Shown here: one piece after another, positions 1 to 64,000 of the stretch | Layout of the letters: each line of letters starts with the position of its first letter | Position numbering within the stretch: position 1 is the stretch's first letter | Virus record (IMG/VR): IMGVR_UViG_3300005096_000058 | Location: 1-64,000 of that record | Source of the DNA: a virus | Reading direction: 5' to 3' (one strand) | Length of the DNA: 64,000 bases | Translations under genes and position numbers: made by a program | The notes under the pieces: generated by a model | The model's database searches: none | Seen by the model: the letters and a program-made list of their open reading frames with translations, nothing else | What the model was told of the DNA's origin: nothing

Positions 1-96
1 CTTGTTGGGGCTGAAGTTGTTGCTGTTGGTAGCCTTGTTGGGGCTGAAGTTGTTGCTGTTGGTAGCCTTGTTGGGGCTGAAGTTGTTGCTGTTCCG
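1..96 (-). repeat. 33-bp tandem repeat inside the SSB gene
   Basis: Almost three head-to-tail copies of a 33-base unit (1-33, 34-66, 67-93) are identical at the DNA level. Each encodes the 11-residue unit GYQQQQLQPQQ. The array reaches the window edge, so the copy number is unknown. Perfect DNA identity points to recent expansion or slippage. Confidence 0.95.
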
Positions 97-1057
97 CTTG
101 TTCTTGTTGCACCAAGGGCGGCAGCTGCGGAGGCACCGGGAAACCCATATCAACGATGGCTTGGTATTGCTCAGACAGCGTTGGGGGCTTCACAAACTTC
201 GTGAGGTCGTAGAGGTTCTGGAACGCCGGGTAGAAATTCTGGTCGAGAGGGGCTGGGTCCAAGTCGTCAATCGACCATTCGATGTCGAACATCTCCTTCC
301 CTTTTTTTCGCTTCTTGAGGATGAGCGGCCGGCCGTGGTGGGGGTCGACAATACGAGCCAGAGTTCTTGTCTCAATCTTTTTCCAGATGTCGACGTGCAA
401 CCCATTCGGAGCTCGGAAAAGCCATGGTGCAAAAGTCCCATCCGGCATGAAGTGCGACTGATAATGCTCCAGGAGGAGAATTTGGTAGATCGCGCGCTTG
501 CTAAGTTTTCCAGCAGCTGAGGCCCTTTTGGCGTCCACTTCGGAACCACTTTTGAAGAGCATGTTGCGAGAGGCACAGACCCAACACCCGTTGCCAGCGC
601 AAGTGATCCCGGTGCCGCCAGGCTTCTCAGCCGAGCGGTAAAAATGCGAAGGATCTTCGGCGAAATTGAGCGTGCCTGGGGCCCAAGAGGGAAGCAACCA
701 AAGCACGTAGCTGGCTTCATAACCAATTGGTACCTGCGACCACTTGGTTTCCCCGTTAGGGCCCAGGGGAGAGAACCAATGCGTGTCGCTGCCCCCACCC
801 TGTCCCGAGCGGATGCGGGCCATGCGCGCCTGCTCCTCCGCCGCCTTAGCGAACGCACGCTGCACGAGCGCATCGTCAGGCATGTGGACAACGGGGAGTC
901 CCGCGTGCGGCTGTTGTTGAGCCTGCATTTGGGCCTGGGGCGTCTCGGGGACCCAAACGCCTGCCTGGGTCTGCTGCATAGGAACGGTCTGCCGCTGCGT
1001 TTGGGGCTGCTGCTGCGGCACTTGGGGTTGCTGCTGCTGGTAGTAAGGCTGGTTCAT
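1..1057 (-). CDS. gp32-like single-stranded DNA binding protein, partial (3' end off the left edge)
   Basis: The reading frame starts at ATG 1057, nine bases after AGGAG, and stays open to base 1, so the C-terminus is missing. Residues 1-50 are rich in Gln. A core at about 90-320 resembles T4 gp32: a short OB-like region followed by His138, Cys153, Cys158 and Cys161, which matches the His-Cys-Cys-Cys zinc site of T4 gp32. It ends in a region resembling the gp32 core terminus (YDLTKFVKPPTLSEQY). Instead of the usual acidic tail, the visible C-terminus is an 11-residue repeat (GYQQQQLQPQQ). In replication it would coat single strands and recruit partners; it is the last replication gene visible. 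Family assignment is inference from the zinc pattern and layout. Confidence 0.6.
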   Translation of the reverse strand, partial: MNQPYYQQQQPQVPQQQPQTQRQTVPMQQTQAGVWVPETPQAQMQAQQQPHAGLPVVHMPDDALVQRAFAKAAEEQARMARIRSGQGGGSDTHWFSPLGPNGETKWSQVPIGYEASYVLWLLPSWAPGTLNFAEDPSHFYRSAEKPGGTGITCAGNGCWVCASRNMLFKSGSEVDAKRASAAGKLSKRAIYQILLLEHYQSHFMPDGTFAPWLFRAPNGLHVDIWKKIETRTLARIVDPHHGRPLILKKRKKGKEMFDIEWSIDDLDPAPLDQNFYPAFQNLYDLTKFVKPPTLSEQYQAIVDMGFPVPPQLPPLVQQEQAEQQQLQPQQGYQQQQLQPQQGYQQQQLQPQQ

Positions 1058-1111
1058 CGTTCGGGGCTCCTCTGCTTTATGACAACAAGGTGGTGCGGTC
1101 TTTTTCCAAAA

Positions 1112-1627
1112 CTAAATTGAAAGGCCGGTCAGGCTTTGCTCGCCAGCGCGCCACACCCATTTGTGGAGATTTTCGCGTTTGGCCCGGAAGGCACCAACCA
1201 CACCTTTGCACGAGTGCGCGGCCTCCTTGAGCTCCTCCAGCAAACTGTTGATCACGGCGTATTCGGGATCACAGCGGTAGAGATCTTCAAGCTGGGCCGC
1301 GGTCACTTTTTTGCCCGTGGTGGGGTGCTCATCAGCGGCGTGGTCCAGACGGTACCTTGATTTCCAGACGGCGTATTTGCGCTCTTGGTATTGCACGACG
1401 CGTTCGCACTGCGCTTCCAGACGCGACCAATAAGCCACCTCAGCAGTCACGCGTTCGCACTGGCCCCCGAGGTCGTAGTCCAAAATAGAGACGGCGGTCA
1501 CAAGTGCTACCCCCTCGACGACAAGGTGCACGTCGAGCCCGTCCTGTCCGATGACATAAACCGTGAACGGGCGCATTGTCTGCAAAAACTGCATGTAGCC
1601 GCTTGTCGTCGTCACTGATCTGTTCAT
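1112..1627 (-). CDS. Hypothetical replication-module protein, possible UvsY-like mediator
   Basis: The start at ATG 1627 overlaps the polymerase stop as ATGA; an upstream start at 1654 would run into the polymerase gene. The product is 171 residues. Its first half is beta-rich. Its second half is helical and charged (a block with YWSRLEAQCERVVQYQERK, then a Lys-Pro-Thr-like loop HPTTGKKVT, then a long helix ending RAKRENLHKWVW). The size, the helical layout and the position between DNA polymerase and the gp32-like SSB fit a UvsY-type recombination mediator, which loads recombinase onto SSB-coated DNA. No diagnostic motif is visible, so this is a contextual guess; it could be an unrelated small phage protein. 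Confidence 0.45.
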   Translation of the reverse strand: MNRSVTTTSGYMQFLQTMRPFTVYVIGQDGLDVHLVVEGVALVTAVSILDYDLGGQCERVTAEVAYWSRLEAQCERVVQYQERKYAVWKSRYRLDHAADEHPTTGKKVTAAQLEDLYRCDPEYAVINSLLEELKEAAHSCKGVVGAFRAKRENLHKWVWRAGEQSLTGLSI

Positions 1628-3597
1628 ACCGTGATGCTCCGCTTCTCCGACCAATTGGTGTCGGTGTATTCGACGTCAGTCTCAGGCACGATGGGGTGGA
1701 ACTCTTTGAAATCCTCCATCATGTGTTTGATGCTGCGTGATATTTCCAAGAAGTATTGTTGGTGCATGTCGACCTGGATTTCATCGTGGATGGTCGAGCA
1801 CATTTTCAAACCGACGCCGTGTTGGTGGTTCCACCGATGGAGGCGCACGATGCTGGCCTTAGTCAGGTGAGCGGCAGTGCCCTGCACGAGGGTGCCGATA
1901 GCTTGACGTTCGGAACGGCCCCGCTGGTAAGCGTCGAGCGGGTTGGCTATCCCTGGGACGCGGCGCGGTCGTCCAAACATATTCTGAAAGAAGCACCCGT
2001 TCTGCCTGACACCTGCCCAAAACTTTTGGCGGAAGGGGGCGATGTTTGGGTAGCGTTCAAAGAACGTGTCCATGAACCGCTCAGCGTCTTCCAACGGAAT
2101 TTTGGCTTGGCGCGCGAATCCCTTCGCTGAGAGGCAGTATGCCAGGCCGAAATTAATTACTTTAGCGGGCCTGCGTTTCTCCTCGTCACCAAAAACTTCC
2201 CACGCAGTACGGGCGTGAATATCGCCGCCCTTGAGGTAAACGTCGAGCATTGTCGGGTCTTGGCTGTAGTGGGCCAAGACACGTAATTCGATCTGTGAAT
2301 AATCGTAATAACCTCGACACCAACCCGGGCCACGACAAACAAAAGCGCGCTTCACAGACCAAGGGTCAATGCCCCCATCCTTCAACTTCTTGCCGCTGTG
2401 TGCGAGGGCGCGCTTGTCTGAGTCACCTGCGAAATTCTGAAGGTTTGGTTTTTCAGCTGATAAACGGCCGGTGTTTGTACCGGCCTGTTTGAGGTCTCCG
2501 TGCAACAAACCGTCGTAGCCGATGCTGCGTAGAATGCTGTCTGTGTACGTGGTCGAAATCTTGTTGGCTTGTCGCCACTGAAGGATCAGCCCCATAGCCG
2601 GGTGTTCGTCTTCGAAATACTCAAGAACCTCTTTATCCACCGAAAGCGCCTGAGTCTTAGTCTTCTTCCACATACGAAGGCCAAGGCGCTGGCTCATGAC
2701 GTGACGCAATTCCTCGTCGCTGCCTAAGTTGAACTGATAATTTCCCAATGCAGAATATATCTGAGGAGCCAGGCGTGCTTGGGCTTCTTCGGTGACCCGT
2801 TTCAGTTGGTGAATGTAATCGACGTCGAGGGGGAGACCGTTCTCCTCCATCTCCACAAGTGCGGCGGTCAGGTCTATTTCTAGATCGTAGGTGCTCGCGT
2901 AGTCTTGTCGGATGTTGTTGGCGTCGTAGTGCTCACCTAATTCCCAGGTGAACTCCGTGTCAAAGCAAGCGTAGATACCAGTCGTCTGGACGGGGAGGTG
3001 ACTGTACCCAAAGTTGTCGCGGTACTCATTTTTCCCAAACGGGCTGTCCTTGACCAAGCGATTGAGTTCGTTGTCGAGAATGGCCTCGTAGACCAAGGCG
3101 TCTGGGCGACCTAGATCCAGGTTGGCTCGGGACTTCAGTGCGAGGGGCATGTTCTCGTCAGAGAGCATGGCTTCGATCATCGTGTCCCTGCGGGGGCCCA
3201 GCATGTCGATGCCGTCGGCGCGAACCATGTGCCAATCGAATTTGGCGTTATGACAAATCTTCCCAATGTTGGGGTTCTGGACGACGTCACGTATGCCCCA
3301 AAGGGCTAATTCTTCGTCTAGCTGATCCTCTCCGGTTTGGTGCCTGAACGGGACGTACCAAGACTGCAGCGCGCCGTCTGGGCGACAGGTAAAGGAGGCC
3401 CCACACATGCGCGCGTGGCGATACCAAGCCGTGCCGCTGGTCTCAGTATCGAACGCCACCCAGTCTTGCCGCAGCAACACGGCCATCATCTCTTGAAACT
3501 GTTGCTGCGATGTCACCACTTGCCTGCGGGGGTCATGCGCTTTGGCGTGATAGTCAAACGCACGCGTCTGGACGTAGTGGTGCAAGTTCCCCGACAA
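1624..3597 (-). CDS. DNA polymerase, family A, with 3'-5' exonuclease
   Basis: This is the replicative polymerase. Exonuclease motifs are intact: WVAFDTETSG (DxE near residues 50-52), CHNAKFDWH, and YACFDTEFTWE. Polymerase motif A is DYSQIELRVLAH (about 431), motif B is KVINFGLAYC (about 477), and motif C is TIHDEIQVD (about 604). The frame is open to 3723, but the preceding gene stops at 3602. The best start is TTG 3597, ten bases after GGAGG at the end of that gene, giving about 657 residues. It lies between the H1-like/DUF2924 gene and the UvsY-like candidate in one operon. All catalytic acids look present, so it should be an active proofreading enzyme. Confidence 0.95.
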   Translation of the reverse strand: MSGNLHHYVQTRAFDYHAKAHDPRRQVVTSQQQFQEMMAVLLRQDWVAFDTETSGTAWYRHARMCGASFTCRPDGALQSWYVPFRHQTGEDQLDEELALWGIRDVVQNPNIGKICHNAKFDWHMVRADGIDMLGPRRDTMIEAMLSDENMPLALKSRANLDLGRPDALVYEAILDNELNRLVKDSPFGKNEYRDNFGYSHLPVQTTGIYACFDTEFTWELGEHYDANNIRQDYASTYDLEIDLTAALVEMEENGLPLDVDYIHQLKRVTEEAQARLAPQIYSALGNYQFNLGSDEELRHVMSQRLGLRMWKKTKTQALSVDKEVLEYFEDEHPAMGLILQWRQANKISTTYTDSILRSIGYDGLLHGDLKQAGTNTGRLSAEKPNLQNFAGDSDKRALAHSGKKLKDGGIDPWSVKRAFVCRGPGWCRGYYDYSQIELRVLAHYSQDPTMLDVYLKGGDIHARTAWEVFGDEEKRRPAKVINFGLAYCLSAKGFARQAKIPLEDAERFMDTFFERYPNIAPFRQKFWAGVRQNGCFFQNMFGRPRRVPGIANPLDAYQRGRSERQAIGTLVQGTAAHLTKASIVRLHRWNHQHGVGLKMCSTIHDEIQVDMHQQYFLEISRSIKHMMEDFKEFHPIVPETDVEYTDTNWSEKRSITV

Positions 3598-3601
3598 GGC
3601 T

Positions 3602-4633
3602 TTACAGCCTCCAGAACTTTGGGGAGCTCCAGTTGGCCATCGCGCGCTTGCCTGAGTTGTCGCCTTGACGGTCGTACTCCTGAGTGCCTGCGATGTGTAC
3701 GACGGTGCTGTAGAGCGTCTCAAACTTCTTACCGTCGAGCTTGTAGCCGTTTGTTAGGACGGTCACCTTCCACAGCTTGCCCCCAAACTCGCGCTCCAAA
3801 ACTGTGCCAGTTTCCAGTGCCGCAACCTTGGGGGAGCGGGCTCGCTCACGTTCAAACCTGGAAAGCGTTCCTTTTTTTGCAACCTTCTTTTTGGTGGCGG
3901 CCTTTTTTGTGGCGGCTTTCTTAACGGTTGGTTTTTTGGGGGCGGGTACCGGGACTGCCTTCTTTTTAGCCGCGACTTTCTTTTTCGGGGGAGCTTTCGC
4001 TCGGACCTTTGGTGGGGGCGCAGTCTTCTTGGTAGATTTCTTCTTTGCTGCTTTTTTCTTGGCGGGTTTGATCACCGCTTCGGTTGGTAGGGAAAAGCTT
4101 TGCGTTTCAGGCTCAGGACCACCCAACACCAAGGACAAACCCCCGACAGCGGCGGGGTCTACTGGCGTGTTAGTTGGTCCTTGTTTTTTTAGCGCCTCCA
4201 GAAGTTCGGCACTGGGTGACGCCTGCGGCGGTAAGAATTTCTCAATCGGGTTGCCCTCGGTTCCCGCGCGCCAACGACCCGTCGGATGGCCGCCCTTGTT
4301 TCGCTCCAAAAATCCTAAGAGCTTCCGGCCGATGGTGACGCCATCGACACACTCCGCACCCATACCCTCAGCGACATCGGCATCGCCAGCTACGGCACCA
4401 TTCTGCACCTGCGATTTACCAAGCTTTTGCTCCTCGATGTTGGTGATTTTTCGCGCAATGACCATGAGGCATCGATCGCGCACAAGACAGACGCCCATAC
4501 ACACGGAGCCGCCCTCAGCGTCACGATCGTCCTCAAACGCAATTCCAAAGCACTCGTACTCGCGAGAAATTCGCTTGTCGTTCCAGCTCCGCGGATCTCG
4601 GACCTCACCACTCACTTCTGCTGCTTCACTCAT
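3602..4633 (-). CDS. Lys/Ala/Pro-rich histone H1-like linker protein with DUF2924-like C-terminus
   Basis: I chose ATG 4633; the frame extends to a TTG at 4654 overlapping the upstream gene. The product is about 343 residues in three parts. The N-terminus (about 1-140) has several Cys (ECFGIAF, CMGVCLVRDRC) and is unrecognised. The middle (about 185-265) is a low-complexity run of Lys, Ala and Pro with AAKKKSTKK and VKKAATKKAATKKK repeats, like histone H1 tails. The C-terminus (about 275-343) has GTVLEREFGGKLWKVTVL, then GYKLDGKKFETLYSTVVHIAGT, interrupted here only by normal residues, and ends in WSSPKFWRL, a layout I recognise from DUF2924. It probably binds DNA or RNA. Its place in the replication operon suggests a role in template compaction or transcription, which is inference. 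Confidence 0.6.
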   Translation of the reverse strand: MSEAAEVSGEVRDPRSWNDKRISREYECFGIAFEDDRDAEGGSVCMGVCLVRDRCLMVIARKITNIEEQKLGKSQVQNGAVAGDADVAEGMGAECVDGVTIGRKLLGFLERNKGGHPTGRWRAGTEGNPIEKFLPPQASPSAELLEALKKQGPTNTPVDPAAVGGLSLVLGGPEPETQSFSLPTEAVIKPAKKKAAKKKSTKKTAPPPKVRAKAPPKKKVAAKKKAVPVPAPKKPTVKKAATKKAATKKKVAKKGTLSRFERERARSPKVAALETGTVLEREFGGKLWKVTVLTNGYKLDGKKFETLYSTVVHIAGTQEYDRQGDNSGKRAMANWSSPKFWRL

Positions 4634-4646
4634 CAGTTTTTCTCTC

Positions 4647-5162
4647 TCAGCCAATCAAGGCTGAAGCTGCAGCGCGGGCCGCAGCCAGACGGTTGTACCA
4701 ACTCTGCCGGGTCACCCCGAGGTCGGCGGATGCTTGGCGCCAGTTTGACGACAGCGCACGCTGGATCACATCCTTGTGCTCCGGGGACAGTCCCGCGTCC
4801 AGACGCCTAAGGCAATAACAGTCTTCCAGACGATGGGATTGCTGAGATTGCTGGCCATCGGCGAAAGTTTCAATTTGCCCCGCACAGTCGACAAGCCGTC
4901 TGGATTGCACGGTGGCGGCGCGCCTAAAATTGCGGGCGTGGTTCCAGAGTGACGCGTAGACGAAGGCCGCAGGTCGAGTTCCATCAGCAGCCAACACCTC
5001 GCACGCCTTCAAATGGAGCTCCTGTTCCAAATCCTGCAACGTATTGCCGTGCGGGTCAGCCGAAGATCCCCGCATGGATCGGAACGCAAAACGGGCCACT
5101 TTTTTCACCTCGGAGGCAGAGGGGTACGCTCGCGCCGTGGATGGCGCGTGATTGGTTCTCAT
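4647..5162 (-). CDS. Sigma-70-like / helix-turn-helix transcription factor
   Basis: The start at ATG 5162 follows GGGAG with good spacing. The product is 171 residues. Residues 42-82 (TLQDLEQELHLKACEVL and YASLWNHARNFRRA) resemble sigma region 2, where DLxQE is typical. Residues 122-163 (LSPEHKDVIQRAL, then WRQASADLGVTRQSWYNRL) resemble the region 4 helix-turn-helix. The middle is short and Gln-rich. It could redirect host RNA polymerase to phage middle or late promoters. It is preceded by two stem-loops and overlaps the start region of the H1-like gene. It could be a sigma-like regulator without core-binding activity. Confidence 0.55.
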   Translation of the reverse strand: MRTNHAPSTARAYPSASEVKKVARFAFRSMRGSSADPHGNTLQDLEQELHLKACEVLAADGTRPAAFVYASLWNHARNFRRAATVQSRRLVDCAGQIETFADGQQSQQSHRLEDCYCLRRLDAGLSPEHKDVIQRALSSNWRQASADLGVTRQSWYNRLAAARAAASALIG

Positions 5163-5184
5163 GGTTGTTTTCTCCCTTTATTTA

Positions 5185-5221
5185 GAGCCGTTCGGCTCCG
5201 TGTCGACGGGGTGACCCCGTC
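5185..5221 (-). other. Two adjacent stem-loops between genes
   Basis: Two inverted repeats lie between the 5231-5482 gene and the sigma-like gene: GAGCCG/CGGCTC at 5185-5198 and GACGGGG/CCCCGTC with a three-base loop at 5205-5221. On the transcript they fall just upstream of the GGGAG ribosome site. No U-run follows, so an intrinsic terminator is unlikely. An RNA processing, stability or attenuation element is more plausible. Confidence 0.5.
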
Positions 5222-5230
5222 AACGGTTAA

Positions 5231-5482
5231 CTAGAGGCCAGCCCTGGCCTCACTCAATTCTCTGTTGAATTCTTTCTCCAGCGCATCCAGAACGCTGCGG
5301 GGCGCCTTGACCGCGCGAGCCAAAAGCACTCCTTTGGTCAAGATCGCGAGGACGAAAAACGCATTGCGTGAGACACCCGCGTCGATGAGCAGCCGATCGA
5401 GGGTGGCCTGCGCGCGGCGGCCGAATCGGATTGTGGTTTTGAGAGCCACGTCTTGGCGCAATTTGGGATTAGCTTTTGCCAC
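5231..5482 (-). CDS. Small basic protein, possibly ribbon-helix-helix
   Basis: The start is GTG 5482, five bases after GGAG. The 83-residue product has a basic N-terminal strand (VALKTTIRFGRRAQ) followed by two predicted helices (ATLDRLLIDAGVSRNAFFVLAIL). That order, a strand then two helices beginning near residue 15, fits ribbon-helix-helix DNA-binding proteins. It sits directly after the primase gene with a nine-base gap. A regulatory role is inference; no close family is recognised. Confidence 0.5.
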   Translation of the reverse strand: MAKANPKLRQDVALKTTIRFGRRAQATLDRLLIDAGVSRNAFFVLAILTKGVLLARAVKAPRSVLDALEKEFNRELSEARAGL

Positions 5483-5491
5483 TTGTTCTCC

Positions 5492-6580
5492 TCACAGAAG
5501 CAGATGTCCAGATGAATAGGGGCGGGCATGGGCGCGGTAAGCCTTGAGCTCTTCGCGCGTGTAATCTCCAGGATCTCCCTGGGGGAGGAACACAATGCGC
5601 ACCTCCATGAACGCCGCTAGCTGGGCTGAGGCGGCGATCATCGCCTCCCAGGCGCCTGCGGGCTCCTTTGCGCTTGGTCCGTCCCACATGAAGTCCACCG
5701 CCCGCACGTTGGCTCTGACCAAGCGGGCGATTTGCTGAGAGCTCAGCTGTTTGCCGAAGGTGGCCACGGCGTCTGGGCCCGTGCGTATGCACGACGTGGG
5801 GCCCTCCGTGATACATACACGAGGGTAGCGGGCGGCCTGTTCTAAATTTAGAAGCACGTCGCCTGAGCCGTAAAACCTGATCCCATTGCGTTCGGCAGCG
5901 GGGTTCAGCGTCTTGCGGAACTTGTCTTTGTCGACAGATCCATCCCGCCGCACAAAGGGCCGAGACACATGCTCGTGCTCGTCCCACATTGCTCGCGCTT
6001 GCCAGTAGATGCATTTGTCCTGCTCCCAGACCGGAAAAACTAAACGGTTCGCCAACCACCCAGACGAGCACCAGCCGAGGCCGAATTGGCGCACATCCTC
6101 GGGGGTGATGCCCCTCCGGGCAAGGTAAGGCATATTGCCCGCGATAGCAACAGTTTCTTGGGGCAAGCCTGTGGGCTGTGCTGGGGCTCGCTCGGTGCGG
6201 TTTTGGAACGCGGGTTCTGGGAGAACGTCAGGGGAGCCTAGCGCGTGGCTCACAAATTCTGCGATGCGCTGAAGGGCTTCGGGTGTGTTGAGACCCTCCA
6301 TCCACTTTACAAGCCCTAGAGAGCCCCCTGCCCCCTCGTCGGCTGTCTTCTTGCCCAGAGCATCTATTTTGTATTTCTCGCAGCGAAAACATCGCCAGCG
6401 ACCTGAGCGCACGTTCACCGTCAATTTCACCAAGCCACACTTTGGGCACGGCACCAGATATTCACTGCGCCCTTCGCGCTCTGGCCCGAAGGTGCGCACG
6501 TAGCTTTCGATGTCGAAACGCTGAAGCAGAAGTTCGATGTCAGGCCTCAATACCAGATCCCGCGGCCAGCCCACATGCAC
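5492..6580 (-). CDS. DNA primase, zinc-finger plus TOPRIM type
   Basis: This primase makes RNA primers for replication. The N-terminal zinc ribbon has Cys45-x2-Cys48 (CPKC) and Cys64-x2-Cys67 (CFRC), as in DnaG-type CHC2 domains. A middle domain (LARRGITPEDVRQFGLGW, then RLVFPVWEQD and IYWQARAM) matches the DnaG core. The TOPRIM glutamate is in CITEGPTS (about 262). The second acidic motif is degenerate (FMWDGPSA), and a later GDPGDY follows. The annotated start is GTG 6580; no strong ribosome site is seen, and GTG 6574 or a downstream TTG are alternatives. It follows the DnaB-like helicase, the usual partner, in the same operon. Confidence 0.88.
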   Translation of the reverse strand: MHVGWPRDLVLRPDIELLLQRFDIESYVRTFGPEREGRSEYLVPCPKCGLVKLTVNVRSGRWRCFRCEKYKIDALGKKTADEGAGGSLGLVKWMEGLNTPEALQRIAEFVSHALGSPDVLPEPAFQNRTERAPAQPTGLPQETVAIAGNMPYLARRGITPEDVRQFGLGWCSSGWLANRLVFPVWEQDKCIYWQARAMWDEHEHVSRPFVRRDGSVDKDKFRKTLNPAAERNGIRFYGSGDVLLNLEQAARYPRVCITEGPTSCIRTGPDAVATFGKQLSSQQIARLVRANVRAVDFMWDGPSAKEPAGAWEAMIAASAQLAAFMEVRIVFLPQGDPGDYTREELKAYRAHARPYSSGHLLL

Positions 6581-6617
6581 AACATCCAGACGCCGAGCTC
6601 ATTATAAGGATCATCGA

Positions 6618-8090
6618 TCACTGCACACCCGTTTTCTGCTGCCAGCCGCCACCCGGGGCGGCATAGCCCAAAGCAGGCGCAGCGTGAGCCGTCGTTTGGT
6701 TCATCGTCGCTGGAAGGTCGACCGCGCCGCCGATCTTCATGCGCTGGAAATCACAAGCCACCAGCATCTCGACGTCGGCGGCGTTGTCCCGCAACAATTC
6801 CAGATAGAGGCGCATCACACCTTGTCGGCGTTCTTCGCGGGTCTGGTTGATCGAGCCGACCATGTCCGCGATGCGCACTTTGGCGTAGCAGTCGGCGATG
6901 TCTTTGCTTTTGAGAATGTCCTGGACGTCGTCAAAGTTAGCGTCTTTGGGTCGCTGCACTTGACTAGCTGTCCAGACGGCGAAGCCACGGTTGGCCAAGC
7001 TTTTAAGATCTTGGAATGACGATTTCTGCGAGTCCGTGTCTGATTTGTACCCCCCGGGGCGGGGGCGCCCGTCCAGCAAATCGCAATAATCGACGATGAT
7101 GACGTCGGGGGACCAACCGTGCACTTGCTTCAATTCACGCATCTCATTCCAGATGTGCGTGATGTTGAAGTCCCAGTCGTCGGTGAAGGCACGCACGACG
7201 CATTGGCTGCGCAACATCTGCATCTCTTGGTAGGCCATCGCATACCGAGCCGCATCGATCTCACCCGCACGCACGTTCGTGTAGAGTTCGTCGGTGAAGA
7301 CGGTGTCATAGCGATCAGCGATGTAGCCGCCGCTCCCCTCCAGCGGAATGTGCAACACCTTTCGATTGTACGCGCGCAAGGCTACCGCGCCCTTGTTGAC
7401 TAAAAAAGTAGTTTTCCCAGCTTTAGGTCTGGACAACCACACGCCCAAGAACCCCGGGTGGGCGCCACCACCTAAAGCCTTGTCGAGAGCGGGAATCCCT
7501 GTGCCTGTGTGGCGGCCCTGCATCTCCAGCGATTGCCGCTTGATATGTCGATCAGCGAGTTCGTCCATGAGCCACTGCCGATCGGGAGTCTCCCACGAAA
7601 CTGAACGCAATGAATCCAGACGTTCCTGCATGAAATCATATGCGGCGTCGACCTTGCCCGCATTGAACAGGTCGCGTGAATCGATGTATGCCTCACGGAA
7701 CACCTGCCGTTTGATGAAATCTAAAGTCTTGTCGCGCAGCCAAGGTTCGTCCGTGACTGGCCGCTCGATCACACCCTGCAGCACGGCTGCGTACACGGGC
7801 TGGAGGTTGGGGTCGAGCGAACGCACTTGGTCAATAACAACGGGGAGCGTAGGGAATGCGCCGTAGCTAGAGGCGTACCACTGCGAAAACCCGAAGCTCC
7901 AAGCCATGGCTTCGTTCTGGAAAAACTTTGGTTGAAGGTATTTGGCCACCTGTCTGGAGAAGCCGCTGTCCTCTAGTAGGAGTCTGATCAACATGCCCTG
8001 GAATTCCACCCCGAAGACAGAGCCTAGATCTTGCGCCTCCGGTTGTGGGTGGGGCCTCTGTTGGTAGAGCGTGACCGGGCGCCTATCCAT
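6618..8090 (-). CDS. Replicative DNA helicase, DnaB-like
   Basis: This 490-residue RecA-fold helicase unwinds DNA ahead of the fork. A Walker A motif lies near residue 220 (SRPKAGKTTF) and a Walker B near 328 (VIIVDYCDLL), followed by a sensor/strand pattern ending in TASQVQRP and later INQTREER. The N-terminal half (1-190) is helical, as in DnaB. The C-terminal 40 residues are low-complexity Ala/Gly/Gln. Its start at 8090 overlaps the end of the upstream gene by eight bases. The primase follows 37 bases downstream. Confidence 0.92.
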   Translation of the reverse strand: MDRRPVTLYQQRPHPQPEAQDLGSVFGVEFQGMLIRLLLEDSGFSRQVAKYLQPKFFQNEAMAWSFGFSQWYASSYGAFPTLPVVIDQVRSLDPNLQPVYAAVLQGVIERPVTDEPWLRDKTLDFIKRQVFREAYIDSRDLFNAGKVDAAYDFMQERLDSLRSVSWETPDRQWLMDELADRHIKRQSLEMQGRHTGTGIPALDKALGGGAHPGFLGVWLSRPKAGKTTFLVNKGAVALRAYNRKVLHIPLEGSGGYIADRYDTVFTDELYTNVRAGEIDAARYAMAYQEMQMLRSQCVVRAFTDDWDFNITHIWNEMRELKQVHGWSPDVIIVDYCDLLDGRPRPGGYKSDTDSQKSSFQDLKSLANRGFAVWTASQVQRPKDANFDDVQDILKSKDIADCYAKVRIADMVGSINQTREERRQGVMRLYLELLRDNAADVEMLVACDFQRMKIGGAVDLPATMNQTTAHAAPALGYAAPGGGWQQKTGVQ

Positions 8091-8697
8091 GAGCGCGGCG
8101 GGAAATAGCCGCAGCGTCTCCCGACGACAACTCCCCTTTTCTAAGCGCGATGATGTCGAACATGACGTAACCTTGAATTTTGATTGAACACTTGGTTTTT
8201 ACGGTACAGGAGAGACAAACTGTTGATTTGGGGTGGAACCCCAGCGTGCGATCCAACACTTGGTTCAAGCACTCTTGCGGCTTGCCCACAAAACTCCGCT
8301 TCAGCGCCTCCACTGCGGGGGCCGTGTCGCGGTTGGGATCAAAGAACTCCTCTTGGGCAGCGTCCTTGGCGGTGGCCCGCATTCGCCGACCGAAGAACCC
8401 GATGCCGCTCATCCTCCGGTAACGGGGCACTTGTTTATCGCTGAGGAGGTGCCCTCTAAGCAGTTGGGGGGCGCCCTGCCAGCCTCGGTTCTTGAATAGG
8501 GAGAACAACCACAAGCGGGGTTCCAGATGTTTTTCGCGACACCAACTGATGAGCTCTTCCATGAGGGTGCGCAATTCCGTGGTCATCTTCTTGGCACCGA
8601 AGCGGGCCCCCTGGCCTTGGAGGGTGTGGTAATGCTTGGTTAATGTGCGGTAGTAGCTCCAATCAGCTAAAAGCTGCGCGGCCAGATCGCTCATCAT
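8083..8697 (-). CDS. Hypothetical replication-operon protein with C-terminal Cys cluster
   Basis: The start at ATG 8697 overlaps the upstream stop as ATGA. The 204-residue product is helical and basic in its first half (AQLLADWSYYRTLTKHY). A four-cysteine cluster sits near the C-terminus: ECLNQ, then CLSC and KTKC around residues 145-175. That pattern could bind zinc or an iron-sulfur cluster. I do not recognise the family. It lies directly upstream of, and overlaps, the DnaB-like helicase, so a helicase-loader or primosome role is possible; this is inferred from position only. Confidence 0.6.
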   Translation of the reverse strand: MMSDLAAQLLADWSYYRTLTKHYHTLQGQGARFGAKKMTTELRTLMEELISWCREKHLEPRLWLFSLFKNRGWQGAPQLLRGHLLSDKQVPRYRRMSGIGFFGRRMRATAKDAAQEEFFDPNRDTAPAVEALKRSFVGKPQECLNQVLDRTLGFHPKSTVCLSCTVKTKCSIKIQGYVMFDIIALRKGELSSGDAAAISRRAHG

Positions 8698-8930
8698 GCC
8701 CGCTCGTACCCGGTGCCCTCGACGAGGAACAAGCCCTGTACCGCGTGTTTCGGAATTAACTTCTCCCCTGTGGGCTCCTCCACGCCGTAGCTATACTTGT
8801 CCACCCAGAGCAGCTTGCAACGCAAAAACTGCCGCGTATCCGGCTTCTGTGACGACAGAATGATTCCGATCTGTTTGCCCTTCAGCCGGTCGAGGAACTC
8901 AGATTCTGGGCCTTTGCGTTTTGCCGTCAC
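8694..8930 (-). CDS. Hfq-like (Sm-fold) small protein
   Basis: The start is GTG 8930, overlapping the upstream stop as GTGA. The product is 78 residues, close to Hfq length. The sequence follows the Hfq plan: an N-terminal helix (SEFLDRLKGKQ), strands (IGIILSS, then FLRCKLLWVDKYSYGVEE), and a final segment with Lys61-His62-Ala63 (LIPKHAVQGLFLV), comparable to the Hfq Sm2 signature YKHA. If correct, it would form a ring that binds RNA or single-stranded DNA. The distal and lateral binding residues cannot be judged by eye. Its place in the replication operon is unexpected for a sRNA chaperone. Confidence 0.5.
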   Translation of the reverse strand: MTAKRKGPESEFLDRLKGKQIGIILSSQKPDTRQFLRCKLLWVDKYSYGVEEPTGEKLIPKHAVQGLFLVEGTGYERA

Positions 8931-9316
8931 GGTTTGCGGGCCTTGCGGCGAGACAAGTCTTGTTGGTGTGTGGCCTTCAGACGCTGCAGCTGGTTGATAG
9001 CTGCGTCGATCTCGTCGAGGAACGGGCGGTCGTCTTTGTAGATCGGCGATTCGGCTGTCTGGCCTCCAGCAACCTTCTCGTCGACGACGTAGCCCGTCGG
9101 TTCAACCCGGCGTTCGCTGTTGTAGGCGTGCACCACCTGCATGAGCGCGTCAACACCAGAGGGCCACGGCAGCCCGCGGACCAGCGTTGGGGCGTGGAAG
9201 ACCAACCACGTGCGATCGGATCCCTGCAGAAATTGGATCAGTTGTTGCGGGGATTTGATCGCTACTGCGTCCTGGGCAGCTACGAGCTCGCTCGCGTCGA
9301 TAGTGGGGAGATCCAT
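8927..9316 (-). CDS. Hypothetical protein in replication operon
   Basis: ATG 9316 is chosen because AAGGA lies seven bases upstream; the frame is open to 9349. The product is 129 residues. It has a hydrophobic core (TWLVFHAPTLVRGLPWPSGVDALMQVVHAY), and then a likely coiled coil at the C-terminus (FLDEIDAAINQLQRLKATHQQ) ending in a basic tail. No family is recognised. It is coupled by GTGA overlap to the Hfq-like gene. Confidence 0.65.
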   Translation of the reverse strand: MDLPTIDASELVAAQDAVAIKSPQQLIQFLQGSDRTWLVFHAPTLVRGLPWPSGVDALMQVVHAYNSERRVEPTGYVVDEKVAGGQTAESPIYKDDRPFLDEIDAAINQLQRLKATHQQDLSRRKARKP

Positions 9317-9393
9317 CGTGGGTTCCTTCGAAAAATATGCCCACCGCACCGGGAGCCAATGCGGGGGCGTTTAGGCTCCACTTGAAACAACAC

Positions 9394-10974
9394 TTAGCGC
9401 GGTCGGTTTTCCACCCACTCAGCAAAAAAAGCTGCGGTTTCCAAAACCTCGACGTTGAACGTGGCCTCCTGCCAGAGCACCCCCAACCGTGCAAGGCTAT
9501 GATCCATAAGGGTTCTATGGTGCCGATCAGCGAAATCTACGAAGATTGAGCGGGTTTTGCCCGCCATCGCTGTGCACACGCGATAGGCCGCCTGCACGAG
9601 GGGCACCTCGGCTTTCTGGCCTGGGCAGTAAACGCAGGCGTCTGTGTCGGGCAGGTCGGTCCCTTCGCCAACCATGCTCGTGCCGATCAAAATCTTAATG
9701 GAGTCCGTCTGGACAAAACAGTCGATCACGTCTTGGCACACAGCCTCCGGGCGGTCGGTGCTCACGAACTCGACAGCGCGGAATTGCCTGCCGGCGGGGG
9801 TGGGCAGTTGATGTTCGAGGGCCGCGAGGATGGCCCGCCCTTGCTCCTTCGTGCCGACGAGCACAAGCACCTTGCGCCCGTAATGGTGCAGCACCTGCGT
9901 GGCCCAGACAGCCAGAGCAGTCCGGTGCTCGTGCCGATAGATCCCATAGCGGCCACACCCCGTCTGGAACGTGGGTCCACCCTTCGCGGTGGGTCCGTTG
10001 ACGGGGAGGTAGCAAACATCGGTGGGGACCAGGAAGCCTTTTGCCACAAGGCTTTCAGCGGACACTTTGTAGATGGTCTTTGAAAGCACCGCGTGCATGG
10101 CCATGGCGTCGTCGCCAGAACGCCGGAACGTTCCCGTCATCCCAAAGCGGTAGAAGATGTTTTCGCATTTGGTGACGAGGTGCTGATATGTCTTGGCAGC
10201 GGCGTGGTGGAACTCGTCGATAAAAAGCATGTCCCTCGTCGCAAAAAACTCTGCGGACAGGTCGCGCGCCGTTGCGGCGGTGCAAACCACGACACGCATG
10301 TGGGCCACGTCGCGCCAATTCTTCGCACCGACGAGGCGAACCACATAGCCCTTGCCGAAAAAACGCTCAAAAGCGCGCACGGTCTGCTTCACGATGTTGC
10401 TCGTGGGCGCAATCCAGATCGCCGGGAGTGCAATCCGCCGTTGGATCTCAATGCCCACGCGGGTTTTCCCGGCGCGCGGGGGCATGTCGAGCACGCCGCG
10501 TCCCTCACGAATTGCGGCCTCTACGGCTCCCAGCTGGTAATCCCGATCAACGACGGGTTCAAATAAGCAGGGCAACTCATCGTCTGGAACCACCCGCGTG
10601 TCGTCGACAGTGTGCGCAAAACCGAAGCGATCGCAGACCCAGCGGCATAGGTCTAAAAGGCCCGTTGGTGTGTGCCCTGGTCCCTGAGCGGGAAACTTCG
10701 TGAGATGAATCCAACCGTCCCAAAATTCTTCGTTGACGTAGGCTTCTGGGGGCCTCCAAGAGTCTTCTGGATGGATAGCCAAAGGGCTGGGGTACCTGGT
10801 GTGGAAGCACAACAGCTGCTGGAGGGCTGGAGGGGCTCCATAGATTCTCGTGTTGGTGTTGCTTACTTCAAAAATCGTTTGCGAAAATCCATCCGCAAGG
10901 ATGGGCGCTGGAGCCCCGAGGCCGGAGGCCGAGGGTGCTCCCTGCGCTTGTTGGTTCTCTGTCCAGACAACCAT
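9394..10974 (-). CDS. Superfamily 2 DNA helicase, UvsW-like
   Basis: The start is ATG 10974, seven bases after AGGAG; ATG 10995 lies before that ribosome site. The product is 526 residues. It has the Q-motif region RDYQLGAVEAAI, Walker A MPPRAGKT (about 164), DEFHHA (about 249), MTGTFRR, motif V ILIGTSMVGEGTDLP, and motif VI QAAYRVCTAM. An N-terminal domain of about 140 residues precedes the helicase core, as in T4 UvsW. The family remodels recombination and fork intermediates and can move replication from origin-dependent to recombination-dependent initiation. It is the first gene after the inverted-repeat array at 11069-11131. Confidence 0.88.
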   Translation of the reverse strand: MVVWTENQQAQGAPSASGLGAPAPILADGFSQTIFEVSNTNTRIYGAPPALQQLLCFHTRYPSPLAIHPEDSWRPPEAYVNEEFWDGWIHLTKFPAQGPGHTPTGLLDLCRWVCDRFGFAHTVDDTRVVPDDELPCLFEPVVDRDYQLGAVEAAIREGRGVLDMPPRAGKTRVGIEIQRRIALPAIWIAPTSNIVKQTVRAFERFFGKGYVVRLVGAKNWRDVAHMRVVVCTAATARDLSAEFFATRDMLFIDEFHHAAAKTYQHLVTKCENIFYRFGMTGTFRRSGDDAMAMHAVLSKTIYKVSAESLVAKGFLVPTDVCYLPVNGPTAKGGPTFQTGCGRYGIYRHEHRTALAVWATQVLHHYGRKVLVLVGTKEQGRAILAALEHQLPTPAGRQFRAVEFVSTDRPEAVCQDVIDCFVQTDSIKILIGTSMVGEGTDLPDTDACVYCPGQKAEVPLVQAAYRVCTAMAGKTRSIFVDFADRHHRTLMDHSLARLGVLWQEATFNVEVLETAAFFAEWVENRPR

Positions 10975-11019
10975 GTGGTCGCTCCTATAAGACATTTGTC
11001 TTTGGCTCTTCTTAGATCT

Positions 11020-11054
11020 GAATTAATTACTAAGAGATCATCTAATTAATTAGT
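11020..11054. other. AT-rich segment next to the inverted-repeat array
   Basis: About 35 bases are made almost entirely of A and T around two AATTAATTA-type blocks, including a perfect 12-base palindrome CTAATTAATTAG at 11042-11053. It lies between the three inverted repeats and the helicase ribosome site. It could be a DNA-unwinding element or part of a promoter. No clear sigma-70 -35/-10 pair could be assigned. Confidence 0.55.
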
Positions 11055-11068
11055 GGCGCCGTATGTAA

Positions 11069-11131
11069 TGCACCATTTGGTGCACAACCCTCCGCACCAA
11101 ATGGTGCATCACCCCCGCACCATTTGGTGCA
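11069..11131. promoter_or_regulatory. Three regularly spaced inverted repeats (operators or origin iterons)
   Basis: Three near-identical sites occur: TGCACCATTTGGTGCA at 11069-11084, GCACCAAATGGTGC at 11094-11107 (opposite orientation of the central bases), and GCACCATTTGGTGC at 11117-11130. Arms are 6-7 bases with a two-base centre. Centre-to-centre spacing is 24 and 23 bases, about two helical turns. They lie immediately after the stop of the winged-helix-like gene and about 95-157 bases before the helicase start. A dimeric DNA-binding protein is the likely ligand. They could be operators for the replication operon or iterons of an origin. Confidence 0.8.
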
Positions 11132-11134
11132 TCT

Positions 11135-11575
11135 TTAGTTTTCAAGGGGTTGAGGTTCGTAGGATCCTAAAGTCTGCACGTCGGTCCAGGCTGCTTGCAA
11201 CTCCGTTTCCTGCACGCAGACGTGCAAAACACTGCTACCTAGCGTGCCACTATAGGGTTTGAGTGTGCTCGTCTGGATGAGGCTAAGTCTTCTCCGCAGC
11301 CTGTTGAGCAGCCTCTGCATTGGTCGGCGCCCGATGCGCAGTTCTTGCCACCATTGGGCGTAGCTGGCCTCGACCCAGATTTGGTTTTGGTCGAGCCTCC
11401 ACGGTCGGCGACCCTCGCGGGCCTCCCGTAAATTATGCACGCAATGCTGCAACACGATCGCAGTCATGTGGTCGTCGCAGAGCATGACGTACCCACGGCT
11501 CGTGCCAATAAATTGGTGCAGCCTCTGGTCTGTCAGATGGTCCGCCATCCACGGGGAGAGGGGGAGATCGGGCAT
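11135..11575 (-). CDS. Winged-helix-like DNA-binding protein (initiator or regulator candidate)
   Basis: The 146-residue product has a central block that fits a winged helix: a first helix (WVEASYAQWWQEL), a turn and recognition-like helix (IGRRPMQRLLNRLRRRL), and a wing (SLIQTSTLKPYSGTLGSSVLHV). The N-terminal part (about 1-60) is unrecognised. The start is taken at ATG 11575 after GAGG; ATG 11548 is an alternative. The three inverted repeats begin directly after its stop codon, so it is the obvious candidate ligand. It could be a replication initiator, or a repressor or activator of the replication operon. Both are inferred from fold-like pattern and position. Confidence 0.55.
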   Translation of the reverse strand: MPDLPLSPWMADHLTDQRLHQFIGTSRGYVMLCDDHMTAIVLQHCVHNLREAREGRRPWRLDQNQIWVEASYAQWWQELRIGRRPMQRLLNRLRRRLSLIQTSTLKPYSGTLGSSVLHVCVQETELQAAWTDVQTLGSYEPQPLEN

Positions 11576-11691
11576 GGGGCCTCTGTTTGTGGTGGTGCTA
11601 CGCGTTGCCCTGGGGCATACTGCCGGACACCAATGTGAGTCTGAGTCGGCGCGCCCTTACCATAAAGTCGCGTCGGCTCCTTTTTATTGGT

Positions 11692-11706
11692 AGGGCATAT
11701 TGCCCT
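11692..11706. other. Perfect inverted repeat after the last lysis gene
   Basis: AGGGCA and TGCCCT form six-base arms with a three-base centre, just downstream (minus strand) of the stop at 11712. The following transcript is A-rich rather than U-rich (ACCAATAAAAAGG), so a classic intrinsic terminator is not supported. The 135 bases to the next gene hold only this hairpin, an AAGGAG with no convincing start codon, and a 21-codon open frame that I do not call. Confidence 0.45.
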
Positions 11707-11711
11707 CTAGG

Positions 11712-12230
11712 TCAAGGTGTCGGTTCCGCAGGAGGGAGGGCTGGCCGTAGTTGGCCCACGGCCCAAACCCCCGCGTACGCAAGAACACCAGCCACCACCA
11801 CACCAACCGCAAAGGCGCCCCAGCCCACCAACACCGGCTCTTCATAAAATGGGATCTCACGTTGCTGGCGTGCCGCTTCTAACGCGGCCTCAGTCACCTT
11901 GAGCTTGGCGGTAAGGCTGCGCACATCCACGGCAAGCGGGACGGTGGCAGCGGCGATGGCGAGCTCCTGAGCGCGAGACGCATGATCGAGTTCTAGGGCC
12001 TTGGTCTCCTCGCAGCGCTCCACCCCCACGCTGAGTTCGGCGGCGAGAGCGTGCGAAAGCAGCTGCCCCGCGAATGGGGCGGGCTCACCAGCTAGAATCT
12101 CCGTTGCGGCGAGCTCGTCGGAGTTTTTCTCCTGTGCGAACGAGGTGCTTGCTGAGAGCAGAAGGATTGTCGCGCAGACGGACCACCTTGTCGTATGCGC
12201 GCTCGTCTGCAGCGTCGATCGTGTCTTCAT
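11712..12230 (-). CDS. Signal-peptide plus C-terminal membrane segment protein, lysis-cassette (spanin-partner candidate)
   Basis: The start is ATG 12230, seven bases after GGAG; the frame is open to 12260. The product is 172 residues. Residues 1-32 are a signal peptide (SVCATILLLSASTSFAQ, signal peptidase I-like site at SFA-Q). A motif AGEPAPFAGQLL follows, which I recall from small membrane proteins of other phages. A helical coiled-coil-like middle precedes a C-terminal transmembrane segment (about 140-165) and a Pro-rich tail. There is no lipobox cysteine, so it is not a standard Rz1 lipoprotein. It overlaps the upstream gene by 146 bases in another frame. Confidence 0.6.
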   Translation of the reverse strand: MKTRSTLQTSAHTTRWSVCATILLLSASTSFAQEKNSDELAATEILAGEPAPFAGQLLSHALAAELSVGVERCEETKALELDHASRAQELAIAAATVPLAVDVRSLTAKLKVTEAALEAARQQREIPFYEEPVLVGWGAFAVGVVVAGVLAYAGVWAVGQLRPALPPAEPTP

Positions 12231-12462
12231 GTTGGATCTCCAGTTGTCTGGACGCCGCAATGACGCCCTCCATCTGGATCAGCTTAGCGGTTTCTGCCAC
12301 GGAATCGATCGCCTTCACTTCATCACGCACGGTGTCGAGCGGGCTGTTGAACCTGCGCTGCAGGAACACGCCCGCTAGGGTGCCTAGCAGGCCGACGATC
12401 AGCGTGAGCGGGATATACCAGTATTTGCGCAGCCATCGAGCGGCGTTTTTGAGCTTTTCCAT
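12085..12462 (-). CDS. Rz-like inner-membrane spanin candidate
   Basis: The 125-residue product has one N-terminal transmembrane segment (residues 15-35, YWYIPLTLIVGLLGTLAGVFL) preceded by basic residues. A periplasmic helical domain follows (LDTVRDEVKAIDSVAETAKL, continuing as charged helices). This is the layout of i-spanins (Rz). ATG 12462 overlaps the holin-like stop as TAATG. Its last 146 bases are shared, in another frame, with the next membrane protein, as in nested or overlapping Rz/Rz1 pairs. Function is inferred from topology and gene order. Confidence 0.6.
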   Translation of the reverse strand: MEKLKNAARWLRKYWYIPLTLIVGLLGTLAGVFLQRRFNSPLDTVRDEVKAIDSVAETAKLIQMEGVIAASRQLEIQHEDTIDAADERAYDKVVRLRDNPSALSKHLVRTGEKLRRARRNGDSSW

Positions 12463-12839
12463 TACAGAGCCTCTCCGGCGTTCGTGGGATCTTTGAGTTT
12501 TCCCCCGAGAACAGGAACATATTTTTGGAGCCCAAAGCGCTTGAGCACGTCATGGGCGTGGGCGGTCAGAAACGCGAGCACCAGGCCGAGCACAACTTTT
12601 TCGCCTGAGGTCGAGGTTGGTTGCCACGCCACCGTTGTCCAGACGGCGATCTGACAGAGGAGCATGGGCATGAGAACGATCAGCTTTTGCCCGATCGCAT
12701 CCCGCCAAAAGTCCTTGAACATCACCTTCAGCGTCTCCAAAACGAACCACACCGCGATGACGATGAGGACGTTTTGGTAGCTGAGGAGGTGTTTGAGGTC
12801 AAAAAATGCGGCGTTGGCTGCGGCTGCTGTTGGGTCCAT
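12462..12839 (-). CDS. Holin-like membrane protein
   Basis: The start at ATG 12839 follows GGGAG. The 125-residue product has three hydrophobic segments: about 23-44 (NVLIVIAVWFVLETLKVMF), about 50-72 (KLIVLMPMLLCQIAVWTTVAW), and about 83-100 (VVLGLVLAFLTAHAHDV), with a polar tail. Three membrane passes in a small protein directly before a spanin-like pair fits a class I holin. No endolysin gene was recognised nearby. Confidence 0.6.
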   Translation of the reverse strand: MDPTAAAANAAFFDLKHLLSYQNVLIVIAVWFVLETLKVMFKDFWRDAIGQKLIVLMPMLLCQIAVWTTVAWQPTSTSGEKVVLGLVLAFLTAHAHDVLKRFGLQKYVPVLGGKLKDPTNAGEAL

Positions 12840-12857
12840 GGTCTGCTCCCTTGTGGG

Positions 12858-13157
12858 TCAGACGTCCGTCGTCCCCGAGTTGAAAAATCCACCATTCTGC
12901 GTGGAAGCTGCCTTCAGCTTCGCGTAAAGGTCGGCCAAAATGTTCGTCCCCATACTCACAGTTTCTGGGATGAGGGTAAACCACCGTCTGGTGTAGGGTT
13001 CGTCGTCGTTACCTCGCGCAGAAGCGTCGTAATACGATGCAACGCAAACACGAAGTCCAGACGGGGCTTTGGGGTCGCCCCGCACGTCGCAAATGCGATG
13101 ATACGCATTGGCGGCGGTGAATCCGAATGTGGTGAGCTCACCTTTTTGTAGTGCCAT
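12858..13157 (-). CDS. Small hypothetical protein
   Basis: The ATG 13157 start follows AAGGAG at good spacing. The product is 99 residues with a likely beta-rich first half (LTTFGFTAANAYHRICDV, GLRVCVASYYD) and a short helix (TNILADLYAKLKAA). The family is unrecognised. It sits between the coiled-coil protein and the holin-like gene and may be structural or lysis-associated. Confidence 0.65.
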   Translation of the reverse strand: MALQKGELTTFGFTAANAYHRICDVRGDPKAPSGLRVCVASYYDASARGNDDEPYTRRWFTLIPETVSMGTNILADLYAKLKAASTQNGGFFNSGTTDV

Positions 13158-13169
13158 CTGGAACTCCTT

Positions 13170-13496
13170 TTAGCCTGTGGCTTTCTTTGCAAGGCCGACA
13201 ACTTCGGCACCGGGGATGAGATCTGTAACACTTGGGATTTGAATGTCCCCTCGATCGCTGGCTGCTTCGAACAGGAGTTCGGCGAGGAGCATCCCTTGGG
13301 CCTGCTTAGCTTGCATTTGCAAAGTTGTTTTGCGCACTTGGTCCTGGAGCGCTTTGGAGTTTTCACCCAACTGCTTTAATTCACCATCCAGGGCCACCAA
13401 ACGATCGTACAGGGGCCGATCGGCCTCGCACACCTTGTCGGGGTCGAGGGTCAACAATTCCTGCAAGTATTGTTGTGGGTTTTGTACCTCTGACAT
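13170..13496 (-). CDS. Small coiled-coil protein
   Basis: ATG 13496 is chosen because AAGGAG lies six bases upstream; ORF extension to 13529 overlaps the fibre gene. The product is 108 residues. A long amphipathic helix occupies about residues 33-70 (LYDRLVALDGELKQL, then ALQDQVRKTTLQMQA). The C-terminus is Gly/Val-rich. The family is unrecognised. Its position after the tail fibre gene suggests a fibre-associated or chaperone role; this is inference. Confidence 0.6.
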   Translation of the reverse strand: MSEVQNPQQYLQELLTLDPDKVCEADRPLYDRLVALDGELKQLGENSKALQDQVRKTTLQMQAKQAQGMLLAELLFEAASDRGDIQIPSVTDLIPGAEVVGLAKKATG

Positions 13497-13516
13497 AACT
13501 AACTCCTTAGCGATTT

Positions 13517-15475
13517 CTAGGTACGCCACAAACGGAGGTAACGTGTTGCTCCGGGAATACGCACTGCAATGAACTCCGTTACAGCCACCAAAGTGACCGC
13601 GCCTCCTTCGGCCACGACCACGGTACCATCAACCGTAGTGAAGTTGGCCCAATAATCAGCGCCCGCTGCCGTCTGGAACTTCATAGCGGCGCCATTGCTC
13701 CACCGGGTAGTGGCAACGCCGTTATTCGTGGAGGGAGCGCTGAACCCGCCACCAGAACCGCCAAGGTCGAGGAATTCCGTGTTGACTTGCCCCCAATAAT
13801 TAGTGGCACCAAGCACTTGGCCACCATCAGTGGAGGGTTCAAACGTGCCGTCGATTTCTAAGGTCCCGGCCACGGTGTTGGTGACGCTCAATAGCGGCGT
13901 GCCTCCGGCCCCTTGGTACCAACTTAGGCGGGCGGAGGCCTCGGTGAACCGCACCTCCAACGCGGCGAACATGCCCCCCCAGGGGTCGACGTTACTTCCG
14001 ATCGTCTGGGTGTTGGTGTTTGGAAGTAACGTGTCACTTGCTCCGTTAATTCGGACGACGTGGAGCTCCCTGAAGAATCGGTTGATGCTCCCCAGGTCTA
14101 GCGAGTTGTGGACGCCGGGCACGAGGTCCGTGCGGACGCCTTGGTTGAGTCCGTTCGTGAGGTACAACGAGTCCGCATAGATGGCAGACCATCGGTTCCC
14201 TGTGAGGCCAAGCGTTGGGACACCAGCCGCAGGGTGCATGCCAGTAGAAACAATGTCGAGCACATCGGTGAATCCGGCGCGCACTCGAAACGTGTTGTTG
14301 ACCTCAAGCTGGGTGCGCCCTGCGTCTTGGAAGAGGATGATGTCTAAAAAGCCACCACCGCCACCTTGATCTATCAGGAAGATGCCGGTCAATCCGCCGG
14401 ACGCCGCCTGGTTCGCCAATGTGAGGCTTGGGCTGTTCTCGGATAGTAGGACATTGTCATTGAACGTCGAGGTCCCCCGCACCGTGAACATGCTGTCAAC
14501 CGTGAGATCGTCGAAAAACCCTGCGGCAAAACGGGAACCGCCGACGTCCAGTCCCAGCGAAGAGGCACCAATGGGCAGCACATCAGTGACCTCCAAGTTT
14601 TGGGTGTGCACCGTCCCCCAACGTTGAGCCACGTCGCCTAGATTGCGGTTCTGCCCTGTGGCATCGGGTTCAATGTCCCCGCGCATACGCGTGGGAACAC
14701 CGCTACTACCCACCAGCGGGAGCATCGCATCCAGGCTGCCGTTCACTGGGGCGTCCCACCACCGCTCGCCGATGATATTTGGGTTCCCTCCCGTCTGGAT
14801 TTCTTCCACTTTTTTCAGCAAAGCGTCGACGGCAGTGTGCAGGTCCCGCACACCATTGAGCGCACGATCTGCGTCCCGGTCTAAACCGCCGCCCCAACCG
14901 AGCGCGAAGCTGTTGTCCTCGTCGCCTTCAAAATAAAACTGACGCTGCTTTGTGATCAGGGTGATGAGCCCAGCTGCGACCGTAGCCTCGCCGATCTTAA
15001 ACCACTCGCCCCCGGGAGCACTCAAGGCAACACGTAGCCCCCAGTTGGCCGTGCGTTTGGTGGCGATATTTTGGGGAAACTCAACGTTTGCGTTGGGGTT
15101 CCAGAACACACGGTTTTGGAAGTCTCCTTGCTGAAACTGAAAGCGGATGTAGATGTTGTAAACGCCGTTGGCGAATGCGGACAAATCCTGAATGCGCTGG
15201 GTCTCGCCTTGCGTAACGACTGCACCATGCTCGATCACGCCTTTCTCACGGAACGAAAGGATGGCAGTGCCCCGAGTGACCCCGAGCTGACCTGACGGAC
15301 CAGCTACCACCGCCATGTCGAACCCGTCGACGATCCATGCTCGCTGGCCTGCTGGGTTCGTCAGAAAGTTGGCGGGGAGGTCTTGCGCATGTGTCGTAGG
15401 AGATTCTTGCGCGAGGAATTCAAAGTCCTCACGATCAACGCGTTCAAGATTATCAACACGTAGCTGGTCACGCAT
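13517..15475 (-). CDS. Tail fibre-like protein
   Basis: The start at ATG 15475 follows AGAGGTG. The 652-residue product has an N-terminal region (1-230) that could attach to the baseplate. A repeated element follows with the form LG-x-x-x-x-RW/RF-x-x-x-(H/Y)-x-x-x-L, for example LGDVAQRWGTVHTQNLEV, LGLTGNRWSAIYADSLYL and LGSINRFFRELHVV. Such repeats are common in phage fibres that build beta-rich trimers. The C-terminus (about 600-652) is beta-rich and may be the receptor-facing tip. It carries two GTCTGGA words, a low density for its length. Host recognition is the likely role. Confidence 0.75.
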   Translation of the reverse strand: MRDQLRVDNLERVDREDFEFLAQESPTTHAQDLPANFLTNPAGQRAWIVDGFDMAVVAGPSGQLGVTRGTAILSFREKGVIEHGAVVTQGETQRIQDLSAFANGVYNIYIRFQFQQGDFQNRVFWNPNANVEFPQNIATKRTANWGLRVALSAPGGEWFKIGEATVAAGLITLITKQRQFYFEGDEDNSFALGWGGGLDRDADRALNGVRDLHTAVDALLKKVEEIQTGGNPNIIGERWWDAPVNGSLDAMLPLVGSSGVPTRMRGDIEPDATGQNRNLGDVAQRWGTVHTQNLEVTDVLPIGASSLGLDVGGSRFAAGFFDDLTVDSMFTVRGTSTFNDNVLLSENSPSLTLANQAASGGLTGIFLIDQGGGGGFLDIILFQDAGRTQLEVNNTFRVRAGFTDVLDIVSTGMHPAAGVPTLGLTGNRWSAIYADSLYLTNGLNQGVRTDLVPGVHNSLDLGSINRFFRELHVVRINGASDTLLPNTNTQTIGSNVDPWGGMFAALEVRFTEASARLSWYQGAGGTPLLSVTNTVAGTLEIDGTFEPSTDGGQVLGATNYWGQVNTEFLDLGGSGGGFSAPSTNNGVATTRWSNGAAMKFQTAAGADYWANFTTVDGTVVVAEGGAVTLVAVTEFIAVRIPGATRYLRLWRT

Positions 15476-15484
15476 GGGACACCT

Positions 15485-17890
15485 CTATGAAAGCAATTCA
15501 GGAATGACGCCAGCTACGGTGAGCTCGTCGAGGAAAGATTCAAAAGCGCCCAACAAGCTTGCGGGCATGAAGAACGGGTAGTTCGTGTACTCCACGGGCA
15601 TCGTTGCCGGTATCGCCGCTGTGGCGATAGTTTCATTGGGAACGAGTTGCGCGCTGAGCACCTGCGTGTACCGCACACGCAGGATGAGTTCTATGTTGGC
15701 ATAGTCGAACGGCGGATTGTTTCGCAGGGTCCCGACCACGCCAACAACGCTGCCTGCATCGCTTAGCTCCCAGCTGAGGGTACCCACTTCAGTCACAAAG
15801 TTTGGCTTTAGACGATAATCCAGCCCAGTTTCGGTGACGTAGCCCGTCGTCTCACGAAGTTCCCAAACAAGGCTTCCTTCGGTCGTAAATGTCTGGCCGA
15901 TGCTCACGCTGTTGGTTACGACCTCTGAAGGGGAAACGAAGGCGGTGATCTGAAACACACCGACGTTGCCGGGGTTGCCGGCTGCGCGGATCAAAATGAG
16001 CCTGCCCACGTCACCGATCGCAAAGCTGTTGTATGTGGCGTCTACAAACCTATCGCTGGCAGCCGTGTTGACGGCCCCATTGGCTCCGCTGCTGCCCGTT
16101 GCCGGGCCCACCACCAACACTTGATCACTTTCATCTTCGACGTCGCCTGCAATCGGGAAGCCGGTAACCCTATCCACAATGTGGGTCACCAGCACGTCAC
16201 CAGCATTCGCGCTCGCTCCGAGAATCTCAAGCGTTTTGCCTTGGTCATCTGGGTACCGAAACGCATTGGTTGTCGCGGCAGCGCTCACTCGCCCTGGGTG
16301 CACGGTTTCGACGAACGCTAGCTGCCTGTCTAGTCCCACCAGAGTGACGTTGTCTGCGTCGATGAATGTGTCAATGATCCAGTCACCGTTGTTGCTCCCA
16401 CCTTCTGCGTTCAACACTTGGGAGTTGAACACGCGCAGCGGCTTACCAACATCTGCTACCAACAACGAGGCACTATTAGTATCCAGCGTCGTCGGAGATA
16501 CGGTGTTGACATCGGCCACCGTCCCCCGTTCGTTCCAATAATCGGTGGCGGTCTGTGCGTTAAAGTTGACATCCCGCAAGTGAACATCAACCCCGCCAAG
16601 GCGCACCCCAAAGACGAACGAGGTCTCTGCTGTGGCGGCAAATAGTGAGGCGTCCAATACGGTTTGAAATACCAAACCGTTGCGCGATAGCTCCACAACA
16701 CCATCTAGCCTTTTGCGGATGGCATACGTGGCTTGTTCCACGTAGGGAAAGAAATTAACCTCCAATGGCGCAATGTAGGAGTTGCCGTTGGACGCCCCCA
16801 CACGGAAAACCCCGGACCCTAGATGGTTAAAGCCCATGTTGATTACGCGGGAACCATCGTTGATTTGCAAGGCAAGGTTGGTAGGTGCGACGCTACCCCC
16901 GAGATCAACGATGTGCATCGTGGAGTCAATGTAAGCCTCACTCTGAGGCTGCACACGAGCGTAGTGCCTATATAGCGCGACGTCCGCCCCGGCAGTATTA
17001 ATGCGGAGCGTACCGCCGTCTAGAGCTTCACCGGCAGTCACCTCGACACCCTCAGACGTACCGGATCCATCTGGATCAAATTCCCAGACCGGGATACCAG
17101 CATCACCTGCATACCGAATCTCTGTGAGGGCCGTGGGAAACACTGCGGATAAAGCACCTTCGTGCACTTCATCCTCCAGCGTGGCGCCGGCAATGATTCC
17201 GTAGAGGGCGGCTTCCTGCAACGTGACTTCACTCGCAGCGTCGTCAAGCGGCTCGGGGCGGTCCAAACCCACGTAAGTCTTACCGATGCTGGACGTCGAC
17301 AAGGAAAGCCCCGCACCCGTGAGCCGTATAAAAACTGTGTTGGGGTTGTTGACGAGGTTCTCGTAGATGACGAAGTTCCCCGCACCAAAAAAAGCTGTGA
17401 GGGCGAGTTCCAACGCCCAGATAGTCCCCTTGGGCACATAGGCTGTAGCTTTGATGATCTCCCTAAAAATGGCGTCGTCAGTGAGCGTCGGGGGCCGGTC
17501 CACACCAAGCCCTCGACCAAGCGTTGAGAGGTCGGAGCCAGCTGCCGTATTTACAAAAAATCCAGAGCGCAATTTTTCAAGGTCGTTAAAGACTCGTGAA
17601 AAATCCAACACCTCATCGGTGGGGTTGACGTCGTTCCTCAGACCGAAAATTTCAGTAGTGCCTTCAAAATAACTCAACCCTGTGAGGGCTGTTGGGGTCT
17701 TGCCTGACCACAAATAGGATTGACCGTTGATGTACGCGACGCCTGCGGCGGGCCATTCGTGCGTGGTTTCCACAAACACTGAACTACTGCCCGCAGGTGA
17801 CAGGCTAACCGCTCGGGTAAAGCGCTGTCCGCCAAGTTCGTTGAGGACGCCACCCATTGCCCGGGTGATTGCTTCAAGCACGCCGGACAT
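15485..17890 (-). CDS. Baseplate/tail protein with P2-I-like N-terminus and LamG-like domain
   Basis: The product is 801 residues. Residues about 95-190 (FSRVFNDLEKLRSGFFVNTA, then LGRGLGVDRPPTLTDDAIFRE, IKATAYVPKGTIWALELAL) resemble tail protein I / gp53-like baseplate components that link fibres to the baseplate. Residues about 315-450 (YIDSTMHIVDLGG, YAIRKRLDGVVELSRNGLVFQTV) look like a laminin-G/concanavalin-like sandwich. The rest is beta-rich repeats. The start follows the upstream stop by one base with only a weak ribosome site. No GTCTGGA word occurs in this gene. Confidence 0.65.
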   Translation of the reverse strand: MSGVLEAITRAMGGVLNELGGQRFTRAVSLSPAGSSSVFVETTHEWPAAGVAYINGQSYLWSGKTPTALTGLSYFEGTTEIFGLRNDVNPTDEVLDFSRVFNDLEKLRSGFFVNTAAGSDLSTLGRGLGVDRPPTLTDDAIFREIIKATAYVPKGTIWALELALTAFFGAGNFVIYENLVNNPNTVFIRLTGAGLSLSTSSIGKTYVGLDRPEPLDDAASEVTLQEAALYGIIAGATLEDEVHEGALSAVFPTALTEIRYAGDAGIPVWEFDPDGSGTSEGVEVTAGEALDGGTLRINTAGADVALYRHYARVQPQSEAYIDSTMHIVDLGGSVAPTNLALQINDGSRVINMGFNHLGSGVFRVGASNGNSYIAPLEVNFFPYVEQATYAIRKRLDGVVELSRNGLVFQTVLDASLFAATAETSFVFGVRLGGVDVHLRDVNFNAQTATDYWNERGTVADVNTVSPTTLDTNSASLLVADVGKPLRVFNSQVLNAEGGSNNGDWIIDTFIDADNVTLVGLDRQLAFVETVHPGRVSAAATTNAFRYPDDQGKTLEILGASANAGDVLVTHIVDRVTGFPIAGDVEDESDQVLVVGPATGSSGANGAVNTAASDRFVDATYNSFAIGDVGRLILIRAAGNPGNVGVFQITAFVSPSEVVTNSVSIGQTFTTEGSLVWELRETTGYVTETGLDYRLKPNFVTEVGTLSWELSDAGSVVGVVGTLRNNPPFDYANIELILRVRYTQVLSAQLVPNETIATAAIPATMPVEYTNYPFFMPASLLGAFESFLDELTVAGVIPELLS

Positions 17891-17891
17891 T

Positions 17892-18614
17892 TTAGGTCAC
17901 CACTAAATCGAAAAGATTCGATTGGGTAGGAGTGAGCCCGTCCGTGACTCCTAAACGGATGCCCACGGTGGTGCCCACATCAGGCGCAGCTGGTGTGCCC
18001 GTGAGAACGCCCGTCGGGGGATCAAGCGTGAGCCAACCAGGTAAAGCTGTGCCCACGCTCGACCACGTAAGCGGGGCCGCAGTGGGATTAAATGCCTGGG
18101 CTTGCAGCTGGAAAAGGACGGCTTGCACAGCGGCTTGGTTCGCTATGAACCCTGCAGTTAGCGCGCTCAGAATCAGAGCCCTTGTGCCGAGGTTGCGCCG
18201 GCCTGTTCGCCAGCTTCGCGGCCACAAACGACGTGCGTCAAATACTTTAGAGCGCCAGTTGCGCGCGACAATGGACAACGCTTGGCCAAGCAAACCAGAC
18301 GTCGCCCCTTGCGTCACCCGCACCCCGTATGGGCCGCCAATCGGCAGCGGGGGGGTCACCACCCGTAAGATGTTCCCGGCTAAAGGGATCGGACGGTTAC
18401 CTTGCCCCCGAGCACCGGCATAGCATTCAACTTCGGTGGTGGCGTCGATGACGATCGCCACCGTGGCGGGGTCTTCTTTGAAAACACCGACGATGAAAAG
18501 TTCATAGCCACCATCGTCCTCGACAACTGCTGGTTGCGTCGAGGCTGGCGCTGTCACTGTTGCCGAAAATGGGATCGGAACCGGTGCCTCAAAATCAGTA
18601 AACACGTCAGGCAT
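17892..18614 (-). CDS. Baseplate-associated protein with Ig-like (He_PIG) domain
   Basis: The 240-residue product begins with a beta-rich segment. The C-terminal 90 residues fit a putative Ig-like domain: PLTWSSVGTALPGWLTLDP followed by TGVLTGTPAAPDVG and a final GVTDG strand. This family is common in adhesins. A basic stretch in the middle (RNWRSKVFDARRLWPRSWR) is unusual. It starts five bases after the baseplate J stop. A receptor- or polysaccharide-binding accessory role is plausible but unproven. Confidence 0.6.
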   Translation of the reverse strand: MPDVFTDFEAPVPIPFSATVTAPASTQPAVVEDDGGYELFIVGVFKEDPATVAIVIDATTEVECYAGARGQGNRPIPLAGNILRVVTPPLPIGGPYGVRVTQGATSGLLGQALSIVARNWRSKVFDARRLWPRSWRTGRRNLGTRALILSALTAGFIANQAAVQAVLFQLQAQAFNPTAAPLTWSSVGTALPGWLTLDPPTGVLTGTPAAPDVGTTVGIRLGVTDGLTPTQSNLFDLVVT

Positions 18615-18618
18615 GGCG

Positions 18619-20004
18619 TCAGGTCAGCGTGAGGTTTGAGGTGGTTGTGCGTGGGAGTTGATCGTCTAGCATGACAATGTCCGAAACCGGGTCAGTCATA
18701 GTCAGGTTGTCCACACCGTCGACAGACATAGCCACCTCGATCAAACGGTTGCGGATGACGTCCCCAGAAATACCCAAATTGTTGATGTACTCAAGCAAAG
18801 CGTTCTGGACATTCGTCGCGACATCCACCGTAGAGAACCCATCACGGATGACAAGGTTTGAGGTCACCTGCACGATCAACACTTGAGGAACAGCGATCAA
18901 CACACGCACGCCCGCGGCACGCCAACCAGGAAAATTGAGTCGGTCAGCCGGGTCGCCGTCGATCACCTTCTGAACGGCAGCCATGAGACCATCGAAAGCT
19001 GTGTACGCGGCGGTGATCACCTCCCCCACAACTAGCGGCGGTGTAAAAAACAGTTCCGCATTTGCGTCGTTCAGCACAAATTCCACTGTGTCCGTCAGCA
19101 CGCCTCGCACCGACGATGTCAGCGCAAACGCGGTGGGGCCAGCGCGGCGCACGGGCTTATTGTTGAGGGTCAAGATTTCCTCACCCCCGACAGCCGAATC
19201 AGGAGGTGGGCCCGCCAGACCTTCAGTCACATTTTCTGCGGGAATCTCAATGAAGCTTTCAGCTGTGCCTTGTCCGTCGTCAATGTAGAGCGTGACCTCG
19301 CCACGATTGATGGTGTCCTCAACCGCGTGGGAGTAAATGACCCGCTGTCCAGACGAAAGCACCACGGCCTTAGCCACAAACTCCAACGCCTCGGGTGTGC
19401 AGCGCGCCAACGAAGAAATGAACTCACGAATGCGTGCGCGGAAGGAATCGTCTGTTTCCTCGTCCAGACCAAAATTGGTGTCCGAATTGTTGATGACGGT
19501 TTCGACACCTGTCGGCTTATTATCGAATTTTAGAATGGTCGACGGCACGACGTTACCGTCGATGCCTGCGATCTTGGCGATGATCGGCACGTCTGCGGAC
19601 GTTGAGAAACCGTTCATGATCTGACCAACCGCAGTAGTCTCAAACTCCTTACCGTCGGCCGTTTTAACGACGGTGCCCGCAGGAATATTGACCGTGCCCG
19701 ACGTGCCGGTGCGGCCGAAAGTGACGAATCCTGTGGCCTTTGTAGCTGAGCCCCTGGTGAGTAGGGCGGGCTGAATTTCTTGAGCGCGCGCGTCCAGATC
19801 ATCGCCGACCGCAGCATCGAGCGAAAACAAATCCCGCATCGTCCCCATCTGGAAATAGATCTCATCCATCTCGCGGGCGGGTGCGGAAAGAAGGTGCTTG
19901 AACTGGCTGGCGTCCGTCACGTCCGAAAAATCAGACTGTGCAACGACGTGGTTGATCATCGCCTGGAGGAGCTGCTCATAGCTTTTAAGGATCAAGGCGG
20001 GCAT
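18619..20004 (-). CDS. Baseplate J-like protein
   Basis: The start at ATG 20004 follows GAGAGGAG. The 461-residue product matches the baseplate J / Mu gp47 / T4 gp6 family. It has an N-terminal helical part, then a beta-rich segment typical of the family (GSATKATGFVTFGRTG, NIPAGTVVKTADGKEFETT), then DDSFRARIREFISS, ARCTPEALEFVAKAV, and C-terminal strands. The protein forms the wedge ring of contractile-tail baseplates. It is between the LysM/gp25 fusion and the adhesin genes, the usual order. Confidence 0.9.
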   Translation of the reverse strand: MPALILKSYEQLLQAMINHVVAQSDFSDVTDASQFKHLLSAPAREMDEIYFQMGTMRDLFSLDAAVGDDLDARAQEIQPALLTRGSATKATGFVTFGRTGTSGTVNIPAGTVVKTADGKEFETTAVGQIMNGFSTSADVPIIAKIAGIDGNVVPSTILKFDNKPTGVETVINNSDTNFGLDEETDDSFRARIREFISSLARCTPEALEFVAKAVVLSSGQRVIYSHAVEDTINRGEVTLYIDDGQGTAESFIEIPAENVTEGLAGPPPDSAVGGEEILTLNNKPVRRAGPTAFALTSSVRGVLTDTVEFVLNDANAELFFTPPLVVGEVITAAYTAFDGLMAAVQKVIDGDPADRLNFPGWRAAGVRVLIAVPQVLIVQVTSNLVIRDGFSTVDVATNVQNALLEYINNLGISGDVIRNRLIEVAMSVDGVDNLTMTDPVSDIVMLDDQLPRTTTSNLTLT

Positions 20005-20017
20005 TTAGAACTCCTCT

Positions 20018-21931
20018 CTACGCTACTGGCGTGCGTATCTTCACCGGTCTGGTGAATCCGCGGACGACGGCCTCCAAGTCGACTTCCAGAACGTCTGGAG
20101 CCTCGGCCGTATTTTCAAATTGTATCCGGCGCACGTTCGCAATGCGCGGATCGGCCTGCACTGTCTCTACCACGGAAAACTGTGCCTGCTCCAGGTCCAC
20201 AATGCTGACCCCGACGCCAACCACGCGCCGCATCCCCAAGTTGCGGTAGAGAATGTCAGAGCCGCGTTCGGTCCTGATGCGCGTACGGATGCCTTGCTGC
20301 AAGTTCAGCCTTCCTACGACGCGGCGCAGGTCCACCGACCCGCCTTCCGTGTCGATCACAAAGTCAGCAAGGCCATTTGGGGCGGTATCTTCCAGCAGCA
20401 GATCGGTGCCTAGGAAATGCTCTTCTGCGGGAGCGTCTGGACTCACGCCGAGCGTGGCGGGTGATGCTCGGCGGCGTTGGCTCTTACCAAAGTTGGGCAC
20501 GAGGATGTTGTCGCCCACGTCGAGCGTGAAGGGCAGCCCTTGAGTCGAAATGTAGGGAGGCTGCAGCCCGTTAAATATGGCCAAGATCTTCCACTCGCGC
20601 GCGTTTCCCAGATACCGCGCAGCCAGATTGGCGATCGTGTCCCCCTGACCGATCACGCGCTCAACGGCGCTCGTGTAGCGCCGCACTGCACGGCCCAAAC
20701 CGAGATCATCGCGTGCGCGACGGCGATCGCCTGGGAGAAGCGCTGTGCCGAGCGTTCCGAAACCGCGGACGGTTTGCGGTGGGCCTGCCGCCTCAGCCGC
20801 TTCGAGCTCCTCAGCGCTCTTAGAGAGGGACAGGGACTGCAGCCGGTTGAAGTCCTCCACAATCGCTTCGATCGAATTTTGGAACTGCTCCGGGTAGGAG
20901 TTGATGACGTAGAGCCCGTCTTGCAACTTACGCAACGTATTGACGAGGGCCGCGGGGACCCCCCCTCCAGACGCGGCGAGGTTGAGCACGGTGGCGTCCT
21001 GGTCGATGGCAGCGAGCCCGGCACCTAAGGCGATGTTGGTGCGTGTGAGCGTGTTGGCAGGGACCCGCACCAACCGTTCTGTGCCCTCCAAAAAACGGGT
21101 GGTCGCGTCGGCCACGTCGGCCACGGTGTCGATCAGGCTGGGCCCATTGTTCAGCACCGTGGTGAGGTCGTTCTGGATTTCAGACAGATCAGCGATCCCC
21201 GCTTCCAGAAGTGACACCCCGAATTTGGACATGGCGAAGGCGTCTTTGATCGCGTCCAGAACGGTGGCGTCCTCGCTGGGAGCCTGGGACACATCAGCGG
21301 CCCCCTCAACGCAAAGTAATTTGAACTCATGCGGGTAGGTGAGCGGGCTGGCCCCGTCGCGGTTGAGGTCAAAGTTCAGAGGGACGACGCGCCAATGCTC
21401 GTCGTCTTTGGTGTTGTGAAAATAGAGCTCGGTGCCGAGGCTGGTTGCTGGATCGCGCTTGAGATCTGCGTAAATGCGAAAGACGCTGTCTTGCAGATAT
21501 TGAAAATGCTTTTGTCCAGACAGGGCTTCGATCAAGGCGTCCTGCCCCCGCTTGATCGTGCGCGTGAAGCTCTTCTGCTCAGACGGAAGAATCAGGTCAA
21601 AATCGCTTTGCTGTTTGTTCTTGCGAGGACGGAAACCAGTTGTGGCGCTGATCGTCAACTCACGCGCCAGGATGCCGTTCTCCTCAACAAACAGACCGCC
21701 GTCGAGCGTGAAACTCTTCTCGACCGCGAACGGTTCGCTCATCCTTAGCGAGGTCGGAGGCAACACCAAAGGGTAGAGGTACCCCCCGGGTACGGGGGCC
21801 TCAGTGGCTCCCTCAGGAACACGAAGCTCGAAGAAATAAACAAAGCGTTTACCGCCACGGCCACCGACATATTTGTCGTCTCCGGTGCGGTCGCGCCGTT
21901 GGGCTTCACGTGCAATTTCTAAGATGCCCAC
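20018..21931 (-). CDS. Baseplate protein: LysM (gp53-like) fused to gp25-like domain
   Basis: The start is GTG 21931, five bases after GAGGA. The 637-residue product has an N-terminal region resembling tail proteins that precede LysM (EPFAVEKSFTLDGGLFVEEN, YLQDSVFRIYADLKRDP). A LysM motif lies at about 420-490 (YTSAVERVIGQGDTIANLAA, GNAREWKILAIFNGL, LDVGDNILVPNFG). The C-terminal 120 residues resemble gp25/lysozyme-like baseplate proteins (LRRVVGRLNLQQGI, RGSDILYRNLGM, and ending in a beta-rich strand). These parts are usually separate genes, so this is a fusion. Its role is hub-wedge assembly. Confidence 0.8.
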   Translation of the reverse strand: MGILEIAREAQRRDRTGDDKYVGGRGGKRFVYFFELRVPEGATEAPVPGGYLYPLVLPPTSLRMSEPFAVEKSFTLDGGLFVEENGILARELTISATTGFRPRKNKQQSDFDLILPSEQKSFTRTIKRGQDALIEALSGQKHFQYLQDSVFRIYADLKRDPATSLGTELYFHNTKDDEHWRVVPLNFDLNRDGASPLTYPHEFKLLCVEGAADVSQAPSEDATVLDAIKDAFAMSKFGVSLLEAGIADLSEIQNDLTTVLNNGPSLIDTVADVADATTRFLEGTERLVRVPANTLTRTNIALGAGLAAIDQDATVLNLAASGGGVPAALVNTLRKLQDGLYVINSYPEQFQNSIEAIVEDFNRLQSLSLSKSAEELEAAEAAGPPQTVRGFGTLGTALLPGDRRRARDDLGLGRAVRRYTSAVERVIGQGDTIANLAARYLGNAREWKILAIFNGLQPPYISTQGLPFTLDVGDNILVPNFGKSQRRRASPATLGVSPDAPAEEHFLGTDLLLEDTAPNGLADFVIDTEGGSVDLRRVVGRLNLQQGIRTRIRTERGSDILYRNLGMRRVVGVGVSIVDLEQAQFSVVETVQADPRIANVRRIQFENTAEAPDVLEVDLEAVVRGFTRPVKIRTPVA

Positions 21932-21939
21932 GGCGGTCC

Positions 21940-23190
21940 TCAGTTATCTGGAATAAGGAGCTTAGCTGATTCGATCGATGCGTCGTATGGGTCCATGGGG
22001 GCCGCGGGCGCGGAGGCGGTCGCTGGGGATTTCACACCAACTGCTGGGGCGCCGCTACCCCCAGACACGTCAGTCACACCGTCTGGAACGGTGTGCGTGT
22101 GGGAATTGAACGTGCTGATAATATTTTCAAGTTGGGCCTTCAGGTAGGGGTCAGCAATCGCCACCGGCACGGCGCCATCACCAAGCGTTAAGGATGCATC
22201 GCCATCTTTGTCCTGGAGCAAGAGGGTGCTGCCATCGTTGAGTTTGAGGGTCAACGTCTGGGCTGCGCCATCGAAAACCAGCTGCGACGTAGGTGTGCCC
22301 GCGTTGGCGGTCTCCAACTTGATGCTCGGGGTGGCAGTGTCTAGCTCCACGGTGATGTCCGGTTGATCGTCAGCGTCTGGATCGAGTTTGATGGTGAACT
22401 TGTCCGCTGGCCCGTCCCACTCCATCTGGAAGGAGCGCGTGGCGGGTTCGTCGGTGGGGTCTCGGTCGGAGGTGAACCCCTCAACCTTGAATTTCTGCTG
22501 ATCATTGACCCTGAACACGACGTCCCCGTGGGCGGCGTCGTCCGCTGGGGCTTCGGTACCGTCGTCCGCATAATCGCCCCCATGTGCGCGCGTGGTGTCG
22601 ACAATGAAATTACCGGAATCGTCGACCCCGTGGAAAGTTCCTCGATGCTTCCAGAAGTCCGGCTCCCCATCCGCCAGTTTAAGCTTCCCCCGGTGACCCG
22701 CTTCGGCGCGTTCTTCGTTGGCCAACCCCCAGCGCGGATGGGGCACAGCGCGCAAGATGACCGGCGCCGTGTAAATGTCATCCATAAACCCGACGAGGAC
22801 GTGGTCGCCGTCTAAGTCGCGCGGCTCCACGGTGGTGGGCTCAATTTCCCCATTTGCAACGTCGATACGGGCGGCCCTGGGTTTCCAGACGTGCCCCTCG
22901 TGCATACCGCCACTTGGTTGGGAAACCAGGCAGCGGCGCAGCAAGGCTTCCCGCATACCTTCTAGCGAGGAATAAATGAGCACATCACAGTAAACCCCGA
23001 CGACCGATTCAAATTCGTTGTTTGGGAACGGGTTGTCCCCATCGAGCTGCACGTAAGTGGCGACGACGACTCCGCGCACGAGAAGGCCGTTTGCCGACAG
23101 AGAGCTACCCCCATCTCGATCAGGGTTTGGTGTCGCTGAACTCTTGCGGTGGCGCCCAGGGACGGTTCGGTGCCGGGTATTGTCCTTCAT
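21940..23190 (-). CDS. Baseplate spike protein (gp5/gpV/gp45-like)
   Basis: The start is ATG 23190, overlapping the hub stop as ATGA; the frame is open to 23262. The product is 416 residues. An OB-fold-like N-terminal half contains DVLIYSS, HEGHVWKPRAARIDV and LDGDHVLVGFMDDIYTAPVIL, the pattern of phage spike OB domains. The C-terminal half has repeated short beta-strand units (DITVELDTATPSIKLETA, LTLKLNDGSTLLLQDKDG), as expected of a spike beta-helix. It punctures the outer membrane at the tip of the tail tube. Confidence 0.8.
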   Translation of the reverse strand: MKDNTRHRTVPGRHRKSSATPNPDRDGGSSLSANGLLVRGVVVATYVQLDGDNPFPNNEFESVVGVYCDVLIYSSLEGMREALLRRCLVSQPSGGMHEGHVWKPRAARIDVANGEIEPTTVEPRDLDGDHVLVGFMDDIYTAPVILRAVPHPRWGLANEERAEAGHRGKLKLADGEPDFWKHRGTFHGVDDSGNFIVDTTRAHGGDYADDGTEAPADDAAHGDVVFRVNDQQKFKVEGFTSDRDPTDEPATRSFQMEWDGPADKFTIKLDPDADDQPDITVELDTATPSIKLETANAGTPTSQLVFDGAAQTLTLKLNDGSTLLLQDKDGDASLTLGDGAVPVAIADPYLKAQLENIISTFNSHTHTVPDGVTDVSGGSGAPAVGVKSPATASAPAAPMDPYDASIESAKLLIPDN

Positions 23191-24629
23191 AGGGCCACCG
23201 TAGCGTACCGGGCTACGATGTCGCTGAGCGCCCTCAAATACGCGTTGTCGCCGCCAACCCATCCGCGCGTGACCCCGAGCGTAGTTTTCGCGCCTTGCTG
23301 CTGGGTCCAGCTTTGGCCTACGGATTCGATGTAATAGTCCTCTTGCTCGCCCTCACTGGCCCCGTTGATGCGTAGTCGGTGGCCGATCCTTGCGTCTGGA
23401 TAACAGCGAGCCAAACCCACATCCCCCGCTAGAAAATAAGGGCCTAGGCAGTGCCAATCGCGCACACGCTCCCGTTGCCCCGCAATTAAATTGAAGAGGT
23501 TCGACTCTGTGGCGGTGTACCGGCTCTGCACATTGAATGGTCGAAACCCATGCAGCCTGATGTCTTCTTCGTCCCACAATGGGCCCAACAAGTCTTTCGT
23601 GAACCCACCTTCTTGGTACGTCTGCGGCGCCACAAAATACGCGTTGAATCGGTCCTTGGTGCTCCGGGTAACCTTTTTTCTCGAAACGTGCGTGCGTGGC
23701 ACCTCCAACACGGGGAGGTTGAACCACGGCGAATCTTTGCCTTGGTCTAGTCGGGGAAAAGGTCGGTCGCGCATCCTCAGAACCATCGAAGTGTCGTTGG
23801 GCGTTGACGTAAGGCCCGGGAAGAGCTCACCGCCATCCCCGCGGCCCAGGTCACAGTAAAGCTCGCAGAACATCGGGTCGCTGTATTCCTGAGCGAGCTG
23901 CCAGATCCCCTGGCCGTTTGGGTCCATGAGTTGAGCACTCACCCCGTTGCGGGGCGGGTCGTTAGTAAAGCTTTGTTTGTCGAACAGAAAAGTCTCAGCG
24001 AAAGTAGGTGCGGCGCCCGGCATACCTTGGGGAAGCAACCAGTTTGCACGCCCCTTGTCCTCCAGCGCGCCCATAAACCCGTAGACGATTCGCTCCACAA
24101 GATCAGCCGGGTTTCCGATGGCTTTAGGCCCGTCAAACACCTTCAACGCCGCATAGCGCCCAAGTTCGGCCGCCACCCGGTTGAACCACACCTTCGTTTT
24201 GTCGAACACCGCACCAAAATCGCGACCTGAGAGGGTGTAAGTCTTGTCCGTGGCGCCCGTGCTAGCGACTCCCTCAGTTAGCGTGACGTCCTCAATCAAG
24301 CCCCGCATCACGTGGGTAGGCACTCCGTTGCGGGAGAACGAAATATCAATCCAGTCGTCGTCAACAAGGTATTCGCGAAAGTCAGGGAGCGTGCGGCCCA
24401 TAAGCTCCGAGGGCTTTAACGTCACCGAAAAACTTCCAGACGAAGAGCCCATAGCTTTATTGGTCTGGACAGCGGTGATGCTTGCGTCTGGGTCTTGGTT
24501 GCGTCTGCCTCTGAACGTGCGGGCCCCTGGGTCTGAGAACAAGATGATTGGATCGTCGCCACGGTGGTACGCCGTGACCTCGACAGAAGTGGTTTCAGAT
24601 CCCTGGAATCCGGGGGTGTTGTGCTCCAT
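23187..24629 (-). CDS. Tail hub protein (gp27/gpD-like)
   Basis: The start at ATG 24629 overlaps the tape-measure stop as TAATG. The 480-residue product has the early segment DDWIDISFSRNGVPTHVMRG, then LIEDVTLTEGV and TYTLSGRDFGAVFDKT, typical of late-control D / T4 gp27-type hub proteins with two tube-like domains. The middle is Pro/Gly-rich. It overlaps the spike gene by four bases, consistent with a hub-spike complex. Confidence 0.8.
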   Translation of the reverse strand: MEHNTPGFQGSETTSVEVTAYHRGDDPIILFSDPGARTFRGRRNQDPDASITAVQTNKAMGSSSGSFSVTLKPSELMGRTLPDFREYLVDDDWIDISFSRNGVPTHVMRGLIEDVTLTEGVASTGATDKTYTLSGRDFGAVFDKTKVWFNRVAAELGRYAALKVFDGPKAIGNPADLVERIVYGFMGALEDKGRANWLLPQGMPGAAPTFAETFLFDKQSFTNDPPRNGVSAQLMDPNGQGIWQLAQEYSDPMFCELYCDLGRGDGGELFPGLTSTPNDTSMVLRMRDRPFPRLDQGKDSPWFNLPVLEVPRTHVSRKKVTRSTKDRFNAYFVAPQTYQEGGFTKDLLGPLWDEEDIRLHGFRPFNVQSRYTATESNLFNLIAGQRERVRDWHCLGPYFLAGDVGLARCYPDARIGHRLRINGASEGEQEDYYIESVGQSWTQQQGAKTTLGVTRGWVGGDNAYLRALSDIVARYATVAL

Positions 24630-26800
24630 TACTTAGACACGCCTTCAGATTTCTCCACCAGGCCCTCGATCACTTTGATGAGGTCGACGATGGTTTTAGA
24701 TCCCTTTTCTGCGGCGCCCCCGAGCGTTTTGGTGATCGTCTGGACCTCTTTGGCTAGCCGGGCAAATTGTCTAGTCACTTTGAGTTGCTCGTCTTCAAAG
24801 GTGAGCGCGGCGCCTGCAACACCGCGGCCAACAGCATTCTTCTCACGTGCATGCTGTGCGACTTTTGTTCTAATGGCGTCAACGTTCTGCTCAGCAAAAC
24901 CTGCTGGGCCGCCGCCGCGTTGGTAGGCCGCCGCCTGCGTGGCCGATTTGGCGAGATCTTTTCGAATCTTCTTCGTCGTAGCTGGGTCACCACCTGACAA
25001 CCTAAACGCCTCAACAGAGCTGATGTTCACCCCGAGCGAATTAAACGCGTCTTTAAGGCGTAGCTGCCCTTCGTCGTCGCTACCTGATCCTTTGAGTAAC
25101 GCTTGGATAAAGCTCTGGAAGCCTCCTTCGGAGATCTTCCCGCCTTCAGCACGGCGCTGTGCCCCCGCAAAGCCTTTGATGCCGCTTCCGCTTTTGAATC
25201 CGTACATCTTCTGAAACATAAGGAGTTGCACTGCGGAGCTGGGCCCAGACGCGCCCAGCTGCTGTCCGGCACCCAACAAGGCTTGACCTACGTTGCCGCC
25301 TCGGACACCACCAAGGCCAGCGCGTGCGAGAGTCAACCCGACGCCCCCAATTGCGGCGGGATCGAGGGGCATGCCTGTCTGCTCAAAGTTCGACAAAGAT
25401 TGGGCGCTCATCTGCATGAAATGTGTGAGTTCGCTGCCGTTTAGTCCCAGCCTCATGGCATCGCCGATTGCCTTGGTGAACGACGCCTCAGCCCCTCCGA
25501 GCCCGCCACCCAGTACGCCTTGCCGGGAGCCCTTTGCGAACGCCCCTGAAATTCCCTGGTCCAGCCCCAAATTTTGCTGGGCACCCAATGCCTGCCTAAA
25601 GAATGACCGACCAGCCCCCGCACCGGACAAGGTCTTTAGTCCCACCCCGGACGTGTTCGCTAAGCCTCCTGCGAACGAATAAAGCTCAGCGGGACCGACT
25701 CCCATACCGCTTTGGCCTCCGCCTCCAGACGCAATATCCAGAAGGGGGTTGAACAAGGCATCGCGCACTTTGCGTTCTGCGGCGCCCACGGCAGAGTTTC
25801 TGCGGCCTTCGGACCTTCTGACCGCCCGTCGCTGCCGCCGAGCTTCATCCTGAGATCCTTGTTTACGCACCCCTTCCAGGGCAGCCTCACGGGCACGGTC
25901 CTCCGCCTCCGCCAGCCCAGGTGTGTTCTGGATCTGGCTTCGAGCCGCACGCGCGGCCAATTTCGCCTGTATGCGATCACCGGCACCCCAAGCGTCTCCC
26001 AGATCCTGCCCCCCTCCAGCCCCAACCACTGTGCTCTGCAACCTTGCTGAAGCTGAGTTAGCCGCTCCGCCGACATCCATCCAAGCGGCGAGATCTCCAG
26101 CTGCGCGGATGCCCCGCTTATCCATGCGCGCGAGCGGGTTCGCCTCACGGGCGCCAGAACGTGCCCGCTCCAGATCCATCGCCATCTCCGCAGCATTCAT
26201 ACTGGGCATCAAGGCTTGCCGTTGTTGAATTGACTGAATGCCGGCCCCAGACGTCGCCATCACGTTCTGAAGCTGCCCTGCCATAAACCCGCCGACGACA
26301 GGGATGCCTTGGAGCGCTGTCGCCATACCACCCATCCCCGAGAAGCCGGCTGCAGCAAAGCCACCAGCCATGCGGGCACCGCGACGTGCTCCGCGGCCTG
26401 CGACACGTCCCGCGACATTAGAGCCGAAGCCTTGTTGGGGGAAGATGTCACCCATACCCATACCTGACATGAGCCCGCTACCAAAACCACCACGCACACC
26501 ACCACCGCCACGACCTCCACCACTCGTCATCCGGCGCATGTCTTGGTCAAGCGCTTTGAGTTCGCGCCGTAGTTCAGCTAATGCGCGCTTGCCCTCTGTG
26601 CCCCCACCCTTGAAAGCCTTGTTCAGCACGTCCAGATGCTTGGTTAGGGTTTCGACGGTTTTGTCGAGGCCCTTCATCTCACGCTCGGTATCCTTTGCCC
26701 CCCGCTTGGCAGGATCAAAGGTGCCCTTGACCGCACGCTTGGCCTGCTCAAAGCCCTTAGCCTGGGCCTCGATTACAACTCGGGTGCGGCGCTCAACCAT
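24629..26800 (-). CDS. Tape measure protein
   Basis: The 723-residue product starts at ATG 26800 eight bases after GGAGG. Residues 1-90 form a charged coiled coil (FEQAKRAVKGTFDPAKRGAK, LDKTVETLTKHLDVLNKAF). A Gly/Met/Ala-rich part follows at about 95-190 with hydrophobic character (GFGSGLMSGMGMGD, GGFAAAGFSGMGG), then long helical Ala/Gly/Gln-rich stretches, and a coiled-coil end. These are normal for tape measures that set tail length. Length alone suggests a short contractile tail of roughly 100 nm; this is an estimate from about 1.5 angstrom per residue. Confidence 0.8.
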   Translation of the reverse strand: MVERRTRVVIEAQAKGFEQAKRAVKGTFDPAKRGAKDTEREMKGLDKTVETLTKHLDVLNKAFKGGGTEGKRALAELRRELKALDQDMRRMTSGGGRGGGGVRGGFGSGLMSGMGMGDIFPQQGFGSNVAGRVAGRGARRGARMAGGFAAAGFSGMGGMATALQGIPVVGGFMAGQLQNVMATSGAGIQSIQQRQALMPSMNAAEMAMDLERARSGAREANPLARMDKRGIRAAGDLAAWMDVGGAANSASARLQSTVVGAGGGQDLGDAWGAGDRIQAKLAARAARSQIQNTPGLAEAEDRAREAALEGVRKQGSQDEARRQRRAVRRSEGRRNSAVGAAERKVRDALFNPLLDIASGGGGQSGMGVGPAELYSFAGGLANTSGVGLKTLSGAGAGRSFFRQALGAQQNLGLDQGISGAFAKGSRQGVLGGGLGGAEASFTKAIGDAMRLGLNGSELTHFMQMSAQSLSNFEQTGMPLDPAAIGGVGLTLARAGLGGVRGGNVGQALLGAGQQLGASGPSSAVQLLMFQKMYGFKSGSGIKGFAGAQRRAEGGKISEGGFQSFIQALLKGSGSDDEGQLRLKDAFNSLGVNISSVEAFRLSGGDPATTKKIRKDLAKSATQAAAYQRGGGPAGFAEQNVDAIRTKVAQHAREKNAVGRGVAGAALTFEDEQLKVTRQFARLAKEVQTITKTLGGAAEKGSKTIVDLIKVIEGLVEKSEGVSK

Positions 26801-27155
26801 GCGGGATGTCCTCCAAGGTCATGTCCAGATCTGGCTCGCGACCAGCGGCAATCTCAGCTTCCCAGTAGTCTACGAGGGGATCACCGGTGACGATACGGAC
26901 GGGCATGTCGAGCGCTTTCTGGAGCGATTCCAGACGTTGGTTCATGCGTCCAAGTTCACCAGCATCGACGATAAATTCAGCTTTGATGCTGGCCTGAATG
27001 TCGTCCATCTCCTCGTAAAGATCTTCGTACCATTCGAGCACAAGCTCTGAACTTGATTGCGTCTGGAAAAGGTCGTGATTTGTGGGGAGCTTGTACTTCT
27101 GAGTCCACCAACGGCGCAACTGCCCTAGGCTTGAATCAACGTTCCGCCTAGCCAA
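26793..27155 (-). CDS. Tail assembly chaperone, second frame
   Basis: The 120-residue product (RRWWTQKYKLPTNHDLF, ELVLEWYEDLYEEMDDI) resembles small proteins found between tail chaperone and tape measure. The predicted start is TTG 27155, overlapping the stop TAG of the first frame. The frame is in +1 (equivalently -2) relation to that gene and stays open for about 16 codons upstream, so a fused product by ribosomal frameshifting is possible. It overlaps the tape measure by eight bases. Confidence 0.65.
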   Translation of the reverse strand: MARRNVDSSLGQLRRWWTQKYKLPTNHDLFQTQSSSELVLEWYEDLYEEMDDIQASIKAEFIVDAGELGRMNQRLESLQKALDMPVRIVTGDPLVDYWEAEIAAGREPDLDMTLEDIPHG

Positions 27156-27684
27156 CGACCTTAGGCGCGTTTCGTCCGAGAAACGTGGCCTCGTGCTCGA
27201 TCACCTCCTCGTACAAGCGATAAAGGAGGTTGTTGTCGTAGAGGCCCTCAAGGTCGCGGGACCAATGACCTTCCGGGTTGGCGCTGACGTCGAGCGTGCA
27301 GGCCAGATGCGCAAGGATGAGGTTGAGCTCGGACGTGACCCCGTCGAGCGTGGCCACGGGAAGATTGAGGTTGAGCTCGACCCGGTGCGCTCCGATCGCG
27401 CGTTGGGTGCGCACGCTGGCCACCGTGTTCTTGAACGACGCCTCCCAAACTTTGTCGTGGCCGTCTTTGTAGGAGAACGCGAACGTGTACTCCTTGGTCA
27501 TCATGGACGCGCGCTTTTCTTCCAGACGCGCCTTCTCTGCTGAGGCTTTAGCAGCGGCGCCGTCGGCGGGTGGCGACACATCATCCAGACGCTTCTGGAT
27601 GTCGCCAGCGGAAGGGGTCTCTGCGATCGCAGCCGCAAGCGCGGGCGAAACAGGATTAGGCATTTGGACGGGTCGGTTGGCCAT
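27148..27684 (-). CDS. Tail assembly chaperone, first frame
   Basis: The start ATG 27684 follows AAGGAG. The 178-residue product has an Ala/Pro-rich N-terminus, then a beta-rich domain (EYTFAFSYKDGHDKVWEASF, RVELNLNLPVATLDG) and helical C-terminus (NNLLYRLYEEVIEHEATFLG). Position immediately before the second-frame protein and the tape measure identifies it as the G/gp41-like chaperone that coats the tape measure. Sequence identity to a named family is not claimed. Confidence 0.65.
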   Translation of the reverse strand: MANRPVQMPNPVSPALAAAIAETPSAGDIQKRLDDVSPPADGAAAKASAEKARLEEKRASMMTKEYTFAFSYKDGHDKVWEASFKNTVASVRTQRAIGAHRVELNLNLPVATLDGVTSELNLILAHLACTLDVSANPEGHWSRDLEGLYDNNLLYRLYEEVIEHEATFLGRNAPKVVG

Positions 27685-27744
27685 GTGAGCTCCTTGGGTT
27701 CAGAGCTCCCTAGCGTAGTCCAGACGGCATGACAAAGGGGGCCT

Positions 27745-28293
27745 TTAGCCGTGGTGCACATCTGCGTGACACCCGGAACAGAGCCAAGTTACTTCCAAAG
27801 GTTTGGAGTAGTCCTCATGATGGGCCTGGATGCGCCGGTCGTCGCAGCCACATTTGGGGCAGACTTCTGGACGTATCAACTTCCCAGTTTTCACAGCGTG
27901 GTAGACTGCGTTGTACGCCCGCTTCTCTTCGGCGTAGCGGCCTTCCTGGAGATACTGCCGTTTGAGATTAGCGTTTGTAGCTCTGCCCTTGTCACTCTTT
28001 CGGTACCGCTCTTGTGATTCACGGCCAGCATCGCTCTGTTGGTAACGCTTCTTTGCGGCCTTCGCCGCAGGAGTGTGGTTAGCGCGCCGCCGAGCTTCCT
28101 TATATTTCTCCTGCGCGTCGTAGGCTTTCTGAGAGAGCTTGCCCGCTGGGGTGTTCCGGTAAGACCGTTGATAGGCGGCGAGGCAAACCTTGCACCGGCC
28201 GCTGAACCCGTCTCGGTTCGCCTTCACACGCTTAAAAGAAACGGGGAGGTCTTTGACCTCCCCGCACGAAACGCACTTCTTTTTGGTTGTCAT
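27745..28293 (-). CDS. Free-standing HNH homing endonuclease
   Basis: The 182-residue product has a first zinc-binding pair at Cys7/Cys10 and Cys34/Cys37 (CVSCGEVK and GRCKVCLA) and a C-terminal HNH-type block. That block has Cys145/Cys148 (CPKC), His158-His159 (IQAHHEDY), and Cys172/Cys175 followed by His (CSGCHADVHH). The region between is basic and repetitive (YRNTPAGKLSQKAY, YQQSDAGRESQERY), probably the DNA-recognition part made of short helical repeats. It is inserted between the tube and chaperone genes and has no clear ribosome site. Confidence 0.85.
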   Translation of the reverse strand: MTTKKKCVSCGEVKDLPVSFKRVKANRDGFSGRCKVCLAAYQRSYRNTPAGKLSQKAYDAQEKYKEARRRANHTPAAKAAKKRYQQSDAGRESQERYRKSDKGRATNANLKRQYLQEGRYAEEKRAYNAVYHAVKTGKLIRPEVCPKCGCDDRRIQAHHEDYSKPLEVTWLCSGCHADVHHG

Positions 28294-28342
28294 GAGCTGA
28301 CGCTACCGTGGGGGCGCCATCCTGTCAACCTTCGTACTCGTA

Positions 28343-28789
28343 CTATACCTCACTCTCATCTCTCATCCGAATACCTACGAAATCAGCGTCGATGGCCACG
28401 ATGCCGGTGGCGTCGACGGTGAAGTTGCGGCTCGTGATCTGCGACTGTTCCAACGTCATGATCACGGCACCCGTCTGGTTGTCCTCAATCGTCACCGTGA
28501 GCAGCCCTTGGGTGATCACGTTCGTGAGGTGCTCCTCAGGGCTGGAACCGAGCGCAGGGAACCAACCCAGGCTCTTGAGGCTCGTGCGCACGACACGGAC
28601 GAAGCCCATCGAGAATGAGACGCGGTACCGGGTAGGCACGTTCTCCTCGACCTGGATGTTGTCGAGGGCCTCAACCGGTTCCATCTGGATCTGCTCGTTG
28701 CCGTTGCAGTTCCGCGCGTAGCCGACCTTCACACCGTTCACGAGCAAGCGTGCACGTGCTCCGGTGAAGACCAATCCTTTTTCAGCCAT
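28343..28789 (-). CDS. Tail tube protein
   Basis: The start ATG 28789 follows CAGGAG. The 148-residue product has the size and beta-rich layout of tube proteins: GARARLLVNGVKVGYARN at the N-terminus, YRVSFSMGFVRVVRTSLKSL in the middle, and a final strand DADFVGIRMRDE. It follows the sheath gene directly, the standard order in contractile tails. Confidence 0.8.
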   Translation of the reverse strand: MAEKGLVFTGARARLLVNGVKVGYARNCNGNEQIQMEPVEALDNIQVEENVPTRYRVSFSMGFVRVVRTSLKSLGWFPALGSSPEEHLTNVITQGLLTVTIEDNQTGAVIMTLEQSQITSRNFTVDATGIVAIDADFVGIRMRDESEV

Positions 28790-28800
28790 AACTCACTCCT

Positions 28801-28822
28801 GCGTCTGGACGCTGCTCCAGAC
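28801..28822. other. Inverted pair of GTCTGGA motifs between sheath and tube genes
   Basis: CGTCTGGA and TCCAGACG form perfect eight-base arms around CGCTGC. The hairpin begins next to the sheath stop codon and ends just before the tube ribosome site. It is the only gap between genes that holds a full inverted pair of the dispersed motif. It could act in RNA stability, partial termination or tuning of the tube/sheath ratio. Confidence 0.75.
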
Positions 28823-28824
28823 GT

Positions 28825-31143
28825 TTAGCCGTCTTGCAGCTGCGCCAGCGTCACGAGGTGGACGACAATACGCACAAAGTTGATGGGGATGACGGGCGCC
28901 ATCTCGACGCTGACATCCATGACGTCGAGGATGAGTTCGATGTCGAGGTTGCGGAAGCCGACGAGCACGAGCGCGTCAACGAGAAGGCCAAGCGTTGCGG
29001 TGGCGTTGGACCGAGTCGAGGCCACCGTCCCGCTGAACCCCTTTTTGCCGACGATGAATTCAAGGTTTGTGCGGAAGTTGAAGACCGCAAAGTTCACCGC
29101 CTCGTTCACCGACGCTTCAACGAACGCAATGTTGTTGTCGACGAGGTAGGTGGTGACGTTCCGCTTGATCCTGCGGCCAACGCCCTCGACGTCCTCAAGG
29201 AAACAAGCACCCGCGTTGATCAACTCCTCAGCGTCGTCAGTGGGGTTCCAGGTGCTGTGCTGACGGAAACCTAAGACGTTCATGAACTTGTGGGTGAGGC
29301 TGATGCCGATGTCGCTGCCCGCTTGTGCTCCCGCAGCCACCGCACCCAAGAACGGTGGAAGATATTCCGTGCGTTCGCCAACCGTGTTGAAGCGCTCGAT
29401 CGCCTGGCCGAAACAGCGCAGGTGCCTCGTGTTGAGGTCGACAATCTGCTCTTTGTACTCATCCTTTGTGGGCACGTCTGTGAGCGCAGCGTTAAGAGCA
29501 CCTACGAACCCGTCACGCTCAGATCGCCCGATGCCGCCCATAAGCGCGCAGTGTGCGTCGACGGCCGCGGCGATGGCTGGGCTACCGGACAGGTCTACAA
29601 TGGAATTGACACGCAGCTTCTTGAGCAGGTTGAGCGCGGACTGGTAGTCCGCGAAAGTAGCAATACCCTCGATGCCGCCTGTAAGCGCGATCGGGGACGA
29701 GGTGTTGTCTGGCACGCCGGTGGCGCCCACGCTTTTCACAGCGGAAATCAGCTGCGAATTCTGGTTGACCCACGCGATGATCGCGTAGAGGTCAGCGGTG
29801 TAATTGAAGTCGGCCGGGTTGAGGATTGACTGCCCCGTGAGGTCTTGGTCAAAATTGGCCGGGTCGAAAAGGTGCTGACCAGTCTCCAACGTGAAAATGA
29901 ACCCCTCCGTCGTGGGGCCCGCTGTGATCTGCTGCTTCGAATTGAAGTAATCGTTGACCTTGAGGATCGTGTCCTGGACCGAAGCCAACGCAACCGCGGC
30001 CACGGCCGTGAGGGTCAGGGTCTGCGCCGCCTCCATGGCACCCAGCACGATGACGTCGATGAACGCGTTGGAACTCGCCACGGAAGTCACGGTGGTCGTA
30101 CCGGTGAGGGGCACCGCCTCGTTCACAGCAGCCCCCGCCGCATCGCGACCAAAGAGCAGCACCGTGGCCACCGAGGCGCCACTCGACACCAGATCCACCG
30201 TGGTGTTGTTGACGTAGCAGTTGTCGCAGCTGATCAAGCCTTGTTCCACATCAGTGCCGGGAGCAAGCGAGAGCACCGTGGCACCGCCGCCTACGATCCG
30301 CACCAAAATGGTGCCCGCGGTGACGCCAGTAACGCGTGCGCCAAGCAGACCGCCAGCGTCCCAAACCACTGAGCCAGCGACGACCCCAACACCGTTGCTC
30401 GACAAGAGTTCAACGGTGGGGACGCCAGCGACAAGGCCGAAGAGCTCCACGGGGAGGCCCACATCGCCCGCGTCAGAGGAGACAATCTCCGCTGCAGCAT
30501 TTGTGACGGGATTGACGACCTGGCCGTCCAGGCCCACGGAGGACCGCGTGGCCGTAACTGTGGTGTTACCCGCGGCGGACACGGTGGCGACGGCAGTTTG
30601 ATAACCGTCTGGACCTGACACGTAGCTCAGCGTGGCGAGAGTTTCGCCACCGAGATCGTCGACGCTTTCGACGATGTCCTCGAAGGTGATCGTGAGAAGT
30701 TTGCCCTTAGTGGTGCCCGTCTGGACATCGACGGTGATCTGCTCGGTGAACGCGCCATAATCGCGCGAGGTGAGATCGATCGCGGGCCCGTCAATGTTGG
30801 TGAGGGCCCCCGTCGATTGCGTGGCCGGATTGGTCTTCATCGCCACAAATTCAACCGCACCCGCTGGGATGTCTGGATCTTTGGCGGGAGAAAACAACAT
30901 TCCAGCCACTTCGCGCAGCTGACCGCTTTTGAAGGCACGACGTGCTTTCTCTGCGTTGCCGAAACGGGGGATGTCCTTGGTTTCAACGATCGAAGAAACA
31001 GGGCGCCCGCCGACGGCGGTACCAAGCACCGCAACGATACCCGCCGCCCCGAGGGACACGGTGTCGAGGCCTGAAGCGTCGACCTCGGAATAGGCACCGG
31101 GGATGCTGATCACCCGGCCATTGAAGAAAATCGAGGTGGCGAT
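28825..31143 (-). CDS. Tail sheath protein, probable AUC start
   Basis: The C-terminal half is typical of contractile sheaths: SIGISLTHKFMNVLGF-type region (here GSDIGISLTHKFMNVLGFRQ), ACFLEDVEGVGRRIKRNVTT, and NFAVFNFRTNLEFIVGKKGF. The family N-terminus (FFNGRxIxxPGxYSEVDxSGL) is also present: TSIFFNGRVISIPGAYSEVD. That segment begins upstream of the only canonical start (GTG 31113, no ribosome site). It starts at ATC 31143, exactly five bases after AGGAGG. No ATG, GTG or TTG lies in frame between the stop at 31153-31155 and 31113. The product from ATC is 772 residues, with a large beta-rich insertion in the first half. Confidence 0.9.
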   Translation of the reverse strand: MATSIFFNGRVISIPGAYSEVDASGLDTVSLGAAGIVAVLGTAVGGRPVSSIVETKDIPRFGNAEKARRAFKSGQLREVAGMLFSPAKDPDIPAGAVEFVAMKTNPATQSTGALTNIDGPAIDLTSRDYGAFTEQITVDVQTGTTKGKLLTITFEDIVESVDDLGGETLATLSYVSGPDGYQTAVATVSAAGNTTVTATRSSVGLDGQVVNPVTNAAAEIVSSDAGDVGLPVELFGLVAGVPTVELLSSNGVGVVAGSVVWDAGGLLGARVTGVTAGTILVRIVGGGATVLSLAPGTDVEQGLISCDNCYVNNTTVDLVSSGASVATVLLFGRDAAGAAVNEAVPLTGTTTVTSVASSNAFIDVIVLGAMEAAQTLTLTAVAAVALASVQDTILKVNDYFNSKQQITAGPTTEGFIFTLETGQHLFDPANFDQDLTGQSILNPADFNYTADLYAIIAWVNQNSQLISAVKSVGATGVPDNTSSPIALTGGIEGIATFADYQSALNLLKKLRVNSIVDLSGSPAIAAAVDAHCALMGGIGRSERDGFVGALNAALTDVPTKDEYKEQIVDLNTRHLRCFGQAIERFNTVGERTEYLPPFLGAVAAGAQAGSDIGISLTHKFMNVLGFRQHSTWNPTDDAEELINAGACFLEDVEGVGRRIKRNVTTYLVDNNIAFVEASVNEAVNFAVFNFRTNLEFIVGKKGFSGTVASTRSNATATLGLLVDALVLVGFRNLDIELILDVMDVSVEMAPVIPINFVRIVVHLVTLAQLQDG

Positions 31144-31162
31144 AGCGTCCTCCTAGGTGGCG

Positions 31163-31480
31163 TCAGCCTACTGGTAGCGTCTGGAACTCAGCGAGAAGCT
31201 CGCGCCAGCGCGACATGGTGTGCTTGGTGTGATTGGTTTTGGAGATCCACGCTTTGAACCCGACCAATTGGTCGTCTTTTTCGGCAGCGGCGCGAATGAA
31301 GGTGCGGAGAGGAACCTCGCCCGTAGCGCACCCTCGACGGCGTGGTCGTGCACCCGCCTGCACAACGCCAGTACCAGTGATCGTGGCTGGGACGGCTGGT
31401 GAATTGGCGATCGCCAATTCACCTTTGGGCTCACGATCTAGCGCGCGATCGGAGGTCGACGAGGTTGTGCGTTTAGCCAT
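31163..31480 (-). CDS. Small hypothetical protein
   Basis: The ATG 31480 start follows GGAG. The product is 105 residues: a Ser/Thr/Arg-rich disordered N-terminus and a helical C-terminus (FKAWISKTNHTKHTMSRWRELLAEFQ). It overlaps the upstream gene by eight bases and precedes the sheath. The family is unrecognised; a neck or sheath-assembly role is inferred from place. Confidence 0.65.
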   Translation of the reverse strand: MAKRTTSSTSDRALDREPKGELAIANSPAVPATITGTGVVQAGARPRRRGCATGEVPLRTFIRAAAEKDDQLVGFKAWISKTNHTKHTMSRWRELLAEFQTLPVG

Positions 31481-32192
31481 CTACTGTCTCCGCTGGGTCG
31501 AGTATGGTGACCAGCGTTTTCACGCCGCCCACATCCTCTCCTGGTGCCCCGGTCGCGTCCACATGGATGCCCGCAACCTGAAATGCTCTGCCGGTCCCAT
31601 CCGGTGCCACTTGGTTGTACTCCGTGGAGCAGTCGACTGTGAAGCGGCGCACAAAGAAGCCTGACGGGACCCAGTTTTTGTCTGGAGCCAGATCGCCGCC
31701 TGAATAGCTCAGGTGCAGCAGCCCGCAGCTTTTCAAGAATTGATCTTGGGCAATGAAGAAGCTTTTCAGCATCTGGTAATAGTAGAGCGTGAAATCGATG
31801 TGCTGCGTGATGACGAGGACCGTGTACTGGTGTTTCCAGATGGACCCCAAGATGGGAGAGCCATAATCGGGGTCGCTGGTGTCATCCAGAAACTGACCCA
31901 CCTCACGGCCCATGAACTGGGTGTCCTCATTCTCGCTCGTCAGCGTGATGAAGAAACCAGGGAATTCAGAGTCAGCGTGGGGGTACCCGTGTTGAACCAC
32001 GGCCGGGCCCTGGTTAGCGAGGTCTGCGGTGTTTTCCCAATAGGCGCGGATGCGGGCAGCTTCTGCGGCCTCGACGTCAAACGTCGGATTATTGATTGCA
32101 GCATTGGTGAACAAATCTTCAATGCGTGACGGTTGGGCCGTGAACAGATCGATGCCATTCTGGATGGCTTGGTAAATAATACGCTCAATCAC
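31473..32192 (-). CDS. Tail completion/terminator-like neck protein
   Basis: The start is GTG 32192, overlapping the upstream stop. The 239-residue product has an N-terminal helix (IERIIYQAIQNGIDLFTAQP), a central part with ESEFPGFFITLTSE-like content (SEFPGFFITLTSENEDTQF) and HQYTVLVITQHIDFTLYYYQ, typical of the alpha-beta fold of tail terminators. Position between the gp10-like gene and the sheath supports a role in capping tube and sheath. Confidence in the exact family is moderate. Confidence 0.55.
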   Translation of the reverse strand: MIERIIYQAIQNGIDLFTAQPSRIEDLFTNAAINNPTFDVEAAEAARIRAYWENTADLANQGPAVVQHGYPHADSEFPGFFITLTSENEDTQFMGREVGQFLDDTSDPDYGSPILGSIWKHQYTVLVITQHIDFTLYYYQMLKSFFIAQDQFLKSCGLLHLSYSGGDLAPDKNWVPSGFFVRRFTVDCSTEYNQVAPDGTGRAFQVAGIHVDATGAPGEDVGGVKTLVTILDPAETVDG

Positions 32193-32976
32193 CTAGGAGT
32201 GCCCCAAACGCGGCCGGCGCAATTTTGTCCACAAACTTCTCGACGTCCGCCGCGAGTTCTGCGGCTTCGATGCCCGGGTGCTGCCACTTTGTGGGAACCG
32301 CATCAGAGATCATGCGAAACGTCGTAAACGTGCTTTGGGCGGCCTTTGCGTACGTCTTTTCTTGGCGCACCATACCCGCGTAAATGTCGGTCGAATGCGC
32401 AGGCTTCAGCTTCGGAGCCAAGCCAGCTTGTAGCCGGCCGCCGTAGTTGACCTTGCCTCCAGATTGTCCAGACGTGGGTTTGAGTTGCTTGGCTTTCGCG
32501 TAAACAGCTTTGCCAAGCTTTGCTGCATTTTTGACGAGGGGGTGGCCCTCGTACGCGCGACCCATGGGCGGACCACCACCTTGCCCCGCAGTGCCAGGAG
32601 TTTGGTGCCGGAAAGGGATCGCCCGATAGAAATGGCCATCAGCGGCTTGCCGTTTGCCTGACTGACCTGGGGAGGCGATCGGCACGTTTGGGCCCAGGAG
32701 GGTCTCATGCATGTCGTACGGGCTTGCTCCGAGTTCGACCATGTTGGGGAACACCCCGACAAGTTCAATACTGGCTGTGAGCCCATCCACATCAATTTGC
32801 TGGATGCCGTTGATGTAATCCCGTCTGGACGACGTCAACCGCTTACCCGCGAGCTGAATCCAATACGCGCGGGCGCCCGCCGCGATGTCTAACAGCACCG
32901 TCTCCAACTGCCCCTCGTTGAATGAGGCCAACAAGGCTTCGTCAACGACGTCAGAAATGATGGTTACGTTGAGCAT
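32185..32976 (-). CDS. Minor tail/neck protein, HK97 gp10-like
   Basis: The 263-residue product has a helical start (LASFNEGQLETVLLDIAAGA) and the end pattern FRMISDAVPTKWQHPGIEA, which I recognise from gp10-like tail-joining proteins (F-R-x-I-S-x-x-x-x-x-x-W-x-H-P-G). A Gly/Pro-rich middle is likely flexible. It starts three bases after the preceding stop. It probably acts in head-tail joining. Confidence 0.7.
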   Translation of the reverse strand: MLNVTIISDVVDEALLASFNEGQLETVLLDIAAGARAYWIQLAGKRLTSSRRDYINGIQQIDVDGLTASIELVGVFPNMVELGASPYDMHETLLGPNVPIASPGQSGKRQAADGHFYRAIPFRHQTPGTAGQGGGPPMGRAYEGHPLVKNAAKLGKAVYAKAKQLKPTSGQSGGKVNYGGRLQAGLAPKLKPAHSTDIYAGMVRQEKTYAKAAQSTFTTFRMISDAVPTKWQHPGIEAAELAADVEKFVDKIAPAAFGALLGD

Positions 32977-32979
32977 GAT

Positions 32980-33825
32980 TCAGCCGGGGTCTAGCGGGAG
33001 GTGTTCCAGACGGACCATGACCTGCTGAGGCAAGTGCACGATGTCGCCCTGCGGGGTTTTGGTTACAGCTTTCTTCTGCTTCACGAGGGTGGTGCGGTTG
33101 AGCTTTGAGTGCTCCATTACAACCCAAGCGGGACGGCAAAGATAGTGCAGCGAAATCTTGGTGCCGAGCGCAGGCTCCTGCCCCGTCGTCCAGACGATCT
33201 CCCCGCCGACAATGGTGAGGTCGGTGTCCGAGAAAACCGTGGTGAGGGTACGCACTAAATTGATGGAAAAGATGGGGTAGCGCGTTTTCAGAATTGAAGT
33301 GCCGTCAGCTTCGAGCACCTCGCTGTAAACCATGGTGTCGTCAAGAGCGATCAGCCGATCGTAATAGCCGAGCTTGTTCCCTTGGCGCACCGTGCACGAA
33401 GCAGAACCAAACGCCCACTGGCCCAGCACGGTATAGATGTCAGGTTGGCTCAAGGCGTTGACCATCAGCGTCTTGATCACCACCGCATTGGCCTTGTCGA
33501 TGATCGCGCACTGCGCGTCGTCGAGGGTACCAATGAGCGCGCTGTCTGCGGTGTATTCGTGTGGCTTGAAGTACAACCAGCCGAGGCCGTTGCAAAGGGT
33601 GCATTGCGGATCGGGTTGTCTGGACTGCGGGTTAGGTCCGGTGCAGGGGCAGAGGGCGGCCCGAGCCCAGGCAAACCTAGGACACTTGGTTTCTATGAGC
33701 AGATCGAAAGCTGTGTCGTTGACGCTGTTTAACGTCTTGAAGTCGACACGTTGTCCCCCCTCTTTCACGTTGGAGGGCAGGCCGATCACGCCCGAGCCTA
33801 GGAAGCCACCACCGACGTCACTCAT
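32980..33825 (-). CDS. Head-tail connector-like protein with Cys cluster
   Basis: The ATG 33825 overlaps the upstream stop as ATGA. The 281-residue product has a four- to five-Cys cluster at about 48-80 (CPRFAWARAALCPC, then QCTLCNGLGWLYF) that resembles a zinc site with CxxCxGxG. A beta-rich domain follows (YPIFSINLVRTLTTVFSDTD, GTKISLHYLCRPAWVVME). Proteins with this Cys cluster occur in neck regions of several phage groups. The zinc site is probably structural. Confidence 0.65.
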   Translation of the reverse strand: MSDVGGGFLGSGVIGLPSNVKEGGQRVDFKTLNSVNDTAFDLLIETKCPRFAWARAALCPCTGPNPQSRQPDPQCTLCNGLGWLYFKPHEYTADSALIGTLDDAQCAIIDKANAVVIKTLMVNALSQPDIYTVLGQWAFGSASCTVRQGNKLGYYDRLIALDDTMVYSEVLEADGTSILKTRYPIFSINLVRTLTTVFSDTDLTIVGGEIVWTTGQEPALGTKISLHYLCRPAWVVMEHSKLNRTTLVKQKKAVTKTPQGDIVHLPQQVMVRLEHLPLDPG

Positions 33826-34886
33826 GCGACACGGAACCTCAACCCCTTGTAGTACCGGATGAGTTCAGGGTACTGGTCTTTCAATTCCTTCGTGTATTGG
33901 ATGATCCGCGCGCCGAAACCTGCGTTTGTCGCGGAGCTCGTCGTGTTGAATGACTGGGAGAGGCCGTCTAACGAAATCGACTGGCTCGCGATGCCCGCGC
34001 CTCCGAGCAGGTCGCCACCAATGTTGAGCGGACCAAAGCTCGCCTCTTTGCCGATGACGTCTTTGATGTTTTGGGGCAGCGGGTTGTTGGCCCCGAAGCC
34101 CGCAAAATACGTGATCCTGAACGCATTGGGGATGAACTTTGACGATCGAAACCCGCGGAGCATCCCGGCCGCACGTGAGCCGCTGAAGACAATCCCCGAA
34201 GAGGTGTCTGGAAGTAAATGCAGCTGACCAAAGTCCTCCTGCACCTGCAGCCACGACGTAGGGAACGCTTGTGGATCCTGCCCAGGCACCACCAACTCCA
34301 CCACGGGAAGCGTGGCGGGGTCCGACTCGTCGTTGATGATCGGAAATTCATCCGTGAGGAAGAACATGAACGTCTCAGCGTCTTCTCTGATCCAATCATG
34401 CTTCTCGACAAAGCGCTGTGGGCAAACTCGGAGGCTCACCTTCTGCTCAAACTTTGCGATCGCGCTCTGGATGTAGTGCGCGTACACCCTGTCTGGAAGA
34501 GGTACGCCCTGATCGTTGGAGAGGGCGTCCCCGAGGCCGTACAAATAAATGTCCTTGAGTTCGTTCACCGTCATTATTTTTTCAAAGGTGGCGTCAACAG
34601 CCGGCGTGATCCCAAAGCGCACATCGACGGGTGTGCCGGGAGTCGCGCTGTTCTGGAGGACAGGCTCATACTCCCAACTTTTCTCAGCGAGTTCGTCGAG
34701 GAAGAAGTAGTTGTAAACTCCAAGCTGAATCGTGATCGGCGTGGGCTTGGTGACCGGCGCAAAGCTGAGTGTGGTCTTCTTGCGGCGCTCCAGACGCACG
34801 GTGTCGTAGCCGGCGTCGATCAAACTCTTCGGGTCGGGGATGAATATGAAGATCTTTGCGGGGTATGTCTGGACGTGTGCGGACAT
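33822..34886 (-). CDS. Neck/connector structural protein
   Basis: ATG 34886 overlaps the upstream stop as TGATG; the longer start at 34916 is disfavoured. The product is 354 residues. It contains VYNYFFLDELAEKSWEYEP, KIMTVNELKDIYLYGLG and an end (IIQYTKELKDQYPELIRYYK) with a helix. A cluster of aromatic and acidic residues is typical of virion proteins, but I do not recognise a named family. It sits in the neck block. Confidence 0.6.
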   Translation of the reverse strand: MSAHVQTYPAKIFIFIPDPKSLIDAGYDTVRLERRKKTTLSFAPVTKPTPITIQLGVYNYFFLDELAEKSWEYEPVLQNSATPGTPVDVRFGITPAVDATFEKIMTVNELKDIYLYGLGDALSNDQGVPLPDRVYAHYIQSAIAKFEQKVSLRVCPQRFVEKHDWIREDAETFMFFLTDEFPIINDESDPATLPVVELVVPGQDPQAFPTSWLQVQEDFGQLHLLPDTSSGIVFSGSRAAGMLRGFRSSKFIPNAFRITYFAGFGANNPLPQNIKDVIGKEASFGPLNIGGDLLGGAGIASQSISLDGLSQSFNTTSSATNAGFGARIIQYTKELKDQYPELIRYYKGLRFRVA

Positions 34887-35587
34887 CAGTTCAACACCTG
34901 CCCATGCACGAGACAAATGTCGCCGCGCGCACCCGTGAAGCTGCGTCCACGGCGGATTTCAAAGGCGATGTTAGCCTCATTCACCCAATTGGCGTGGTGT
35001 ACGGTGACGTTGTTGTCGTCGGTGACGGACTGGATCACAGCCGGTTTGGCGTCGTTGATCCCTCCGAGAGGCTGCAAGACGTCCCCTACGCGAGCCTGGG
35101 CAAATGTGGTGCCCGCACCAACAACGGTCTTGGCGCCGGCCACCAAGGACAGCGTGCCGCCTTGTGCACCTGACCGAATAAAGTCTTGGCGGGTCACCTC
35201 AAGGTCGTGCGGGTAGCGAACTGGATCAGTGTGTGTGCCCGCATCGAAATCGGTGGTGTCACCTTTGTCGATGTAGATCACGCCCTGACCTTCTGTGGTA
35301 GGCGCCGTCTGGTCGAGGAAAACGACATCCTCGGGGTCGGACGAATCTTTGTAGATTAACGCGGCGGCGGGGGGGTCGTCTGGATCTTCTTTTGCTGCGA
35401 ATCTGACAATGGCGTTGCGGTTGGGGGTGCCATCAACAGCTTGGTCCAGACGCACCGTCTGAAGAGCAGGGGGGGCCGTGACTGACAGCGGGTCCGGTTC
35501 TCTGACCGTGAACAAAATCTCGTCGGAGTCCTCACGCACGAGGGTGATGTCTGTGACCGTGGGGGTCGTTGTCGTGGTCGCAGCCAT
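34886..35587 (-). CDS. Hypothetical virion protein
   Basis: The ATG 35587 start follows AGGAGG. The 233-residue product is beta-rich and acidic (VREDSDEILFTVREPDP, EDVVFLDQTAPTTEGQGVIY). A late segment (GAGTTFAQARVGDVLQPLGG) resembles short beta motifs seen in phage structural proteins. The family is unrecognised. It lies between the patatin-like gene and the connector gene and is coupled to the latter. Confidence 0.6.
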   Translation of the reverse strand: MAATTTTTPTVTDITLVREDSDEILFTVREPDPLSVTAPPALQTVRLDQAVDGTPNRNAIVRFAAKEDPDDPPAAALIYKDSSDPEDVVFLDQTAPTTEGQGVIYIDKGDTTDFDAGTHTDPVRYPHDLEVTRQDFIRSGAQGGTLSLVAGAKTVVGAGTTFAQARVGDVLQPLGGINDAKPAVIQSVTDDNNVTVHHANWVNEANIAFEIRRGRSFTGARGDICLVHGQVLN

Positions 35588-35600
35588 CTCTAAAACCTCC

Positions 35601-36416
35601 TCAGCGCAGGAACGCTGCGATCTTCGCTAGGCCTTTCGCCATCCCGCGCTCACCTTCGGCCACCATGTCATCCACGTCTTCTGCCGTCATCCCAAACTCA
35701 AGACCGCTGTGTTTGGTCTTGAGGTACACCACGCGTGCGAAAGCGGCGTCCTCGATGTGCTCCCGGTCAGCGGCGTTGATCATGTCCTCCATCGTGCCCG
35801 ACACACGCACGAGCTTGTTCTTGGGCTTGGGACGCGGATCGCCCTCGCCTGGTGAAAGGAGGCTCAACCCGATCACGGGCGTCTGTTTAGAGCTACGCAT
35901 GATCCAACCTTCATAATCCAGAAGAAAGTTTCCAGACACGCCCCCATCTTCGTAATAGTCCCCGTTGATCTGCACCATGTCGAAAATGGGAAGCGACATG
36001 GATGCGCGAACATGCAGCGGTAGGTCCCCTGAAATCCAGACGCGGTTTTCACCTCGGGTCCAATTGTGTGTGCTGATGTGCAGAGGAAGGGACGCGTCCT
36101 GGTAGCTCTTGGGTAAATTGTCCCGGGCGAATTTGAGCAACAAATCACCCTTGATCACCCCTGAGGTGCCATCAACAAACGGCCAGAATGGGAAGGCCCG
36201 TGGGTCGAGCATTGTGCTGGGTAACGCCGTCCTAGTCAGCTCGTGCAGCCGGTCCAGCGGTTGACCACTTGCGAGCATCCCGGCCGCGATCGCGCCAGCC
36301 GAAGTGCCTAACGCCTCTTCGATCTTGAAGCCGCTCTTTGCGAGTTCCTTGAACGCACCGATATAGACGGGGTAGCGGGTACCCCCACCACGGAGGACGA
36401 TCTTGATGCTTGGCAT
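35601..36416 (-). CDS. Patatin-like phospholipase
   Basis: The 271-residue product has all parts of a patatin Ser-Asp dyad enzyme. The oxyanion loop is RGGGTR (residues 9-14), the nucleophile elbow is Gly37-Thr-Ser39-Ala-Gly41, and the catalytic Asp is Asp158 in YYEDGGVSG. Patatins cleave acyl chains from phospholipids. No signal peptide is seen. It is embedded in the virion operon between a small protein and a neck gene. It could be packaged and act on membranes on entry, or act in the cell on membrane lipids late in infection. Confidence 0.88.
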   Translation of the reverse strand: MPSIKIVLRGGGTRYPVYIGAFKELAKSGFKIEEALGTSAGAIAAGMLASGQPLDRLHELTRTALPSTMLDPRAFPFWPFVDGTSGVIKGDLLLKFARDNLPKSYQDASLPLHISTHNWTRGENRVWISGDLPLHVRASMSLPIFDMVQINGDYYEDGGVSGNFLLDYEGWIMRSSKQTPVIGLSLLSPGEGDPRPKPKNKLVRVSGTMEDMINAADREHIEDAAFARVVYLKTKHSGLEFGMTAEDVDDMVAEGERGMAKGLAKIAAFLR

Positions 36417-36641
36417 TTAGGCCGCCTGTGCGCGGATAAAGTCAACAAGTTGGCGCGCGTGAGGAAGGCTGACGCCCTCAATAGGAAAGTCGTCGTCCGG
36501 TCGTGCCTCGACCGCGTCGGCGAGCGCGATAAGATCCACCGCGTCACTCTCAGCAGCCACGTCCATACCCGCAATTGGGTTGAGGCGACGGCAGGCCGCG
36601 TTGATCAATTTCGTGAGCGTAGGATCGAAAACATTTTTCAT
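36417..36641 (-). CDS. Small hypothetical protein
   Basis: ATG 36641 overlaps the upstream fibre-like gene stop as ATGA. The 74-residue product is helical and acidic (LTKLINAACRRLNPIAGMDV, ESDAVDLIALADAVEARP). Its stop is followed directly by the patatin start. The family is unrecognised; it could be a chaperone or regulator of either neighbour. Confidence 0.6.
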   Translation of the reverse strand: MKNVFDPTLTKLINAACRRLNPIAGMDVAAESDAVDLIALADAVEARPDDDFPIEGVSLPHARQLVDFIRAQAA

Positions 36642-37894
36642 GACGAGAAACATCCTTGCGGCGTGGCCGCTCCGAGATCGTTCGTGCCGGCTGCCGCGAG
36701 GAGCATGGTTGTGCCTGGGTTTGCGCCAACGACGATTTCAGATCCGGCCGGCGTGACCAATGCCCAGCGCGCCGACAGAATTTCACTCATCCTCCCGCCG
36801 TCCACAAGTTCGACAAGGTTTCCCGTGACTGAACCAAGCATGCCGACCGTAGGGCTCAAGCTGTCAACGACGTGGCCCTTGGTTCGGATCATGCGCACGC
36901 CATTTGCAGAAATGCCATTCCCGCCGATACCAACTGTTGTATTTGGTCCGCAATCAAGGCCCACACCAATGTCAATATCGACTTGGTTGAAGAATCGGAT
37001 ATTGGTGTTTGGCTGAATGATGACTGTGTTGTCGAGCAACGATCGGGCGATGTTCGGATAGTTTGATCCGCCGACCAAGAAATTATTTGAAAACGAGGCA
37101 CCAAGGTGAAAGCCGAAGATGTCGCAGTCGACTGTTGTGAAAGAGCCATTTAGCGGTCCATCGTAGTAACCGCCTAACGAGCACTTTTCAAAGCGCCAAT
37201 TGCCCGTAGAATAAACACCGCCATCGAATGCAAGCCCACTAATCCTCGACGACGCGTCAACTGTTTTGATGAAGCCGAAATAATTTGGACCGCCGAGAAT
37301 GCCAGGATTCGTTTCTATCGATCCCCCTATGTAATCTGCGGGAATGCTCAATTGCGTCACATGGGCGTAGACGGCCGTAGGAACCGACACAGTCGTGCCC
37401 GCGACGAGAGTCAAAGACGGCCCGATTGAGCCCTTGCAGATAGCTGGGAACGACTGGACGGTGAACCCGAATGCGGAAAGATCGATGTCGGCCCAATGCG
37501 TCCCATCAATAAAATCAGGATGCGCACCAAAGTTTGGATCGGTGTGTTGGGCATGTCGGTCAGGCTCAACCGTGAAGGATGGCACCGCGTTAGTGACCAC
37601 TGGCGTCGATCGATCTGCGTAGACGGCGAGCACGCCTCCGACACCAGACTTGGGGTGGTGCACGGGAAGCGTGTACGGACCGGCGCCAACGCATTGAATT
37701 TCATAGAGCCCAACGTAGTTTTCAGGCACGCGGTCGACGGCTTCTTTCAGAGTCACGAGCGGCGTTGCAATGTCGCCGACTGCGGCGTCGCTGCCCGTCG
37801 CCGCATCGACGTACTGCCGTGTGGTGGTCGCGCGGTAGAGCGGGCGCAGTTGCGCCGGGTCTCTGATCGATCCGTTTGCAATTAGCATCGCCAC
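36638..37894 (-). CDS. Beta-helix-like fibre/decoration protein, paralogue of the next gene upstream
   Basis: GTG 37894 is preferred by analogy with the paralogue (both junctions read TTAACGTGGC); ATG 37888 is an alternative. The product is about 418 residues. It is rich in short beta-strands and Gly/Asn turns (FGFHLGASFSNNFLVGG, TTVGIGGNGISANGV), like right-handed beta-helices of tailspikes. It shares with the upstream gene the blocks ADRSTPVVTNAVPSF and DPNFGAH. No GTCTGGA word occurs in it. Adhesion or decoration is the likely role. Confidence 0.65.
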   Translation of the reverse strand: MAMLIANGSIRDPAQLRPLYRATTTRQYVDAATGSDAAVGDIATPLVTLKEAVDRVPENYVGLYEIQCVGAGPYTLPVHHPKSGVGGVLAVYADRSTPVVTNAVPSFTVEPDRHAQHTDPNFGAHPDFIDGTHWADIDLSAFGFTVQSFPAICKGSIGPSLTLVAGTTVSVPTAVYAHVTQLSIPADYIGGSIETNPGILGGPNYFGFIKTVDASSRISGLAFDGGVYSTGNWRFEKCSLGGYYDGPLNGSFTTVDCDIFGFHLGASFSNNFLVGGSNYPNIARSLLDNTVIIQPNTNIRFFNQVDIDIGVGLDCGPNTTVGIGGNGISANGVRMIRTKGHVVDSLSPTVGMLGSVTGNLVELVDGGRMSEILSARWALVTPAGSEIVVGANPGTTMLLAAAGTNDLGAATPQGCFSS

Positions 37895-37895
37895 G

Positions 37896-40184
37896 TTAAG
37901 ACCCCATGAACGAGCCGGTGTCGAGGCTGAAGACGCCTGCAACCGAATCAAGGTAGGTGAGGGGGGCACCGTCCAACAAGACTTCATCGCCCGTTGCGGC
38001 CAAAGTCCCCTCGCAAGCGTCGTCGGCGTTGATCAAGCTGCTGCCGTTCTGAAGAACGAAGGCGTCGACGACGGTGCCGGTGACGGTTGCGCCCGGATCG
38101 AAGAATACGGCGATGCCTGGTAGGTAATCGAGCCCAACCGAAGGTGCCACGAAGGCTGTGGCTTGAGTTCCCAGGGTGTAGTCCGAGTTCGCCAGGTTGA
38201 TAGAGTTTTCCCCGGCGTATCTAAAACACGCACCCCCGACGACACGGAAATCCATATCACCAACAAATCCGAGCAGGCATCCGTAATCCAATGTAACGGG
38301 TACCTCACAAAAATTATTGCCTATGCGACCAGGACCGCGAACTTGTACCGTTCCCCCCGCGGCGTGAAGACCCTCGATCCGCGCCACCTCGCCAGAAATC
38401 TTGGCCGATGAAAACGTAGCGACGATCTGGTTTGCGCCTGTGGCCCCCACGTGCCCGTGAAGCAGACAATCCTCGAAACGGCCAAACCCACGATAATCAC
38501 AGGCCAAGAATGTGACCCCGACCATTCTAGCAGTGCCAACCCCAAAGTTCGCCTCGAAACCGATGATGCGGACACCTAGCCCCCAACGGTTGGTCCTGTT
38601 TCCTCCGTCCAAATACGGGGAGTTTGGGACCGGTGGACCAACAAAGTTTAGAATTATCGTCCTTGGGTACACCGACGCAGTCCCGCCAAAAAGCGCAAAG
38701 CGGTCCGCAATGCGTATAGCTGGTGAGACGCTTGGGATAATGTTGGGATAGTACGTCGTGTATGGCGCGCCAAAAGCAGAGACGTCCTCCTCAAGCCAAA
38801 AATCGCCGGCCGTTATACCCGCGTGCAGCCCGAAGTTCGGGTCTTCAAATTGCGTGGCGAAGTTTGGGTCAGCAACAAAAGCAGGAACCGCGTTGGTGAC
38901 CACGGGTGCGCTACGGTCGGCGATGATGTCAAGATGGCCGATACTGCCAAATTGTGGTTGAGGGAAGTTCGATCGATTGATTGCGAGCCCACTCGTGCGC
39001 ACCTCTATCACGTGGTGCCCGACAAACTGGTTAGGAATCGCGTTGATGGCGTCGTCAAGCTCTTGCTGCGTGGTGACGATTGTTAGCGAGGGCGACGCGG
39101 GCTCCGGTTGGGCCGCCAGTTGGTCAAGCGCCTCTTGCACGTTCACCGGGTCGGGGTCCGTCCAGGCGCCTGGCGTTGTAGGCGTAAAGCCCACGCGCGC
39201 AGCCAGCCCGCCGTAAAACACGTTGACCGTCCCAGCGAACAGCTGCGCTGGATCGTCGGGATTAAAACTGGCGCTTGATTCTTGCGGGAAAATGAGCAGC
39301 GTCCCGAGCCCTATTGCCGTTCTGTTCCCAAAGACCGCACCGCTGGCAATCAAGACAGTCCCCGAGGCACCGGCAGCGATCTCCCATAACGCTTGCAGTG
39401 CGTTAGCGAAATTCGTGCTGACGCCTTTCAGGAAAATTGTTTGGAACCCTGCGGTGACCTCAATAAACGGCGCGCCGCCCTCTGCCCGAACCAGACAATT
39501 GCTGAGGAAAAGTTCGTCAAAAACCGGCGAGGTCATCACTGGTGCTGTGGAAAGGCTTGTCAAGGTGAACTGCTGTCCGCTAACTCCGCTGATCCTTGGC
39601 TTATTGGAGATGGTGGCGCCATCAGCAAAATTAAGAGTCTGTGACTGTGGTGCGACCTCAATGTTGATCAACCCACCGTCAAAATCATAAGCACCCGCAG
39701 GGATCGTTGCAGCATTTCCCGTCAGCGATCCGTCGACAACGATGGTCCTTTTCCCTTCTACGTTTTGCACCGCCGCCCACAGCAACGTGAAATCCGCGTA
39801 GACGTTCGCCGCTGTCGCTCCTCCTGGGCGGAAGACGAAAGACTGGGGCTCAGGGCGGGAGGCGAGCTGATCAAGAGCCCCCTGCACATTCGTTGGGTCT
39901 GGGTCAACCCAATTCCCGGGCATCGTTGGTACATATGCAACGTCAACAGCAGCGGGGGTGGAGTCTTCGCTGTCAGGAGTCCAAACCGCTGGTCCGAGGC
40001 TGACCAACCGATAGCGGGTCAGCGTCTCGTCCACGAACACCTTCCCGCCGACGCGCACCACTTCGCCCTGTGTAGCAGGGGCCACCAGCCGGTCGCGATC
40101 TGTGAGCAGGGGGACGTGGATCACAAACGGGATTCCCGCTGAGGGGGATGTCCAACCAAACTCTTCGGGGACGGTGATAGCCAC
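37896..40184 (-). CDS. Large beta-helix-like fibre/decoration protein with internal repeat
   Basis: The start is GTG 40184. The 762-residue product has an N-terminal anchor-like part, then two copies of a linker: residues about 85-118 (PGNWVDPDPTNVQGALDQLA) and about 345-378 (PGAWTDPDPVNVQEALDQLA). The C-terminal half has the ADRSAPVVTNAVPAF and DPNFGLH blocks shared with the next gene and ends in a Gly/Val-rich beta region. It is a probable trimeric adhesin. It contains no GTCTGGA word. Confidence 0.65.
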   Translation of the reverse strand: MAITVPEEFGWTSPSAGIPFVIHVPLLTDRDRLVAPATQGEVVRVGGKVFVDETLTRYRLVSLGPAVWTPDSEDSTPAAVDVAYVPTMPGNWVDPDPTNVQGALDQLASRPEPQSFVFRPGGATAANVYADFTLLWAAVQNVEGKRTIVVDGSLTGNAATIPAGAYDFDGGLINIEVAPQSQTLNFADGATISNKPRISGVSGQQFTLTSLSTAPVMTSPVFDELFLSNCLVRAEGGAPFIEVTAGFQTIFLKGVSTNFANALQALWEIAAGASGTVLIASGAVFGNRTAIGLGTLLIFPQESSASFNPDDPAQLFAGTVNVFYGGLAARVGFTPTTPGAWTDPDPVNVQEALDQLAAQPEPASPSLTIVTTQQELDDAINAIPNQFVGHHVIEVRTSGLAINRSNFPQPQFGSIGHLDIIADRSAPVVTNAVPAFVADPNFATQFEDPNFGLHAGITAGDFWLEEDVSAFGAPYTTYYPNIIPSVSPAIRIADRFALFGGTASVYPRTIILNFVGPPVPNSPYLDGGNRTNRWGLGVRIIGFEANFGVGTARMVGVTFLACDYRGFGRFEDCLLHGHVGATGANQIVATFSSAKISGEVARIEGLHAAGGTVQVRGPGRIGNNFCEVPVTLDYGCLLGFVGDMDFRVVGGACFRYAGENSINLANSDYTLGTQATAFVAPSVGLDYLPGIAVFFDPGATVTGTVVDAFVLQNGSSLINADDACEGTLAATGDEVLLDGAPLTYLDSVAGVFSLDTGSFMGS

Positions 40185-40185
40185 G

Positions 40186-41004
40186 TTAAGCCAAGCCTTG
40201 GAAGGGTACGCCGCCCGGCGCTTCCTGTAAGAGGTTCGATCGCATCACACGGCAAAGCATAGTGCCGTTGGGGATGGACATCACCAAGCCCGTCTGGACT
40301 TCGGACATGCCCCCGGGAAATCCAGACGTTCCGATGATATACTGGGTTGGGACGCGGGGACCCAACGAATCGATGAACACGTGCACGAGATAGGCCCCAC
40401 CGGGCGGATTGGTGGGGTTGATGGTGAGGCTGAACGCAGCGTTGCCTGTCAATGCTGCCGTGAGTTGGTTGCCCGCGAGGACGTTGGCTTCCGTGTAAGG
40501 GCCTGGGTTGATCGTCCAGAAGACAAAATGGCGGCTTTGAAAAACCAGCGTTCTATTTGTGGAATCAGGATCGACTCCGTCCGTGGCGTCGCCTTGGAAC
40601 ACCACCTGATCAGGTGCCATCTTCTGGAAATTGTAAGGGTGGACCACCGAAAGGAACGGGGACACCATCGGGGTGGAGGGGTTACCGTCGTTGTCGCTGA
40701 TTGAGGCTGAGGTGGGAGGGCCGTTGTTGTAGCTCATACCGATCGTCGGGCTGGCGACAATGGTGCCAATCTCCACCGGGGTTGTGGGGCCCGTGATCCC
40801 CGCGATGCTGAACACACCCGGGTCAGGGCCGCAGGCGATTGCCGGCACCACCACGTCCAGATTGGACCGGGCTTGCAGCTCCACTTCCAGCACGCCTTGT
40901 GGATCGAGCTCCACTTCTAGGTTTCCCGTGACGATGATCTGCTGCGTGATCGCCCCGGATGGGGGGCAGATGGCCGCATGAGTAGATCGCGCAAGGAGGC
41001 CCAT
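40186..41004 (-). CDS. Hypothetical virion protein
   Basis: The ATG 41004 start lies five bases after the upstream stop. The 272-residue product is beta-rich, with a segment LEVELDPQGVLEVELQARSN of alternating residues, then an SIAGITGPTTPVEIGTIVAS stretch. The C-terminal half (PNPPGGAYLVHVFIDSLGP-like region, here NPPGGAYLVHVFIDSLGPRV) could be a sandwich domain. The family is unrecognised; it is in the decoration/fibre block. Confidence 0.6.
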   Translation of the reverse strand: MGLLARSTHAAICPPSGAITQQIIVTGNLEVELDPQGVLEVELQARSNLDVVVPAIACGPDPGVFSIAGITGPTTPVEIGTIVASPTIGMSYNNGPPTSASISDNDGNPSTPMVSPFLSVVHPYNFQKMAPDQVVFQGDATDGVDPDSTNRTLVFQSRHFVFWTINPGPYTEANVLAGNQLTAALTGNAAFSLTINPTNPPGGAYLVHVFIDSLGPRVPTQYIIGTSGFPGGMSEVQTGLVMSIPNGTMLCRVMRSNLLQEAPGGVPFQGLA

Positions 41005-41009
41005 GGGAT

Positions 41010-42767
41010 TTAGAGCTCCTCGACGAAGTGCATAGCGATCAGCGTGTCCGTTGCGGTGACCCCCGTGTAATCAGCTTGGGCTCGCCAGCGTTTGATTTCC
41101 CCGTCAGCATCGTCAGCAGCATTGGGCGCTGCACGCGCTGCAATGGCCGCAGCAGCGGTAGCAAACTGACGGCGGCGGAAGGTGCGTGGCTGGCCTGGAG
41201 GAGCGCCCACGAACACATAAAGGTCGTCCACCACATCTTTACCCGCGAAAGCAGCCGCGGCTGCTAGAGAGCCTCCTACGGAGCCGGTGGTATTGTTGCT
41301 GTTTTGGTCTGTGCCCAAGATTTCCGAAGCAATGGCCTGCCGTTCTGCGAGCGTGAGGGTCTTGGCTGCGCTCACGAGTTCGTCGAGGTTGTCCAAAAGG
41401 AGCGCGCGGGCGGAGGTGTACCCTTGGGCTGTGAGGGCCGCTTGAGCAGCCGTCTGGACATCCCCTGTGCTGACATCGTTGAGGAGCACTGCCGTTGCTG
41501 CCGGCACTCCAGACACGGGCGCGTTGAGGTTGTCGAGGTTGGGTGCCCGTGCCGCCGTGTATCCTTGGGCTGTGAGAGCGCTTTGTATGTCAGCCGAAGA
41601 CAAGTTTTCTAAAGACGTGACCAGTGCTTGGGTAGCGGTATGGGCAGCTTGCTGCAGCGCTTCGTCCGCAGGGCCAACCGGTAATCTCCCGTCCACGGCC
41701 GCCGTCTCTAGTGCGACTTGGTTGTCCCTAGACCGATCAGCCGCAAGATACCCCACTTCGTTGCTGTCCACGACGTGCGTGCTCTTGTCGACGTTGTTGG
41801 TATTGCCCCCTTCAGCCCACGATAGGAAAAAATGCAGCCCTTCGAGGACGTCGCTGGCAGCCACGCTGAACGTGACGAGGTACCGGCCTGGGCCCAAATT
41901 GATCATTGAGGTGGCACTCAAGCGCCCATCCCGGTCACCAGCAGCCCCTCCGAAAGATGTGGCCTGCACCGTGACGCCCGCGTCTGCGTTAACGGGCAAA
42001 CCCTGATCATCCTTCAGATTGAAGTAGATCTCGTGCAGCGTCGTGCCAACTTCAGGGCGCTCCAGGATGGGGATCGACACCTTGAACCGGGTGATGTTTT
42101 CGAAATTGTCGATGTCCGTCTGGATGAGATCGCGAGCCACACGGGCGGCCTGCAAGCCATCTGTGCCGCTCACAAAGCCCCCGCCGGCCAGTGCTACCAA
42201 AGTTGGTCCACCGACGCCTTGTAGCGCTGTAGTCTGCGCGACAAGATCAGCTTGGGTCTGATCATGCTCCGCGACCAAGACAGCCTGCCGCGCAATGGCC
42301 TCCGCCGCAGTTTCGATCAGCGCCACCTGTGCGTTGAGGTTGGCCGACACTAAAGGCTGCATGCTCGCCGTATCTGCGAGAATGGCGGAGACGTCGCCGG
42401 CCGGGGCAGGGTCGAACGCATTTTCCGAAATCAAAATCGTCTCGGCCGTGGTTCCCGCCTTCCCACCTGAATACGTGTATTTGACGACGACAAACTCTTC
42501 GTTGGCTGCGAAATCAGTAGACGCTAGGTCGAAGCCGCTGGCGCTCCGATAGAGGCCCGGTGCGTTCGTAGCGTCAAGCTCTGCAATCGGCGTTGTGGGG
42601 GTTGCTGGCACGCCGGGCGCCTTGAAGAGGTTGTCGGAGAAATCAAGCTGGTCGCCGCTAATAGCCTCGTAAATCTCCGCGACCACGACCAGCCCCGTCA
42701 CACCGCCGTTTTTATTGACGGCCAAGACAAGGGGGATGTCAGTTTGGTTTCGGTCGGCGCTCAGCAT
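41010..42767 (-). CDS. Virion structural protein with GYTxARAxxLDNL repeats
   Basis: The 585-residue product starts with a beta domain (IPLVLAVNKNGGVTGLVVVA). A second beta domain lies around residue 250 (ATSMINLGPGRYLVTFSV). Helical repeats follow: ALTAQGYTAARAPNLDNL and AALTAQGYTSARALLLDNL. Such repeats are common in large phage structural proteins and probably form helical bundles linking domains. It has three GTCTGGA/TCCAGAC words. Neighbouring genes are likely to be decoration or fibre components. Confidence 0.6.
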   Translation of the reverse strand: MLSADRNQTDIPLVLAVNKNGGVTGLVVVAEIYEAISGDQLDFSDNLFKAPGVPATPTTPIAELDATNAPGLYRSASGFDLASTDFAANEEFVVVKYTYSGGKAGTTAETILISENAFDPAPAGDVSAILADTASMQPLVSANLNAQVALIETAAEAIARQAVLVAEHDQTQADLVAQTTALQGVGGPTLVALAGGGFVSGTDGLQAARVARDLIQTDIDNFENITRFKVSIPILERPEVGTTLHEIYFNLKDDQGLPVNADAGVTVQATSFGGAAGDRDGRLSATSMINLGPGRYLVTFSVAASDVLEGLHFFLSWAEGGNTNNVDKSTHVVDSNEVGYLAADRSRDNQVALETAAVDGRLPVGPADEALQQAAHTATQALVTSLENLSSADIQSALTAQGYTAARAPNLDNLNAPVSGVPAATAVLLNDVSTGDVQTAAQAALTAQGYTSARALLLDNLDELVSAAKTLTLAERQAIASEILGTDQNSNNTTGSVGGSLAAAAAFAGKDVVDDLYVFVGAPPGQPRTFRRRQFATAAAAIAARAAPNAADDADGEIKRWRAQADYTGVTATDTLIAMHFVEEL

Positions 42768-42771
42768 TTTG

Positions 42772-43974
42772 TCAGCTTACCCCAACGCGGCGGCGTCGAT
42801 AAGTCACGTCAAGGCGGGGCGGGGTGTTGCTCGCGTGCACAGCAGAGCGCCAGACGCGATTGGGCGTCCCGCCACCGTTGAGGATCGTGGTAATCGCGAT
42901 GCCGAGGTCTTCGCCATAATTTGGATCGTTGACTTGATCCTGCACGAGCTGCGACACGTCAGGGGTGACGTGGTTTTGCCCGGCAAAATTGAAAGCGGCG
43001 GGTACCCACGGCACGCTGACTGATGACGGAGAATTGTTGAATGCAACGAACGCGTCAACATTCCCGGGGAAGTTCTGCCAATCAAGCCCGATGCCTTCGC
43101 CGAAGTGCATCAGGCGGCCGGCTGACAGGAACGTGTTTTGATGCCGCATCGCAATCCAGGCGGTGTTGTTGATCGCATAAGCATCTGGGACGATGACGAG
43201 AAAATAATCTGCGGACGGGGTGAGGACGATCTGATCAGCGCCCGTGAATTGAAAGGTTTCATTTGCGCCCGCCGCAGCCGTTGTTAACCCGTCCATTGAA
43301 AGATCGTTTGACGTCGCCAACGGTCCGCTGATGTCGTCGGGAACAAGAGTCACGCCGTCAGAATCTAAGATTGCGGCGTAGATGTGGACGCGGACATTCC
43401 CGATCGGTAAGCCTTGTCGGTAGAGTAAAAGCGTTGCGTTTAGGATCTGCGTGTTGCCAGCCGCCGGCACTGTAAAGCCTTGTGCCATCCGTTCACGGTG
43501 TCCGCGGTTTGGTGTCGCGACGACGGCGTATGGTGATGTTGACGCTTGGATCTGACGCATAATCCAAAACGCGTTATCGGCTGCGCCCGTCGTGGCGATG
43601 GTGCCAAAAGTCGTGTTGAGGAGGACCATACTCGCGTTTGACCATTGGTCGGGACGCCATCCGACAAAGTGGGTTAGCGGCGAAAGTAGCGGGCGGCGAA
43701 TCAGCGACGCGTCGCGGGCCACCGTGTTGAGGTTCGTGGTGAACACGCTCCCGCTTGGTTGGTACGCCGTCACACGCATAACGGCAGACTCGATGATTGC
43801 GCCACGCGGAATTCCAGCGTCGAAGATGTTGACCGTCGAGCCCTGTAAACCCAGAAAGAAATTGCCGGCGATTTGACGCTGGTCAAAGAGCCAGGTGGTG
43901 TTGGCCCCTTGAAAGGCGTGGCTCCAAATCCCCCAATTGCTGCCTGGGATCGGTACCGAAGCCGACGTGATCAC
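42772..43974 (-). CDS. Beta-sandwich decoration protein
   Basis: The start is GTG 43974, overlapping the upstream stop as GTGA. The 400-residue product has regular beta-strands (GAIIESAVMRVTAYQPSG, NATLLLYRQGLPIGNVRVH) and an end PPRLDVTYRRRR. The last pattern resembles carbohydrate-binding DNRLRE/CBM96-like modules. No GTCTGGA word lies in it. A surface-binding role is inferred. Confidence 0.55.
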   Translation of the reverse strand: MITSASVPIPGSNWGIWSHAFQGANTTWLFDQRQIAGNFFLGLQGSTVNIFDAGIPRGAIIESAVMRVTAYQPSGSVFTTNLNTVARDASLIRRPLLSPLTHFVGWRPDQWSNASMVLLNTTFGTIATTGAADNAFWIMRQIQASTSPYAVVATPNRGHRERMAQGFTVPAAGNTQILNATLLLYRQGLPIGNVRVHIYAAILDSDGVTLVPDDISGPLATSNDLSMDGLTTAAAGANETFQFTGADQIVLTPSADYFLVIVPDAYAINNTAWIAMRHQNTFLSAGRLMHFGEGIGLDWQNFPGNVDAFVAFNNSPSSVSVPWVPAAFNFAGQNHVTPDVSQLVQDQVNDPNYGEDLGIAITTILNGGGTPNRVWRSAVHASNTPPRLDVTYRRRRVGVS

Positions 43975-44399
43975 GACGACACCAGGACGACACGGACGGT
44001 TTGCACCGGGTCATCTGGATCTTGGGCGGCGGTCTCGAACCCAACGACGCCGGCAAGAACAGCCGACACAACCTCCGGCGTACTCGCAACCAAAAGCTCG
44101 CCCTGAACGTCGACGACATTGCCGACCTGTGCGGTGACGACGACGTTGTAGAGCGCGGCAGCGCCCATAACCACCGCACCACCTGTTGAGGTGATAAGCG
44201 CTTGCATGCTCGGTGCACCATCGCCGACGAGGACAAAACCGTCGCCGGTACCGTCAGGAAAACCAAACTTAACAATACCCGCTTCGAGCAAAGCGGCCTG
44301 ACACGCAGCAAGTTGATCTGGGTGGAGAATTCTAAAGTCGTGCAACTCCGCCAGTTGTGGGTTGCCTAGCGCGGTCGTCTGGAAGATCGGGAATTCCAT
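43971..44399 (-). CDS. Small hypothetical virion protein
   Basis: ATG 44399 overlaps the upstream stop as TGATG. The 142-residue product has an acidic, beta-rich pattern (VVVTAQVGNVVDVQGELLVA) and a Val-rich end. The family is unrecognised; it is coupled on both sides to structural genes. Confidence 0.6.
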   Translation of the reverse strand: MEFPIFQTTALGNPQLAELHDFRILHPDQLAACQAALLEAGIVKFGFPDGTGDGFVLVGDGAPSMQALITSTGGAVVMGAAALYNVVVTAQVGNVVDVQGELLVASTPEVVSAVLAGVVGFETAAQDPDDPVQTVRVVLVSS

Positions 44400-44800
44400 C
44401 AGCTTTCATCGCCATCGATCGTCACAGAAAAAGAAAGCGGTCGATTGAGTAGCGTCGTCACCGCGGTCAGCTCCAACCAAACCCAAGAGTTAGCCGGAAT
44501 CGAGGCATTGTCAAACGTGGTGATCACGTGGCCCGTGGTGGTGTGCGCCGGGGTCGCGGCCGTGGTGGTACTTCCTGCGTTTACGATCGCCGTCCCCGTC
44601 GCATCGCGGTTTGGACCAAAACGCAGTCTCCAGGTGACCAACGGCGTGCCCGGTGGTGCGGACGGAAGCCGCAGGATCGACGTCAGCTGCCTGACCGTGA
44701 TCGGCTCGCGCGTGTAGAAGCTTGGATCGTCGTCGTTGACAATAGGGTTCTCAACGAACAACGCCTTGCTAAAAGCTAATGGTAGGTCAACGGAGGCCAT
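44399..44800 (-). CDS. Small beta-sandwich virion protein
   Basis: The 133-residue product has the layout seen in small phage decoration proteins: VTWRLRFGPNRDATGTAI, then GHVITTFDNASIPANSWVW and a final strand pair (LSFSVTIDGD). The family is not named here. It starts nine bases after the upstream stop. Confidence 0.6.
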   Translation of the reverse strand: MASVDLPLAFSKALFVENPIVNDDDPSFYTREPITVRQLTSILRLPSAPPGTPLVTWRLRFGPNRDATGTAIVNAGSTTTAATPAHTTTGHVITTFDNASIPANSWVWLELTAVTTLLNRPLSFSVTIDGDES

Positions 44801-44809
44801 GTCGGAGTT

Positions 44810-45094
44810 TTAACCCTTCCGGTGGGTCACCAATAACGTCGACGTGGACGTACCGCCAACGCCCTTCACCCAGACACCGCGGTCCTCTAGGGGGCAGTTG
44901 AACGTCTCGCCAACCGCTACCTCCCAGAAGTTGACGTCGTTGGTGAAGTCGTCTTCAGTGAAGAACAAGCGGACAGGGAAGGCGGCCACGCGTTGTAGTT
45001 TGACGACAATGGAGAGAGCCTCAAACGGGACGAAACGCCCGGTGGCGTCGATGCTGAGGTCGCGTATGCGTGGGATGCCACTTCGTAACTGCAC
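44810..45094 (-). CDS. Small hypothetical virion protein
   Basis: The start is GTG 45094, eight bases after AAGGA. The 94-residue product is beta-rich (FEALSIVVKLQRVAAFPVRL, VGETFNCPLEDRGVWVKG). The 93 bases upstream, between this gene and the 45188 gene, hold only that ribosome site and no other feature I can support. Confidence 0.6.
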   Translation of the reverse strand: MQLRSGIPRIRDLSIDATGRFVPFEALSIVVKLQRVAAFPVRLFFTEDDFTNDVNFWEVAVGETFNCPLEDRGVWVKGVGGTSTSTLLVTHRKG

Positions 45095-45187
45095 GGGTTT
45101 CGTCCTTCTGGTGCTTTGCTCGCAAAGAAACCGTGAAGCTACAGGCTCACGCCCATAGCTTCAAAGCCCCCGCCATCAGCCCAAAGC

Positions 45188-45532
45188 TTATTCGCCAGCT
45201 TGGTCGCTGAAACGACCCACCACCAAAAGGTGATGCACCTCAGCCGCGGCTCCCCCGAGTACACTGAACCCGGTAGGAGTGATCGTGCTTTCATCAACTG
45301 TGGTACGGGCTGCCGTCTCACCCGCTGTGATGACGACGTAATCCGTGTCGAACATGGTCTTGAGCCCTAAAGCCACCAAGTCGACCACAAGCGGTGCGGC
45401 GCCGACCTGCGTGACCTTCACCGCCTGCATGCTCACACCAGATTTGTGGGCGGCGACCAAGTAGTCCATCCCCTGTTCTTTGAGGGGAGGGAGGAAGTTG
45501 CTCAGCTTCTTCGGGGTGGCGGTTGCGGACAT
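45188..45532 (-). CDS. Small hypothetical head-region protein
   Basis: The ATG 45532 start follows GGAG. The 114-residue product has a helical N-terminus (LPPLKEQGMDYLVAAHKSGV) and beta-rich C-terminus (FDTDYVVITAGETAARTTV). Position near the capsid genes suggests a capsid cement or head-completion role. The family is unrecognised. Confidence 0.6.
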   Translation of the reverse strand: MSATATPKKLSNFLPPLKEQGMDYLVAAHKSGVSMQAVKVTQVGAAPLVVDLVALGLKTMFDTDYVVITAGETAARTTVDESTITPTGFSVLGGAAAEVHHLLVVGRFSDQAGE

Positions 45533-45584
45533 GGTGATCTCCTAAGAACGTCTGGACGTTGAGTAAAGCTTTGGCGTCTTCACC

Positions 45585-46550
45585 TCACTCGTCGGGGAAC
45601 ATCTTTTTGACGATGCGCCCGACGAGAGTTTCAACGCCGATGTTGGGAGCGTACTTCACCTCGTAGGCATCGGCCATTTTCTTGAGAAACGCGATCGGCA
45701 TATCCGCAGTAGGCTTCGGCCAGTTGCCAGACTCCTCGTACACGGACGCGTCATATCCAGACGCCGCAGCTTCTTCGGCAGCAAGGGCCTCGGCCTCCTG
45801 GGAGGCTTGTGCCTCCTCAGCTGCAAGCTGCTCAGCCTTCGCGGCTGCCTCAGCGCGCTGAGCATTCTCGGCCTCTGGGATGGCGCTGGCGCCCTCAGGC
45901 AGGAGCGTCAACGCGGCGGCGCGTAGGTCGTCCTCAGAATGGTAACCGCTTTGCGCTTCGGCCTGGTCAAGCTCGAAAGCGGCGGCGAGAATTGCGGGCT
46001 CAGTGATCCCCATCTCTTTCGCCAATGCTTTGAGCACAGCTTTTGAGTAGCTGCCGAAGGGGGTACTGATCTCGTCGTCAGTCTTGGCCACCACGGGCAC
46101 AGTGGCTGCTACCGCGGCGGCTTGGCGCGCGAGCTTGCTGTGCTGCGGAGCGCCCCCACCAGGTTTGATGTCGGCGTTGCGTGCGACATGGGCAGCTCGC
46201 GCCTGGTTGAGTTGATCGACATTGAAATTGTAGCCGTTCGCGTTCGCGACGGTCTTCAGGAGCTCGGAGAAGGTTTGGCACACCTCGCACTGCGCTTGCA
46301 GGGCTGGCTGGGCTGCCACCAACTGCACAAACGCTTTGGCGCTTGAGATCGAGGGTTTGGGGACGGTGGGGGTGCCCCGACGCGTGGCCTTCGTCTGGAT
46401 GACATCTTCGGTCCAGCCACAAGCTAAAGCCTTGTTGGCATTGACCTCGTCCTCAACGTCGATACACAAGTCAGCTCCGACTGCGTACGACGTGCCGTTG
46501 ATGTCGATGGATTTACCCTTCAAGTGCGCGGAGCGTGTCTGGAGCAGCAT
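45585..46550 (-). CDS. Hypothetical head protein with Ala/Glu-rich coiled coil
   Basis: ATG 46550 is chosen because AAGGA precedes it; an open frame reaches 46616. The 321-residue product has a small N-terminal beta domain (GKSIDINGTSYAVGADLCI), two Cys (CEVC), a middle helical region, and an Ala/Glu/Gln-rich coiled coil (AEAAAKAEQLAAEEAQASQE). The C-terminus (PIAFLKKMADAYEVKYAPNI, VETLVGRIVKKMF) resembles short HeH/LEM-like helical endings of head-completion proteins. It follows the major capsid gene. Confidence 0.6.
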   Translation of the reverse strand: MLLQTRSAHLKGKSIDINGTSYAVGADLCIDVEDEVNANKALACGWTEDVIQTKATRRGTPTVPKPSISSAKAFVQLVAAQPALQAQCEVCQTFSELLKTVANANGYNFNVDQLNQARAAHVARNADIKPGGGAPQHSKLARQAAAVAATVPVVAKTDDEISTPFGSYSKAVLKALAKEMGITEPAILAAAFELDQAEAQSGYHSEDDLRAAALTLLPEGASAIPEAENAQRAEAAAKAEQLAAEEAQASQEAEALAAEEAAASGYDASVYEESGNWPKPTADMPIAFLKKMADAYEVKYAPNIGVETLVGRIVKKMFPDE

Positions 46551-46669
46551 CTGATTTCTTCCTTGTTTCGGGGGAAACGATCGGCCCCAAAAGAAGAAGG
46601 GGCGCGCGACCATCATAAGTCGTACACCCCTTCTATTCCAGACACCCGGTCCCCGCTAGGGGTTAGGCG
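46551..46669 (-). other. Spacer after the major capsid gene
   Basis: These 119 bases hold a GC-rich hairpin-forming stretch (CCCC/GGGG around TAGC near 46655-46668), a second GCCCC/GGGGC arm pair with a pyrimidine-rich loop, and a reverse GTCTGGA word at about 46636. There is no U-run, so a strong intrinsic terminator is not supported. Partial termination or processing after the capsid gene is possible. Confidence 0.35.
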
Positions 46670-48106
46670 TTAGGGCTGCCCTTTGAAGTTGGGAGCGCGG
46701 CCGATGTTTTTGATCAGCACGGCTTTCCCGGGGGCGTAGAGCACCGGCACGCCGTAGACCAACTGCATCCAACGGATGGACGTGTTGATCGTGGCCAACG
46801 GTACTTTGAGGAATGGCGCCAGCTGTTTCCAGCTGAGACATTCCAAGTTTTGCTGCCAGAGGATCGCGATCGACGTGAACGGCAGACGATCGTTGAGATC
46901 CGTGACGGTGTGTTCACCGGCACCAGACGTGTTGGGGATGCGCGCGATGAGCCGTTGTTTGCCAACGGGGCCATCTTTGCGCGTGCGGTAGAGCTCGTAC
47001 CACTTCACACCGATGGCAGACCCGGGGGTCACACCAAACGTCATGGAGTCACCAGCGGCAACCGCGATGGCACCACCGCTGACCGCGACTGCGACACTGC
47101 GACCGGAATCGTTGTGCGCAGAAACGCTGTAGAAGTAGCTGCCCGCATCGTCCGCTCCGAAGAGTGATCCGACGTCGACAGGGGTCGTGGCACCCGTGGA
47201 GATCGTCGGGGTGGCTGGCCGTAGCGCAGCATCACCCGCGGCGGTGGTCTTGGGGGCACCACCGTCGTTGACGAACACGTTGGGTTCGAATTTGACGTCA
47301 CCAGCGGGGCTGGTGAAGCCAGACACGTCGAGGCCCACCATCCCATCTTTGCGCTTGTCCAGAAGGTCATAACGGCCTTTCGGGAAGAAGCTTTTGATGA
47401 GGTCGGCTTTGATCTTCGGATTCAGATGCAGATGCGTCGGAATGCCGTAGTTGGGCTCATCGGAAATGGTCAGTGCGGCGTCGATGAGAATGTCCTCGTC
47501 GAGCGGCTGACCACGTTGGTCGATGATGTTGTCAGCCGGCGCATTGTCGGTGATCAACTTTTCATAGCCATCGAACTGGATGTTCGACAGCGAAGAGTCC
47601 GCATAGAACATCGCGCGCTCGACGATGCGGAGAAGCCACATCGTTCCGGCCACGGTTTCGTTCGCGATGACATTGCCGTGAGCCGGGCGAATCAAGCTCA
47701 TGACATGGGACACGCTGCGTGTCGTTCCGAGGAACTTCACGGCGGCGTAGCGTCGGGCGTAGGTGGAGTCGTCTTCGGTCGGCAACGCCCCTTCCGAAAT
47801 GAACCCTTCAAGACCCTCGCCGTAGCTCGAAATCTCATTGTGCTCTTCTACTGTGTTGTACGCAGCCAATTTTGGGATCGCTTTGAACAGCCGAATGTGC
47901 TCCATGCGGTAGGTGACGTTTTTCAACGTCTGCTCCAAGGACTCCACGCGGAGCGGGAAGCCTTGCCCGGGCGCAGCACCGGGGTTGTTGATGTCGCCGC
48001 CCGCAGTGAGCGCCTTGTTGAGGTGGTCGAGGTCGGTCGAGGAGAATTGCCCGTCGCCGAATCCGTCCACCCCGTCGTAATCTTTCCAGGAAACTTGGTT
48101 CATCAT
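46670..48106 (-). CDS. Major capsid protein with Ig/FN3-like insertion
   Basis: AAGGAGGG precedes ATG 48106. The 478-residue product has an N-arm (ESLEQTLKNVTYRMEH, then KAIPKLAAYNTVEEHNEI), and then an E-loop and core with HK97-like features (ISEGALPTEDDSTYARRYAA, VIANETVAGTMWLL, IPTHLHLNPKIKADLIKSFF). About residues 292-395 look like an inserted beta-sandwich (PATPTISTGATTPVDVGSLF, GSYFYSVSAHNDSG, KWYELYRTRKDGP), typical of surface Ig/FN3-like domains. The core resumes with LPFTSIAILWQQNLECLSW. It follows the scaffold-like gene. Confidence 0.8.
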   Translation of the reverse strand: MMNQVSWKDYDGVDGFGDGQFSSTDLDHLNKALTAGGDINNPGAAPGQGFPLRVESLEQTLKNVTYRMEHIRLFKAIPKLAAYNTVEEHNEISSYGEGLEGFISEGALPTEDDSTYARRYAAVKFLGTTRSVSHVMSLIRPAHGNVIANETVAGTMWLLRIVERAMFYADSSLSNIQFDGYEKLITDNAPADNIIDQRGQPLDEDILIDAALTISDEPNYGIPTHLHLNPKIKADLIKSFFPKGRYDLLDKRKDGMVGLDVSGFTSPAGDVKFEPNVFVNDGGAPKTTAAGDAALRPATPTISTGATTPVDVGSLFGADDAGSYFYSVSAHNDSGRSVAVAVSGGAIAVAAGDSMTFGVTPGSAIGVKWYELYRTRKDGPVGKQRLIARIPNTSGAGEHTVTDLNDRLPFTSIAILWQQNLECLSWKQLAPFLKVPLATINTSIRWMQLVYGVPVLYAPGKAVLIKNIGRAPNFKGQP

Positions 48107-48182
48107 TTTGATGTCCCTCCTTCAGGTTTTTTGTCTGGACAAAGGTTTTGAGCCCGTTAGGCCCGTGGGTGAAGCAGTTGGC

Positions 48183-48869
48183 TCAGGCCCGCTGCGGAGA
48201 AGCGCGTTGCACCTTGGCGACGTCCAGAACCTCTTTGGCGAGGCCCTTGGAAATCTCGTTGGTGATCTCGTACTTCGCGATGGCGGTGCTCATGTTCTCG
48301 CCGCTCTTCGCGAAGCCACTATTGTCTTCGGAGATCGTCTGCATGATCTCCATGACCTGCGACTTCGAAAGCTTGTTGCCCTCAGCCGGTTGGCCCGCGA
48401 GACTTTTCTCAATCGGGGTAGCGGCGGGAGCGTTCACGCCGGCACTGCGAACAGGGCCAGCCGGTTGTCCAGACAGCGCGGCCACTTGGTCAGAAAGGCT
48501 CTTCACGAGCTCACCCATCTGAACCACGGAGGTGGCGAGCGCGACCCGGAACTGGTGCTCCGATCCTTCGCTTTTCTCGATGCGATTGGCGAGGGTGGCA
48601 AGCCCTGCGACGACCGCGCCGTGTTGCTCTTTGATGTACGGGCTGACGTCGATGGATTTCACCATCGCGTCAGACTGCAGCGGGGCGGTGACATCAGCGG
48701 CGAGGCCGCCACCTCCGCCCAAGCTTTTCACGAGCTCGTCGCGTTCTTCGCCGGTGATGGTGCCTTCGTTGGCTTTGGCGAAAAGCAACTTCGATCGCGC
48801 AGCGGGATTGCTGGCTTCTGCTGCAGCCGTGAGGGCATCCAAGCCCGTCTGGAGTTGATTCTGGTCCAT
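48183..48869 (-). CDS. Scaffold-like head protein
   Basis: The ATG 48869 start follows AAGGAG. The 228-residue product is helical, Ala/Ser/Lys-rich, and includes heptad-like stretches (HQFRVALATSVVQMGELVKS, LSDQVAAL). Position between protease and major capsid protein, and lack of a globular motif, fit a scaffolding protein or protease-processed core component. No family is named. Confidence 0.65.
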   Translation of the reverse strand: MDQNQLQTGLDALTAAAEASNPAARSKLLFAKANEGTITGEERDELVKSLGGGGGLAADVTAPLQSDAMVKSIDVSPYIKEQHGAVVAGLATLANRIEKSEGSEHQFRVALATSVVQMGELVKSLSDQVAALSGQPAGPVRSAGVNAPAATPIEKSLAGQPAEGNKLSKSQVMEIMQTISEDNSGFAKSGENMSTAIAKYEITNEISKGLAKEVLDVAKVQRASPQRA

Positions 48870-48880
48870 GGTGGTTCTCC

Positions 48881-49723
48881 TTAGAGCATTCCCTGCTCTG
48901 CCAAGGTGGTGAGCACGCCGTAAGCGTGCTCGACGAAAGACGCGTCGGCTCCGGGGAACCGCGCGCGAATGGTGGTGATCGCTACGCTTTTGCTCAGCTG
49001 CTCATCCTGTGTGGCAGCGAGATCTTTCTTGTCGCGTTCCAATGACTGCGGGGACAGGATGCGACCTGCGCCCTCCCCCGTTGTGGGGCCCTGTGAGCTC
49101 GGATGCGTGCCTGCGGGTGCGGCGGCCCCGGTGGTAGCCGTCATGGCCTTGCTTGCCTCTTCAGCAGCTTCCTCGTCGCCCTCTTCCACGGCTACCAGGC
49201 TCTTGGCTAGACATTCCAGACGAGTGCCATAGCCGACCGGGCAATTGGTGATCGCGGTGTGCTTCACGACTGCTTCAGCGATCGTCTTGTTGTTAGGGCC
49301 GGTGCGGCGGACCACGTCGCCCTCAATTGAGAAGCCCAAGCGGCGCTCATTGCCGGCTTTGGCGAAAGCCAGTCCCAGGTCCCAGATGCGATTTGCGCGT
49401 GGGGTGTCGAGCATCCAGCCTTCAGCCCAGGTGCCGTTCGTGGAGGCGGTCGCGCCATCTGGGAGGCGATCGCCCTTCTGGAACCTCCGCACCTCTGTGG
49501 GGTAACCAAGCGGGCTGTCTGTATCTTTGCTGTGGTTGTCGTTGAAGAACCCAGTCTCCAAGAACGGCTTGAAATTGAGTCCCCTCTGGATCACCACCTC
49601 GCCTTGCTTGTCGAGAATGTTTGTGGAGATCACGCCCGCAATCCTCCTCCGTTGCCCACGCGCGCCGTCCGCCTTCTCAAAAAAGGACAGAGGGGCGAAG
49701 AACTTGAAGGGGTTGCTGCCCAC
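48881..49723 (-). CDS. Prohead serine protease
   Basis: The start is GTG 49723, after GGAG. The 280-residue product has the HK97/XkdF-like catalytic layout: His64 in FFNDNHSKD and Ser132 in RRLGFSIEGDV. N-terminal strands (RRRIAGVISTNILDKQGEVV) match the family. A Glu/Ala-rich tail follows the catalytic core and may be self-cleaved. It processes the scaffold and capsid N-arms during maturation. It lies beside the scaffold and capsid genes. Confidence 0.85.
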   Translation of the reverse strand: MGSNPFKFFAPLSFFEKADGARGQRRRIAGVISTNILDKQGEVVIQRGLNFKPFLETGFFNDNHSKDTDSPLGYPTEVRRFQKGDRLPDGATASTNGTWAEGWMLDTPRANRIWDLGLAFAKAGNERRLGFSIEGDVVRRTGPNNKTIAEAVVKHTAITNCPVGYGTRLECLAKSLVAVEEGDEEAAEEASKAMTATTGAAAPAGTHPSSQGPTTGEGAGRILSPQSLERDKKDLAATQDEQLSKSVAITTIRARFPGADASFVEHAYGVLTTLAEQGML

Positions 49724-49857
49724 GTTTCGTCTCCAGAAATAGAAAAAGGCGAAGTCCAGACGAAGCAGACTGCTTCCTCCGTGACCTCGCCCCTACTCGA
49801 ACCCTAAAAGCGGTTCCTAATCGGGCCTCACGCTGACGCGCTCGGTTGTGCTTCAGA

Positions 49858-49884
49858 TTTATAGGTCCGTCTGGACTGAGTCAA
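49858..49884 (-). promoter_or_regulatory. Candidate sigma-70 promoter for the protease-scaffold-capsid unit
   Basis: In the 166-base gap before the protease gene, minus-strand TTGACT (49879-49884) and TATAAA (49858-49863) form a -35/-10-like pair. The spacer is 15 bases, one to three short of optimum, and contains the dispersed motif in reverse form. It is one of very few gene gaps in this operon large enough for an internal promoter, and would boost capsid expression. Confidence 0.4.
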
Positions 49885-49889
49885 GGAGC

Positions 49890-50090
49890 CTACTCGCGCA
49901 CAACGTAGCGCTCGGGAGCCAATTCCACGCCCTCATCCAAGCTGATCGGGAGGGTGACCGTCTTCTTGCACCAATGGCAGGAGGCTTCCGCCTTGCCGTC
50001 TGGATCGAAACGCACGACGCCAGTGATGCGTAGGCGCGTTTCGTCGCCGCTCTTCTGCAGAAGGCGGCCTTTGCAATGCGGGCATCTCAA
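49890..50090 (-). CDS. Com-like zinc-finger protein
   Basis: I take TTG 50090 as start: it overlaps the upstream stop as TTGA, and AGGA lies five bases before it. The open frame goes on to 50213. The product is 66 residues and begins MRCPHCKGR, with Cys3/Cys6 and Cys38/Cys41 (CHWC) as a zinc site. Phage Mu Com, an RNA-binding translational activator, has this size and Cys layout. A role in translation control of a neighbour, or simply a small zinc protein, is possible. Confidence 0.6.
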   Translation of the reverse strand: MRCPHCKGRLLQKSGDETRLRITGVVRFDPDGKAEASCHWCKKTVTLPISLDEGVELAPERYVVRE

Positions 50091-50440
50091 AGGATGTCCT
50101 GGAAGAGCTTGCCCAGATTCGTCTGGATGTCCGCTTCGTTCTCGGGCTTTGGAAAGATGGAGGGACGCCACGCGGGCGACAAGATCTTGTAGTAGCGATC
50201 CATCGTCGGCCAAAGAAGCGTCACCAAGCCACCCGCCGCAGGGAGTCGCACAATGCCCTCCTCTTCGTCGTCGAGGAAGTCAGGATGCTCGTCGAGGATA
50301 GGTAGCGTGACCGCCCCGTTACCTGGGATGTTCCTCAGATAGATGTCGCCCTGAGAGAAAAAAGGACGGACGACGTCAGTTAAGCGTCGATGAGGATTTG
50401 GGCGGCCGTCGAGGGCTAAATAGAAATGGTCGTATTTCAT
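50087..50440 (-). CDS. Small hypothetical head-region protein
   Basis: ATG 50440 overlaps the giant gene's stop as ATGA. The 117-residue product has beta-rich sequence (GDIYLRNIPGNGAVTLPIL), an acidic cluster and a helical C-terminus. The family is unrecognised. It overlaps the Com-like gene at its end. Confidence 0.6.
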   Translation of the reverse strand: MKYDHFYLALDGRPNPHRRLTDVVRPFFSQGDIYLRNIPGNGAVTLPILDEHPDFLDDEEEGIVRLPAAGGLVTLLWPTMDRYYKILSPAWRPSIFPKPENEADIQTNLGKLFQDIL

Positions 50441-53400
50441 GGGGCAGGCACCTTCAAGCCTTTGCAGGCCTTGTTGATGGAGGCGTTATTCTGCGTTGGG
50501 CTGGTGAAGAAGAAATCAGCGACGGGGATGTTGTTGATCTCAGTCTTCCCCGCTGACGTCAGCGTCTCAATCAATCCAGATCTGACTTGGTCGGAAGCAC
50601 ACCACACACCTGCAATGTCCTCGTGTGCGACACCATGCTCAAACAAGACTTCATGGCTACTAGAATTCAAATTGAGTGTGTCAGGTTTTGACTTAGCCGG
50701 TGCTTGCGATCCGTAACCGTCGTGGTTGTGGGCCCAATAATCAGCCCGCTTCAGAATGCGAGGTCGATAGATATAGCGCACGGTAGAACCCGTATTGTAG
50801 CCATGCACACCGCTCGCCTGAGGACCACCTTTGCGTGCGATCCTCGTGAACACGCCTGCTGCGCCACCGGTATTCACGTCGGAGCCCGCCTGTGACGAGT
50901 AGGGTGCGGTGCCGGTTGTGTACCCCTGCTTCCGAGAGGGGACGCCAGTTTCTTGGAGCAGAAAGGCTGTGGCCGCACCGGGTGAATCGGCACCCGTGTG
51001 CACAAATTGCACGTCTTTGAGATCAGCATCGGTGATTTGATCAAATTCAACGGTGTGGGCGCCGCCCGCGCCCACCTTGATGCGGGCTGTGTCGACGTAC
51101 TTGTCGAATCCAGATTTCTTGAGTTGGGAGTCGAGCCAAACTTCGTTGTCGTAGTTTTTCCGAGAAGCGCCCCAGTAACCCTTAGCCCCTAACGAGTTTC
51201 GCACAAGCTGCGATTTGATGAATAGCCGCTCAGCTTGTCCATCATGCGCGCTGGCAGCTAGCGCGGGCGCGATTCCCGCCAGCTGCAAGCCTTGTTGAAG
51301 TTCCGTTTGCACATCTTTTGACGCGGGGATACGCGCAACGAAGCGGTTCCGCATCGCCAACCCCCCATGGGCTTCAGGGGCTAGATCGCCGTTGTGCGCC
51401 ACGCCTACGTAGGACCCCCCGTCCGTGAGCCCATCAAAACCAAACCAGCCCCCCTCAATGACGTTGTCTCCTTTTTTGTGGAGCCCAGTGTCCTCGTCAT
51501 ATACGTCGTACACCGCCCCACCAGCTTCATCCGTGGTGGAGGTGTATTTGATCTTCCCTTTAGAAAGCTTGGATTTCTGCGGGTTGAAATTAAGCAGGTC
51601 GCCCGTGACCTCAAAGAAATCCTCGCCGTCTGGATTCGCAACACGGCGGACGCTGATCTGGCTGTTGATCCAGAGTCCCGCGCCGCCATGCCTAATCGTG
51701 TGACCCCAATGCCCCATCTTGATCGCATCGAGAGCACCGAGGTCAGCCTCGTTGTTGATGGCAAGCTCGCCTTGCTTCTGCGGCCCAAGAGCAAACGGGG
51801 GGGCCGACTGCGCAAAAGCAGGAGGCAGATCGGGAAGCTTGGGCGTAGTCACCGTCGTGGTTTCCACCGCGACGTCAAGGTCCGCTTTTGTCACGGTGAA
51901 CACCGTGTTGGTGGCCACCATGGGCTCGCCGTGAACAGTGATGCTCTTGTCTGCAAGATATTGTTTGGCGGCTGCTTGCGCCTCGTTGGTAATCCCGCCG
52001 AATTTGATGACAATTTTATCACTGTCCGTGTCGTGCGGCTTGATCTTTTTAGGCTTCCCGAGGCCCTCTTCCGAAAACCCAGACACGAAATCAGCGACCA
52101 CCTCATGTTTGACTGTTTTGGTGGTCACTTCCGTCTGCTCAAACGTGGTGCCCGCAGGGTAGTCAACGTTGTCTGGACCCTTGATCGTTTGCGTGCCTGG
52201 GAAGCGGTTGGCGAGTTCGTCCTTGCTCACGCCGAGCATGTCCCCAAGAGGAGAGGTTACGTCCGTCGACGGGGGCATACTTTGCCAGTTGGCCACCGCC
52301 TCTTTGAACTTCGCTGAATCCTTGCCGGCAATCAGGAAGTTACCTTCCCCATCGTCGTGCACGTGCAGCCCACCCTCGTAGCCCAGGCCAGCTAGCTTCT
52401 CCTGCAAGAAGGACAGGGTGAGGAGGTCCGAAGCCTTGTTGGATTGGGGGTGGGACTTCACCCAAGCTGCCCACGCCTTGGCCTTCTTCACTTTTTCAGA
52501 GTCAACACTTGGTTTTTTTACCGTCGGCGCGAGAGGTTTAGGTTTCTTCTTCTTTTTGACCGGGTCACCAGGCCACTGCACAGAAGCACCACCGGCCTCC
52601 TGAATCATCGAGGCCGCTTTTTTGGCGGTGAACCCCTCGCTGAGGGTGACGCCCTGTTTGTTCGTGACGCTGAACATGGGGTTCAACGCATTGGCTCCTG
52701 GACCGAGTGAGCTAAGCGTTTCCCCCCACTTGGTGTGTAGCTTCACGCCTGCCGGGAGGGCGTAAATCTTATCTATGACCGTCGTCAGTTTCAAATTGGA
52801 AGGAAGTGACTTCAGTTTCTTCTTGCCAGCGTCTGGACCCGGGGAATCGAGGTCGGCATGGTCTACATACGGAGGCTGTGCAGCCGACTCAGCCACTGTG
52901 GTTTCGGCGGCGTACAGTTTGGAGGAAACGTCGGCGTCTGTGGGTACGTCGGCCCACGCACCGCTGCTAGGCCCGGGCCCAAAGAATTCGACTTCCCAAT
53001 CGAGCGCGTGGTCAGCTAGAAACGACGCTAGGGCCTCTGTAGGGGCCGCGCTCAAACCTTGTTTCGCATAACAATACAGTGAGTCATCTTCTAAATTAAA
53101 TTCAGCCGCATATTTCTCTTGCACAGACGCGAGCGCGACGTACTCGGCTAGCGGTAGTTTGTCGACGACGACTTTGTTCTTCTGCTCCGGTGGGATGTCC
53201 TGCGGGTGAACGCCGATCGCTTCACCTGCGGTGGGCAAAGCCTTGTACGTAGCAAACGAAACGTCTTGAGGGAAAGACGCATCAACGAGTTTGAATGCCG
53301 CCTTCACCTCGGCAATTGTCAGATTATAGATACCCATGAGATCTGCGAGCGCGTAATCCAATGCGAGAGCGGACGACGACGACTCAGCCCCATGGACAAT

Positions 53401-56400
53401 CTTTCCATCCTCGTCGATCGCCACAAACTTCAGTGTCGGCGAAGCGTCTCCGTCCTCGCCGTACCCGGTCGCCGATGGGGTGATCCAGATCTTCTCACCG
53501 TGCAGCACCCCTTCGAGCCAAACACCCATCGGAGGCACCCACGACGCCCAATGCGGGGATTTCATCCCGAAAGTCTTGTTGGGCTTGCCCGGGACAGGTA
53601 ATCCAGACAGCTTGGTGGCATTGCTCCAGACAACATCTTTGTCGGGGAAATCTGGCAGCGCTTCCTTTGTCGTGACCACGGTGGGTCCGATGTCCCCTGT
53701 GATGCTCGGGGTGGCTGGCTCCGGGTCAAGGTTGGGCGGACCTCCTGCGAGGAGCAGCTCCAAGGTGGTTGGATCTTTGGCCTCGACGGGTTGGCCGCCC
53801 TTGAGGTCGACGGACCACTCAACCGACTCAGAAGAGAGCCATTCCGCCGTGTAAACCATGTCCAGCTTGGGGTTCAGCCACTTACCTTGCGGGAAGTCTT
53901 TGTGGCTTATTTTCGTGAAGGTGTCTATTCCGTCGTTGATCTCAGCGTCAACGGGGAGCGCGTCTAGCTCAGCCACCGTGAGGGGCTTGGTCCCCGACGT
54001 GTCTGGAGATCCGGGCTGGTCCTCGATACTCAGCGCATGTTCGATCATGTCGCTGACTGTGTAGCTGGCACCGCTGATGGTCTGGAAAGCTCCAGACAGC
54101 TGCTTCTTGTATTGGTAGCCCGCCACGTCCTTCAGCACCGTGCCAAAAACCAAAGCTTTAAGCTGTGCTGCGGTGGGCACCTTCGATCCCTGCCACGCGA
54201 GAGAACTCGGGGGTGGTGGCGGCTCACCGATTGAATTCACCTTCAGACCACCAAAGCCCGAAGCGGCGTCCTCAGCAACGTCCGCACTCAACTCTGTGGC
54301 AGTGAGTGCTGTAGTCATCGACCCACCCATAGGCTTCCACCCGTCAGGGTGTTTGACCCAGCCCTCACCCTCAGGGTCAGAGTTGGGGAAGGGCTTAGCG
54401 ACCGGGTCGCCATAACCCAGCACAGAGCCTATGGGGAGCTCGTCGAGCTCATCCGCGGTGGGACTCTTCCAACCATCCCAGCCAGGTTCTCCGGGTGGCT
54501 GTAGGGCTGCTTCCGCCGTGGTCGCGATGACGTTGGCGAACTCCATGAACTCGCCCGTCTTGGGCTTCACACCGAAGAACTTCCAGCCGCCTCCTGAAGC
54601 GATCTTCGTTTTGCCCGTCTTGGCTTTGTAATCGGCTTTGCCGAGATAGCCCTTCTGGACGAGCCAAACGTGATCACTGGCCGCGCTCAGGCTTTTGTGT
54701 TTGGTGACGTCGTCGCCCTTTGGGGCCTTGATCGTGACCTCAAATCCCTCCTCCAAAACTTCCAGCTGCACCTTGAGTTCCCCGAGGTGATCAAAAGGCT
54801 TGGTGAGCTCGTGCTTATGACCAATAGGGAGGGGACCACCCTTCTTCGGGTATTTCACCTCTTTGGGCGTCTGGACTTTCTTAGCTGCGGGGGTCACTTC
54901 AGCTTGAGGCGCTGGACCTGCCGGGAGCGGCTTTGGCTTTGGTTGCTTGGCGGTTTGCGTCGCCTTGGCGGCAGCAACTACCGACGGGAGAGCGAGGACG
55001 GACTTCAAACTTTGGGATGCAGGGTGCGTTGACCCGAAGACCACGGGGACACCAGTTGAGGGCACTGTGACGTTTTTGAGCAGCGGGGCACCGCCTTCGG
55101 CGGCCTGATGGACGACCCAGATGTCGAACGTTCCATCCGCGCTGAGAATTTTGATGACGCTGCCAGGCAGAGGGAGCGTTTTTGGCCAATCATGCGGGAC
55201 GGATATTGCAGCATGCTCCATCGCGAACGTCAGGGCCGCTGGGGGAATGAGCGTGGAGTCGGTGACGATCCCATCTTCAACCGCGGCCAGCATCTCGTGC
55301 AGCGTGATCTCTTTCTTCTCGGGGGCTAGGCCCAGCTCAGCCATGAGTTCGTCAGCGCTCATGCTCCCGATCGTTGGCTCCGATGTGGTGCCTGCGGCCT
55401 GGAACTCCCCTTCAAATTGCTTCAGCGCGAAAAGCTTGGTGGCCGGGTAGGCGATGCCTTTGGCTTTCTTTTCCGTCGAACCCATGTCTAGAGGCAAACC
55501 CTTGTTGAACAGCTGCGTGCTGTCCGCAGCCGCTGCGGGGGAGGGGTAGATCTTTGTGGTCCCGTTGGGGAAAAGCACTGCGATCGCAGGCTTCCCATCG
55601 ACGGAATCAAAGCCAAACTCAAAAACGTTGCCCGCCATCTTAACCGCGGCCTGGTATCCGGGGCCGGGGTATTTGGTGGGCCAGCCGGGGGGATGCTCAC
55701 CACCAGGGGCGTGCACAGTCACGTTCCCCTTGGTGACGGGCCAGCCGGGTGTCTGGACGAAGTCGACGATCTTCTCGGTCTTATCCTCGACGGGGGTGAT
55801 CGCAGGCTCATCTGCGGCTGACGGGATCGTGACTTTGTCCCCCGTCATCTCAGAGAGGAATGTCTCCCAGTTGCTGCGGAGATCTTTGAACCGCTTCTCA
55901 ATCAGCGCCCATTTTTTCTTCGGCTCAAAGTCTTCCAGACCCTGCGCGGCGTCTTCCAGATAGGGGGCCACGATGCTGTGGTACTGCTCCACGGACAGGT
56001 TCTTCTCGATACTGAGCAACACCTCCGTGACAGCTTTGATGGGGTCGCCTTTGATTTCCCCGTTTTGGAAGAGCTTCCACATTGCATTGTACGCGGGAGA
56101 ACTCGCGTTCAATTTATAGCTGGTGCTGAGCTTGTCTGCGCCGATCGCTTTGAACGCTTGGCCTTTATCAATAGCGGCGAGGTCACCACCGAGCGTCTCG
56201 ACGAAGTTGGCCCCGTGGCTATCGTGGTTGGACATCATCCAATCCAGCACTTGGTGCTGCACTAGCCGCTCAAAATGTTTTTGAAGCTTGGCTTTAGTGG
56301 TCCCGTGATCACCACTGACCTCGTTGCCGATGGTACCTTTATTGTCGACCCACGACAGGAGCACCCCTTGGTCGCCAGCGTGCTCAATCATCTCCGCGTC

Positions 56401-57117
56401 TGGATATAGACCCTCCTTGGGGAAGACGAGAGAAGCCACTCGGTTGAACGCCTCTTCAGCACGGCTCACCCAAGTTTGACCTCCGTTGGTTTTCCAGGCG
56501 TACTGGTTCCCATTTTTGTCCTCGACGATCTTACCGCCGTGGCTGCCCCCCAGGTTTCCCTTGAGTTTGAGCGTCGCAAGCAAGCTGTCTGGAAACGGAG
56601 GATCAGCGTCAGCCCCCGAGGCCCCTTTGGCCGACCACGCGGTGATCTCGTGCGGAGGGGGCACCAACGGTTCCCCAACGTGCTGCCAAAGTTCAGACGC
56701 TTTGAACTTGACCAAGCCGCCGATGCCAGCGGACTTGAGCCCGGGGAAAGAAGCCAGCAACAGCTGGGCGTCGCTGGCGCTGACGACGAAGATGCCTGCA
56801 AAACCCCCACCTTTCGATTGGATGCCCACGTCCTCTAACCACTCCCAAATTTGAGAGGCATGATCGGAGTCTTTTGGGTGGAGAGGTGGCGCGCCCTTGG
56901 TGGCCTTGGCCGCGTCTTTTTTGGCTTTGAGCTTCTTGGCGGCAGAGGACCCACCGTAGACCGGTTTGCCGTGCACCCAACCGACGATCTTGCCCCCTTT
57001 GGGGCCGATCGCCAGCACGACCATGCCGTTCGCAAACCCGAGCTTGGGCTTGGGCGTCTTAGCTTTTACGGCCTTGGAAAGGGCCGCAGGTTGGATTGCT
57101 AGCGCCGTCTGGAACAT
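50437..57117 (-). CDS. Giant polyvalent protein with kinase-like domain
   Basis: The 2,226-residue product starts at ATG 57117. Residues 38-54 (GPKGGKIVGWVHGKPVY) are a motif typical of phage polyvalent proteins. Residues about 180-425 resemble a HipA/phosphatidylinositol-kinase-like fold: Lys209 in YAWKTNGG, the catalytic-loop pattern SNHDSHGANF (296-305), and AAIDKGQAF (314-322) as metal site. The middle has repeated short beta modules of the type LTxAELDxLPxG (about 880-1100) and Lys/Pro linkers. The C-terminal 170 residues (ADYWAHNHDGYGS, then HEVLFEHGVAHEDIAGVW from about 2155) form another module I recall from phage polyvalent proteins but cannot name. Virion packaging is inferred from its place in the head operon. 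Confidence 0.8.
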   Translation of the reverse strand: MFQTALAIQPAALSKAVKAKTPKPKLGFANGMVVLAIGPKGGKIVGWVHGKPVYGGSSAAKKLKAKKDAAKATKGAPPLHPKDSDHASQIWEWLEDVGIQSKGGGFAGIFVVSASDAQLLLASFPGLKSAGIGGLVKFKASELWQHVGEPLVPPPHEITAWSAKGASGADADPPFPDSLLATLKLKGNLGGSHGGKIVEDKNGNQYAWKTNGGQTWVSRAEEAFNRVASLVFPKEGLYPDAEMIEHAGDQGVLLSWVDNKGTIGNEVSGDHGTTKAKLQKHFERLVQHQVLDWMMSNHDSHGANFVETLGGDLAAIDKGQAFKAIGADKLSTSYKLNASSPAYNAMWKLFQNGEIKGDPIKAVTEVLLSIEKNLSVEQYHSIVAPYLEDAAQGLEDFEPKKKWALIEKRFKDLRSNWETFLSEMTGDKVTIPSAADEPAITPVEDKTEKIVDFVQTPGWPVTKGNVTVHAPGGEHPPGWPTKYPGPGYQAAVKMAGNVFEFGFDSVDGKPAIAVLFPNGTTKIYPSPAAAADSTQLFNKGLPLDMGSTEKKAKGIAYPATKLFALKQFEGEFQAAGTTSEPTIGSMSADELMAELGLAPEKKEITLHEMLAAVEDGIVTDSTLIPPAALTFAMEHAAISVPHDWPKTLPLPGSVIKILSADGTFDIWVVHQAAEGGAPLLKNVTVPSTGVPVVFGSTHPASQSLKSVLALPSVVAAAKATQTAKQPKPKPLPAGPAPQAEVTPAAKKVQTPKEVKYPKKGGPLPIGHKHELTKPFDHLGELKVQLEVLEEGFEVTIKAPKGDDVTKHKSLSAASDHVWLVQKGYLGKADYKAKTGKTKIASGGGWKFFGVKPKTGEFMEFANVIATTAEAALQPPGEPGWDGWKSPTADELDELPIGSVLGYGDPVAKPFPNSDPEGEGWVKHPDGWKPMGGSMTTALTATELSADVAEDAASGFGGLKVNSIGEPPPPPSSLAWQGSKVPTAAQLKALVFGTVLKDVAGYQYKKQLSGAFQTISGASYTVSDMIEHALSIEDQPGSPDTSGTKPLTVAELDALPVDAEINDGIDTFTKISHKDFPQGKWLNPKLDMVYTAEWLSSESVEWSVDLKGGQPVEAKDPTTLELLLAGGPPNLDPEPATPSITGDIGPTVVTTKEALPDFPDKDVVWSNATKLSGLPVPGKPNKTFGMKSPHWASWVPPMGVWLEGVLHGEKIWITPSATGYGEDGDASPTLKFVAIDEDGKIVHGAESSSSALALDYALADLMGIYNLTIAEVKAAFKLVDASFPQDVSFATYKALPTAGEAIGVHPQDIPPEQKNKVVVDKLPLAEYVALASVQEKYAAEFNLEDDSLYCYAKQGLSAAPTEALASFLADHALDWEVEFFGPGPSSGAWADVPTDADVSSKLYAAETTVAESAAQPPYVDHADLDSPGPDAGKKKLKSLPSNLKLTTVIDKIYALPAGVKLHTKWGETLSSLGPGANALNPMFSVTNKQGVTLSEGFTAKKAASMIQEAGGASVQWPGDPVKKKKKPKPLAPTVKKPSVDSEKVKKAKAWAAWVKSHPQSNKASDLLTLSFLQEKLAGLGYEGGLHVHDDGEGNFLIAGKDSAKFKEAVANWQSMPPSTDVTSPLGDMLGVSKDELANRFPGTQTIKGPDNVDYPAGTTFEQTEVTTKTVKHEVVADFVSGFSEEGLGKPKKIKPHDTDSDKIVIKFGGITNEAQAAAKQYLADKSITVHGEPMVATNTVFTVTKADLDVAVETTTVTTPKLPDLPPAFAQSAPPFALGPQKQGELAINNEADLGALDAIKMGHWGHTIRHGGAGLWINSQISVRRVANPDGEDFFEVTGDLLNFNPQKSKLSKGKIKYTSTTDEAGGAVYDVYDEDTGLHKKGDNVIEGGWFGFDGLTDGGSYVGVAHNGDLAPEAHGGLAMRNRFVARIPASKDVQTELQQGLQLAGIAPALAASAHDGQAERLFIKSQLVRNSLGAKGYWGASRKNYDNEVWLDSQLKKSGFDKYVDTARIKVGAGGAHTVEFDQITDADLKDVQFVHTGADSPGAATAFLLQETGVPSRKQGYTTGTAPYSSQAGSDVNTGGAAGVFTRIARKGGPQASGVHGYNTGSTVRYIYRPRILKRADYWAHNHDGYGSQAPAKSKPDTLNLNSSSHEVLFEHGVAHEDIAGVWCASDQVRSGLIETLTSAGKTEINNIPVADFFFTSPTQNNASINKACKGLKVPAP

Positions 57118-57149
57118 GCTCCCACCCTACTCGGGAAGCTGCGACCGGG

Positions 57150-57422
57150 CTACTGGACAACGTAGAGCTCAACCGCTTTTTTCTGTGGAGCGCCGAAGCT
57201 TTTAGCCAAGGCGGATTCAAGGTCGGCAGCGTCAGGGAGCGCGTGCCTGGCCGCGAGCTCGCCGTCTGCACGGATGTCGTAGAACGTCCCCGTGAGCTCG
57301 GGGCTGTTACGCTCGATCTCCAGGTTGCGCTTTCCAGACACCCAAGCCCGCGCGTACGCGCCAAGCACTTGCATACCAAAGTCCGTGAACGATCCGTCTG
57401 CGTTTTCAGTTGGTAAGGTCAT
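57150..57422 (-). CDS. Small hypothetical head-region protein
   Basis: ATG 57422 overlaps the upstream stop as ATGA; a TTG at 57428 is in frame. The 90-residue product is mixed alpha/beta (GMQVLGAYARAWVSGKRNLE, ALPDAADLESALAKSFGA). The family is unrecognised. It is coupled to the Mu-F fusion protein. Confidence 0.6.
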   Translation of the reverse strand: MTLPTENADGSFTDFGMQVLGAYARAWVSGKRNLEIERNSPELTGTFYDIRADGELAARHALPDAADLESALAKSFGAPQKKAVELYVVQ

Positions 57423-59914
57423 AGCCAACTCTTTTCATCTTCCAGTTCGAGTAGGTGGGTGACGGGGCTGTCTTCACCTAAAAATTTCACAGCCACCGCT
57501 AAACGTTCCTCGTCGTCGGTAGCATTTCCCCAGGCGGACCATCCTTCCTCACCCATCTGCTCATCAGGAATGACTACAATAGGGACAGACACACCGGCCG
57601 CCTTGGCCGCAGCAACTCTATGCGAACCGGTCCAAGCGTCTGGGCGGACAGGATCGCCAGAAACCACGACGGGGGCGCCCACAAATTCACCTTGGGCGCG
57701 GAAGCGGCGCTCAATCGATTTTAATTTGTCCTGGTCGCGTACCTCGTGGAGGGGGTTGATCCGACTAGCTTGTATACTGCGCTGGCGCCTAATTGCGTGG
57801 CCTTTTAGATTCGAAAAATCAGCTGTATCTTTCGTATAGGGGATCGTGTGCTGTGGGTCGGCCCACTTGCCCCCTCGCGGTCCCAAGAACAAAGCCTTGT
57901 CTAGTAGATCGTCGCCACTCTTAGTGCCGAGGTCAATCGGTTTGCGTTCCTCGTCGTTCTCAATGATCCGCGCTGAATCATCTTCGATGGGCCAACGGGG
58001 CCTGCCCTCTTGCTGCGTCGGGTGCCACTGGCCTTCGGGCTGACGGACAGCGCCGCGGTTGGTAGGTACGTCGCGCATCTGGAAACTGATCCGCGCCACC
58101 TCACGCTTGTGCTCTTCCGCGCGGTTCTCCGTCTCGTCGGGTGTGATGATGTTCTTGGTGTTCTTGTAGGCATCGGCGATCGCGTAAATCTGCGTGTCGA
58201 CACCCGCCCCAAAAACATAGATGCTGGGGTCGCGGCGGACGATGACATCGCCATGATGTTGCGCCCCTTGGAGGTATTCGCGGACACCTGCGACGTCATG
58301 AGGGTTGTGCGGCTTGGCCGGTAGCTCGGCCTGAATGTTGACCCCGCCGCCGCTGCCTTCTTTGAGGATGAACTGCCCGCCGCCAACGGCGAAAGCTGTA
58401 CCGCTCACACCCTCGACGTAGGGGACACCCTTCCGCATGAGGGTCACCGCTCGTCTGCGGATCTTAGGCCGAATTGTGAACCGCGCGTCTGGACGGAGAG
58501 GAGGAGGCACCGGCTCCACGTAGTTGGGGTTGGGCACCACGAACTCAGGGGTGGCTTTTGACAACTTGCGCGGGTTGGCCAACGTGGTGGTGAGCTTGTC
58601 TTTGAGCTTGCCCACGCTCATCGTCGTCATGCTTCCGAAAAAACCTTCGTCATCGTAGTTGGCGAGATAGGCCGCTTTGGCCTCCCCTGCCGACGAAAAA
58701 CCAAGCATAACCTTGTCCTCGTCGTAGCCCTCAAACTTCCCCTCTAAGGTGCGCTTGCGTTGGTGCACGACGTACGCCTTCGATGCAAGGGGGTTGGGTC
58801 CGACGAAGCAATCGACGTGATCACCGTCGACACCAAGCGTGCGCCGGATGTAGCCGTAGGGCCAAAGCATCACGCTGGCCCCTGAAGTCTTGTTCTTGTG
58901 GTCCTTCCAAAAGCGCAGTCCACCCGCGCCGTTCTCGATGGCGATGTCCATGCCTTGGAATTGCAGCTCCCCGTCCAGACGGTACGCCTTCACCAGCGCG
59001 TCCATATGCTGGTCTTCTGCTCGCAGCGCTTTCTCCACGTCGTCAGCAGCACCCTCGTACTCAACACCAAACTCGCCGCCTGGCACCATCGTACCATCTT
59101 CGTCGTAGCCCCATCCTGCGGGGACGCGAACAGCCTGGCACTGGCAATTGGGATGAATTGAGCCAATGCTTGGTACCCAGTCCGCTGCTTTCTTCCCCAC
59201 GTTGGACCCGGGGGCGCCCAACTGAGACAGCTTGAAGATGATCGGGGCACCGTCGGGGCCTAAACTCAATCTGAGGCAGTGTTTGCAGGCGTCGGGCATG
59301 GCGATCAGAGAGACCCGGGCGTCCTCACCATATTGTTTGCGGAAACCGTCGGCGACGCCTTCCTGCATGACGTTGTGCTTCTCCGTGACGGCAATGCGGT
59401 CGAGGTTGCGGGTCCAGTCCTGCATGGCGTGCCCGAGCTTGCTCTTGAGCGTACCCACCGTGCTGCGGCTAGCCACATTCTCAGAGGTGCTCGTCTGGAT
59501 GTCAGCTTGAAGTTTTTTGCGCTGGGCCTGGTCAGCTTCGATCAGGAGCTTGCCCGTCTGGATGTCGATCGTGTTCCCCAGCCCCTGCACGTACTGGGCG
59601 GCATTGATCTTAGCCGTCTGGATGGCCTGCTCCTCGACGGCAGACAATGGGATGGGGTTTTTGGCGAGTTCAGCCTTGACCTTGTCGAGGTCCCAGGTAG
59701 GCATATTTGGATCTTGAAGCTTGGCCACCAGCTGGCCGTAGGTGTACGCGGTTTCAAATAGATCTTCGTGGCCCTCTAGCAGCCCCGCGCTCTTCAGATC
59801 AGCCACAACTCCAGCCGGAATAGCAGTCGGACCAAAGACGTCGACGACAAAAGCAGCGTTGTGCTTCTGGATGACCTCCTTCACCAACTGCATGAGTTCC
59901 GGGGTGAGCTTCAT
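57419..59914 (-). CDS. Mu-F-like head morphogenesis protein fused to pyrophosphatase-like and ParB-like domains
   Basis: ATG 59914 overlaps the upstream stop as ATGA; a GTG at 59941 is in frame. The 831-residue product begins with a Mu-F-like minor head domain whose C-terminal zinc-like site is DACKHC (about 209-213) and HPNCQC (about 254-259). An inorganic-pyrophosphatase-like polyvalent domain follows at about 320-450 (WPYGYIRRTLGVDGDHVDCF, DEDKVMLGFSS), with the acidic DGDHVD retained. A GPRGGKWADPQHTIPY motif lies near 680, and a ParB-like domain with GSHRVAAAKAAG (from about 763) ends the protein. Mu-F proteins enter the capsid, so the added domains may be delivered with the DNA; this is inference. 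Confidence 0.85.
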   Translation of the reverse strand: MKLTPELMQLVKEVIQKHNAAFVVDVFGPTAIPAGVVADLKSAGLLEGHEDLFETAYTYGQLVAKLQDPNMPTWDLDKVKAELAKNPIPLSAVEEQAIQTAKINAAQYVQGLGNTIDIQTGKLLIEADQAQRKKLQADIQTSTSENVASRSTVGTLKSKLGHAMQDWTRNLDRIAVTEKHNVMQEGVADGFRKQYGEDARVSLIAMPDACKHCLRLSLGPDGAPIIFKLSQLGAPGSNVGKKAADWVPSIGSIHPNCQCQAVRVPAGWGYDEDGTMVPGGEFGVEYEGAADDVEKALRAEDQHMDALVKAYRLDGELQFQGMDIAIENGAGGLRFWKDHKNKTSGASVMLWPYGYIRRTLGVDGDHVDCFVGPNPLASKAYVVHQRKRTLEGKFEGYDEDKVMLGFSSAGEAKAAYLANYDDEGFFGSMTTMSVGKLKDKLTTTLANPRKLSKATPEFVVPNPNYVEPVPPPLRPDARFTIRPKIRRRAVTLMRKGVPYVEGVSGTAFAVGGGQFILKEGSGGGVNIQAELPAKPHNPHDVAGVREYLQGAQHHGDVIVRRDPSIYVFGAGVDTQIYAIADAYKNTKNIITPDETENRAEEHKREVARISFQMRDVPTNRGAVRQPEGQWHPTQQEGRPRWPIEDDSARIIENDEERKPIDLGTKSGDDLLDKALFLGPRGGKWADPQHTIPYTKDTADFSNLKGHAIRRQRSIQASRINPLHEVRDQDKLKSIERRFRAQGEFVGAPVVVSGDPVRPDAWTGSHRVAAAKAAGVSVPIVVIPDEQMGEEGWSAWGNATDDEERLAVAVKFLGEDSPVTHLLELEDEKSWL

Positions 59915-60339
59915 CCCAGGCGGCCACGCGGCGTTGGGCACGTGATGGCCCGGTCGTGGTCAAGCGGGAACGCCTTGAGCACGATCTTCGGCTTACTAAA
60001 AAAGAACTCACGGATGCGCTGCTTGAGAGGTGGTCGGTACGCGGGCAGACCGGAAGCGATGCGGTGGTGCTCATCAAGGGTGTTAAACATGGGCGCCTGC
60101 TTAATGTCACGCCAGAACTCCACGTGCTCCATCTTAAAACTGACGCTGCGTAGCGTCAGCTCCAACGGCTCCGCGCGCCAGCCCACGCCTTGGGGGGGTA
60201 ACGTGAGCGCCTCAAGTACCTCACCATGTGTCAACCGCGTGACCGGCTTGTACCCGAGGTCCAGGTTAGCTGCGAGCATGGCACCAGCAATACCAATACC
60301 AAGCTTCTTAAAGAATCCGCGACGTGTATCTGACATCAT
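59911..60339 (-). CDS. Small protein with Tat-like N-terminus and capsid N-arm-like body
   Basis: ATG 60339 overlaps the upstream stop as ATGA. The 142-residue product starts MMSDTRRGFFKKLGIGIAG, a twin-arginine-type signal (T-R-R-x-F-F-K) with a hydrophobic core. The body has EPLELTLRSVSFKMEH followed by IKQAPMFNTLDEHHRIAS. These align with the N-arm of the major capsid protein in this window (ESLEQTLKNVTYRMEH and IPKLAAYNTVEEHNEISS). It lacks any capsid core. It could be an assembly regulator, a decoy or a relic; the signal may instead be a membrane anchor. Confidence 0.65.
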   Translation of the reverse strand: MMSDTRRGFFKKLGIGIAGAMLAANLDLGYKPVTRLTHGEVLEALTLPPQGVGWRAEPLELTLRSVSFKMEHVEFWRDIKQAPMFNTLDEHHRIASGLPAYRPPLKQRIREFFFSKPKIVLKAFPLDHDRAITCPTPRGRLG

Positions 60340-60797
60340 TTTGAGTCTGCTTTCTTTGTCGACTCCGTGAACAGATCGCGGAGCTCGTTGACGCTCATGC
60401 CGTAAAGCGGGCCGCCTTCTTCGAAGTCTTCCGGGGTGTAACCCTGACCAATGAGCGCAGCCTGCATCTTGTCATAGGCAGCTTGCTCCTCGTCGACCAT
60501 TTTGGCCGTGTAATCTGGGCTCGCTGTTGCGCTCTTGACCATGTGGCCGTCCACCGTCTGGACAATCTCTGTGATCATGCGATCGAAACCGCGTTGGGCT
60601 CGGGCGCGCATTTTCGTGTGGAGGTCGCGAAGCGCCTGGTGCTTGAGGACGGGTTCGTGCGCGGGGGCCGTGGCCGCCTTCTGCAGCCGGTCAGCGAGCG
60701 CAGGAGCATCCTCCCCGAGCGCTTTGGCCATCGCGTCGAGCAACTCCGACCCACGCTCACGCAGCTCCTCAGGCGTAGCTTCCAGACGCAATTTCAC
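60336..60797 (-). CDS. Hypothetical head-region protein
   Basis: GTG 60797 overlaps the upstream stop as GTGA; the frame reaches 60875. The 153-residue product is helical and charged (TPEELRERGSELLDAMAKAL, FDRMITEIVQTVDGH, QAAYDKMQAALIGQGY), ending acidic. The family is unrecognised. Location next to the portal suggests a scaffold-like, ejection or portal-associated role. Confidence 0.6.
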   Translation of the reverse strand: MKLRLEATPEELRERGSELLDAMAKALGEDAPALADRLQKAATAPAHEPVLKHQALRDLHTKMRARAQRGFDRMITEIVQTVDGHMVKSATASPDYTAKMVDEEQAAYDKMQAALIGQGYTPEDFEEGGPLYGMSVNELRDLFTESTKKADSK

Positions 60798-61195
60798 GGC
60801 AGCGCGTCTCCCCACACAGCCCAGATGAGACGGAGGTCTGCGATCGGGGTGACGATCAAAGCGGAGACGTCGCATTCCATAAAAACTTTAGACTCAGCAA
60901 ACACGGCAGCGCTGGCCCCTGTTGCCCCGCGCCGCACCTGGAACGGGCCGGCGCCGTTGATCAACAGATCGAAGTCCCCTGTGGCGCGAAGGAAGAAACC
61001 TTTACCCACCGTCACCACTGCGCCAAACGGGACGGTGAACGCACCATCTGACGAGAGCAGATTTTTGGCGTCGCTGGTCTGTGAGGTGAACCCATCGAGG
61101 ATCGCCTCAGAGAGGGCATCGTCCAGACCCAGCAACACGTTCTTGCCGTCCGCGTCTTCGGTGATCTTGGGATTAACTGTGTGCCTGATACGCAT
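60794..61195 (-). CDS. Hypothetical beta-rich head-region protein
   Basis: The ATG 61195 start follows AGGAGG. The 133-residue product has a helical N-terminus and a beta-rich core (FTVPFGAVVTVGKGFFLRAT, LLINGAGPFQVRRG, SALIVTPIADLRLIWAVWGD). It lies directly after the portal gene. It may be a portal-proximal or capsid-decoration protein; no family is recognised. Confidence 0.6.
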   Translation of the reverse strand: MRIRHTVNPKITEDADGKNVLLGLDDALSEAILDGFTSQTSDAKNLLSSDGAFTVPFGAVVTVGKGFFLRATGDFDLLINGAGPFQVRRGATGASAAVFAESKVFMECDVSALIVTPIADLRLIWAVWGDALP

Positions 61196-61204
61196 GACGC
61201 CCTC

Positions 61205-64000
61205 CTATAGGTCGAGGTCGATGCTCACAATACCCGGCACCGCCGCTGGTGTCCCCTGCCCCCCCAAAGCCTGTGAGGACCAGCTGCCTTTGCCGAATGG
61301 ATTTCCTCCCCCAGACGAGCCCTTCTTGGCTTCCTCATCGGAGGTGGCAGCTGCGCCGTCCTCAGCATCTGCTGCGTTCTCGTTTTGGATGCCATCGAGT
61401 TCACCACCGAATGCGGCGTCCGTGCCGTCGTCCTCCGCAAAGTCTCCGGTGCCCATCTCCTGCTGCGCCGCCATCGTCTTGTTTTGCATCCAGACAGCGT
61501 GGAGAATGACTTGCCCCTCTCCGTCTGGAAGCGGCGGGAGATCTTCCTCGGCACGCACCTCGTCGACCATCTTGTACGATGTCACCTGCTTTGTATTGAG
61601 GTCAGCGAGCTCGTCTGGGGTTTGCGCGTCCAGACCGACAAAAGCGAATTCGAAATCTTCGTCGATGCGGTGAACGAGGAAGGAGGACAACCGGTGCTGG
61701 ATAAATCGGAGAAGGGGCTGCAGCCCTTTGTCTTTGGACTGCGCCAGCTTTTGCTTGTTGCTCGACTCAAACATCGAGCCGCCGCTGCCCCCGCTGTCCC
61801 CATATTTGAAGTTGATCTCCATCGGATCCATGCCGTAGATCGCGCACGCCACCTTGATCAGGAAATCAAACCACGCGCTGAATTCCATGTCGCGGTTGGA
61901 TTGCTGCAGGTTGATGTATTGGAGCTCCTCCGCATTTGTGATCGGAGTTTTGAATGCGTTCTCGACGCCAGCGACCATCGAATACCAATGACGGCGAAAA
62001 GCGCGCAGCTGTTTCTCAGGCACGGCACCTTTGAAGTTGATGATGCCTTTGGTCGACGTGCCTTGGCTGTTGTGCACGGCCATGTGGTTGAGCACGAACA
62101 GGTGCTCGTCGTTGAAAACCTCGACATCGAACATCTCACGATCTTCGTCGGCGTGACCAACAACCTCAACCGGCACCTGTAGGTAGCGCAGCCACGCGGG
62201 CTCCTCAGCACCGAGGCGTTGCAGAAGGTGGATTGCGTAGGCGCGGCTCATCGTCACGCGTCCCCCCGACGCTTTGCGGGCCATGTCGCGCTCCGCAACA
62301 GAGAGGGACTTGTAGTTGTCGTGCTTCCAGACGTGCGTACCAAGGTTGCGGCTCAAGTGCGGGTGCAACCGGTCCCAGCGATCGCGCTGAGCAGGACTGC
62401 GTTCAATCCCCTCGTTTTTGTACGCCTGCAAATAACCCACGGACGACGTGAAAGAGGCGATGTCCTGCACGGTGATGGTACCGTGTCGGCTCGCAGCTGT
62501 GCCTCCACCCACAAGGTTTGAAGCCACGCCCACCGACCACAAACACTTGAGGATGTCCTGCGCCAGAGCCGGATCGGAGGAATGCACGCTTGGGGTACGG
62601 TAACCTGTGGCGTGTGTGGCGGTGCAGCCATCAGCACTGAAGATGCCGCGGAGCAAAGCGGCACGGATGTGCGCTGGCTGGCGGTAGACACTTTCAGGGA
62701 TGCGCTTACCCTCACGAGACGGGCGGAAACCAATGTCACGCAGCCAGCGGTGGAACGCTGTGTGGCATATTTGCAACGCTGGGTAACCAAACTCGCCATC
62801 GCTACGCTCGATGGTTTTGTTGATCACACGGTCGGTGCAATGAATACCATGCCTCACGCAAACAGCCTTAAACCGTTCGAAGAGATCAGCATCACGAGAA
62901 TAGTGCGGGAAGACTTGCAACCAGCTGGGGGTGTCTCGCCCTTCATCGGGGAAGTACCCATCACCTAGCGCGAAGCCCATGAACTCCCAAAATTCAGGGT
63001 CCTCAATGAGCGCTTTCGTGGGGCGGAAGTCGCGTCCTGTTTTTCGATCGGTGTCGTAAACGCGGTCGACGAGGAGGGTCTCATAATCGAATTCAGGGTC
63101 GGAGCGCTCATAGCTGACCAAGGCGAAATCGCCGGCCTGCAAGTCTTCTTGGCGGACCCATTCGGGATCACCATCACGGGAGCTCGCTGGGATCACGCGG
63201 TACCTATGGTCGGGACTGGTGGTGAGCTCCAGCCCATTCCACAATGTGGTGACCGCGGTGACCTTCTTGCCTGTGGGGAAAGCGCGCGCCTCCCCCCAAG
63301 TGCCTGGGCCAGTGCTGGCCACGAAGTTTTTTCCAGACAGATCCCTCAAAGGGATCAACCCTTCTGATGTGGTCACCAGCCCGTCGCCATCCGCACAAAA
63401 GAATTTCTGATTATAGTCCCATGACCAAAGTAACGACGTCACCGTCGAGATCAACATCTCTGTTTCGGCAATCCCGTACCCTTGGTTTCGGATGTCCGTG
63501 ACCGGATTGCGAACACCAAAACACATCTGATCAGCGCCATATTCGGCTGTGACCAGGCCGTCGTAGATCTGGACGTAGCGGGTCTCTTCGGGTGTGCCTT
63601 GGTAGTAAAGCTTGGTTGTGTCCGCGATGCGCAGCGTGGCGCCGTCAACGGCGTAGAAGTCGTAAGGCTTGTCACCACGATCTTCCCGCACCTCGAAACC
63701 CAGTTGGTCATAGGTCAATGCGTCGCGCACGATCTTGCGCAAGAACGTCTCAAAATTGTCGCGAGCATTGGGTGTGCCGCGGTCGTTGACCTTGCCCGTT
63801 GTCATCACCCAGTTGGTGATCTCTTTGCTCTTCTTTTCGCTGGCCTTAGAGGGGGAAGCCTTGCGATCACGCAACTGGATGCGAAAGCCTGTCTGGAACT
63901 TGTCCTCCTGCGGCAGACTGAAATTGGCCATCTGGTCGGTGCGCGTCTTGATGATCGCCTGGATGATCGGCATGCGGAAGACCATCGCCGACAACGTCGA
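61205..64000 (-). CDS. Portal protein precursor with intein, partial (5' end off the right edge)
   Basis: The frame is open to the window edge, so the first methionine visible is not necessarily the start. Extein sequence (QMCFGVRNPVTDIRN, WSWDYNQKFF joined to SQGTSTKGIINFKG, MDPMEINFKYGDSGGSGGS, and QHRLSSFLVHRIDEDF) is typical of portals. It forms the dodecameric channel for DNA packaging. An intein of 443 residues (62069-63397) interrupts a conserved FF/SQG junction. The C-terminus is Asp/Gly/Ala-rich. Terminase genes are expected upstream of it outside the window. Confidence 0.88.
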   Translation of the reverse strand, partial: STLSAMVFRMPIIQAIIKTRTDQMANFSLPQEDKFQTGFRIQLRDRKASPSKASEKKSKEITNWVMTTGKVNDRGTPNARDNFETFLRKIVRDALTYDQLGFEVREDRGDKPYDFYAVDGATLRIADTTKLYYQGTPEETRYVQIYDGLVTAEYGADQMCFGVRNPVTDIRNQGYGIAETEMLISTVTSLLWSWDYNQKFFCADGDGLVTTSEGLIPLRDLSGKNFVASTGPGTWGEARAFPTGKKVTAVTTLWNGLELTTSPDHRYRVIPASSRDGDPEWVRQEDLQAGDFALVSYERSDPEFDYETLLVDRVYDTDRKTGRDFRPTKALIEDPEFWEFMGFALGDGYFPDEGRDTPSWLQVFPHYSRDADLFERFKAVCVRHGIHCTDRVINKTIERSDGEFGYPALQICHTAFHRWLRDIGFRPSREGKRIPESVYRQPAHIRAALLRGIFSADGCTATHATGYRTPSVHSSDPALAQDILKCLWSVGVASNLVGGGTAASRHGTITVQDIASFTSSVGYLQAYKNEGIERSPAQRDRWDRLHPHLSRNLGTHVWKHDNYKSLSVAERDMARKASGGRVTMSRAYAIHLLQRLGAEEPAWLRYLQVPVEVVGHADEDREMFDVEVFNDEHLFVLNHMAVHNSQGTSTKGIINFKGAVPEKQLRAFRRHWYSMVAGVENAFKTPITNAEELQYINLQQSNRDMEFSAWFDFLIKVACAIYGMDPMEINFKYGDSGGSGGSMFESSNKQKLAQSKDKGLQPLLRFIQHRLSSFLVHRIDEDFEFAFVGLDAQTPDELADLNTKQVTSYKMVDEVRAEEDLPPLPDGEGQVILHAVWMQNKTMAAQQEMGTGDFAEDDGTDAAFGGELDGIQNENAADAEDGAAATSDEEAKKGSSGGGNPFGKGSWSSQALGGQGTPAAVPGIVSIDLDL
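62069..63397 (-). mobile_element. Intein with LAGLIDADG homing endonuclease in the portal gene
   Basis: The 443-residue intein starts with Cys (CADGDGLVTTSEGLIPL) after NQKFF and ends HN before SQG. Block B has LTTSPDHRYRV, block F MFDVEVFNDEHLFVLN, and block G MAVHN followed by Ser. Two LAGLIDADG-type blocks are present: EFMGFALGDGYF (about visible residues 337-348) and LLRGIFSADG (about 447-456), each keeping an acidic residue. Both splicing and homing functions look intact. The intein contains two copies of the dispersed motif, like surrounding phage DNA. Confidence 0.92.

Follow-up and report, generated by a model that had tools for sequence, protein, structure and literature searches.

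A strong Shine-Dalgarno sequence can bring a near-cognate codon into the P site, with fMet-tRNA pairing only at its A and U. Such weak third-base pairs are excluded by IF3 (PMC10158994). Natural examples of starts of this kind include infC, which begins with AUU in E. coli and with ATC in Streptomyces, and sigR of Streptomyces, whose GTC start is repressed by IF3 and has a misleading GTG nearby (PMC5472188). The efficiency of near-cognate codons varies between hosts, since with one leader AUC and three other codons gave 0.1-0.3% of AUG in E. coli and 5-20% in two clostridia, whereas with another leader six non-AUG codons gave 0.04-3% of AUG in E. coli and 40-100% in clostridia (PMC9680021).

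The gene compared here with these systems lies in a window of 64,000 bases, the whole stretch of DNA that was analysed, which corresponds to bases 1-64000 of the 110,147-base virus record IMGVR_UViG_3300005096_000058, from a large uncultured phage. It encodes a phage tail sheath and appears to begin with AUC. Like infC, it would have a natural start outside AUG, GUG and UUG, and in Streptomyces infC the codon is exactly AUC, but infC is a self-controlling regulatory gene, whereas the sheath gene is structural and belongs to a phage without IF3. Features common to sigR and the sheath gene are a third-base C set against the CAU anticodon, a strong Shine-Dalgarno sequence and a misleading GTG; however, Edman degradation, stop-codon mutants and IF3 dosage provided proof for sigR, whereas the case for the sheath start is comparative. 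We know of no precedent for an AUC start in a structural phage gene, and a search of the open literature found no report of one on a phage virion gene, although a search of open papers only is weak evidence of absence.

The sheath gene and its start region

The tail sheath gene occupies 28825..31143 on the minus strand, with 772 codons and a stop when read from ATC 31143. In a profile search its product matched PHROG 279 (tail sheath) at 4.9e-37, and a 7-member profile matched the solved phage sheath 5li2 at 1.6e-58. The window protein shares its family with the contractile sheaths of PHROG 279 (e.g., 5li2_A), including the N-terminal FFNGR region. It is the sole sheath copy in its 110 kb record, and no second copy with a normal start was found. 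The next gene, at 28343-28789, had PHROG 985 (‘virion structural protein’) as its sole match, and the gene at the same position is the major tail protein in the annotations of ST4 and Dolphis. Just downstream of that gene, a minus-strand open reading frame at 27745-28293 is HNH-type nuclease-like, with paired Cys/His motifs and no Pfam match at 0.001. Sheaths of this family also vary in length, the frame at 4618-7185 of G010 (IMGVR_UViG_3300045974_000806) being a variant of 872 amino acids, ∼100 longer than that of the window, that matched in two pieces.

The start region on the minus strand reads CC TAG GAG GAC GCT ATC GCC ACC TCG ATT TTC TTC AAT GGC CGG GTG ATC. An in-frame TAG at 31153..31155 closes the sheath frame, and three codons lie between it and the putative AUC start codon at 31141..31143. 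The Shine-Dalgarno sequence AGGAGG (31149..31154, minus strand) is separated from the ATC by the 5-base spacer ACGCT (31148-31144). No ATG, GTG or TTG occurs in frame in the window sequence between the TAG at 31155-31153 and GTG 31113, so that the first in-frame canonical start is this GTG, which specifies Val at codon 11 (31111..31113, minus strand) and is apparently internal, with conserved coding sequence preceding it. The upstream gene, of 105 codons (31163..31480, minus strand), is in another frame, ends 19 bases before the ATC and has an ortholog in the record of L001, the nearest relative found. The preliminary description had reported the coordinates, the AGGAGG, its 5-base spacing and the lack of ATG, GTG or TTG before GTG 31113, and all were exact when the sequence was read again. 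It had also taken ATSIFFNGR, read from the ATC, to be the family N-terminus, and the homologues bear this out, as the sheath of a second relative, L083, matched PHROG 279 (1e-18) with the match beginning at residue 3, and homologues that begin with ATG align at this position.

Conservation of the ATC codon

L001 is an independent contig of 106.8 kb whose sheath is 75% identical to that of the window at the amino-acid level, with ∼79% DNA identity over the start stretch. Its start region reads GAGGAG TAA GTC ATC GCT ACT TCA ATC TTT TTT AAT GGT CGC GTG, in which an in-frame TAA is followed by one codon and then by an ATC homologous to that of the window. When codons 2-10 were compared, 8 base differences were found in 8 of the 9 codons, all of them synonymous and at the third position, and when 8 changes were placed at random 200,000 times, the peptide was never preserved. 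Since change in these codons is only synonymous, the ten codons before GTG 31113 must be coding in both phages. This comparison places the beginning of the coding region at or before ATC 31143, with the codon kept as ATC. For this pair, sharing the ATC is not in itself significant, as 16 of the 30 Ile codons shared by the two sheaths are ATC in both.

The constraint on these codons bears on whether the sheath might start at GTG 31113, leaving the conserved codons upstream of it untranslated. This GTG is the first canonical start, and codon 11 is GTG in all four of the sequences that carry ATC at the homologous codon. However, the GTG has no Shine-Dalgarno match before it, and the ten codons that precede it, besides being under strict amino-acid constraint, constitute the family N-terminus that ATG-start homologues translate. 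We therefore consider a start at codon 11 very improbable.

To place the ATC within the family, 46 distinct sheath start regions were obtained from N-terminus scans of IMG/VR, one of the 46 coming from a bacterial MAG. Starts were tallied at the homologous codon or a few codons away, most being at that codon or one upstream. There were 37 ATG, 5 GTG, 1 TTG and 3 ATC starts (window, L001 and L083), with one relative, L085, counted among the 37 ATG starts although either ATC or ATG could be its start. The window, L001, L083 and L085 have ATC at the homologous codon, whereas the other PHROG 279 relatives with readable starts have ATG, or GTG or TTG, at that position or up to a few codons upstream. 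In a pattern scan, with the pattern as used, no contig was found to carry ATT or ATA in place of the ATC. A protein scan of genome contigs found no sheath relatives, and a DNA pattern scan of genome contigs found one, in a Myxococcales MAG, with an ATG start. The spacing from the Shine-Dalgarno sequence to the ATC was 5, 5 and 8 bases, and for canonical starts it was 4-9 bases with one outlier.

The start region of L083 reads AAGGAGG ATATCCCC ATC GCT ACG ACT ATA, and no canonical start is present from the upstream TAG to the ATC. L085 carries the ATC as well, but three codons upstream of it lies an in-frame ATG, so AUC may not be used in that phage; the spacing of its AAGGA suits the ATC and not the upstream ATG. 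Directly upstream of the L085 sheath start, an HNH_3 homing-type endonuclease gene (L085:4609-5208, minus strand; Pfam 7.1e-12) is present as an antisense insertion.

An AUC start had been proposed in the preliminary description over its main alternative, a true ATG with a single base miscalled in the assembly, and the same codon in related phages had been suggested as a check. ATC is one base from ATG, and ATG is found in most homologues, but the same ATC is present in L001, L085 and L083. It is not credible that the same wrong base was called independently two or more times, and for the window clade L001 already rules out an error. With the ATC also found in L083, and with L001 and L083 both having a well-spaced Shine-Dalgarno sequence and no usable canonical start, miscalling in the window is effectively excluded.

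Evolutionary history was evaluated with a tree of 53 sheath sequences. The window, L001 and L085 formed a clade with support of 100/99, and L083 was far from this clade, with L097, which has an ATG start, as its sister. A single clade holding the four ATC sequences together was rejected (AU p 0.0008), indicating that ATC arose at least twice in the sheath gene. The second origin, in L083, is likely but less than certain, because L083 is one 4.5 kb contig and the ATC there could be an error.

Other routes to the N-terminus and decoding in these phages

Ribosomes might instead enter the conserved N-terminus by frameshifting or reading through from the upstream gene, or by initiating in a different frame, and in the window the upstream gene does end close to the ATC. 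However, entry in frame is blocked by the stops just upstream of the ATC, with three intervening codons in the window and a single one in L001, and in L083 the end of the upstream gene is ∼70 bases away. No conserved slippery site was seen, and the Shine-Dalgarno sequence is placed for the ATC. Entry from upstream or from another frame is, in our judgment, highly unlikely. The Ile at codon 5 was also rejected as a start, since its codon varies among ATT, ATC and ATA and is 17 bases away from the Shine-Dalgarno sequence.

In a comparison of 90 ortholog pairs between the window phage and the L001 phage, only in the sheath were the first canonical starts of both phages preceded by a long stretch of codons with identical amino acids and synonymous variation. 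All 10 codons of the sheath run were identical in protein and 8 were synonymous, and the next best pair had 9 of 13, with 3 synonymous. This runner-up, 46655-45585, was rejected as a second AUC-type gene because its conserved leader precedes a normal ATG. The leader (∼46690-46617, minus strand; CAAAGGGCAGCCCTAACGCCTAACCCCTAG and beyond) is unusually conserved between the window and its ortholog in G001 (L153), and might be a promoter or a regulatory element.

The 90 pairs gave no indication that these phages use AUC starts generally. A phage-encoded initiator tRNA that reads AUC was rejected because no tRNA genes were detected in either phage record, and a phage-encoded IF3 was rejected because the phages have no homologue. 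With one gene in 90 pairs, no tRNA and no IF3, there is no sign that decoding is generally altered.

The possibility of structure at the start site was also considered. In all four ATC sequences (31143-31107 in the window, and the equivalent positions elsewhere), AUCGC in codons 1-2 can pair with GUGAU in codons 11-12, and AUG would break this helix. A start-site hairpin was rejected, however, because folding energies were no better than those of shuffles (z -0.89 to 0.97), and GTG is also found at codon 11 in some members with ATG or GTG starts. We regard the AUCGC-GUGAU helix as a weak lead.

Probable initiation at AUC and its possible role

Sheath translation very probably begins at AUC 31143 with fMet. 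In the mechanism we propose, AGGAGG would position the 30S subunit with AUC in the P site, and host fMet-tRNA (anticodon CAU) would pair with the A and U, the C-C clash at the third base being tolerated. The product would be fMet-Ala-Thr-Ser-Ile-Phe-Phe..., with the initiator Met probably removed because of the Ala at residue 2. We infer initiation at AUC, the use of Met, and a yield lower than that of AUG and dependent on IF3 and the host. AUC initiation at the sheath gene is probably IF3-sensitive. A likely consequence, and the weakest step in the proposal, is that AUC would limit or delay sheath production in comparison with that of other tail genes. The very weak activity of AUC in E. coli is awkward for an abundant protein and sits badly with this mechanism.

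Selection could also have made the AUC a regulatory device, with IF3 restraining the sheath until late infection or holding it below other tail proteins; this is compatible with AUC initiation. In its favor, a single gene has acquired this rare codon at least twice, ATC has been retained across 25% protein divergence with the Shine-Dalgarno sequence always at normal spacing, and IF3 repression at the GTC of sigR (PMC5472188) provides a precedent. There are, however, four sequences only, the structure of the start region is no better than that of shuffles, and a tolerated mutation in an IF3-permissive host would account for the same facts, leaving selection for regulation a possible reading that we do not favor. 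A broader version, in which a large-phage lineage would time the translation of a major virion protein, or set its stoichiometry, through an AUC start acquired independently in two or more lineages, with sheath synthesis tracking host IF3 activity, is offered more tentatively still and seems rather unlikely.

As a rule, gene-calling programs recognize no starts besides ATG, GTG and TTG, so ten conserved sheath residues would be cut in these phages. Recurrence of the codon in a second lineage hints at selection, and a conserved AUC on a major structural gene would indicate that some hosts allow near-cognate starts on high-demand genes. The sheath AUC may provide a natural setting in which to test for IF3 control during phage development.
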